From positions 1-28,435 of IMG/VR virus record IMGVR_UViG_3300027985_000165: DNA of 28,435 bases; one strand, written 5' to 3'. This document shows positions 1 through 28,435 of this stretch, piece after piece (position 1 is the first letter of the stretch; the number at the start of each line of letters is the position of its first letter). The stretch comes from a virus. The notes under the pieces were generated by a model. It worked only from the letters and a program-made list of their open reading frames with translations, did no database searches and was not told where the DNA came from. The position numbers and the translations under genes were made by a program.

Positions 1-3000
1 GGCGAGTTCTTGTTGACTTGCACCTGAGTTAGCCAGGGCAATAATCTGATCCTGATAAGCAGAGACAAGATCAAGAACGAGTTTCCTTTGCTCGGCTGAT
101 GCTTCAGTGTCGTTAGTTAGGCTCTTGTTCAAAGAATCCTGCGCCTTTTGCGACTCCGAAACAGCCTTCGCCCGATCACGTTCGGTATCAGATAGGTCCG
201 CGTTGTTCTCGGCCAACTCCGCAAGAATTTCGTTAGCCCGAAGGACATCTCCGTACTCTTGCGCAACAGACAACTGGTAAGACAATGTTTGATTTGATGC
301 CGTTAACTTCTTGATCTTAGCATCTGCTTCAGCAATAGACTGCGCTGCATCCTCAACGGCCTGAGCCGCTTCATCAGCATAGTCAACAAGACCTCGGTAC
401 GATTCACTAACTCGGTCGATAGAGATACCGAGATCAAACCGGAAACTAAATGCCTTGTTAAAGACACCAGAAAGATCACTAACGTAATCTGAAAGTGTCT
501 TGATCTCCTTGGCTGTGTTACGGGAAGACTTTGCAGCCTTGTCAGCGCCAGCACTGAAACCATTTCGGAGAGCATTTCCAGCCAAAGTCGCCGCATCACT
601 GACACCCTTAAGACCAGTTGTTCCCTTACCACCGGTAAGACTGCTAAGGAGGTTGATGACGAAACCGAGTTGGCCCGCCGAATCAACCCCCATTGCGGTG
701 AGGCTCTGAATAAGTCCAGCAACGAGCGTTGCGTACCGAGTGGAGTCTCCACCGGCAGCATTGACCATCGCATTGAGTGTAGCCTGAAGTGCCTGAAGAT
801 TTGCTTGACCACCTGCGCTGTAAACATCAAAGGCCGTACCATTTTGCTGAAGAGAGCCACCCAAGTCATTGAGTGCCTTCTGCATTGTAGCCTGAGAATT
901 CACGTAGAACGTGTTATTGTCTACAGCATCTTGCAACTTGTTGGACAAGTCATCATACGAATCACCCAAACCGTCAGTGGCAGTCTTGTTTTCACCAAGA
1001 AGACCGTTGGTGATTTTCTGCGAGATGTTCCATTCGTTCTGGGCATCCTTGATGGCGTCCGTGCTCACACCAACTGATTTGAGAATCTGGTCATAGGCAT
1101 CAGCAAACTTAGCGGCCGAATCTGCTGCCTGAGCAGTTTCGTTAGAGATGTCATCAAATGATGTTGTCTGAGCATCGAGACGATCTCGTTCGTCAGACCA
1201 GAGTTGATAACCAGCAACAAGATCATCAATTGCGGTCTGGTTTCCGAGAACAGCCTGTGTGATGGTGTCAATGCTGACACCAACACTGTTTGCCAATTGT
1301 GGGATACCCGAATCCATCAAAGATTTAGCAATTTTCTGACCCGTGAGTTCGGTAATGGCACCAGTTTCAGCATCAAGACTGTCAACAAGGTCGTCAGTCA
1401 ACTGCTTTGTGTTGCGCTGTTCTTCACCAAAAGCAGACAGAATTGATGTCAACGCGGTAAAAGCAAGACCAACACCCGTTGATGCTACTAGAGACTTGAT
1501 CGTCAACCCGAGTACGCTTGTTGCACCAGCAGCAGCCTTAGCCCCAGCACCGAATGCACGGAACTTACTGTTAGTTGCATCCAGTGTTGTTCGGTATGCT
1601 GTTGTAGCAGCAGTCACTCGGTTCAGACCAAGAGTCATTGCCGCGAATTGCGCAGACAACCCGCGCATACCCAGACCAGTGCGGCCTAGAGAAGCGTTGA
1701 GTGAGTCTTGCGCCGTCTTGGTAGCGTACAGAGTTGCCAAGAGCAATGCTTGACCAGCGCGATAGGCTGTAAGTGCCCCTACGGCAACAACGACAGCCCC
1801 GGCAATCCCGAGGAAGATTTGACCGACCTGGTTCTGTGCAAGAACGAAGAATGCATCAGCGATGTTCTGAAGCATGTCAGCAAACATAGCCAATGGGCCA
1901 TTAGCCTGTTCGCCCACAGCACCAGCGATAGCCTTGACGGTGTTACCGAGAACCTGGAACTTCGAGGCTACGGTATCAGCGATAATGCTGTACTGCTGCC
2001 CTAGTTCGATACCGTCAGCAAATGCCGTTGCGGCATCATTGAATGACCCGCGAACTACGTCACCAGCATCCGCCAACTTCATCAATGTTGGCACATCGCG
2101 GACGGATGTAATACCCAGGTCTGCTAGGACGGCAACCACGTCGCCGCCGCTGGTCTTAACGTTTTCTAGCCCGCTGAGGAAGTCCTGGAATACGTTAGCA
2201 AAATCGTCAGTGCCCCATGCTGATTTGAACTGCTGAGCCGTTGTCCCGGACAACTGAGCAAAGAGTTCTAGTTGGTCGCCACCAGCACTGATCGCGTCGG
2301 ACATCTGTGTAAACGTACGGGTGATCGTACCACGCGAGAGTTCCGGTTGAGTGCCGACAGACGCTAGCGCGCCAGAAAGACCAACGATCTGTTCCGCAGT
2401 CAGACCAGCATATCGACCCATTGAGACGATCTGTGTGGCAATGTTGACGATCTGCGTCTCAGTAGCAACCGAGTTGACACCGACCTTAAGGACAGCGGAT
2501 GCCAGGTTCTCGAACTGCGCGCCAGAGACATCGGCCAGTGACTTGAATCGACCGATAAACGTACCTGCGGCTTCGGAACTGAGGTCGGTGGTAGCAGTAA
2601 GTTTGGCTACAACAGCAGTGAAGTTGTCTACATCTTTGGCCTGAATGTCCAACTGACCACCGAGTTTTGCAATCTCAGAAAGATTAGCAAACGACTCGGG
2701 AATCTGCGTTGACATGTCAAGCAGAGAGTTGTAAAGGTCTTCTGCCTCAGTTTTGGTTGCACCTGTTGTACGGCGAACCTGAGCAAACTCACTCTGGAAG
2801 TCAATACCTGTCTTGAGAACAACCGCACCAACACCGAGGAGTACGCCAGAGATGGTCGTCCATGTGCGTGCTAGGTCATAAAGAGCATACCGCTGAGTAA
2901 TGATGCTCTCGTTGGCAGCATTGATCTGCGCCTGTGTAGCACCATAAGAAAGACCAGCGCGCTCGACGGAAGCAGCATACTGAATCTGCGCCTTGGCACC

Positions 3001-3528
3001 CTGCTGAAAAATACGCTGCTGGTTAGTGTAAATAGCATTCTGCTGGTAAGCAGAAGCAAGCATGTTGCGCTGTGCAACGTTCGCCGCGTTGATCTCCTTG
3101 ATGGAAGACCCGTAGGCAACACCAGTCTTCTCCACCATCGCGGCGTACTGCGCCTGCGCGCGAGAGGATTGCTCGATGATGGCATTACGCTTAGCAAGAG
3201 CCGCGCGCTCAAGATCGGCAGAAACAAGAAAGAGGTTCTTACCAGTATCAGACCGAGTTGTTGACCCGATGTTTAGTGACTTTTGAACTTCATTTGCTTC
3301 TGCCCGCAACTTACGCATTGCGGCAACTTGCTGGTTAATAGCAGCAGCAGAGGCACTACCTGAGGTGCTGAAAGAAGCCAACGCCTTTTGCGCACGATCA
3401 AGAGCCTTAGCAAGACCAGGACCAGCAGTTTCCTGCAACCTTGCCATCGTGGTGATAAGACGATTTACTTCATCATCACCAGTAACATCGATATCGATGA
3501 TACCCTTGACGTTCATGTCATCAGCCAT
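1..3528 (-). CDS. Tail tape measure protein (3' end outside window)
   Basis: This frame stays open for 1176 codons from an ATG at 3528 to the window edge, so the C terminus is missing. It is the longest gene and follows the two tail-chaperone frames, the usual place for a tape measure. Its ATG overlaps the previous stop (TAATG). The N-terminal ~150 residues are Ala/Gln-rich and helical and contain two copies of a module with QYAAMVEKTGVAYG and QYAASVERAGLSYG. Next comes a TP901-type tape-measure core (GIDFQSEFAQVRRTTGAT, then LAKLGGQLDIQ-like text). A hydrophobic stretch follows around FLGIAGAVVVAVGALTAY. Known role: it sets tail length, is wound by the chaperones and may enter the host membrane. 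The identification is firm; the exact length is unknown. Confidence 0.93.
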   Translation of the reverse strand, partial: MADDMNVKGIIDIDVTGDDEVNRLITTMARLQETAGPGLAKALDRAQKALASFSTSGSASAAAINQQVAAMRKLRAEANEVQKSLNIGSTTRSDTGKNLFLVSADLERAALAKRNAIIEQSSRAQAQYAAMVEKTGVAYGSSIKEINAANVAQRNMLASAYQQNAIYTNQQRIFQQGAKAQIQYAASVERAGLSYGATQAQINAANESIITQRYALYDLARTWTTISGVLLGVGAVVLKTGIDFQSEFAQVRRTTGATKTEAEDLYNSLLDMSTQIPESFANLSEIAKLGGQLDIQAKDVDNFTAVVAKLTATTDLSSEAAGTFIGRFKSLADVSGAQFENLASAVLKVGVNSVATETQIVNIATQIVSMGRYAGLTAEQIVGLSGALASVGTQPELSRGTITRTFTQMSDAISAGGDQLELFAQLSGTTAQQFKSAWGTDDFANVFQDFLSGLENVKTSGGDVVAVLADLGITSVRDVPTLMKLADAGDVVRGSFNDAATAFADGIELGQQYSIIADTVASKFQVLGNTVKAIAGAVGEQANGPLAMFADMLQNIADAFFVLAQNQVGQIFLGIAGAVVVAVGALTAYRAGQALLLATLYATKTAQDSLNASLGRTGLGMRGLSAQFAAMTLGLNRVTAATTAYRTTLDATNSKFRAFGAGAKAAAGATSVLGLTIKSLVASTGVGLAFTALTSILSAFGEEQRNTKQLTDDLVDSLDAETGAITELTGQKIAKSLMDSGIPQLANSVGVSIDTITQAVLGNQTAIDDLVAGYQLWSDERDRLDAQTTSFDDISNETAQAADSAAKFADAYDQILKSVGVSTDAIKDAQNEWNISQKITNGLLGENKTATDGLGDSYDDLSNKLQDAVDNNTFYVNSQATMQKALNDLGGSLQQNGTAFDVYSAGGQANLQALQATLNAMVNAAGGDSTRYATLVAGLIQSLTAMGVDSAGQLGFVINLLSSLTGGKGTTGLKGVSDAATLAGNALRNGFSAGADKAAKSSRNTAKEIKTLSDYVSDLSGVFNKAFSFRFDLGISIDRVSESYRGLVDYADEAAQAVEDAAQSIAEADAKIKKLTASNQTLSYQLSVAQEYGDVLRANEILAELAENNADLSDTERDRAKAVSESQKAQDSLNKSLTNDTEASAEQRKLVLDLVSAYQDQIIALANSGASQQELA

Positions 3529-3983
3529 TAGCCACTCCTTGGATCATTGTCTAATTCTACCGGATCAGACATTTCCTGGTAGTATTCCGTGCGTGTTGGG
3601 AAATCCCCATCAGCCTGCGGAGGACGTGCAGGAACGGTGTAGTGAAATTCACCCCAATGCTTCTTGTCCTTGAGTGCGGCAGAACGATCCTTGGACGGTA
3701 AGCGGTTGACTTCTGCTTCCTTGAGAGCACGTTCCGCGTAGCAAACGCTCGTCTTTACCTCAAAGAAGATGTTGTTGCTCTTCGATCGGCACAGCCAAAC
3801 AGGGTGACCACACTTAGGGCAGATTTCATCCTGTAGTCGCTGGTACGCCTCAATGAGCATGAAGTCGAACGGAATCCACGGGTCTGTCGGCTGTTCGTAG
3901 AAAATCATCGAGCAGGGACGAATCCCTGCCGTGATTGACGCCTTGATCTTGGAGATGAGATATTGGTTTTCCCGCTGAGCCAA
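3528..3983 (-). CDS. Tail assembly chaperone, downstream frame (T-like, probably made by -1 frameshift)
   Basis: This 151-codon frame begins at a possible TTG but has no Shine-Dalgarno sequence of its own. The same frame is open far upstream under the end of the preceding chaperone gene and lies in the -1 frame relative to it. In siphoviruses this second frame is normally translated as a C-terminal extension of the first chaperone, giving the long fusion that binds the tape measure. It carries a zinc-knuckle-like CPKCGHPVWLC plus a later Cys (SVCYAE), and a Pro-rich, acidic end. Its TAA overlaps the tape-measure ATG. Independent translation from TTG is possible but less likely. Frameshift candidate: 3995-4001. 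Confidence 0.75.
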   Translation of the reverse strand: MAQRENQYLISKIKASITAGIRPCSMIFYEQPTDPWIPFDFMLIEAYQRLQDEICPKCGHPVWLCRSKSNNIFFEVKTSVCYAERALKEAEVNRLPSKDRSAALKDKKHWGEFHYTVPARPPQADGDFPTRTEYYQEMSDPVELDNDPRSG

Positions 3984-3988
3984 TACCT

Positions 3989-4513
3989 CTACGAGAAATC
4001 CGGGGTGACCGCCTTGTCGAACTCCCAGACAGCGAGAGACAACTGAAGTGCAAGGTCTACCAACTTGGCATATTCCTCTTCTGCGAGAAAAGCCCGCAGT
4101 TCGAGAACTTCGTCCACGTTCCAGTGGTGCTCGTCCACATCACCATTGACGTTTTCTACCTTGACAACGCTCTCGGCAACGTACTTTCCAAACCGCCAGG
4201 CAAGGCCGTCTCCGTTGTCGAGATCAGCGTCTTCACCGAACTTTGCCTTAGCCTCTTCGTCAATGCTCTTACGAACACCCGGGGCGAAACCGCGCATGTG
4301 GAAAGTCAGACCGCTAGCAAGAATCTGCTCCCGGATCGGCTTAAGCGCCTCATCGAACTCGTTGGCCTCATCGCCTTCCTTGGCGTTATTAGCCGACGCC
4401 TCAAGATGGGCGTAGGTGTAAAGAGCAGCAACATCAGTATAAACAGTTACATTGTCTGTTGGGTAGGAACGGCCCTTGGCAGCCGCGAGTACATCAAAAG
4501 TCTTAACGTCCAT
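3989..4513 (-). CDS. Tail assembly chaperone, upstream frame (G-like)
   Basis: The protein has 174 aa and begins with ATG at 4513 after AGGGAG with 5-base spacing. It is acidic and helical (EEAKAKFGEDADLDNG; VLELRAFLAEEEYAKLV). It sits between the tail-tube gene and the tape measure, where lambda gpG counterparts are found. A terminator hairpin separates it from the tail-tube gene, and an extended -10 box (TGC TAAGAT) lies just before its leader, so it may have its own promoter. Its last codons contain the heptamer GGATTTC in the right phase for a -1 slip into the next frame. The assignment rests mainly on position, size and the frameshift arrangement. Confidence 0.72.
   Translation of the reverse strand: MDVKTFDVLAAAKGRSYPTDNVTVYTDVAALYTYAHLEASANNAKEGDEANEFDEALKPIREQILASGLTFHMRGFAPGVRKSIDEEAKAKFGEDADLDNGDGLAWRFGKYVAESVVKVENVNGDVDEHHWNVDEVLELRAFLAEEEYAKLVDLALQLSLAVWEFDKAVTPDFS
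3995..4001 (-). promoter_or_regulatory. Candidate -1 programmed ribosomal frameshift site
   Basis: Read on the minus strand, the heptamer G GAT TTC fits an X XXY YYZ-like slip of the GGATTTN type, two codons before the TAG of the upstream chaperone frame. Sliding back one base places ribosomes in the frame that continues through 3528. Frame and position are right. The P-site re-pairing (GAT to GGA) is not ideal, so another slip point in the preceding overlap is possible. Confidence 0.5.
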
Positions 4514-4536
4514 TTTTCTCCCTTGTTAGTATCAAC

Positions 4537-4545
4537 ATCTTAGCA
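4537..4545 (-). promoter_or_regulatory. Extended -10 promoter candidate before tail chaperone gene
   Basis: The minus strand reads TGC TAAGAT, a TGN-TANNNT extended -10, directly after the T-run of the terminator at 4548-4577 and 23 bases before the chaperone ATG. It belongs to a box that recurs through the late region. No -35 is evident. Confidence 0.4.
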
Positions 4546-4547
4546 TG

Positions 4548-4577
4548 AAAAAGGGACGGTCATTGCTGACCGCCCCT
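4548..4577 (-). terminator. Rho-independent terminator after major tail protein
   Basis: On the minus strand AGGG-mismatch-CGGTCA pairs across a 4-base loop with TGACCG-CCCT, followed by TTTTT. It lies 15 bases beyond the tail-tube stop codon. Confidence 0.75.
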
Positions 4578-4591
4578 ATTCAATGAGTGAC

Positions 4592-5365
4592 TTAGGCTAC
4601 TGTAATTGTAACTGCTGTCGTTACACCGGTTGCAGCCGGGTGGGTCGCAGTGATGTCTGCTGTTCCAGCAGAAACACCAGTAACAACGCCATTCTGAGAA
4701 ACGGTAGCAACGGCATCGTTAGAGGATGACCAACGAACAGCCTGCGTCGCGCGCTTCCCACCAAGCGTTGCACGGATCACACGCTTAGCGCCTACGGCCA
4801 GGGTACCAGTACCAACCGCAGTCAAAGATACGGCAGTGGCGTTCTTTACCTGAGTGTTGACGTATACCGTACCCTGGGGCATGAGTGAGACGCTGTACTT
4901 AACAGAGTCCTCACCCTCGGTGTCGTCTACGAATGACGCAGCCATAAACTTGTAAACGTCTACCCAATCGCCAGCCGCAACGTTACCGGAAGTACCGGTA
5001 GTGCCCTGAAGCGCACGAGCGATCACGTACAGTGGGAACCGTGGCGTCTTGAAGAACTGAAACGCCTTACCGTACGTAGACGTAACGTCCTTGACGTTGT
5101 ACGGGCGGAACAGCGAAATGTCGCCAGAGAACTGCGCGAAGCCACGACTCGTGGCATTACCCTTGTCCATGATAGAACGGTCATCAATGTCGTTCGACGC
5201 CGTTGCACCAGGGAACGTTGATGTGTCCCAAGAGATGGCGTCAGAGATGTTCAGACCGCTTGTGTTGATCTCGGTAGCGCTAGGAGCATCCGGGTTCGTC
5301 AGGCTTGCCTCGGCAATGACCCAATACTGAACGTTACCGTTTGACGTGACCTTAGTATCAGCCAT
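4592..5365 (-). CDS. Major tail protein with C-terminal Ig-like domain
   Basis: The protein has 257 aa. Residues 1-175 resemble an actinophage tail-tube protein and the gene lies just upstream of the tail chaperones. Residues ~176-257 (VSLTAVGTGTLAVG, WSSSNDAVATVSQNGVV, GVSAGTADITAT) are a typical bacterial Ig-like group 2 (Big_2) domain, which many phages display on the tail surface, probably for weak binding to cell carbohydrate. The start ATG overlaps the previous TAA (TAATG), so translation is coupled. A terminator follows. The N-terminal layout (GNVQYWVIAEA..., NPDAPSATEIN) resembles that of the upstream gene, suggesting tail-tube paralogues. Which of the two forms the tube is inferred from size and position. 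Confidence 0.8.
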   Translation of the reverse strand: MADTKVTSNGNVQYWVIAEASLTNPDAPSATEINTSGLNISDAISWDTSTFPGATASNDIDDRSIMDKGNATSRGFAQFSGDISLFRPYNVKDVTSTYGKAFQFFKTPRFPLYVIARALQGTTGTSGNVAAGDWVDVYKFMAASFVDDTEGEDSVKYSVSLMPQGTVYVNTQVKNATAVSLTAVGTGTLAVGAKRVIRATLGGKRATQAVRWSSSNDAVATVSQNGVVTGVSAGTADITATHPAATGVTTAVTITVA

Positions 5366-5910
5366 TATGACACCACCGCGTAGTTGATGTTGAGGCTACC
5401 GGTGTTCTTGAACCGAGCGCCATGCTTAAGAAGTGTGTTGTCCTCGACCAAATTCGAGGGTAGGTCTGTCGTTACTCCGTACATGGAGATAACGTCCGAA
5501 CCGTCTGTGAGGAATGCATCCGTTGAAGCCTTACCGATACGCTTGATCGCCCAGAACGGCCGGTCTGCTGTGAGCGTAAGATCACGTGCAAGATTAAAGA
5601 CACCGTTTGCCGTGACAGACGAGTCACGGAGGAAGTCTAGTGAAACCTCATAGTTGTCGAATGTCGGGTTCTCGACCTGACCGATATCGCACACAGTAAG
5701 TGTGTTGTCCGTGTCAGGGTCGGTCATGTTCATGGTGTAGTCGTCAAGTGTTGCACACGAGACGTTGAATACCATTCCACCCTCGTTTGAGGTATAGACG
5801 AACTGATCGTTCAGTTCTGCTGCTGTCGGGTGTGCAGGGTCAGCAAATGCCTCTGGGTAAGCCAGAAGAATCGTGACGTTACCGCGCAGCAACTTCTCAT
5901 TGCCAGCCAT
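5365..5910 (-). CDS. Tail-tube-like protein (paralogue of the major tail protein)
   Basis: The 181-aa protein begins GNVTILLAYPEAFADPAHPTA with AELNDQFVY, matching the start of the next gene (GNVQYWVIAEASLTNPDAPSA with TEIN). It also shares a DxFL...S/T...PFWAIKRIGKA-type core with tail-tube proteins. It lacks the Ig-like domain. The start ATG directly follows the TAA of the upstream gene (TAAATG), and its own stop overlaps the next start. Two tandem tube-like genes could give a mixed tube, or one may be a terminator-proximal or tail-completion variant. The specific role is not settled. Confidence 0.6.
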   Translation of the reverse strand: MAGNEKLLRGNVTILLAYPEAFADPAHPTAAELNDQFVYTSNEGGMVFNVSCATLDDYTMNMTDPDTDNTLTVCDIGQVENPTFDNYEVSLDFLRDSSVTANGVFNLARDLTLTADRPFWAIKRIGKASTDAFLTDGSDVISMYGVTTDLPSNLVEDNTLLKHGARFKNTGSLNINYAVVS

Positions 5911-6126
5911 TTACTCGTCCTCTGTTCGTGAATCGTCTGGATCATCAAGTGGTTTGACCGGATACACCAGTTCGAGGAATTCGTCTTCCGTCATTCCGCC
6001 AAGGCAGTCAAGACAGGTACCATCCTCTGGACTGATCTCAACGAAATCAGGATTAGACGCAAAATGTGCGGGATATTCACCCGATTTTCCCGTAACGGTG
6101 CTCTTGAACCACTTGAAATCACTCAT
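5911..6126 (-). CDS. Small acidic neck-region protein, unknown function
   Basis: The 71-aa protein opens with a basic/aromatic beta-like segment (FKWFKSTVTGKSGEYPAHF) and ends strongly acidic (DDPDDSRTEDE). It has one CLDC pair. Short proteins of this style sit between tail terminator and tail tube genes in many actinophages; the function is unknown. The ATG at 6126 has no recognisable Shine-Dalgarno sequence. A TGG TAAGAT box ends six bases upstream, which predicts a leaderless transcript. Confidence 0.65.
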   Translation of the reverse strand: MSDFKWFKSTVTGKSGEYPAHFASNPDFVEISPEDGTCLDCLGGMTEDEFLELVYPVKPLDDPDDSRTEDE

Positions 6127-6132
6127 GTGTAT

Positions 6133-6141
6133 ATCTTACCA
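6133..6141 (-). promoter_or_regulatory. Extended -10 box, predicted leaderless start
   Basis: The minus strand reads TGG TAAGAT, then six bases, then the ATG of the 71-aa gene. This is the spacing of leaderless actinobacterial transcripts, and there is no Shine-Dalgarno sequence. Confidence 0.45.
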
Positions 6142-6144
6142 TGC

Positions 6145-6555
6145 TCATTCTGTAGAAAGGTTAGTCAACCATGAAAACGCGACGTATCTGAAATACAACG
6201 TTGGGTTAAGTCCGTTTGATGTATGCGGGTAGATTGCCGTCCCACCTTCAAGTTGCATCTCGCCACAATCTGGTGGCCTGTATCCAGCAAGGTTTCGTAC
6301 TTTGTCCTTGACCTTGTTTGCTGCATCATCAGTTGGTGCTTGAATCTCCACGGTGCAACCACCACGCAGAGTGTCGAATCGTGTTGAGACAACATTGCGG
6401 TCCGCCGATGTACGAACAGGCTCAAGGAAGTAAACGACGATGAGCGGGTAATCCGGCGAAATACCTTCGGGCACGGAGGTCGTGTACACCCGTGGAACGA
6501 TCGTTTTCAGTTGAGCAATAACGTCAGCCTCAACGGCAGAAGTTGATAGGACCAT
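6145..6555 (-). CDS. Probable tail terminator / tail completion protein
   Basis: The protein has 136 aa. Its layout is typical of tail terminator (gpU-like) and neck proteins: an N-terminal helix (VEADVIAQLKTIVPRVYT), strands around YPLIVVYFLEP and CTVEIQAPTDDAANKVKDKVRNL, and a C-terminal strand (LYFRYVAFSWL). It lies directly after an HK97 gp10-like gene and before the tail-tube genes, as expected. The ATG at 6555 overlaps the end of the upstream gene. Known role: it caps the tail tube and joins the head. The assignment is from order and layout. Confidence 0.6.
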   Translation of the reverse strand: MVLSTSAVEADVIAQLKTIVPRVYTTSVPEGISPDYPLIVVYFLEPVRTSADRNVVSTRFDTLRGGCTVEIQAPTDDAANKVKDKVRNLAGYRPPDCGEMQLEGGTAIYPHTSNGLNPTLYFRYVAFSWLTNLSTE

Positions 6556-6947
6556 TACCGGATACCAATCCTCTTGAGCCGAGCACGAACCTCTTCACGT
6601 GCCCAAAGTGTAGCACCAAGAAGTGCGTGCATCGGCGGAATTTTCTTTCCGCTGATGTAGTGGACGAAACCCAAATCTTGATACTTGTAATAATCGTGAT
6701 AAGGCTCACCCTCAACACCCCAACCAAAGGATGCTTTGATAGGACCACCAGCACGTGAAACGGGTGTCACACCGACGCTGTACTTCATGTCACCTGTCTC
6801 GATGCGATCGATGCTGTTGCTCATGCGCCACGCGGCCTCTTCCACCACATCACCCACGATGATCGCTGCCTGGTCACGAATCTCTTTGGGGTAGTTCTTC
6901 AACCGTACTCGTAGCGCACTCAAACCACTCCACTGTGCATAGGCCAT
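6555..6947 (-). CDS. HK97 gp10-like neck / minor capsid-type protein
   Basis: The open frame extends further upstream, but the ATG at 6947 forms a TGATG overlap with the previous gene, giving 130 aa starting MAYAQWSGL. The N-terminal half is helical (RVRLKNYPKEIRDQAAIIVGDVVEEAAWRM, broken here by description), followed by the strand and loop YSVGVTPVSRAGG and a long central turn with YHDYYKYQDLGF. It ends with a basic helix. This order resembles HK97 gp10-type proteins of the head-tail joint. The neighbours on both sides are also joint proteins. Confidence 0.55.
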   Translation of the reverse strand: MAYAQWSGLSALRVRLKNYPKEIRDQAAIIVGDVVEEAAWRMSNSIDRIETGDMKYSVGVTPVSRAGGPIKASFGWGVEGEPYHDYYKYQDLGFVHYISGKKIPPMHALLGATLWAREEVRARLKRIGIR

Positions 6948-7378
6948 CAGACCACTACTTCCTGGTTCAACGTACAATAGAAAGTTCTCTCAATCGGGTT
7001 CGATGAGTCAGGAACTTCCGAAACAACGAACTGATACGAAAGAAGCGTTTCATTAAGTGGTGATGATGTTACTCGGCATTGCTGCCCAGGACGAAGGTCT
7101 GCATCGGTCAAGGGCACTGAGAACAGAACAGTCACCGCAGAGGTGTCGTTACCAGGTACGTCGAGACGATACGCCGACCGGATAGGTTGCACACGGGCGA
7201 TACTTGTCAAGATCGTAGTCGTAGGAATCGACCAGGTATCCGTATCAACGTTGTACTCTTTATCTCCCTCCTCGTAGACAACAATTTCTGCCACCATTGT
7301 TCGTGCCACGACTGGTGCATACTTCTGTTGCCATGCGAGAGAAAAAAGCGGAGGGAATGCTCCGTTTCTTAGTCCCAC
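6947..7378 (-). CDS. Head closure / stopper-type neck protein (DUF6093-like)
   Basis: The protein has 143 aa with a GTG start at 7378, overlapping the end of the adaptor gene by ten bases. It has an N-terminal helix, then a beta-rich barrel-like body (VAEIVVYEEGDKEYN; ILTSIARVQPIRSA; AVTVLFSVPLTDADLRPGQ). DUF6093-like stopper proteins of actinophages have this form and occupy this second position after the capsid. No clear Shine-Dalgarno sequence precedes the GTG, so translation is probably coupled. Confidence 0.5.
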   Translation of the reverse strand: MGLRNGAFPPLFSLAWQQKYAPVVARTMVAEIVVYEEGDKEYNVDTDTWSIPTTTILTSIARVQPIRSAYRLDVPGNDTSAVTVLFSVPLTDADLRPGQQCRVTSSPLNETLLSYQFVVSEVPDSSNPIERTFYCTLNQEVVV

Positions 7379-7713
7379 AGTGGTACACCTTCAATGTGAA
7401 CGGGTACTTCTGGATAGACCAGAGTGAAGAAATCCTCACCAGCGGTGGCGGACTGTTCACGAAGAGACTTTGCGCGTGATAGATAGAGAGCAATCGTATC
7501 CTTCTCGCTGATCGACAGATCATCGGTCTTGATCGTTGAAAGAGCGCCGGACATGGCAAGACCGGTTGCAAGCGTTTCTAATGCTGTCGCCGCTGCAAGA
7601 AATGGGTCATCGTCATTGGTGTCAAGAAAAACCTGAATATCGGCATCCGTGTACATGGGGGGTGAGCCGAGATCAGGAATAAGCGTACGAACTGTGTCAA
7701 TGAGTGCCATCAT
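7369..7713 (-). CDS. Head-tail adaptor protein (gp6-like)
   Basis: The 114-aa, largely helical protein (LIDTVRTLIPDLG; DADIQVFLDTNDDD; FLAAATALETLATGLAMSG) matches the helical-bundle head-tail adaptors that bind the portal. It is the first gene after the capsid. Two adjacent ATGs exist: GGAGG lies one base before the first and four before the second (7710), so the second may be the true start. A terminator and a CGG TAAGAT box lie just upstream, so the neck/tail block probably has its own promoter. Confidence 0.6.
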   Translation of the reverse strand: MMALIDTVRTLIPDLGSPPMYTDADIQVFLDTNDDDPFLAAATALETLATGLAMSGALSTIKTDDLSISEKDTIALYLSRAKSLREQSATAGEDFFTLVYPEVPVHIEGVPLWD

Positions 7714-7734
7714 GCCTCCAAAAGTCTTACTACT

Positions 7735-7743
7735 ATCTTACCG
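7735..7743 (-). promoter_or_regulatory. -10 box before neck genes
   Basis: The minus strand reads CGG TAAGAT AGT, directly beyond the terminator T-run and 22 bases before the adaptor ATG. It shares TAAGATAGT with the site at 7823. Confidence 0.4.
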
Positions 7744-7744
7744 T

Positions 7745-7785
7745 AAAAGAAAAGCCCGCCCGGAGCAATGCTCAACAGGCGGGCT
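7745..7785 (-). terminator. Second terminator between capsid and neck genes
   Basis: An 8-bp stem (AGCCCGCC with GGCGGGCT) encloses a second small hairpin (GAGC-AAT-GCTC). On the minus strand it is followed by TTTTCTTTT. Confidence 0.8.
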
Positions 7786-7822
7786 ACGACGCGCGAGAGA
7801 GGGAGGAACACGTCGTCTGACT

Positions 7823-7831
7823 ATCTTATCA
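7823..7831 (-). promoter_or_regulatory. Extended -10 box between the two terminators
   Basis: The minus strand reads TGA TAAGAT AGT, just beyond the capsid terminator. Any transcript begun here would meet the second terminator about 60 bases later, giving a very short RNA. Confidence 0.35.
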
Positions 7832-7836
7832 CATAC

Positions 7837-7872
7837 AAAAGCCCCCACCCGACCTAACGAGTGAGGGCTTTT
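7837..7872 (-). terminator. Terminator after major capsid gene
   Basis: A 12-bp stem with one mismatch (AAAAGCCCYCAC against GTGAGGGCTTTT) and a 12-base loop begins ten bases past the capsid stop. The symmetric A and T runs would also let it act on the plus strand. Confidence 0.75.
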
Positions 7873-7882
7873 GCGCTAGTTA

Positions 7883-9019
7883 TCAGGACTGCGAACCGTT
7901 GGACCAAATGATGGCGTCTGGCGTCCAGTTTAGACCCTTGATGACCTGACGAACTCGGAAGTCAACCGAGTCGTTGTCGAATGAACCCTCGTAAGGCGAG
8001 ATCGCGCCGCCACCGACATAAGAGCCGGTTGCGTTGTTGACGCGCAACTCAGGTGCCTCGTTACCGATGAGGGTACCCAACTCAAGCACCGGACGACGGA
8101 AGCCGCCTGGCTTGGGAACGAGGTACCAAGCATCGCCAGTGACGTACTCAGACTCAAGAGGCGTGATACCAGCGAGCGGGTTGGTCCCGTTTACTGCGTA
8201 CACGAACTCTGGCGTACCCGAAGCCGGGTTGGTCTGAATCTGGTTGAGCGTCTGGTTCAGGAGGAAGTTGACAACCGGAGCGGTGCCAACGGGAACGATG
8301 AGGTTCCAGCCTGCCGTGTTGACGATGCGCCGACCATTGATCGTACGAGCAGCGAACTGCTGTAGAGCAAGAAGGAGAGCGTCGCGGGTCAACTTGGGGT
8401 TGGCCGTAACAGTCGCACCAGTAATTGGCGCTGTGCCAGCGGCGACCTGCTGTGACGAACCGACACCAGAGATAAGAGCGTTGTAAACCTCGTACTCTTC
8501 AGTGTCGAGCGCAACCTTGAGAATCTCGCTGGGTAGAGCGTTGACGAAGCCAACAGCGTCGTTGACGAGCGCTTCCCACGTCAAACCAACCTTGAAACCT
8601 CGCTTGACAATGCCGTTACCCTCATACTCCTCACCACGAAGAGTGGCGTAGGGGTAAGGAACACCCTCAGGAACTAGTGGTGAGATATGACGCGGAGTAC
8701 CCGAGCCAAGAACACCATCCTGCCAGTCTGGCACAAGGGAGTACAGAACTGCAGGTCGGAAGTCCGATAGCGGACGACGGGTCGCAATCTGAGTCCACGT
8801 GCGAGGTGCCTCATCGAACTGCGGGAGAACGTTGAGGTTCACAAGGTGTGCGAAGTTGAACACTGCGTCGGAAGTGGTCATTGCCTCAACGAGACGACCA
8901 GCGGCCTGACGGTTACCACGCTTGGTAGCCTCGACCAACTCGCGCATGTCGCGCAACTTAGCCGCAGTAACACCAGCGGGTAGGTGCAGACGCCCATCAA
9001 GGGTGAGTGCGTTCTTCAT
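7883..9019 (-). CDS. Major capsid protein, HK97 fold
   Basis: The 378-aa protein follows the protease/scaffold and decoration genes and precedes the neck genes. An N-terminal helical arm (KLRDMRELVEATKRGNRQAAGR) leads into an HK97-like body. E-loop-like text is at GVPYPYATLRGEEYEGNGIVKRG (shown in part), the spine helix at TRDALLLALQQFAARTI, and an A-domain end at SVDFRVRQVIKGLNWTPD. The start is ATG at 9019 with GGAG at seven-base spacing. It forms the icosahedral shell after protease cleavage. A terminator sits directly behind it. Confidence 0.9.
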   Translation of the reverse strand: MKNALTLDGRLHLPAGVTAAKLRDMRELVEATKRGNRQAAGRLVEAMTTSDAVFNFAHLVNLNVLPQFDEAPRTWTQIATRRPLSDFRPAVLYSLVPDWQDGVLGSGTPRHISPLVPEGVPYPYATLRGEEYEGNGIVKRGFKVGLTWEALVNDAVGFVNALPSEILKVALDTEEYEVYNALISGVGSSQQVAAGTAPITGATVTANPKLTRDALLLALQQFAARTINGRRIVNTAGWNLIVPVGTAPVVNFLLNQTLNQIQTNPASGTPEFVYAVNGTNPLAGITPLESEYVTGDAWYLVPKPGGFRRPVLELGTLIGNEAPELRVNNATGSYVGGGAISPYEGSFDNDSVDFRVRQVIKGLNWTPDAIIWSNGSQS

Positions 9020-9021
9020 TA

Positions 9022-9468
9022 TCAGGCTCCAATCCGAACAGGTGCAACACCGTTGGACTTGGCATAACCCGGAGGATAATCCGTCCAGCCAAAAGCAGTG
9101 TTGGTGTCAACAGTGAGTGTTAGTGCGCCAGCGTTAGTGATGTAAACACGAACGTTATTAGCAGTAGAGGTAGTTGCGCCTGTTACTGCAAACTCCCATG
9201 TACCATCAAACGCAAACGCAGCCGCACCAGAAGCATTACCCACGCCACCATTCTTGTAGGTGTACGCAGTCAACTCTGGGGGAAGGGTGGTTGACTCAGT
9301 CTTGGTTGCATTACCAGATGCTGTAATTGATACGCCAGGACCATCAGCGAAAACAACAGGAACACCCGGCTGAATAGTCGTTGGAGTTGAAGTGGGAACG
9401 GTGATGAGCGAAAGATCACGGTAACGGATACGATCGCGTGACTCAGCGTAAACGCCATTGAGAGCCAT
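9022..9468 (-). CDS. Capsid decoration/stabilisation protein (DUF2190-like)
   Basis: The 148-aa, beta-rich, Thr/Ala/Gly-rich protein begins MALNGVYAESRDRIRYRD. The frame also opens at a TTG at 9480, but the ATG at 9468 has GGAAG at good spacing and follows the protease stop by two bases. PTTIQPGVPVVFADGPGVSI and the later TAFAFDGTWEFAV-like strands resemble small capsid cement or head-decoration proteins, which usually lie between scaffold and capsid. The position supports this; the family name is an inference. Confidence 0.55.
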   Translation of the reverse strand: MALNGVYAESRDRIRYRDLSLITVPTSTPTTIQPGVPVVFADGPGVSITASGNATKTESTTLPPELTAYTYKNGGVGNASGAAAFAFDGTWEFAVTGATTSTANNVRVYITNAGALTLTVDTNTAFGWTDYPPGYAKSNGVAPVRIGA

Positions 9469-9470
9469 AA

Positions 9471-9848
9471 TTACTTCCAATCCGAAATGGTGAAGTCGTC
9501 AGTCTTTGTTGCACCCTCGTGGATGCGGCCAACACCAGTTGCCACACTGCCACGAATCTCTGCAACGTATGCCTTCTCGCCTTCGATGACCTTGGTCACG
9601 TCGGCCTTGGGGTCTGCATTTAGTGCCTCATACACGCGCTTACGAGCAGTCTCAGGAAGGTCAGCGGCTACAAGCGCCTCTGCAACAGCAGCCACGTCCG
9701 GCGCTGCATCTTCCTCGACCTCGGCAGCAGGCGCGGGCTTGAGGGCTTCCTTTAGGGACTCAGCAAGGCCAGTAACAGCACCGCTAACGCTCTCGGTAAC
9801 TGCCTTTGTCAGTGCCTCAGTGAGAGCCTGGATTTCCTCGGGCTTCAT
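9471..9848 (-). CDS. Nested scaffold protein from internal start
   Basis: Inside the protease gene, in the same frame, an ATG at 9848 (Met181) is preceded by GGAAAGGACAAGGGT, the best Shine-Dalgarno region of the whole gene. It would make a separate 125-aa scaffold (MKPEEIQALTEALTKAV...). Two internal -10 boxes lie upstream (9895 and 9937). Lambda C/Nu3 uses the same arrangement. The Ala/Glu-rich helical composition fits an internal scaffold that is needed in more copies than the protease. Confidence 0.6.
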   Translation of the reverse strand: MKPEEIQALTEALTKAVTESVSGAVTGLAESLKEALKPAPAAEVEEDAAPDVAAVAEALVAADLPETARKRVYEALNADPKADVTKVIEGEKAYVAEIRGSVATGVGRIHEGATKTDDFTISDWK

Positions 9849-10388
9849 ACCCTTGTCCTTTCCTGGTTCATGTGACGTATTTTCGTCGGTACTAATCTTA
9901 TCATGACTTTCACGATAGGATTCAATTAATGATGTAATCTTACCATCACGTCCTGCGCGCGGAACAATTGCCAGCGCATTCAATGGTGAGGGGAGCAAAC
10001 CCTCCACAACGCCATCGACCTTGACACCATCAGCCTCAATGCTTACACCAATGAAATCCATAGCATCCGCAATAAACGGAGCGGCAGATTCAAAGAATCG
10101 AGCATCGGAGTAGAGTGCTCGTTCCGTGCTGTCGTACTCTGCGTCTGTCAGCGTAACACCAACAAGGTCCTTGACAGAGTGCTGGCCTCCGCGATCCCAG
10201 GCTTCACCCTCTGTGAGATGGTCAAAGAAAATCTGGGTACCTGCGGGAAATGCTGTAGCACCATCACGCTCAAGGACATTAGCCGGATATGTACCACTGG
10301 ACCCGACACCTTCGGAGATCAGGCGAATTCGAGCCTTGGTTCCTGACAATGAAACTTTAGCGTTACTCTCGATAAGACGAATTGTCAT
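9471..10388 (-). CDS. Prohead protease fused to scaffold domain
   Basis: The 305-aa protein lies between portal and capsid. Residues 1-150 form a U35-like serine protease: FFDHLTEGE holds the likely catalytic His57, FIGVSIEADG holds Ser116, and LNALAIVPRAGRDG is the conserved end. Residues ~181-290 form a helical, Ala/Glu-rich scaffold (MKPEEIQALTEALTKAV). The region between (150-180) is low-complexity and polar. The enzyme trims scaffold and capsid during head maturation. The ATG at 10388 has no Shine-Dalgarno sequence, but a TAGAAT box lies six bases upstream, so a leaderless mRNA is predicted. Confidence 0.85.
   Translation of the reverse strand: MTIRLIESNAKVSLSGTKARIRLISEGVGSSGTYPANVLERDGATAFPAGTQIFFDHLTEGEAWDRGGQHSVKDLVGVTLTDAEYDSTERALYSDARFFESAAPFIADAMDFIGVSIEADGVKVDGVVEGLLPSPLNALAIVPRAGRDGKITSLIESYRESHDKISTDENTSHEPGKDKGMKPEEIQALTEALTKAVTESVSGAVTGLAESLKEALKPAPAAEVEEDAAPDVAAVAEALVAADLPETARKRVYEALNADPKADVTKVIEGEKAYVAEIRGSVATGVGRIHEGATKTDDFTISDWK
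9895..9903 (-). promoter_or_regulatory. Internal extended -10 box ahead of nested scaffold start
   Basis: The minus strand reads TGA TAAGAT, 46 bases before the nested ATG. A second copy, TGG TAAGAT, lies at 9937-9945. Both fall in the linker-coding part of the protease gene. Confidence 0.4.
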
Positions 10389-10394
10389 GATGTC

Positions 10395-10403
10395 ATTCTA
10401 CCT
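10395..10403 (-). promoter_or_regulatory. -10 box, predicted leaderless start of protease gene
   Basis: The minus strand reads AGG TAGAAT, then six bases, then ATG. It overlaps the portal stop codon region. No Shine-Dalgarno sequence is present. Confidence 0.4.
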
Positions 10404-11848
10404 TATTGCTGTTGGTCCATTGTATGGTCACCTTGGTTCTGGTTTGTGCCCCCGGGAACAGCACCAGTATTACCTTGACTTGGTGTCGGATCACTGGGGT
10501 TGTTCGGATCAGCACCAGCATTGAAATTGTCAGGCTTTGGCATGTTTTCGTGCATCTGCTGTACATCGAGCAGGTTCAGAACTGCATCCCGGTACTCGTC
10601 CTGGTGCAAACCGCCAGAGGTGTACGCCTGTGCAAGCGACTGTAGTTCACGGTATACCGGGTCCTGCGAGATGTTCGGGAACGTTACTTCGACATCAGTA
10701 GAACCCATGTCGATGAGTAGTTCCTCATAGAAGTCTTTCCACTCGTCTTGAATGGCCGTCATACCCTTAAGCGTTGGCTCATCAAGTGTCGTTGCGGCAC
10801 CATAAGAACCACCAGTAGCGCCGGGGGAAGAAAGCAGAGCAATGACCGGCACACCGAGCGATGTTGCAACCATTGCTGCCAACGGCTGACCGTTATTCAT
10901 GTTGACCTGTGCGCTGGGAACACCAGCACTTGAGAGCACGGTTCCACCGGGTGTGATCGCCGTGCCACCAATACCTGGCTGGGCCATTGAGATAGCGGCT
11001 TCGGTCCCAGTCTTCTTGGTGGCCTTCTGAACCGTCCATGCGATCTGCTGCAACGCCTTGACGAGTGAGGCATTGTCGGTCAAGTAAGAACTGTAGGCAA
11101 CGGTCCACACCGCAGCAGCGAGGCTATCTGGAACACCGAATGTCCAACCAGTCTGTCGGTTAGAAGTCTCGTGGTAGATAACCTCGTCCTGGGCAACAGG
11201 AATAGTCTCGCTGGTATTGGGCAGTGTAATCGTCGCCGGAATGCCCGAACCGCGACGACCACGACCAACAAGCGTGTTCTTATACCGTGAAACGGGGTAC
11301 CAGCGCTTCTTTGTGTCCTTACCGTCGCTCCACTCACGCAGGAAGTAACGAACCCGTGTTGCATCATCCGGGTCTGTAATGTACGAAGCAATCTGTGCAA
11401 GCGGAATGTGGGTCAGGATGTTGTTGGCATCACGAATGATGAACACATTGCCGTCTGTGTACTTTGCTAGGTTCAGCGTCGAACGGGCTTGGGTTGAGAA
11501 CGCAACAGCCTTGTTGTAGCGATTCTTGATCGCAGCGTCGGTCTTGGAATTGGTATTGGTAAAAGCAATACCACGACCGAACACGTAAGCATGACGAAGT
11601 TGTGCTCCACGCTTGAGCAACGGATTGACTGCGGCCATATCACGAAGGTTCTCAGTGAGTTCCTTCAGGTTGTCAAGTGTAAGGCCAGTGCCATCGTCAT
11701 TTCGACCGGTGAGTTTGGTCCATCCGATGTCTTCTAGATCAAGAACCTTCTTGGCAAGTGATTCCTCAAGCCGAGCAACTTGTTCCTGGGTACGCTCGTA
11801 GGCTTGTGTTAATGCTTCAAGTGGAGTAGTCACTATAAACCCAATCAA
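10403..11848 (-). CDS. Portal protein
   Basis: The protein has up to 481 aa. It lies between the large terminase and the protease. The portal core is recognisable from LRHAYVFGRGIAFTNTN, STLNLAKYTDGNVFIIRD, PVAQDEVIYHETSNRQTGW, SLAAAVWTVAYSSYLTDNAS and the C-terminal tunnel helix region (TTLDEPTLKGMTAIQDEW). It ends Gln/Asn-rich. The dodecameric portal is the DNA gate at one capsid vertex. The start is uncertain: a TTG at 11848 overlaps the terminase TGA without a Shine-Dalgarno sequence, and a GTG at 11833 would give the more usual start TTPLEAL. Confidence 0.85.
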   Translation of the reverse strand: MIGFIVTTPLEALTQAYERTQEQVARLEESLAKKVLDLEDIGWTKLTGRNDDGTGLTLDNLKELTENLRDMAAVNPLLKRGAQLRHAYVFGRGIAFTNTNSKTDAAIKNRYNKAVAFSTQARSTLNLAKYTDGNVFIIRDANNILTHIPLAQIASYITDPDDATRVRYFLREWSDGKDTKKRWYPVSRYKNTLVGRGRRGSGIPATITLPNTSETIPVAQDEVIYHETSNRQTGWTFGVPDSLAAAVWTVAYSSYLTDNASLVKALQQIAWTVQKATKKTGTEAAISMAQPGIGGTAITPGGTVLSSAGVPSAQVNMNNGQPLAAMVATSLGVPVIALLSSPGATGGSYGAATTLDEPTLKGMTAIQDEWKDFYEELLIDMGSTDVEVTFPNISQDPVYRELQSLAQAYTSGGLHQDEYRDAVLNLLDVQQMHENMPKPDNFNAGADPNNPSDPTPSQGNTGAVPGGTNQNQGDHTMDQQQ

Positions 11849-13404
11849 AAGTTACGCATAACAGCGAGATATCCCGGTACATCCCCAAGTATATCGTAGG
11901 GGTCCATTCGAATTTTGTCACCGGGTTGTGGATCATCCTCAGAACCAACGTCAACTGCCGAATAAATTACTGCGTCAAGATGGTCAGGAGACTTCAGACC
12001 TTTCTTCCGTTGCTCCGTCTTAGGTGCGATCTTGATACCACCAAGGTTGTTGTAGTCAAATGTCTGAGCAATGAGTTCATCCTGCAACTCTTGATCCTTC
12101 ATATCCAGATCGATCTCACCAAGTTGCATCTTGACTCGCAACTGATCGTGATGCCAAGCACGAGCATTGTCCCACTGCGCACGATCTGGTGATCCATGAC
12201 CACCCTGAATACCAACCAAGAGATATGGGGCACCACGGAACTCTGGCAATGAAGCAAGGTTAGTGTAAACACCATGACCTGTACCAGCCGCGTCGATACG
12301 AACCTGTCGTGCTCCCACCTCAAGTGCGATCTTGTGAATGGCAAAAGCGCCGTCGTATTCATTCATCTTCTGAATGGCTGTATGCCGACGAATCTTTCCA
12401 CCTTGGTTGGTGTAGATCAACGTCTCATCCTGACCACCAAGAGCAACGTCAACACCCAAGTCAATCGGCGTGCCGGGCTCGGGGTCAATCTCTGTCTCGA
12501 TGGCTTTGTTGATGACTGCCTGCGAGAAGAATGTGTTATCACTTTCATTCGGAAATTCACCGAGAACCTTGGACTGCCAGCGGGCAGAGTCCTCGCCCCA
12601 GGTAGTGCGCCAAACTTCAACCTTTTCCGGTGTGTTCATACCGGAGTTGAGCATTGCTTCTTGCTTGGCCTTGTCCTCATAGACCTCTTCACCCGTGAAG
12701 GTCGGCAAGTCAAAGGCACTGATCGTGTGCAAGTTCCAGTGCTTACTTAGTTCCTTCTTGATCCACAAGTCATGGAACATCGTTCCACGAAGGTCTGGGT
12801 TACCGATAGCGACGATCTTGTGATCGGCATTACCGGTGGTAACAGCCTCAGCCGCAACGAAGAGGTCACGTGGCACAGACCCGGCCTCATCGATGAACAC
12901 TCCGGTACCGCCGTCGCGTCGGATACCCTGGAATGAACCAACGATGTCCTGGTCCTGCGGCTTTCGACCGACGGCAAGGTGTTGAATCCCGGTGAGCGTC
13001 TTGGCTTTCCATTCAAGAGACTCGTTGATGTTGCCCGGGAATAGAGCATTGTTGGCTTGAGACAGGCTGTAGTTCTGCTTGAGATAAGCAAAGATGACGA
13101 GTTCGATCTGCGCCAGCGTCGGTGCCGAGACGATGGCAATGACATCACCGATCTCGTGTGTGGTCACGTAGTGGCACACGAGATCAGCCACCAGTAGTGA
13201 CTTCCCTGTACCGTTAGCAGACTTGATAGCGGATCGCTGGTGCTCTAGGTAGGAATGCGCAATCTCAGCCTGCTTGCTCCACCAGCGACGACCAAGAACG
13301 TCAGCAGCCCAAGCCTCCGGGTCGCGAGCATACAAGGAAACCCTTGAGCGACGACGCATCTCCTCAAGGGCTTCGTTGATTGCTTGTGTTGAAACTCTAC
13401 TCAT
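11845..13404 (-). CDS. Terminase large subunit
   Basis: The 519-aa protein has an N-terminal ATPase with Walker A SANGTGKS (residues 62-69) and Walker B GVFIDEAG (about 168-175, with catalytic Glu173). A motif III-like VAIGNPDLRGTMF follows. The C-terminal RNase H-like nuclease starts at DLGVDVALGGQDE (Asp319) and continues to SPDHLDAVIYSAVD near the end. It packages DNA into proheads and cuts concatemers. The ATG at 13404 overlaps the small-subunit stop by eight bases, and its own TGA overlaps the possible portal TTG. The call is secure. Confidence 0.95.
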   Translation of the reverse strand: MSRVSTQAINEALEEMRRRSRVSLYARDPEAWAADVLGRRWWSKQAEIAHSYLEHQRSAIKSANGTGKSLLVADLVCHYVTTHEIGDVIAIVSAPTLAQIELVIFAYLKQNYSLSQANNALFPGNINESLEWKAKTLTGIQHLAVGRKPQDQDIVGSFQGIRRDGGTGVFIDEAGSVPRDLFVAAEAVTTGNADHKIVAIGNPDLRGTMFHDLWIKKELSKHWNLHTISAFDLPTFTGEEVYEDKAKQEAMLNSGMNTPEKVEVWRTTWGEDSARWQSKVLGEFPNESDNTFFSQAVINKAIETEIDPEPGTPIDLGVDVALGGQDETLIYTNQGGKIRRHTAIQKMNEYDGAFAIHKIALEVGARQVRIDAAGTGHGVYTNLASLPEFRGAPYLLVGIQGGHGSPDRAQWDNARAWHHDQLRVKMQLGEIDLDMKDQELQDELIAQTFDYNNLGGIKIAPKTEQRKKGLKSPDHLDAVIYSAVDVGSEDDPQPGDKIRMDPYDILGDVPGYLAVMRNF

Positions 13405-13903
13405 CTTCGTAACTTGCTTCTAGCATTCCCTCTTCAAATACACGGTCCAACTCTGCAACCTGTACGAACTGACCGTACTCAGCCTCAAGCCAGGCCCGAG
13501 CCTTCATGTACCCCTTGGCGATAATCTCCATCATGACTCGTGCCTGAGCCTTGCTAATGGCATTCATCTCCTCTTCGGAGATACGGTTCTGGCGTTCTAG
13601 AAGATCGTTGATCGTGGTAACCAACTTCATATAACTCTCGACAAACTTTGGTGCATTGTCCGCACCAAGATCGATGTCAAAGTTCTCGATCTTTTCTTTC
13701 ATGAAGTACAACGACTGCATCAGCAGTTTGCGCTCTTCAATCTCATCCCAGATGCTGTGCTCAGCAAGAAGTTCTCGCACGCGAGCCGCAGCCTCGATCG
13801 CGGACATTCCGAACTTCTCGGACATCTCGACCGCGCTCATGCCATTGGCAGCAGCCTCAAGAAGACTCCGATCGCGTAGCGCGAGTTCCTTCTTCTTAGC
13901 CAC
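13397..13903 (-). CDS. Terminase small subunit (probable)
   Basis: The 168-aa protein is taken from the GTG at 13903, which has AGAAGG at six-base spacing; the frame is open further to a TTG at 13951. A helix-turn-helix lies near the N terminus (LLEAAANGMSAVEMSEKFGM, then SAIEAAARVREL), followed by helical oligomerisation segments (KFVESYMKLVTTINDLLERQ) and an acidic end. The position immediately upstream of the large subunit fits. It would recognise the packaging site and stimulate the ATPase. The GTG lies inside the last codons of the 44-aa gene upstream. Confidence 0.75.
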   Translation of the reverse strand: MAKKKELALRDRSLLEAAANGMSAVEMSEKFGMSAIEAAARVRELLAEHSIWDEIEERKLLMQSLYFMKEKIENFDIDLGADNAPKFVESYMKLVTTINDLLERQNRISEEEMNAISKAQARVMMEIIAKGYMKARAWLEAEYGQFVQVAELDRVFEEGMLEASYEDE

Positions 13904-14030
13904 GAGTGGCCTTCTCCAATTCGTGTAGGTCGTCAAGGAATTCCTCGACAAGAGTCTTTTCGGCTCGATCGTCAGATGTCTCTAGAACGTCGGTCCACTT
14001 ATCTTTCAATTCGTTGATGATATCTCTCAT
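13896..14030 (-). CDS. 44-aa protein at head of the packaging operon
   Basis: A small ORF runs from ATG at 14030 to TAA at 13896. The charged helical protein begins MRDIINELKDKWTDVLE and ends LHELEKATRG. Its end overlaps the terminase small-subunit GTG (GTGGCTAA), so it probably couples translation of that gene. It has no Shine-Dalgarno sequence, but TGG TAAAGT lies seven bases upstream of the ATG, immediately after a strong terminator. This predicts that the packaging operon starts here with a leaderless mRNA. Its function is not recognised. Confidence 0.65.
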   Translation of the reverse strand: MRDIINELKDKWTDVLETSDDRAEKTLVEEFLDDLHELEKATRG

Positions 14031-14037
14031 GATATGA

Positions 14038-14046
14038 ACTTTACCA
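14038..14046 (-). promoter_or_regulatory. Promoter candidate for packaging/head operon
   Basis: The minus strand reads TGG TAAAGT, then seven bases, then ATG. It sits between the terminator at 14051-14077 and the 44-aa gene, the only space available for a promoter of the operon. Confidence 0.5.
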
Positions 14047-14050
14047 TACG

Positions 14051-14077
14051 AAAAAACCCCACCGTTTCCGATGGGGT
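14051..14077 (-). terminator. Strong terminator closing the membrane-protein block
   Basis: On the minus strand ACCCCATCG pairs with CGGTGGGGT (one G-T pair) across a GAAA tetraloop, followed by TTTTTT. Confidence 0.9.
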
Positions 14078-14105
14078 TCAGTCGAGATAATGGATCACCG
14101 CCTCG

Positions 14106-14390
14106 TTATTCGCCTGCGGGAGTCAAAGCCTTTCCATTTGCATCACGCGGCTGTGCAACGGGTGTAACCAGTGCACGGGCCTTGAACGCATTGATGATCG
14201 GCAAGACAGCACCTACAAGACCGGAAACAGAGAGAATAAGGGCACCAGCAGCCTGCGCTGCATTTGACCAAACTTCGTCTGTACCAAAACCGAGTAGGGT
14301 TGCTACCGCGCCAAGACCAGCGATGACACCAGTAACCTTAGCCGAAAGAGTAGCCGCGTCGATAACAGGCTCGTAAACATTCAATGCCAT
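14106..14390 (-). CDS. Holin-like membrane protein
   Basis: The 94-aa protein has two hydrophobic segments (VTGVIAGLGAVATLLGF; AAGALILSVSGLVGAVLPII) and a hydrophilic tail rich in Ala/Pro. This fits phage holins and the holin-like proteins of actinophage lysis cassettes. It starts at ATG 14390 with GGAG at five-base spacing and ends just before a strong terminator. The other small membrane proteins upstream are alternative holin or antiholin candidates. The endolysin is about 9 kb away, so the lysis genes would be split. Confidence 0.6.
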   Translation of the reverse strand: MALNVYEPVIDAATLSAKVTGVIAGLGAVATLLGFGTDEVWSNAAQAAGALILSVSGLVGAVLPIINAFKARALVTPVAQPRDANGKALTPAGE

Positions 14391-14417
14391 AGTTTCTCCT
14401 TATGGTTGGTGACGATC

Positions 14418-14726
14418 TCAGTCTACCATGGACTTACGTCGCATCTCACGTTGAGCCTTTTCCATGTAGAACGTACGCTGAATTCCGAGGACACCCAAAT
14501 TCAAGAATACGATACTCCACACGATTTCGTAACCCGGATACCGTTTAAAGATTACCTGGGCTGAGAACACGAGTAGTAGTGCAAGAATTCCAGCACTTGT
14601 ACCCATTGTGTTTCGCCCGTAAGGGTTCTTCCACCACTTACTGCGAATAGCGTACCAAGTCACAAACCAAGTCCATGCGAGAGTCGCAAAAATCAGGGTG
14701 AACACACCAATAGTTCTTAACATCAT
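14418..14726 (-). CDS. Small membrane protein, possible second holin
   Basis: The 102-aa protein has three likely membrane segments (TIGVFTLIFATLAWTWFVTW; GILALLLVFSAQVIF; IVWSIVFLNLGVLGI) and a basic C-terminal tail (KAQREMRRKS). The ATG at 14726 overlaps the previous TGA (ATGA); a second ATG follows at 14723. The topology would suit a class I holin or a membrane partner of one. The function is inferred from context only. Confidence 0.55.
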   Translation of the reverse strand: MMLRTIGVFTLIFATLAWTWFVTWYAIRSKWWKNPYGRNTMGTSAGILALLLVFSAQVIFKRYPGYEIVWSIVFLNLGVLGIQRTFYMEKAQREMRRKSMVD

Positions 14727-14911
14727 TCCACCCCAAAAATACGATAGCCGAAGCCGTTTTCTTCTTGCAACTGAATATGACGCTTTTGGATCGATTCAGC
14801 CCGAGCACCAATGATCTGCGCAAATCTGTAATTAGCCTTTGATGCGGCTAAAGCCCGCTCTGCTTCTTTTTGACGCTGTTCCAGTTCGTCAGACTTCTTC
14901 TTGCGACTCAC
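14723..14911 (-). CDS. Small charged coiled-coil protein
   Basis: The 62-aa protein is taken from the GTG at 14911, which has AGAGGAG five bases upstream; the open frame reaches 14953. It is highly charged and helical (SRKKKSDELEQRQKEAERAL), ending FGYRIFGVE, with no membrane segment. It overlaps both neighbouring membrane-protein genes, so the three are co-translated. It may bind one of those proteins on the cytoplasmic side. It is not recognised as a family. Confidence 0.5.
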   Translation of the reverse strand: MSRKKKSDELEQRQKEAERALAASKANYRFAQIIGARAESIQKRHIQLQEENGFGYRIFGVE

Positions 14912-15194
14912 GACCACTCCTCTCATTTCCTGGCTTGTGGGGAGTAGCCTCAAGGATACGCAAAATGGTTTCCTGCCCAGTCACCATCTTACTGATCGGC
15001 TCAACCAGGCCGAGATAGGCAGCATGAGACGTTGCCCATGCTTCTTGGAAAGTATCTGCCATCTTCTGCGCCTGGTCCACTGCCTTACGGGAAACGATGT
15101 CCCCTCGGATGTACATGATGAATACAGTGACAATGATACTAACAAGTACACCGATGATGCTCAGTTGACCCCAGATGGGAAGTTCCTCAATCAC
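14889..15194 (-). CDS. Single-pass membrane protein of the lysis-type cassette
   Basis: The 101-aa protein has one membrane segment near the N terminus (LSIIGVLVSIIVTVFIMYI) followed by a long amphipathic helix (SRKAVDQAQKMADTFQEAW) and a charged end. It starts with GTG at 15194, preceded by GGGAG at seven bases. The layout resembles the single-pass proteins found beside holins in actinophages, which may regulate holin timing. A terminator and a TGG TAAACT box lie upstream, so this gene probably opens the operon. Confidence 0.55.
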   Translation of the reverse strand: MIEELPIWGQLSIIGVLVSIIVTVFIMYIRGDIVSRKAVDQAQKMADTFQEAWATSHAAYLGLVEPISKMVTGQETILRILEATPHKPGNERSGRESQEEV

Positions 15195-15232
15195 CTGTTG
15201 TCTCCCAAGAATGTCATTAACATAGCAGGTTT

Positions 15233-15241
15233 AGTTTACCA
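15233..15241 (-). promoter_or_regulatory. Extended -10 box ahead of the membrane-protein operon
   Basis: The minus strand reads TGG TAAACT, 38 bases before the GTG start and just beyond the terminator at 15251-15275. A second possibility is TGC TATGTT about 12 bases further on. Confidence 0.4.
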
Positions 15242-15250
15242 TGTTGTGAC

Positions 15251-15275
15251 AAAACAAAACCGGCCGAAGCCGGTT
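15251..15275 (-). terminator. Terminator after the 62-aa gene
   Basis: AACCGGC pairs with GCCGGTT across a TTCG tetraloop and is followed on the minus strand by TTGTTTT. It starts a few bases beyond the TAA at 15280. Confidence 0.85.
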
Positions 15276-15279
15276 ATTG

Positions 15280-15468
15280 TTAAAGACCATTTACTAAGAC
15301 TGACGGTTTGGTTGTGTCCGCGGTGATGATCCAGTTGGAACCATATGGATAACCATATCGGTACGGGTGATACCACCAATCATACCTATCCTCATCGGAT
15401 GTCTCGGTCACACGCTTGACCAACTTGCCATCTTCAAAGTAGTCTGTGACCGTTGTCTTCTTGCTCAT
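15280..15468 (-). CDS. Small Tyr/Trp-rich protein, unknown
   Basis: The 62-aa protein is taken from ATG at 15468 (ATGA overlap with the metallophosphoesterase stop; GGAG at five bases). It starts MSKKTTVTDYFEDGKLVKRV, with a beta-hairpin-like N terminus. The middle is aromatic (DWWYHPYRYGYPYGSNW) and the end is IITADTTKPSV. This kind of short, hairpin-type protein is common in phages. No function is recognised. Confidence 0.6.
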   Translation of the reverse strand: MSKKTTVTDYFEDGKLVKRVTETSDEDRYDWWYHPYRYGYPYGSNWIITADTTKPSVLVNGL

Positions 15469-16589
15469 AGAATCTCCAACTCCTCCCACTTGCCCTGGTT
15501 GCTGATGAACGACAGCATACCACCAGTTGCTACCTTACCTGTGAGGTTAGCGAACCATGTGCTTCCGTTGTCTGACGACGGTCCTCCAATGAGCCAACGC
15601 TGGTCCCCAGACTGCTCCATGCGCATAGAGTGAAAGTGCCCATAGAGCAGCATATCTGCCTCGTGTAGACCGCTTCGTCGTCCATGACTCTGCTTGGTCC
15701 ACCAGTCGTCCATCATTTCTGGCTTACCGCGCTGATGACCATGCACAGCGCCGATCTTCGATCCATCAACAGTGGTAATCGTCAATGCCTCTTCATTACC
15801 GTTCGGTCGGTAGAACTTGACGTGCGCGAACGACGGATGCTCGCTGAACTTCTCTTCTAGTGTGTAGTTGATGTCAATGCCGAAGTCATCGTTGGGAACG
15901 GACGCCAAGTCCTTCGATCCTTCCGCCCTGACCTGACAGTGATTACTCGGAACAGTAATGACGTTCAGACTCGGTACCAGCGGAGCAATCATCTTGATGC
16001 CCTCAGTCAGCAGTCTACGAGCGGTACGAATCTGTTCCGTCAAGTTCATATCGTTGGTCTGTGGCTGGTTCTTGACGTTCGAGAACCCCTCGATGATGTC
16101 ACCGAGGTCCCACAGGTTGACCTGTTGCGGTCGTAGTTCCTTGATTCGGTCAACAGCGAGCGAGAAGGAGTTCATCACTCGTTCGATGAGTTCTTTCGTG
16201 CCTCCCTTGAGTTCCCGGGCCTTACCGGTCTGAAGATCAGCAACAAGAACGTTATAAGCCAGTGGCTTTAGTCCCCGTGAATCAAGCGGAGCACTAAACG
16301 TGTATCCATCTAGCGCTTGCTCAACGTCATCATATGTCGCTACCTCTAGCAAAGCCTTCTTAGCCGGGCTGTAGGTGATCTTCTCGTAACTACCGTCCGG
16401 GAGACGAACGGTCTTCCCTCGGGAAGTGATGATCTCATTGGGAATCCCGAAGAAATCGTCAGTATCCTGTAGATATCGCCTATGCCGCCTGATCGTTGCT
16501 TCGTCCACACCGATCTGACGAGCATTCTCAGCATGTGTAGCCGAAACATCAATGCTTTGGCAAACCGGGCAGTTGGTTGGGTGACTCAC
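15465..16589 (-). CDS. Metallophosphoesterase with N-terminal HTH
   Basis: The 374-aa protein has a Cys pair (CPVC) and helix-turn-helix-like segment (NARQIGVDEATIRRHRRYLQ) in the first 45 residues. A calcineurin-like phosphoesterase follows, with VLVADLQTGK (D118-x-Q120, the His replaced by Gln), LWDLGDIIEG (D164), VPSNHCQ (N216, H217), VHGHQRG (H283, H285) and YGHFHS (H318, H320). The metal-binding set is therefore nearly complete. Phage members are thought to act on DNA or nucleotides, in the manner of SbcD/Mre11 nucleases. The GTG at 16589 has GAGGAA six bases upstream. The place within the tail/lysis block is unusual for a DNA enzyme. Confidence 0.8.
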   Translation of the reverse strand: MSHPTNCPVCQSIDVSATHAENARQIGVDEATIRRHRRYLQDTDDFFGIPNEIITSRGKTVRLPDGSYEKITYSPAKKALLEVATYDDVEQALDGYTFSAPLDSRGLKPLAYNVLVADLQTGKARELKGGTKELIERVMNSFSLAVDRIKELRPQQVNLWDLGDIIEGFSNVKNQPQTNDMNLTEQIRTARRLLTEGIKMIAPLVPSLNVITVPSNHCQVRAEGSKDLASVPNDDFGIDINYTLEEKFSEHPSFAHVKFYRPNGNEEALTITTVDGSKIGAVHGHQRGKPEMMDDWWTKQSHGRRSGLHEADMLLYGHFHSMRMEQSGDQRWLIGGPSSDNGSTWFANLTGKVATGGMLSFISNQGKWEELEIL

Positions 16590-16647
16590 GTGATGTTCCT
16601 CATGTTTCTGTATCCTCCCTGCTTACGTGGTACTAGCCTATCACGGA

Positions 16648-17475
16648 TCAGGTCAAGGTGACCTCTACGAGTGTTGTTCCGTTCGGGGTGTAGTACAACT
16701 TGCTGGACTTCAGTGTCGTACCGTTAGCAGTGTAAGAGATCACAGGCGTGACAGGATCAGTAAATGAGTAAGCCGGAGCCCACGTTCCTTCATCCACAGA
16801 ACCAAACTGCAAGGGACCAAAATCCCATGTAGTCACTGCTGATGATACTGCGCCGCCCACGCGGAACCGACGAGCCTGAAGCGTTCCAGTATCAACGGTT
16901 GCACCCGAGTCCCAGGTTCCGACGACTGTTCCGTTGGTGGTCAGGACTCGGTGTGCGCGCCGTCCGTCCGTGGTTCCTGTCCCGGGTGTGATGTAACCCT
17001 GAAGGAAATAATCGGTGTTAGGCTCAAGATCAATGCTGTTCGACCCAGAGATCAGCGTCGTTGTTCTGTTATAAGCACACAACTTGCCCGTGCTATCAAT
17101 GCGCAACGACCCGAGCAAAGTGTCCGTGTCAGAGTAAAAGGTGCAGACTGTGGCGATAGCGCTTGGATCGGCTGGTGTCCTGAATCCGATACCAAGATAC
17201 GAACGGGTTGAATCAAACGATGTGCTTGCTAGTGTCCATCGCATGTAAGAGGTATTAGCCTGTGCAGTAAACCGGACACCAGAACCAGTGGACCACCCGA
17301 TTCTTGCTGCATCTAGGTATTGGAATGCCGAGCCACCACCAGGAGTAGAAGCATTGTTGGTGACCAATGCGTCCATAATAGGGCCATAAGCATTCGAGGT
17401 ATCCCGCTGAACGGTGGTGCCGGAAGTGGCAGTTCTCGGGTCCCATGTCAAGATGTTTGTCACGTTATTATCCAT
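16648..17475 (-). CDS. Minor tail protein, jelly-roll/LamG-like
   Basis: The 275-aa, Thr/Ser-rich beta protein begins MDNNVTNILTWDPRTATSG. Its body suggests a concanavalin/LamG-like sandwich that binds surface sugars (YMRWTLASTSFDSTRSYLGI; DTDTLLGSLRIDSTGKLCAY; LEPNTDYFLQGYITPG; TTWDFGPLQFGSV). The C-terminal ~50 residues form a separate beta tail. It overlaps the preceding beta-helix gene by eight bases and is the last of the fibre genes. A cell-wall or receptor binding role is inferred. Confidence 0.55.
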   Translation of the reverse strand: MDNNVTNILTWDPRTATSGTTVQRDTSNAYGPIMDALVTNNASTPGGGSAFQYLDAARIGWSTGSGVRFTAQANTSYMRWTLASTSFDSTRSYLGIGFRTPADPSAIATVCTFYSDTDTLLGSLRIDSTGKLCAYNRTTTLISGSNSIDLEPNTDYFLQGYITPGTGTTDGRRAHRVLTTNGTVVGTWDSGATVDTGTLQARRFRVGGAVSSAVTTWDFGPLQFGSVDEGTWAPAYSFTDPVTPVISYTANGTTLKSSKLYYTPNGTTLVEVTLT

Positions 17476-18667
17476 TCACCGGAGTTACTGCACCTAGGTC
17501 ACTCCATGACCAGGTACCATTTGATGCCTTAACGGGAGTTGTAATAATCCGATGTCCTGAGTGCAAAGATGCGTACTGAGACGAACGGATCAAGTATTTA
17601 CTATCAGCACGTTGAACGTGAAGATTGTCCTGGAACAGAACATCCGTCATCGGATTGGGATTACTTGTCTTGTAGTAATGATTAATGTTATAACCATTAC
17701 CTTCAACCGATCCGCCAGGACCGTGCTGCCAGAAGATATTTCGGCGAACGTTGACACTTCGGATCATACCAAGATCACTGCTGTATGCTTCCTGTTGTGC
17801 CATGACCCCTGCGTTATGTGCACCGTCAGAGGTTTCCTTACTTGGCGTTAATGTGTATCCAGAAAGGTCATTTACCGGTCCACCAAAGAGGTTGTACTCG
17901 ATATCCATATACTGTGGTCGGGACCACTGGCACAGGTCGGAGTGGGTCCCCTCGGGCTGGCTGTGCAGGGGGCCTCGGTAGTACAACGCGTTGTGCGACC
18001 AATTATGACGGAAGTATGCTCTATTGGTGATAAGTTCATCAGTCGTCAGGCTTGTGAGCGTGACCGCAAGGTTCATGGGGTCTTGAATTTGGTGGAATTC
18101 ACAGTGCTGAATCTGGAAACGACCGCCACGAAGACCAATTGATGTACGAGCAAGGTACAGTGCCTCGTCAACATCCCACGCACCACCGGGTGGGTCAAGT
18201 TCTGGGATGCACCACAACAACGTGCTGAACACGCAATGTTGCGCAGACCACACCTTGACGTTATCCGACGTATCCCGGATATGAGCCTGGCTATTCGGGT
18301 TAGCCGATACCAAGTCAGGGCGCGGACCGGCAATGAGAGAATTCGAGATTGACGACGCGCCGGAAGAAGATGGGGTTAGCCCACCCCAGACGATTCGTCC
18401 AGACAACGGAGTCGTGCCCCAAGTTCCTGCAACAACTGTTGTACCATCACCCATAGGAATGAGACTCGCCATATCGGTGCCAGGAAGAAGACCCGTGGTC
18501 TTTTCATTCGGTACGTACGTCAACTTCCCTGCTGCTGTAGACGCTGAACGAAGTGCGGCACGTTGCGTAGCATCGAGAACAGGATCGCCAGCCCATGCAG
18601 CACCGATAACACCGGTACCGACGAGACGGAGATAACCGTCAGGATGGACATAGAACATTGGGCTCAT
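17468..18667 (-). CDS. Minor tail protein with beta-helix, receptor-binding type
   Basis: The 399-aa protein starts MSPMFYVHPDGYLRLVG, an N-terminal tag shared with the next upstream gene. The body reads as a right-handed parallel beta-helix (pectate-lyase-like) with rungs such as GGRFQIQHCEFHQIQDP, AYFRHNWSHNALYYRG, MDIEYNLFGGPVNDLSG and VNVRRNIFWQHGPGG. It includes a possible active cleft (PEGTHSDLCQWSRPQ). Such proteins bind or cleave surface polysaccharide. It starts at ATG 18667 with GAGGA at seven bases. Confidence 0.65.
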   Translation of the reverse strand: MSPMFYVHPDGYLRLVGTGVIGAAWAGDPVLDATQRAALRSASTAAGKLTYVPNEKTTGLLPGTDMASLIPMGDGTTVVAGTWGTTPLSGRIVWGGLTPSSSGASSISNSLIAGPRPDLVSANPNSQAHIRDTSDNVKVWSAQHCVFSTLLWCIPELDPPGGAWDVDEALYLARTSIGLRGGRFQIQHCEFHQIQDPMNLAVTLTSLTTDELITNRAYFRHNWSHNALYYRGPLHSQPEGTHSDLCQWSRPQYMDIEYNLFGGPVNDLSGYTLTPSKETSDGAHNAGVMAQQEAYSSDLGMIRSVNVRRNIFWQHGPGGSVEGNGYNINHYYKTSNPNPMTDVLFQDNLHVQRADSKYLIRSSQYASLHSGHRIITTPVKASNGTWSWSDLGAVTPVNG

Positions 18668-18720
18668 TGGACAATCCTCATAAAACGTATTTTAACAGCA
18701 TTTGATCGTCGTTACTTGCG

Positions 18721-20214
18721 TCATGACAAATGCCATACGTCAACTGGACCAAAAGCAACATGCGAATCAACGGATGCGTCAGGATTTGCCCCGAGATTTG
18801 CTGTTTCTACCTGAAAACCAACCCACATCGGCACTGTGATCGGTCCACCGGATGCAGTTCCGACGAAAGTGTTATCCCACCAGAAACGGACACCCGTTGT
18901 CGGGTGTGACTCAAATCTCCACTGGTGTTCGACACCATCAGATAATGGCGACGAACTGAGCGCTGACCAACCAGACCATAACGACTGACCGCTTGCACCG
19001 TGGTAGACGTAACCGTTTGGTAGATCGGAACCATTCAGATCGGCCTCACCGCAGTCGATCTCGCCATCGGCCCAAACGTAAGGATCGGCTTTCCATCCGA
19101 TAACGAGTGCCTTGAACCCTGGCGCTGCTGATGCCTTGATCGTACCTTCTGCGGCAATACCAAGGTGACCGCCCCAACCATTGAGGATCACCTTTCCACC
19201 AAGGGGCACACCGCCAACGGTATTGACCCGAATCTTGAGGTAACCGTTTTCGACGTACAACTGTGATCGGTTGTACTGACCACCAGTTACACCGCCAGTG
19301 TTGTTCCACTTGGTGTCCCCTTCGCCGTCAGTGGCCGTAGGATACCGCGACTGATAGACAGAAGAAGACCAACCACCAAGAGCGACTGGCGTACTCCAAT
19401 CCTCATGAACCACCCTTGTCCAATTCTGGGACAAAGAAGACGTAGTGCGAGAAGTAATTGGAGACGTCAAGATAACCTGGGATGTTCTTCCGTCGGTCAC
19501 TGAACCAGAATGCTGCAATGCAGATGACCCGGAACCCCCACCGTCGTTCTGTTGTCTGCTCCCCATCCACAGCGTAGTTCTCGTTTGCGCTGTATCCGTT
19601 GTAGAGACGACAGATGCGGCCTGAGTAAAACCGGCTGGGATCGTGGTAACCGTATGTGAAGAACCTGCGGTGTGCTCCCCCGTGTGCCCCAGAAGGACAA
19701 GATTTCCGAGGAAGCCCTTGCTCGTTGTGGCGGGTAAGGCTGAATGACCGTCAGAGGAAACCAGCCCTGGGATTGTCGAAGAAGAACCGACAACGACCGG
19801 TGTACCAGCCGTCGATCTAATCAGAGACACAGCACCAACAACTCGGTTCGCACCGGAGAAAGTGAACGTATGCGTCGTGGGTTCTGAACCTGTGACCGTT
19901 CTTTGCCACCAACCCGTGACTCGGTTACTCGTTGTAGACGCAACAAAAGCCGGTCCGACCCGGGTCCATCCACTTGGTGGCGTAGCGTCTGTCGCAGATG
20001 CGAACAACGCAGACGAGATGTGTGCGACCAACAGGTCACCACTTTGAGCACCAGAAGGTGTGTTCAAAGTGATAGAACTAGCCGACTGATTAACAGCCGA
20101 CGTTGTAGCGATGATCTGCGGTGGAAGAAATTGGTCCGACCATGAACTACCCGGAGAACTACTACCCACACGACGTAGATATCCGTCAGGGTGGATATAG
20201 TAGACCGGGCTCAT
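18721..20214 (-). CDS. Tail protein with GH16-like glycoside hydrolase domain
   Basis: The 497-aa protein has the tag MSPVYYIHPDGYLRRVG at the N terminus. Residues ~33-255 form a Ser/Thr-rich beta domain (TPPSGWTRVGPAF; TFTFSGANRVVGAVSLIR). Residues ~268-497 form a lectin-like sandwich ending in a GH16 domain, with ENGYLKIRV, GTIKAS, FKALVIGWK and the catalytic signature GEIDCGE (E385, D387, E390, the ExDxxE form). The DNTFVG and WVGFQVE strands close the fold. It probably cuts a cell-surface beta-glucan or galactan. It starts at ATG 20214, overlapping the fibre stop (ATGA). Confidence 0.72.
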   Translation of the reverse strand: MSPVYYIHPDGYLRRVGSSSPGSSWSDQFLPPQIIATTSAVNQSASSITLNTPSGAQSGDLLVAHISSALFASATDATPPSGWTRVGPAFVASTTSNRVTGWWQRTVTGSEPTTHTFTFSGANRVVGAVSLIRSTAGTPVVVGSSSTIPGLVSSDGHSALPATTSKGFLGNLVLLGHTGEHTAGSSHTVTTIPAGFTQAASVVSTTDTAQTRTTLWMGSRQQNDGGGSGSSALQHSGSVTDGRTSQVILTSPITSRTTSSLSQNWTRVVHEDWSTPVALGGWSSSVYQSRYPTATDGEGDTKWNNTGGVTGGQYNRSQLYVENGYLKIRVNTVGGVPLGGKVILNGWGGHLGIAAEGTIKASAAPGFKALVIGWKADPYVWADGEIDCGEADLNGSDLPNGYVYHGASGQSLWSGWSALSSSPLSDGVEHQWRFESHPTTGVRFWWDNTFVGTASGGPITVPMWVGFQVETANLGANPDASVDSHVAFGPVDVWHLS

Positions 20215-20978
20215 GCCGGAACCACTACAACGAGGTCACCAGCCTGCAAACCACTCGGGGTTGCACTTGTTGAAACAATGATGCGGCCGGAAACAGTAAG
20301 AGCATCACCTACGATCTGCGCCTTGCCCGCGAGCGCAGCAGCAAGACCAATCGGTGTCACGGCACGAACGGAGTCGGTACCGGTCGTGGTTTCAGTAGTT
20401 GTTGCAAGTTCAACAAGACCCGCGACAGTAGTTGATGCAGAGGACACACCAACGTCCGAGGGAACGAGCGTAATGTTACCGCTGAGCGCCTTACCGGCAA
20501 CAGTGGTTGACGTAGCAACCTTACCTGCGAGAGCAGTTGTCGCAGCGCTTGACAAAGGCTTGTCCACATCAGCAGTGTTATCGACATTACTTAGACCAAC
20601 CATTGCCTTGGTGATGCCACTGACGGTACCCGTGAAGGTCGGGGAAGCAAGGTTTGCCTTGAGGTTCAATGCTGTTTGCGTTGCGGTGCTGACTGGCTTG
20701 CTGGCATCACTCGTATTGTCAACGTTGCCCAAGCCGACCATCGCCTTGGTAATACCACTCACAGTACCTGTAAACGTTGGCGAAGCCAAGTTGGCCTTGA
20801 GATCAAGAGCAGTCTGGGTAGCACTAGAAATGGGCTTATTCGCGTCACTGGTGTTGTCAACGTTTCCGAGACCAAAACTAGACTTCGTGAGAACAACGTC
20901 TCCGGTGAGACCGTTAACTGTGTCAACGGCTCCTCCACCGCCAGCGGGACCTGCCGGTGGGATAATGACCACACCCAT
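20211..20978 (-). CDS. Tail fibre protein with three GLGNVDNTSD repeats
   Basis: The 255-aa protein starts with a short Pro/Gly stretch (IPPAGPAGGGG). Three tandem repeats of about 46 residues follow from residue 36, each with GLGNVDNTSDANKP, ATQTALDLKANLASPTFTG and VSGITKAM; the third is shorter and diverged. This repeat family is common in trimeric phage tail fibres and forms an extended shaft. The C-terminal part (SGLQAGDLVVVVPA) is small. The ATG at 20978 has AGGGG at six bases. It may carry the sugar-binding proteins encoded next. Confidence 0.75.
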   Translation of the reverse strand: MGVVIIPPAGPAGGGGAVDTVNGLTGDVVLTKSSFGLGNVDNTSDANKPISSATQTALDLKANLASPTFTGTVSGITKAMVGLGNVDNTSDASKPVSTATQTALNLKANLASPTFTGTVSGITKAMVGLSNVDNTADVDKPLSSAATTALAGKVATSTTVAGKALSGNITLVPSDVGVSSASTTVAGLVELATTTETTTGTDSVRAVTPIGLAAALAGKAQIVGDALTVSGRIIVSTSATPSGLQAGDLVVVVPA

Positions 20979-20979
20979 G

Positions 20980-21273
20980 TCAGGCCCCTGTCAAGCAAAC
21001 ACGTACATCGACTGTACCGCTGGCAACAATGCCGTAAACGTTTTCTCCGCGATAAAGTTCAAATGATGGATATGCTCCGGCGACAATGGGTAGACCATTG
21101 GCAACACTTACGTCGGAACCACCGACACTGAAGCCAGTAGAGCCGTTGTAGAACGTTGCGGTCGCAGCAAAGTGCGCCATATCTCCACCGCTCTCACCTG
21201 GGGTGTAGGTATCTTTGGTCCAGTCGGTCAGCAAAGTAGGTGTCGTTTCTACTGTTACAACATAAGTCTTCAC
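20980..21273 (-). CDS. Small tail-tip-region protein, unknown
   Basis: The 97-aa protein starts with GTG at 21273 and begins MKTYVVTVETTPTLLTDWTK. It is beta-rich throughout (AATATFYNGSTGFSVGGSDV; PIVAGAYPSFELYRGENVYG; VASGTVDVRVCLTGA). It is the first gene of the fibre operon, after a strong terminator, and ends two bases before the fibre ATG. A structural tail role is likely from context. The start codon lies inside a perfect 12-bp palindrome. Confidence 0.55.
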   Translation of the reverse strand: MKTYVVTVETTPTLLTDWTKDTYTPGESGGDMAHFAATATFYNGSTGFSVGGSDVSVANGLPIVAGAYPSFELYRGENVYGIVASGTVDVRVCLTGA

Positions 21274-21304
21274 GTGAAGTCCAATCAGGAATGAACTAGT
21301 TCAT
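21268..21304. promoter_or_regulatory. Two palindromes in the fibre operon leader
   Basis: ATGAACTAGTTCAT (21291-21304) and CTTCACGTGAAG (21268-21279) are perfect palindromes lying between the -10 box at 21310 and the GTG start, which is itself inside the second. They may be operator or RNA hairpin elements. Confidence 0.5.
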
Positions 21305-21309
21305 GTCCT

Positions 21310-21318
21310 ATCATACCG
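21310..21318 (-). promoter_or_regulatory. -10 box for fibre operon
   Basis: The minus strand reads CGG TATGAT AGG (five of six to TATAAT), after the terminator at 21324-21349. No clear -35. Confidence 0.45.
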
Positions 21319-21323
21319 TAGAC

Positions 21324-21349
21324 AAACAAAAACCCCGCCGAAGCGGGGT
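21324..21349 (-). terminator. Terminator after the small-gene block
   Basis: ACCCCGC pairs with GCGGGGT across a TTCG tetraloop, followed on the minus strand by TTTTGTTT. Confidence 0.9.
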
Positions 21350-21355
21350 ATTGTT

Positions 21356-21679
21356 CTATTCCGTTCTTCGTTGCCTCATCTCAGCCAACCGCTGTGTTTG
21401 CAGAACTCGTTGTTCCTCTGTGAGCGTCCGACCCTGCCGCTTAGCGCCAGTTGCTGGATTCCAGTTATTAATGGGAATCGTAAACTCAGCCCAGGCCGTT
21501 GTGCCGTAGAACCCGGACCGAGTTTCGGTGTACGACTTGTTCCGTCGAAGTTTCGTGATCCACTTCTTCTGCGCTGTCCAGATCGTCACAAGACCGTCAG
21601 AGTCGCTAGCATTGATGATAGTTTCACGTTCTTGAGCATTCAGACTACTAATTCGGGCTACTTCTACTGTTTCTGTCAT
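21356..21679 (-). CDS. Conserved-looking actinophage protein, unknown
   Basis: The 107-aa protein is taken from ATG at 21679, behind a GAGGGAAA region; the frame also opens 21 bases earlier. It reads MTETVEVARISSLNAQERET, then VTIWTAQKKWITKLRRNKSY, TTAWAEFTIPINNWNP and a basic C-terminal helix (EEQRVLQTQRLAEMRQRRTE). Short proteins with the pattern IxTAQxKxITKL...AxFTIP are familiar in actinophages, but I know no function for them. It ends right before a strong terminator as last gene of the operon. Confidence 0.65.
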   Translation of the reverse strand: MTETVEVARISSLNAQERETIINASDSDGLVTIWTAQKKWITKLRRNKSYTETRSGFYGTTAWAEFTIPINNWNPATGAKRQGRTLTEEQRVLQTQRLAEMRQRRTE

Positions 21680-21739
21680 GATCTTGTTTCCCTCTTTCAC
21701 TACGCAGATAGTAACTGTTTTAGCCTACTAAGTGCAAAC

Positions 21740-21895
21740 TCAATCGTCGTCTTCGTCGTCTTCAACCAGATTAAAGCCCAAAGCAGTCATCATAGCCCGC
21801 AACGTGTCACCATCTACGAGCACGTTGCCGTTTTCATCATAGTTGACGATTGCCTTGTACCCGTACTCGTCAATCCACGTCTCTTCAGACAACAT
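21740..21895 (-). CDS. 51-aa acidic protein
   Basis: A small ORF runs from ATG at 21895, preceded by AAGGG at five bases, to TGA at 21740. It begins MLSEETWIDEYGYKAIVNYD and ends LGFNLVEDDEDDD with a run of acidic residues. The start overlaps the end of the upstream gene by 11 bases, as in the rest of this packed block. The acidic, single-domain form might mimic DNA or bind a host protein, but nothing shows this directly. Confidence 0.6.
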   Translation of the reverse strand: MLSEETWIDEYGYKAIVNYDENGNVLVDGDTLRAMMTALGFNLVEDDEDDD

Positions 21896-22091
21896 ACTGT
21901 CCCTTCACTCGAATCTTGATGTAATCGGTCAAATGTGGTGCCTTCTCGAACGTCACCTGCACAGAGGGCCAGTCGATCTCTTCTCCCCCGCTCTCGACGC
22001 CCGTATTGAGTTCATCGAACAGCCGAGCGACTGCACGACCGACCCAATGGAAGTGCGCCACTTCCTGAACACCAAACGCTGTATCTGTCAT
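21885..22091 (-). CDS. Small protein, unknown
   Basis: The 68-aa protein is taken from ATG at 22091, which forms ATGA with the preceding stop and has GAGGAAG at seven bases. It starts MTDTAFGVQEVAHFHWVGRA, with a helix (VGRAVARLFDEL), then a negatively charged linker and a strand-rich end (SVQVTFEKAP, YIKIRVKGQ). No family is recognised. Confidence 0.55.
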   Translation of the reverse strand: MTDTAFGVQEVAHFHWVGRAVARLFDELNTGVESGGEEIDWPSVQVTFEKAPHLTDYIKIRVKGQYVV

Positions 22092-22294
22092 GGAGTAACT
22101 TCCTCGTCCCAACTCTCTGCAACCCATTCCCGGTATGCATCGTAGATATCATCGCCAGCAATCTCATTGACGATCGGCAAGAAGACATCCGATGTTACCC
22201 CAGCATCCTCGGCCAGTCCGTCTAGCCGGGTAAACAAGTAATTCGATACCGCGTCCCAGACATCCTGGACCTTGACTGTCAGTTCCTCGATCAT
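22088..22294 (-). CDS. Small acidic helical protein, unknown
   Basis: The 68-aa protein is taken from ATG at 22294 (ATGA with the preceding stop). It starts MIEELTVKVQDVWDAVSNYL, is helical and ends with EWVAESWDEEVTP. Phe/Trp-rich acidic helices suggest a protein-binding role, but the function is not recognised. It is translationally coupled to its neighbours on both sides. Confidence 0.55.
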   Translation of the reverse strand: MIEELTVKVQDVWDAVSNYLFTRLDGLAEDAGVTSDVFLPIVNEIAGDDIYDAYREWVAESWDEEVTP

Positions 22295-22524
22295 AGTTCC
22301 ACCACACTTGTCACTGGTGTCGTAAGACGCCACTTACCATTAGCGAGAGACATATGCACCGGTAAACCAACGACCACCCGCGTTGCTTGCTTCAAGTCCA
22401 ACCATCGACCATCTGGTGCATTCTCGTAGTCGATGCCAGGTGAAAACGGTCCGACTCGGCGTACTCGGTTGTTGACGATCTCGTACTGCGCTCCTGACTC
22501 AGTTGTGAAGCGTACGTCATTCAT
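22291..22524 (-). CDS. Small beta-rich protein, unknown
   Basis: The 77-aa protein is taken from ATG at 22524, four bases after the upstream TAG; an ATG at 22542 is an alternative. It starts MNDVRFTTESGAQYEIVNNR and continues VRRVGPFSPGIDYENAPDGR and VVVGLPVHMSLANGKWRLTT. The strands and turns suggest a small barrel. Similar short proteins with an RRV...PDG...W pattern are widespread in actinophages without known function. Confidence 0.55.
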   Translation of the reverse strand: MNDVRFTTESGAQYEIVNNRVRRVGPFSPGIDYENAPDGRWLDLKQATRVVVGLPVHMSLANGKWRLTTPVTSVVEL

Positions 22525-22528
22525 CAGT

Positions 22529-22759
22529 CTATCGGCCCCCATGTCCTGAACGACTCGCAGCGTGAAATTCTTTTAGTGAAATGCCTGCCTCAAATAACTC
22601 ATATGGGGCGGGCAAAGAACAAAATTCATCGTGATGATGATGTAGTGCAAGTGGACACTCGGGAGACCCATTTCCGTGATGACGACCATCGTGTCCAAAC
22701 TGCCAGTTACCACGCCTTAGTCGATCGATTCTTGCTTGTCGCACATCGTGATCATTCAT
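22529..22759 (-). CDS. His/Cys-rich small protein, possible metal binder
   Basis: The 76-aa protein is taken from ATG at 22759, overlapping the upstream stop; ATG at 22768 is an alternative. It begins MNDHDVRQARIDRLRRGNWQ, then has a His-rich middle (FGHDGRHHGNGS) and a CPLALHHHHDEFC motif (Cys, four His, Cys) that could bind zinc. It then reads APYELFEAGISLKEFHAAS. No family is recognised. Neither start has a good Shine-Dalgarno sequence, so it probably depends on coupling. Confidence 0.5.
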   Translation of the reverse strand: MNDHDVRQARIDRLRRGNWQFGHDGRHHGNGSPECPLALHHHHDEFCSLPAPYELFEAGISLKEFHAASRSGHGGR

Positions 22760-22985
22760 CTTCGTCATCCCGGTACTCAAAATCATCAATAGCATACTCA
22801 ACTGCGTGTACGAATACTTCAAAGTCTGCGTACTGGCGCTCCAAGTCTCGCCATGTTTGTGCTAGGTCTGACTCTTGGTCTTCTAGATCATCCGCACTCA
22901 AACCATACCCAAGGGCTTCGATGATTCCGCCCGCATAATCGATCTTGGCAACAAACTCAGCCTCAGTCAATTTTCGATCGCTCAT
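22752..22985 (-). CDS. Small acidic helical protein, first of the small-gene block
   Basis: The 77-aa protein is taken from ATG at 22985 with a strong GGGAGG five bases upstream. It starts MSDRKLTEAEFVAKIDYAGG and is helical and acidic throughout (SADDLEDQESDLAQTWRDLE; VEYAIDDFEYRDDEDE). It is the first gene after the terminator at 23098-23131 and a promoter-like TACTAT box at 23063. Its function is not recognised. Confidence 0.6.
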   Translation of the reverse strand: MSDRKLTEAEFVAKIDYAGGIIEALGYGLSADDLEDQESDLAQTWRDLERQYADFEVFVHAVEYAIDDFEYRDDEDE

Positions 22986-23051
22986 GTCAACCTCCCTCAT
23001 CCAGGTCACCGGCCTCTTCCAGTGACACTCCACTGTACCACACTACCACGT

Positions 23052-23082
23052 CTGCAAACCGTATAGTAGAACCCCTGCAAAC
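23052..23082 (-). promoter_or_regulatory. Promoter candidate flanked by CTGCAAAC repeats
   Basis: Two copies of CTGCAAAC (23052-23059 and 23075-23082), 23 bases apart, flank a TACTAT box (23063-23068, minus strand). The same hexamer is seen upstream of the endolysin. It would serve the small-gene block starting at 22985. Confidence 0.35.
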
Positions 23083-23097
23083 TGTAGCATACGACGA

Positions 23098-23131
23098 AAA
23101 CCGGCCCCAGCGCAATGCCGAGAGCCGGTTT
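23098..23131 (-). terminator. Terminator after endolysin
   Basis: AAACCGGC pairs with GCCGGTTT (8 bp) across an 18-base loop; a short T-run follows on the minus strand. It lies 34 bases beyond the endolysin stop. Confidence 0.6.
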
Positions 23132-23158
23132 CCTTGTCGGGCGAAAGGAGGTATTCCT

Positions 23159-23167
23159 ATCATATCA
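23159..23167 (-). promoter_or_regulatory. Extended -10 box over the endolysin stop codon
   Basis: The minus strand reads TGA TATGAT, where TGA is the endolysin stop. It belongs to the recurring box family, but a terminator follows within about 30 bases. Confidence 0.3.
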
Positions 23168-23941
23168 CCTGTGTTCGGCAGCGTACTTGATGTTGGCACG
23201 CAAATCACCAACAGAGAGGTTACGAGACTTCCAGTAGTCGAACCCGGCTTGGTCGATCTCGAATCCGTAGAAGTCACGGAACGCCTTTCGAATCGCGCCA
23301 GACTCAGCAGTCGTGGCGAGGAACGCCGTGATCGTGTCCGTCTCACTACGGCCAGGGACGATCCAGCCGCGCCACTCTTCGATGGTACCTGGCCGATCGA
23401 GTAGGTCCGTGTAGAGAGTCTTTACTGTAACAAGCATATCGTCTTCCTCTGAATCTGTTGGTGTGGGTACTGGTGTCGGGATGTTCGGTGTGGTGGGGAT
23501 AGGCGCTGGTGTTGGTCGGTAGTACCGGTCATAGGATTTGATGTACTCAAGATGCCAGTCTTCACCGGATACACGATCCTTGATCCAGCCGTATTGTGTA
23601 CCGTAAGCCCGAACCCAAGCCTTAGTCAGACCAGTCAGGTCCAACGCCCGACCGGTCTCATGGTTGGACGTACCCGGGGTGGCGGCGCTGGCAACATTCC
23701 GCTTACGCCACCACGACTTACCCTGCCAAGTCCGCTTGTCCTTCATGGATGAGAGCAAGTAACTCGTCGTGTATCTGGCTGTGAAGAGGGCTACCTGTTC
23801 CTCGTAGGTCCGTCCTGCGTCTGTGATGCCCCCAGCCGGACAGCCAGCAGCGAGCATTCGCTGGTATGAGGCCGCAGCATCAGCGTCCAGCCACGCAGCC
23901 TTACCACTTGATGTCTTTGCTCCGATTAATGTTACGAGCAT
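23165..23941 (-). CDS. Endolysin: M15 (VanY-type) peptidase with DUF4214-like tail
   Basis: The 258-aa protein is taken from ATG at 23941, with GGAG four bases upstream; the open frame reaches 23977. Residues 1-145 form an M15 D-Ala-D-Ala carboxypeptidase/L-Ala-D-Glu peptidase: GGITDAGRTYEEQ, the zinc motif TSNHETGRALDL (H94, D101) and EDWHLEY (H130). A Pro/Thr linker (RPTPAPIPTTPNIPTPVP) leads to residues ~175-258, which resemble a DUF4214 domain (YTDLLDRPGTIEEWRGW; FRDFYGFEIDQAGFDYWKS) and may bind the wall. No signal peptide is visible, so export would need the holin. It cuts peptidoglycan peptides at lysis. Confidence 0.85.
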   Translation of the reverse strand: MLVTLIGAKTSSGKAAWLDADAAASYQRMLAAGCPAGGITDAGRTYEEQVALFTARYTTSYLLSSMKDKRTWQGKSWWRKRNVASAATPGTSNHETGRALDLTGLTKAWVRAYGTQYGWIKDRVSGEDWHLEYIKSYDRYYRPTPAPIPTTPNIPTPVPTPTDSEEDDMLVTVKTLYTDLLDRPGTIEEWRGWIVPGRSETDTITAFLATTAESGAIRKAFRDFYGFEIDQAGFDYWKSRNLSVGDLRANIKYAAEHR

Positions 23942-23985
23942 AAATCTCCGTTCATCGTGTGCCTTCGAGCATATCACATCGGCCT

Positions 23986-24016
23986 ATAGTAAATCTGGAT
24001 TTACCAAAAATTTTGG
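23986..24016 (-). promoter_or_regulatory. Endolysin promoter/operator region
   Basis: A TACTAT box (23986-23991) lies 45 bases before the endolysin ATG. Abutting it are two palindromes, TAAATC-tg-GATTTA (23990-24003) and CCAAAA-A-TTTTGG (24004-24016). They occupy the usual operator positions. No clear -35. Confidence 0.45.
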
Positions 24017-24159
24017 ACACTAGTTTAAAACCATAGTGGTTCAATACCGGGTTTTAGTGAAAAACTCCACGTGAGGCGATATTTCAAAAACTATAGACAA
24101 GTTCACCCCACCCCCGCCATGAACGCCCCACGTCCAAAAATCCGGGTCTTTGCGTGTCA

Positions 24160-24188
24160 TTGACCCTTACATCACAAACCTTTACTTT
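24160..24188 (+). promoter_or_regulatory. Sigma-70-like promoter, plus strand
   Basis: TTGACC (24160-24165), 17 bases, TACTTT (24183-24188). It is the best two-box promoter I see in the window. A second, TGC TATACC extended -10 follows at 24205-24213. No gene lies downstream for over 1.1 kb. Confidence 0.5.
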
Positions 24189-24303
24189 GCGTTTTCTTGA
24201 CCCATGCTATACCTCCACCCGTTCGTGTCATTCTTATGTGCTCATTCATACATTCATGTTTAAACAAATCCCCGGGCACTCGTGGGCTCGCACCCGTGAG
24301 GGA

Positions 24304-24340
24304 AGGAATGGGACAGGTGGCGCACCATTCCTCTTTGTTG
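24304..24340 (+). terminator. Terminator-like hairpin, plus strand
   Basis: AGGAATGG (24304-24311) pairs perfectly with CCATTCCT (24325-24332), followed by CTTTGTTG. With the promoter at 24160 it would delimit an RNA of about 145 bases. Confidence 0.4.
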
Positions 24341-24397
24341 TGTACCTTCTTGCTGACACACTGTCATGATCCAATGGTTGACCCCTGTACTACCTGT

Positions 24398-24503
24398 ATA
24401 CCCCTATGGGTATGTCATCCTATGTATGCTCATGCATACGCTCCTGTATGTATGCACTACCCATACCCCTACAGGTACCTACCCACATACCCCTATGGGT
24501 ATG
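24398..24503. repeat. 17-base direct repeat pair with small palindromes
   Basis: ATACCCCTATGGGTATG occurs at 24398-24414 and 24487-24503, 89 bases apart. Each copy is nearly self-complementary. A related ATACCCCTACAGGTA and a perfect GTATGC-tcat-GCATAC hairpin (24424-24439) lie between them. Confidence 0.7.
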
Positions 24504-24526
24504 CTCAGTTCGTGTTCAAATCGACG

Positions 24527-24588
24527 CACACATGATCGTTTATGGTGCCAAGGGTGATCGGTCCTACCTACCTATTCGATCATGTGTG
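24527..24588. repeat. 12-bp perfect inverted repeat with 38-base loop
   Basis: CACACATGATCG (24527-24538) and CGATCATGTGTG (24577-24588) are exact inverted copies. Nothing coding lies around them. Confidence 0.75.
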
Positions 24589-24941
24589 AGGGGCGTTTCC
24601 GCCGATCTCGTATGGGTGCGCACCCGTGACTGTCACCCTGCACACGCCACTCACCCCTGCCTGCCCTGCTATGCATCGGGTATTCATCCCGTCATCCCAT
24701 GTGTGTATGACCTACACTCATCCTATGGGTCACTATGTGGGACATCTGATCTTCGTTGTGTTCAGCATGTGACATTCATCCTACGGATTATCAGGTGTGT
24801 TCTGCCTGTGTTCCATGATCTTTATGTCTCTGACCTGCACCTTTATCATCGTTATGATCCTGTTACCTACTAGGGACTTGACTGTCCCTGCCTCTATGGG
24901 GAGTGTGCAGCCATCGGTTGGACGCATCACCCGCTCGCGCA

Positions 24942-25102
24942 GGTCCCGGGCACGGGACGCACGCGGCGGACGTAGGGGCCTCAGGGCCCCGGCCACGTCA
25001 CCGGGCCAGACTGGCGAACTAGCCACCATGCCGCCCCTACAGGGCGTGACGCGATAGGGCGAGGCCAGCCCCCTATGACTACCGGTCCCCTTGCACGGGA
25101 CG
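24942..25102. repeat. Repeated GTCCC/GGGAC hairpin elements
   Basis: GGTCCC-n-CACGGGACGC appears at 24942-24960 and again at 25084-25103, each with a 5-bp stem and 6-7-base loop. A GGGGCC-tcag-GGCCCC hairpin lies between (24975-24990). Confidence 0.55.
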
Positions 25103-25181
25103 CGGGTAGCGCACCGACACTGACGATGACTGCGCACACTTCACTAGCCGCCTACTCCGTAGGGCCTGGCACCGGGTGACA

Positions 25182-25208
25182 CGGTTCATGACCGGGTGTG
25201 CGCACGAG
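25182..25208 (+). repeat. 27-base repeat, copy 1
   Basis: This is identical over 27 bases to 25941-25967. It contains TTCATGACCGGGTG and the palindrome GTGCGCAC. It lies 126 bases before the start codon of the 115-aa gene. Confidence 0.8.
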
Positions 25209-25270
25209 GGAATGCCGAGGACGGGTCAACATTGGGGACAGCCCGGATTGATAGTGGGGTAGGCATTCCC
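25208..25270 (+). promoter_or_regulatory. Folded leader of the 115-aa gene
   Basis: GGGAATGCC (25208-25216) and GGCATTCCC (25262-25270) form a perfect 9-bp outer stem that encloses 45 bases, ending 37 bases before the ATG at 25308. Confidence 0.5.
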
Positions 25271-25307
25271 TTTCGCTTATCACATGCACACGGGAGAGGA
25301 AACGATC

Positions 25308-25655
25308 ATGTCAAAGTTTTACGCAGTCGTTGTCGAGGGTGCTGAGCACATCAAGCACTACGAGACCGCTTCCAACTGGTCTCGCCACATCCTCACCCCG
25401 GGCCAGTATGAGATCGTTCCGGTAGACATCCGGTACAACGAGACCACGCCTGACAAGGCGTACTACGGCCTCGTCAGGGTCCCGGGCGTGATGGTCGAGT
25501 CCTACTTCGTGAACCGCCTCTTCGCCGCGACCTCGGTCGACCACAAGACCGACCTGGCCGAACTCAGCGTCTCGCACTTCGCGCCGTACTGGTACCAGGT
25601 CAAGGACGGCGAGTCCTACGGCAACATCTTCACCATCGTTCAGGTTGACGACTGA
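25308..25655 (+). CDS. 115-aa protein, first gene of the plus-strand block
   Basis: The protein starts at ATG 25308 after GAGAGGAAACGATC, the leader shared by most plus-strand genes here; the open frame reaches 25284. It begins MSKFYAVVVEGAEHIKHYET and continues TPGQYEIVPVDIRYNETTPD and YQVKDGESYGNIFTIVQVDD: mixed alpha/beta, soluble and acidic. Third codon positions are almost all G or C, unlike the minus-strand genes and the genes after 26.9 kb. This suggests high expression or recent transfer. No function is recognised. Confidence 0.75.
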   Translation: MSKFYAVVVEGAEHIKHYETASNWSRHILTPGQYEIVPVDIRYNETTPDKAYYGLVRVPGVMVESYFVNRLFAATSVDHKTDLAELSVSHFAPYWYQVKDGESYGNIFTIVQVDD

Positions 25656-25673
25656 GACAGTCTGCCGATCTTG
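25656..25673 (+). repeat. 18-base post-stop repeat, copy 1
   Basis: GACAGTCTGCCGATCTTG directly follows the stop of the 115-aa gene. An identical copy at 25860-25877 follows the 40-aa gene. Confidence 0.8.
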
Positions 25674-25675
25674 CA

Positions 25676-25698
25676 TTAGGTAAGGGTGACCTTACCTA
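25676..25698 (+). promoter_or_regulatory. DtxR/IdeR-box-like palindrome
   Basis: TAGGTAAGG pairs with CCTTACCTA (9 bp, loop GTGA). TTAGGTAAGGGTGACCTTA matches the iron-repressor consensus at 15 of 19 positions by my count. It could also simply be a hairpin. Confidence 0.4.
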
Positions 25699-25738
25699 GT
25701 GTTGGATTTACAGACAACTACAGCGAGAGGAAACGATT

Positions 25739-25861
25739 ATGGAAACCTATTGCGCAAAGTGTGGCACGCGTCTCATTCGGGATTGGGCAGGCTGGATGCA
25801 TGTTGCGCGCCTTAGCGTGAACACTCGACACAAGCCACGACCCATTGTTCGGGAAGGCTGA
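25739..25861 (+). CDS. 40-aa zinc-knuckle microprotein
   Basis: A short ORF runs from ATG at 25739 after GAGAGGAAACGATT to TGA at 25861. It begins METYCAKCGTRLIRDWAGWM, with one CxxCG knuckle of the zinc-ribbon type, and ends in a basic stretch (NTRHKPRPIVREG). With only two Cys it may bind metal as a dimer or together with His. The leader and the 18-base tail repeat are shared with the 115-aa gene. The function is unknown. Confidence 0.65.
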   Translation: METYCAKCGTRLIRDWAGWMHVARLSVNTRHKPRPIVREG

Positions 25862-25877
25862 CAGTCTGCCGATCTTG
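25860..25877 (+). repeat. 18-base post-stop repeat, copy 2
   Basis: Identical to 25656-25673. It begins within the TGA stop of the 40-aa gene. Confidence 0.8.
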
Positions 25878-25940
25878 TGTCGGCCGCTAATACTTCCGCT
25901 TAGACAATCTAGGTAGCGCACACGTTGACTCGGGCAACGT

Positions 25941-25967
25941 CGGTTCATGACCGGGTGTGCGCACGAG
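25941..25967 (+). repeat. 27-base repeat, copy 2
   Basis: Exact copy of 25182-25208, 140 bases before the 121-aa gene. An ACGTTG/CAACGT inverted repeat (25922-25940) adjoins it on the left. Confidence 0.8.
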
Positions 25968-25979
25968 TGGTTCCTATAC

Positions 25980-26028
25980 GGTGGACCGTTAGGACGTAAG
26001 CGTAACCGCGATAAAGGTTACGGCCACC
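25980..26028 (+). promoter_or_regulatory. Folded leader of the 121-aa gene
   Basis: The outer stem is GGTGG/CCACC (25980-25984 with 26024-26028). The inner stem is CGTAACC/GGTTACG (26001-26007 with 26016-26022). It lies between the 27-base repeat and the ribosome-binding repeats. Confidence 0.45.
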
Positions 26029-26050
26029 ATCAATCACTCACCTGCACACG

Positions 26051-26075
26051 GGAAAGGAAAGGAAAGGAAAGGAAA
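26051..26075 (+). repeat. (GGAAA)5 ribosome-binding repeat
   Basis: Five exact tandem copies of GGAAA form the Shine-Dalgarno region of the 121-aa gene, followed by CGATC and ATG. Confidence 0.85.
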
Positions 26076-26080
26076 CGATC

Positions 26081-26446
26081 ATGACGCGTGTAATGGTGTC
26101 AGATCAGGCATATGATGAGTTTCGTCGTGGCTACGTTTTGGCAATGCTCTGGGCCAACGCGTACGACGCCGAGACGGGCGAGCCGATGGAGGACATGGCG
26201 TACGCCTACCAAACGCCCGGGCGTTGGTGGATGGATACTCCTGTTGACCTCACCGATGCTGACGCGTTCCTTGAGGGCAACTACGACGCTTTGGTGAGCG
26301 TCGGCGACATGGATCAACATGGGCACGACTTCGCGCTGACGCGCAATCGTCACGGCGCGGGTTTCTGGGACCGTGGATACGGCCCGATCGGAGACGCGCT
26401 GACCGAGGCCGCGCACGTCTACGGCGAGGCTGAAGTATACCTTTGA
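26081..26446 (+). CDS. 121-aa conserved-type phage protein, unknown
   Basis: The protein starts at ATG 26081 behind five GGAAA repeats. It begins MTRVMVSDQAYDEFRRGYVL, has a helical N-terminal half (MLWANAYDAETGEPMED), and ends with the motif GHDFALTRNRHGAGFWDRGY followed by GDALTEAAHVYGEAEVYL. I know this C-terminal pattern (HDFxLTRNxHGAGFWDRG) from many phage early genes, where its function is undefined. The His/Asp/Arg set suggests a small fold with a conserved polar surface. Codon third positions are G+C-rich. Confidence 0.75.
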   Translation: MTRVMVSDQAYDEFRRGYVLAMLWANAYDAETGEPMEDMAYAYQTPGRWWMDTPVDLTDADAFLEGNYDALVSVGDMDQHGHDFALTRNRHGAGFWDRGYGPIGDALTEAAHVYGEAEVYL

Positions 26447-26462
26447 TCTAGCGCTTGAGCAT

Positions 26463-26486
26463 GGTCTAGAACACACGTTCTAGGCC
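26463..26486 (+). terminator. Hairpin after the 121-aa gene
   Basis: GGTCTAGAAC pairs with GTTCTAGGCC (10 bp, one wobble) across ACAC. The T-rich stretch comes only about 25 bases later, so it may act as a processing or stability element instead. Confidence 0.45.
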
Positions 26487-26528
26487 GTGTCCTGGTTCTA
26501 GGTTTCTTCTCTGAGAAAGGAAACGATC

Positions 26529-26846
26529 ATGTACATGCTCACGATCACGACCAAGACCTATGGCCGGACTGACTCCGGTAAGTCCTGGTCATCCAAGCCG
26601 GTCGAGACTCAGACGGAGCGCCTGCCGTGGAATGTTCAGCGCGGTCTTGGTGATCGTTACGGAAAGAACGTGCACTCCAAGATCACGAGTGCTGACACTC
26701 TGTCGTGGTTCCGTCGTCTCGGTGGGTCTGAGTACGCCGAGCGTTCTTACACGCCGATCGGTTTCATCGTGACTCGGCTCATCAGCACTGACCCCAGCCG
26801 CACGATTCGCAAGGTTCGCACGTTCAGCATCACTGACGAGAACTGA
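26529..26846 (+). CDS. 105-aa protein, unknown
   Basis: The protein starts at ATG 26529 after GAGAAAGGAAACGATC. It begins MYMLTITTKTYGRTDSGKSW, continues LGDRYGKNVHSKITSADTLS, WFRRLGGSEYAERSYTPIGF and ends RTIRKVRTFSITDEN. It is basic and beta-rich with many Ser/Thr/Arg, like small nucleic-acid-binding or modifying accessory proteins, but no family is recognised. A GAAA-tetraloop terminator follows. Confidence 0.65.
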   Translation: MYMLTITTKTYGRTDSGKSWSSKPVETQTERLPWNVQRGLGDRYGKNVHSKITSADTLSWFRRLGGSEYAERSYTPIGFIVTRLISTDPSRTIRKVRTFSITDEN

Positions 26847-26858
26847 CACGCTTTGATT

Positions 26859-26881
26859 GCGTATCGGAAACGGTACGCTTT
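26859..26881 (+). terminator. Terminator after the 105-aa gene
   Basis: GCGTATCG pairs with CGGTACGC (one wobble) across a GAAA tetraloop, followed by TTT. Confidence 0.65.
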
Positions 26882-26917
26882 CATGGAGTGTCATTCACAA
26901 TCAAGAAAGGATCGGAA

Positions 26918-27109
26918 ATGATTCCGCTCGACCTCGATTACATTCTCTCTCGTGCATGCAGTAACCCGAGCGACGAGCCTAGTTACAACTACTATCGGAT
27001 CGAATTGCACTGTGTTGCATTCACGGTCAAGGCTAAGCCTCTCGGGTATGACCACGTTACCGACAAGGCGCACTTCGACATTAAGTCGTGGCGCGTTGAG
27101 TCGATCTAG
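26918..27109 (+). CDS. 63-aa protein, unknown
   Basis: The protein is taken from ATG at 26918 after AAAGGATCGGAA; the frame also opens at 26888. It begins MIPLDLDYILSRACSNPSDE and continues YYRIELHCVAFTVKAKPLGY and HFDIKSWRVESI. The pattern is a small alpha helix followed by three strands. No function is recognised. From here on, codon usage is less G+C-rich at third positions than in the three genes before it. Confidence 0.6.
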   Translation: MIPLDLDYILSRACSNPSDEPSYNYYRIELHCVAFTVKAKPLGYDHVTDKAHFDIKSWRVESI

Positions 27110-27121
27110 ACAGTATTGGTC

Positions 27122-27186
27122 GCCTACTTGGTGTGTACCGCATTGCGCACGCTTTGCGGGGCGTGGTTCGATTCCACGCATAGGCA
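27122..27186 (+). other. tRNA-like element (T-arm and partial acceptor stem)
   Basis: GCGTGG-TTCGATT-CCACGC (27161-27179) is a perfect tRNA T-arm with the GTTCGATTC consensus. ATAGGC after it can pair with GCCTA at 27122-27126, forming a five-pair acceptor stem. The part between is about eight bases too short and has no proper anticodon arm, and CCA is not encoded. It may be a degenerate tRNA, a tRNA-like RNA, or the tRNA-derived core of a phage attachment site. No integrase is in view. Confidence 0.45.
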
Positions 27187-27218
27187 CTCATGACAAACCA
27201 CAAGAAAGGACAAGAATC

Positions 27219-27521
27219 ATGCTCAAGGCAAATCGTCGGACCGCTCCGGCACTCATTTCCCAGCGTGTGGAGTTCGATGCTTCGACGCTGTCGGCCCGTT
27301 GGGTGTACTCCCCTGACTTCGGACGGCTGAGTCCGAAGAACCGTCAACTCATTGCACAGGACTGGCGCAACGCTTCGTCAGGTCGGCTTTACGTTGTGTA
27401 TTCGTACGCAACGCCCATCGCTTGGTACAACGGTGAGATTTGGACGATTCCTGCTGACAAGTACAGCGTCACCACTTCCCGTCACCAAAGCATCGCTCGG
27501 CGTGGCATTTCTATTCTCTAG
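27219..27521 (+). CDS. 100-aa actinophage-type protein, unknown
   Basis: The protein is taken from ATG at 27219 after GAAAGGACAAGAATC; the frame is open far upstream without a suitable start. It begins MLKANRRTAPALISQRVEFD, then WVYSPDFGRLSPKNRQLIAQ, YVVYSYATPIAWYNGEIWTI, and ends DKYSVTTSRHQSIARRGISIL-like. Short proteins with VVYSYxTPIAW and TTSRHQ are common in actinophage small-gene arrays without a defined role. The last residues RGISIL recur in the next gene, and the DNA there is also nearly the same. Confidence 0.7.
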   Translation: MLKANRRTAPALISQRVEFDASTLSARWVYSPDFGRLSPKNRQLIAQDWRNASSGRLYVVYSYATPIAWYNGEIWTIPADKYSVTTSRHQSIARRGISIL

Positions 27522-27535
27522 AAAGGACAAGAATC

Positions 27536-27760
27536 ATGCCTACTCCGGTTTTCATCCATGACGATGACGAGTATTGCGTGTTCCTCGGTCACTTCGATGG
27601 GCATGACCTTTATGTTCATCACGAGGGTTTGCCTACCTATGTTGCTCGATACAGCAATGACGGTCCCGATTACAAGTCTGGGGTCGTATTCGTTGGTATT
27701 GACAAGCACATTACCGAGGCCCACCGTCTCGCTGTTCAGCGTGGCATTTCCATTCTCTGA
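27536..27760 (+). CDS. 74-aa protein, partial paralogue of preceding gene
   Basis: The protein starts at ATG 27536 after GAAAGGACAAGAATC. It begins MPTPVFIHDDDEYCVFLGHF, then DGHDLYVHHEGLPTYVARYS and VFVGIDKHITEAHRLAVQ, ending RGISIL like its neighbour. The C-terminal third aligns with that of the 100-aa protein (DK[YH]...T...R...RGISIL), so the two are likely tandem duplicates. The N terminus is acidic with several His. The function is unknown. Confidence 0.65.
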   Translation: MPTPVFIHDDDEYCVFLGHFDGHDLYVHHEGLPTYVARYSNDGPDYKSGVVFVGIDKHITEAHRLAVQRGISIL

Positions 27761-27773
27761 AAGGACAACGAAA

Positions 27774-27884
27774 ATGATTTGCCAATGCGGATCAAAGTTG
27801 CGTGGCGGTATTCATCTTCCGTCATGTCCCTTGCACAAGGGTTACACGTGTTCCGTTTGTAGAAAGGACAAGAACAATGCGTAA
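27774..27884 (+). CDS. 36-aa Cys-rich zinc microprotein
   Basis: A short ORF runs from ATG at 27774 after GAAAGGACAACGAAA to TAA at 27884. It begins MICQCGSKLRGGIHLPSCPL and ends HKGYTCSVCRKDKNNA. Potential zinc ligands are C3, C5, C18, H21, C26 and C29, enough for one or two sites. It overlaps the next gene's start by eight bases. The ordered spacing of Cys argues that it is a real gene, although it is very small. Confidence 0.65.
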   Translation: MICQCGSKLRGGIHLPSCPLHKGYTCSVCRKDKNNA

Positions 27885-28062
27885 CCTCGTTCTCGTCGGA
27901 AAGATCGGACCTGCATTCTGGCCTAATGCGCAAATCAGTGCATACGATGTCACGGTCTCAGATCGCTCATTCTTTTTCGCGGCTGACAAGGAAAGTGCCC
28001 TGTCGGATATGTTCGTGACTCTTTTTCTCAATCTTCACGAAAGGACAAACGAAAATGCGTGA
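27877..28062 (+). CDS. 61-aa protein, unknown
   Basis: The protein is taken from ATG at 27877 after GAAAGGACAAGAACA; the frame also opens at 27802 inside the previous gene. It begins MRNLVLVGKIGPAFWPNAQI, then SAYDVTVSDRSFFFAADKES and ALSDMFVTLFLNLHE. The first residues resemble a strand-loop start, but there is no complete nucleotide-binding motif. It overlaps the next ATG by eight bases. The function is not recognised. Confidence 0.6.
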   Translation: MRNLVLVGKIGPAFWPNAQISAYDVTVSDRSFFFAADKESALSDMFVTLFLNLHERTNENA

Positions 28063-28342
28063 TGCATGGAGCAACGATCCCGACCGCACTACTCGCCGCG
28101 AGGGAATGGGTCCGCGAGTGCCACTAATCGTCGGTAATGATGTCATGACATGGGCCGATGGATTCGGTTTGTGGCACGCGCTCGTGAACACGTCTGACCC
28201 TAGCGTGGCTGAGAACCTAGGCCGTGACGCTATCGTGCATGAGTTGATCGTCCGGGGTGAGGATGAGTCCTACGTCCCTACCGTGGTCCTGACTCCGGCT
28301 GTTCAGGATGGCCGGTCCGTATTCGTCGTGAGCGAGGTTTAG
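28055..28342 (+). CDS. 95-aa protein, unknown
   Basis: The protein starts at ATG 28055 after GAAAGGACAAACGAAA. It begins MRDAWSNDPDRTTRREGMGP and continues RVPLIVGNDVMTWADGFGLW, VAENLGRDAIVHELIVRGED and ends GRSVFVVSEV. It has an Arg-rich N terminus followed by a mixed alpha/beta body. Third codon positions are again rather G+C-rich. No function is recognised. Confidence 0.65.
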   Translation: MRDAWSNDPDRTTRREGMGPRVPLIVGNDVMTWADGFGLWHALVNTSDPSVAENLGRDAIVHELIVRGEDESYVPTVVLTPAVQDGRSVFVVSEV

Positions 28343-28352
28343 CATTAGGTTT

Positions 28353-28400
28353 GCCACAAGCCCACAAAGTTTGTGGCATTCCTTGTGTCAAATCTGACAC
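28353..28400 (+). promoter_or_regulatory. Two hairpins before the last gene
   Basis: GCCACAA (28353-28359) pairs with TTGTGGC (28371-28377); an alternative pairing within the loop is possible. GTGTCA-aatc-TGACAC follows (28385-28400). They could be a terminator/leader pair. Confidence 0.4.
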
Positions 28401-28422
28401 GTAATCCAAAAGGAGAAGTGAT

Positions 28423-28435
28423 ATGGACATTCTCG
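28423..28435 (+). CDS. Start of a further gene (truncated by window edge)
   Basis: ATG at 28423 follows AAAAGGAGAAGTGAT, a good ribosome-binding site. Only MDIL is visible, so nothing can be said about the product. Confidence 0.5.

Follow-up and report, generated by a model that had tools for sequence, protein, structure and literature searches.

The locus studied here raises the question of why a virus should keep more than a kilobase of DNA without genes between its late and its early-type genes. The window, i.e. the whole stretch of DNA analysed, comprises the 28,435 bases of the IMG/VR virus record IMGVR_UViG_3300027985_000165. Its left 24 kb form a minus-strand late operon encoding tape measure, major tail, capsid/protease, portal, terminase, exonuclease-family, tail-fibre-like and VanY-type peptidase proteins, and from 25308 rightward it carries short plus-strand genes of unassigned function, each with a strong Shine-Dalgarno sequence. 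The initial annotation proposed a replication origin, a master control region or a source of untranslated RNAs for the gap and did not consider a collapsed direct terminal repeat (DTR), which is the reading that the relatives favour. We propose, with a probability of about 0.75, that the gap is the genome-end or packaging junction of the phage, made of a DTR collapsed to one copy together with the leader of the early operon.

Limits and gene content of the gap

The gap extends over 1366 bp (23942-25307) between the ATG of the first late gene at 23941, which has GGAG upstream, and the ATG of the first early-type gene at 25308, and is far longer than the other intergenic gaps of the window. The features discussed below are the following.

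11845-13404, minus strand: large terminase subunit, placed by its tree in a DTR-phage clade
23165-23941, minus strand: first late gene, VanY-type peptidase (lysis), Pfam VanY E=9e-7
23942-25307, no strand: gene-free divergent region, putatively one collapsed DTR copy and the early-operon leader
~24.0-24.2 kb to ~24.9-25.1 kb: predicted repeat copy, of uncertain extent, by analogy with relatives
24142-24166, plus strand: late-side short block CCGGGTCTTTG...TCATTGACCC, weak evidence
24398-24414, plus strand: 17-bp direct repeat, copy 1, ATACCCCTATGGGTATG, exact
24462-24477: 17-bp direct repeat, degenerate third copy
24487-24503, plus strand: 17-bp direct repeat, copy 2, exact
24531-24584, plus strand: 54-bp inverted-repeat element CATGATC-N40-GATCATG, core GGTGATCGGWCCTA, conserved in the relative G004
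24897-25180, no strand: G+C-rich segment (65-74%) on the early side, matched by a similar segment in G004
25182-25305, plus strand: structured 5' leader of the early genes, sharing 27 identical nt with 25941-25967
25308-25655, plus strand: first early-type gene, 115 aa, unknown function, strong Shine-Dalgarno AGAGGAAACGATC
25941-26080, plus strand: second early leader copy, upstream of the gene starting at 26081

The description of the gap as a divide between minus-strand late genes and plus-strand early-type genes, free of any believable open reading frame (ORF), is confirmed. The longest ORF inside (155 aa, 24406-24873) is equalled or beaten in 15% of dinucleotide shuffles, and a ribosome-binding site was present at none of the six inside ORFs checked versus all ten early starts checked. 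The inside ORFs gave no Pfam match above the cut-off and no PHROG match, and the 155-aa frame had no tblastn match among 50,697 phage records. The nearest relative, G004, has kept none of them in its orthologous gap. Conserved proteins across 24.2-25.1 kb, the finding that the initial annotation had named as contradicting it, were absent from the Pfam, PHROG and tblastn searches and from the G004 gap. The base composition is also as first described on the right side, with G+C rising from 0.47 to 0.74 at ~24.9 kb, and the left edge (23.9-24.1 kb) is A+T-rich, with 34-42% G+C.

G004 (IMG/VR 3300025891_000004, 60,995 bp) is an uncultivated contig found by a search with the major tail protein, which is 84% identical. 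Its gap of ~1.22 kb (7066-8288 of L053) lies between a relative of the late VanY-type gene, on the late side (29% identity, E=2e-12), and a relative of the early gene 26529-26846 (61%); since the flanking late and early genes are related, the two gaps are orthologous by position. They share a parallel G+C profile, with a rise to ~70% on the early side of G004, and the 54-bp element described below, whereas most of the DNA inside has diverged. The G004 contig starts near the exonuclease gene and ends in the terminase gene, so that it spans the junction and breaks elsewhere. Between its early genes (L053:8420-8450 and 9021-9050) are hairpins followed by T runs that resemble intrinsic terminators. 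In further comparisons, G002 has only ~0.48 kb at the late/early junction, ISF9, whose record is opened elsewhere, has no large gap, and G008, G007 and G006 have no comparable gap. Neither G004 nor G002 gave a match to a tyrosine-integrase family.

Terminal repeats at the junction of related phages

The portal and terminase of the window matched mostly those of actinophages, and the record ends were compared in ten relatives chosen from these matches. An exact terminal repeat of 0.8-3.2 kb, at or adjoining the late/early junction, was found in nine of them: CMP1 (791 bp), CN1A (952 bp), Jojan60 (1035 bp), Molivia (1467 bp), Amigo (1584 bp), Yappy (1602 bp), Cassita (1649 bp), Leeroy (1807 bp) and Hortus1 (3159 bp). 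Crosby, the most distant of the ten, has no terminal repeat at its record ends. The CN1A repeat was established from raw reads (PMC3853054), and the published figures for Amigo and Hortus1 agree with the lengths given here (PMC5513430, PMC7302621). In the terminase tree, the window groups with CN1A, G008, CMP1 and Cassita with 100/100 support, and every clade member whose ends are known (CN1A, CMP1, Cassita) is a DTR phage with an exact repeat. The terminase of the window is therefore placed where that of a DTR phage would be, and the gap sits at the late/early junction, as in the relatives, with a position and length comparable to those in CN1A, Jojan60 and CMP1.

The joined gene-free spans, calculated from annotated coordinates, are 1406 bp in CN1A and 1453 bp in Jojan60, versus 1366 bp here. 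The repeats of these two phages are gene-free and that of CMP1 is overlapped by one small annotated gene, and those of Amigo, Molivia, Leeroy, Cassita, Yappy and Hortus1 contain genes. The Clavibacter phage CN1A (NC_023549) resembles the window by its terminase (44% identical), by the same late/early orientation around the gap, by a repeat located inside its gene-free span and by a similar 5-mer usage; it differs in that its repeat is known from reads, whereas ours is predicted, and in that its terminase has an intein. Jojan60 (ON045087) is the best named portal match (40%), with syntenic structural genes and a gene-free span at the same junction, but its terminase belongs to a neighbouring clade and it is alike in word usage, not in sequence. 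The phages of Arthrobacter cluster AQ and Microbacterium cluster ED also have long direct terminal repeats adjoining the late/early junction, as would be the case here, but these are 1.5-3.2 kb long and contain genes.

Two minor observations concern these relatives. The terminases of CN1A (L015:7001-9529) and CMP1 (L060:104-2722) carry an insertion of ~300-350 aa near residue 70, annotated as an intein in the CN1A record, and the window terminase is without such an insertion. Jojan60 (L007) bears a Stenotrophomonas label, but it has a WhiB-like gene, and its portal and terminase are of the actinophage type; the host assignment might merit verification.

A 5-mer score trained on the repeats of CN1A, Jojan60 and CMP1 against their flanks ranks 24001-24950 highest in the contig, a result partly confounded by the non-coding status of this segment. 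The dinucleotide-corrected 5-mer profile correlates with those of the three repeats at r 0.16-0.21, versus -0.17 to 0.11 for the controls. Word usage thus gives moderate support to a repeat, although part of this resemblance may be common to non-coding DNA at large. No clear DNA alignment was found between the gap and the known repeats; local alignment was dropped as evidence, the opposite strand of Molivia scoring equally high. The motif CCYTAYGG was likewise abandoned as a family signature, being enriched in the window and Jojan60 and absent from the CN1A and CMP1 repeats.

The DTR reading is favoured because of the exact repeats of the relatives, the terminase clade, the position of the gap and the orthologous gap with its conserved element. 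The absence of a clear DNA alignment with the known repeats, the genes inside the repeats of six relatives, the short junction of G002, the lack of a large gap in ISF9 and the lack of an early promoter above chance count against it. T7-like DTR phages replicate through concatemers in which successive units are separated by a single repeat copy, and assembly from short reads can leave that copy at an internal position of a contig (PMC10438801). The virus would then be a tailed phage of the actinophage type, and ~0.8-1.1 kb of the gap would be present as a DTR at either end of its virion DNA. Replicating concatemers, like this assembly, would show these two copies merged into one, bounded by a short late-side stretch and the late operon to the left and by the early leader and operon to the right. 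Packaging would begin and end with a terminase cut within or next to the repeat, and the right-hand part (~24.9-25.31 kb) would hold the early-gene promoter and the structured leader. We infer both the existence of the repeat in this phage and its limits, the 28.4-kb contig holding one copy. If the gene-free hub is, as is probable, a genome-end junction, the start of the physical map would be predictable from gene order and terminase kinship. A long gap between divergent genes in a metagenomic phage contig may, more generally, represent a collapsed terminal repeat and not a new regulatory hub.

The gap could otherwise be only a divergent early/late regulatory region in a circularly permuted genome packaged by the headful mechanism, with no fixed ends at this place. 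A location between divergent operons and the presence of a structured leader agree with such a role, and both contigs that cross the gap break elsewhere, as a permuted genome would give. We nevertheless consider it unlikely, given a terminase from a clade of DTR phages, a span that matches the repeat-holding spans of CN1A and Jojan60 and stands far above the other intergenic gaps, and the lack of any promoter excess: the plus-strand promoter initially annotated does not stand out from chance, with two promoter-like sites versus 1.3 expected. The ends could also be of the cos type, in which case termini bearing short single-stranded overhangs would have been joined in the contig. Some actinophages, such as those of Arthrobacter clusters AM and AU, are of this type (PMC5513430) and a cos junction could likewise sit between operons, but the nearest terminase relatives have end repeats and the sole relative checked that is without them, Crosby, is the most distant, which makes cos ends very improbable.

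Repeats and a conserved 54-bp element

Two of the repeats initially annotated in the gap are real. The exact 17-bp direct repeat is present in the two copies listed above, and the long inverted repeat has 12-bp arms (24527-24538/24577-24588) of a kind seen in 1% of shuffles. The perfect palindromes, on the other hand, are no more frequent than chance would give, with two of at least 10 bp versus 1.5 expected. Words resembling the late-side block at 24142-24166 occur in the gaps of G004 (L053 7168) and G002 (L017 17035, 17069), which is weak evidence of conservation.

The 54-bp element has equal length and the same inverted-repeat ends in the window and G004. The two copies are identical at 38 of 54 positions, versus at most 33 of 54 in 200 shuffles, and lie 724 and 725 bp upstream of the first early start codon in the window and G004. 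A single position differs between their arms, where a G-C pair is replaced by a compensating A-T pair. Scans for the core pattern, which covered 2.9 million viral contigs other than the window's own record, retrieved only G004 and one unrelated contig (L057); the latter has no protein or DNA similarity to the group and was rejected as a chance match. When the element was compared with phages by blastn, only 22-bp matches at chance level were obtained.

This conserved element is the sole fresh item of the locus, the remainder being a known kind of region. It is possible, albeit doubtful, that it represents an undescribed cis-acting signal of this lineage, for terminase recognition or as an origin, placed inside the terminal repeat at a fixed distance of 724/725 bp from the early operon. 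The element offers a candidate packaging or replication signal for the phage group.

The replication origin initially put forward, in which the 54-bp inverted repeat would be an initiator-binding or cruciform site, finds some origin-like traits in this conserved repeat, in the direct repeats and in the A+T-rich left edge. The window has no match to the DnaA box (TTWTNCACA), no sharp skew turn occurs at the element, and instead of iterons there is only an exact direct repeat in two copies with a degenerate third one; the origin is thus unsupported, and as the whole explanation of the gap we rate it as very improbable. An origin could, however, coexist with a terminal repeat.

Early leaders and early genes

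The proposed collapsed repeat would be followed by the leader of the early operon, and this is where the master control region and the untranslated RNAs of the initial annotation retain a part. The right-hand end of the gap is an early operon leader, but no early promoter rises above chance; as a source of untranslated RNA, the structured 5' leader at 25182-25305 stands and the rest of the region does not. Both early leaders are closed by the same helix (GTGTGC/GCACAC) around stems of differing sequence, and their folding energies alone are unexceptional (z -1.8 and -1.5). An exact search with a leader 19-mer gave no match, and no useful relative emerged when viral contigs were searched with the first early protein, the VanY-type protein and the exonuclease. 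That small, rapidly evolving proteins or long non-coding RNAs are encoded in the gap, as the 155-aa and other frames and the stable fold at 24380-24510 (z -3.95) might suggest, is scarcely credible, given an ORF length within that of shuffles, no ribosome-binding site at the frames checked, no homologue in the Pfam, PHROG and tblastn searches, no frame kept in the G004 gap, no Rfam covariance match at gathering score in the window, and direct and inverted repeats in the DNA that can account for the fold.

Several structures were also observed among the early genes. A very stable intergenic hairpin (25660-25715, z -5.6) opens with an 18-bp sequence of which an exact copy lies 204 bases downstream (25860-25877), and a long intergenic hairpin with a stem of ~14 pairs (26446-26531) precedes the gene at 26529. 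In the early-gene stretch 26321-26427, the DNA is 75-84% identical to that of genes from phages of Gordonia, Mycobacterium and Klebsiella, which suggests wide exchange or strong constraint.
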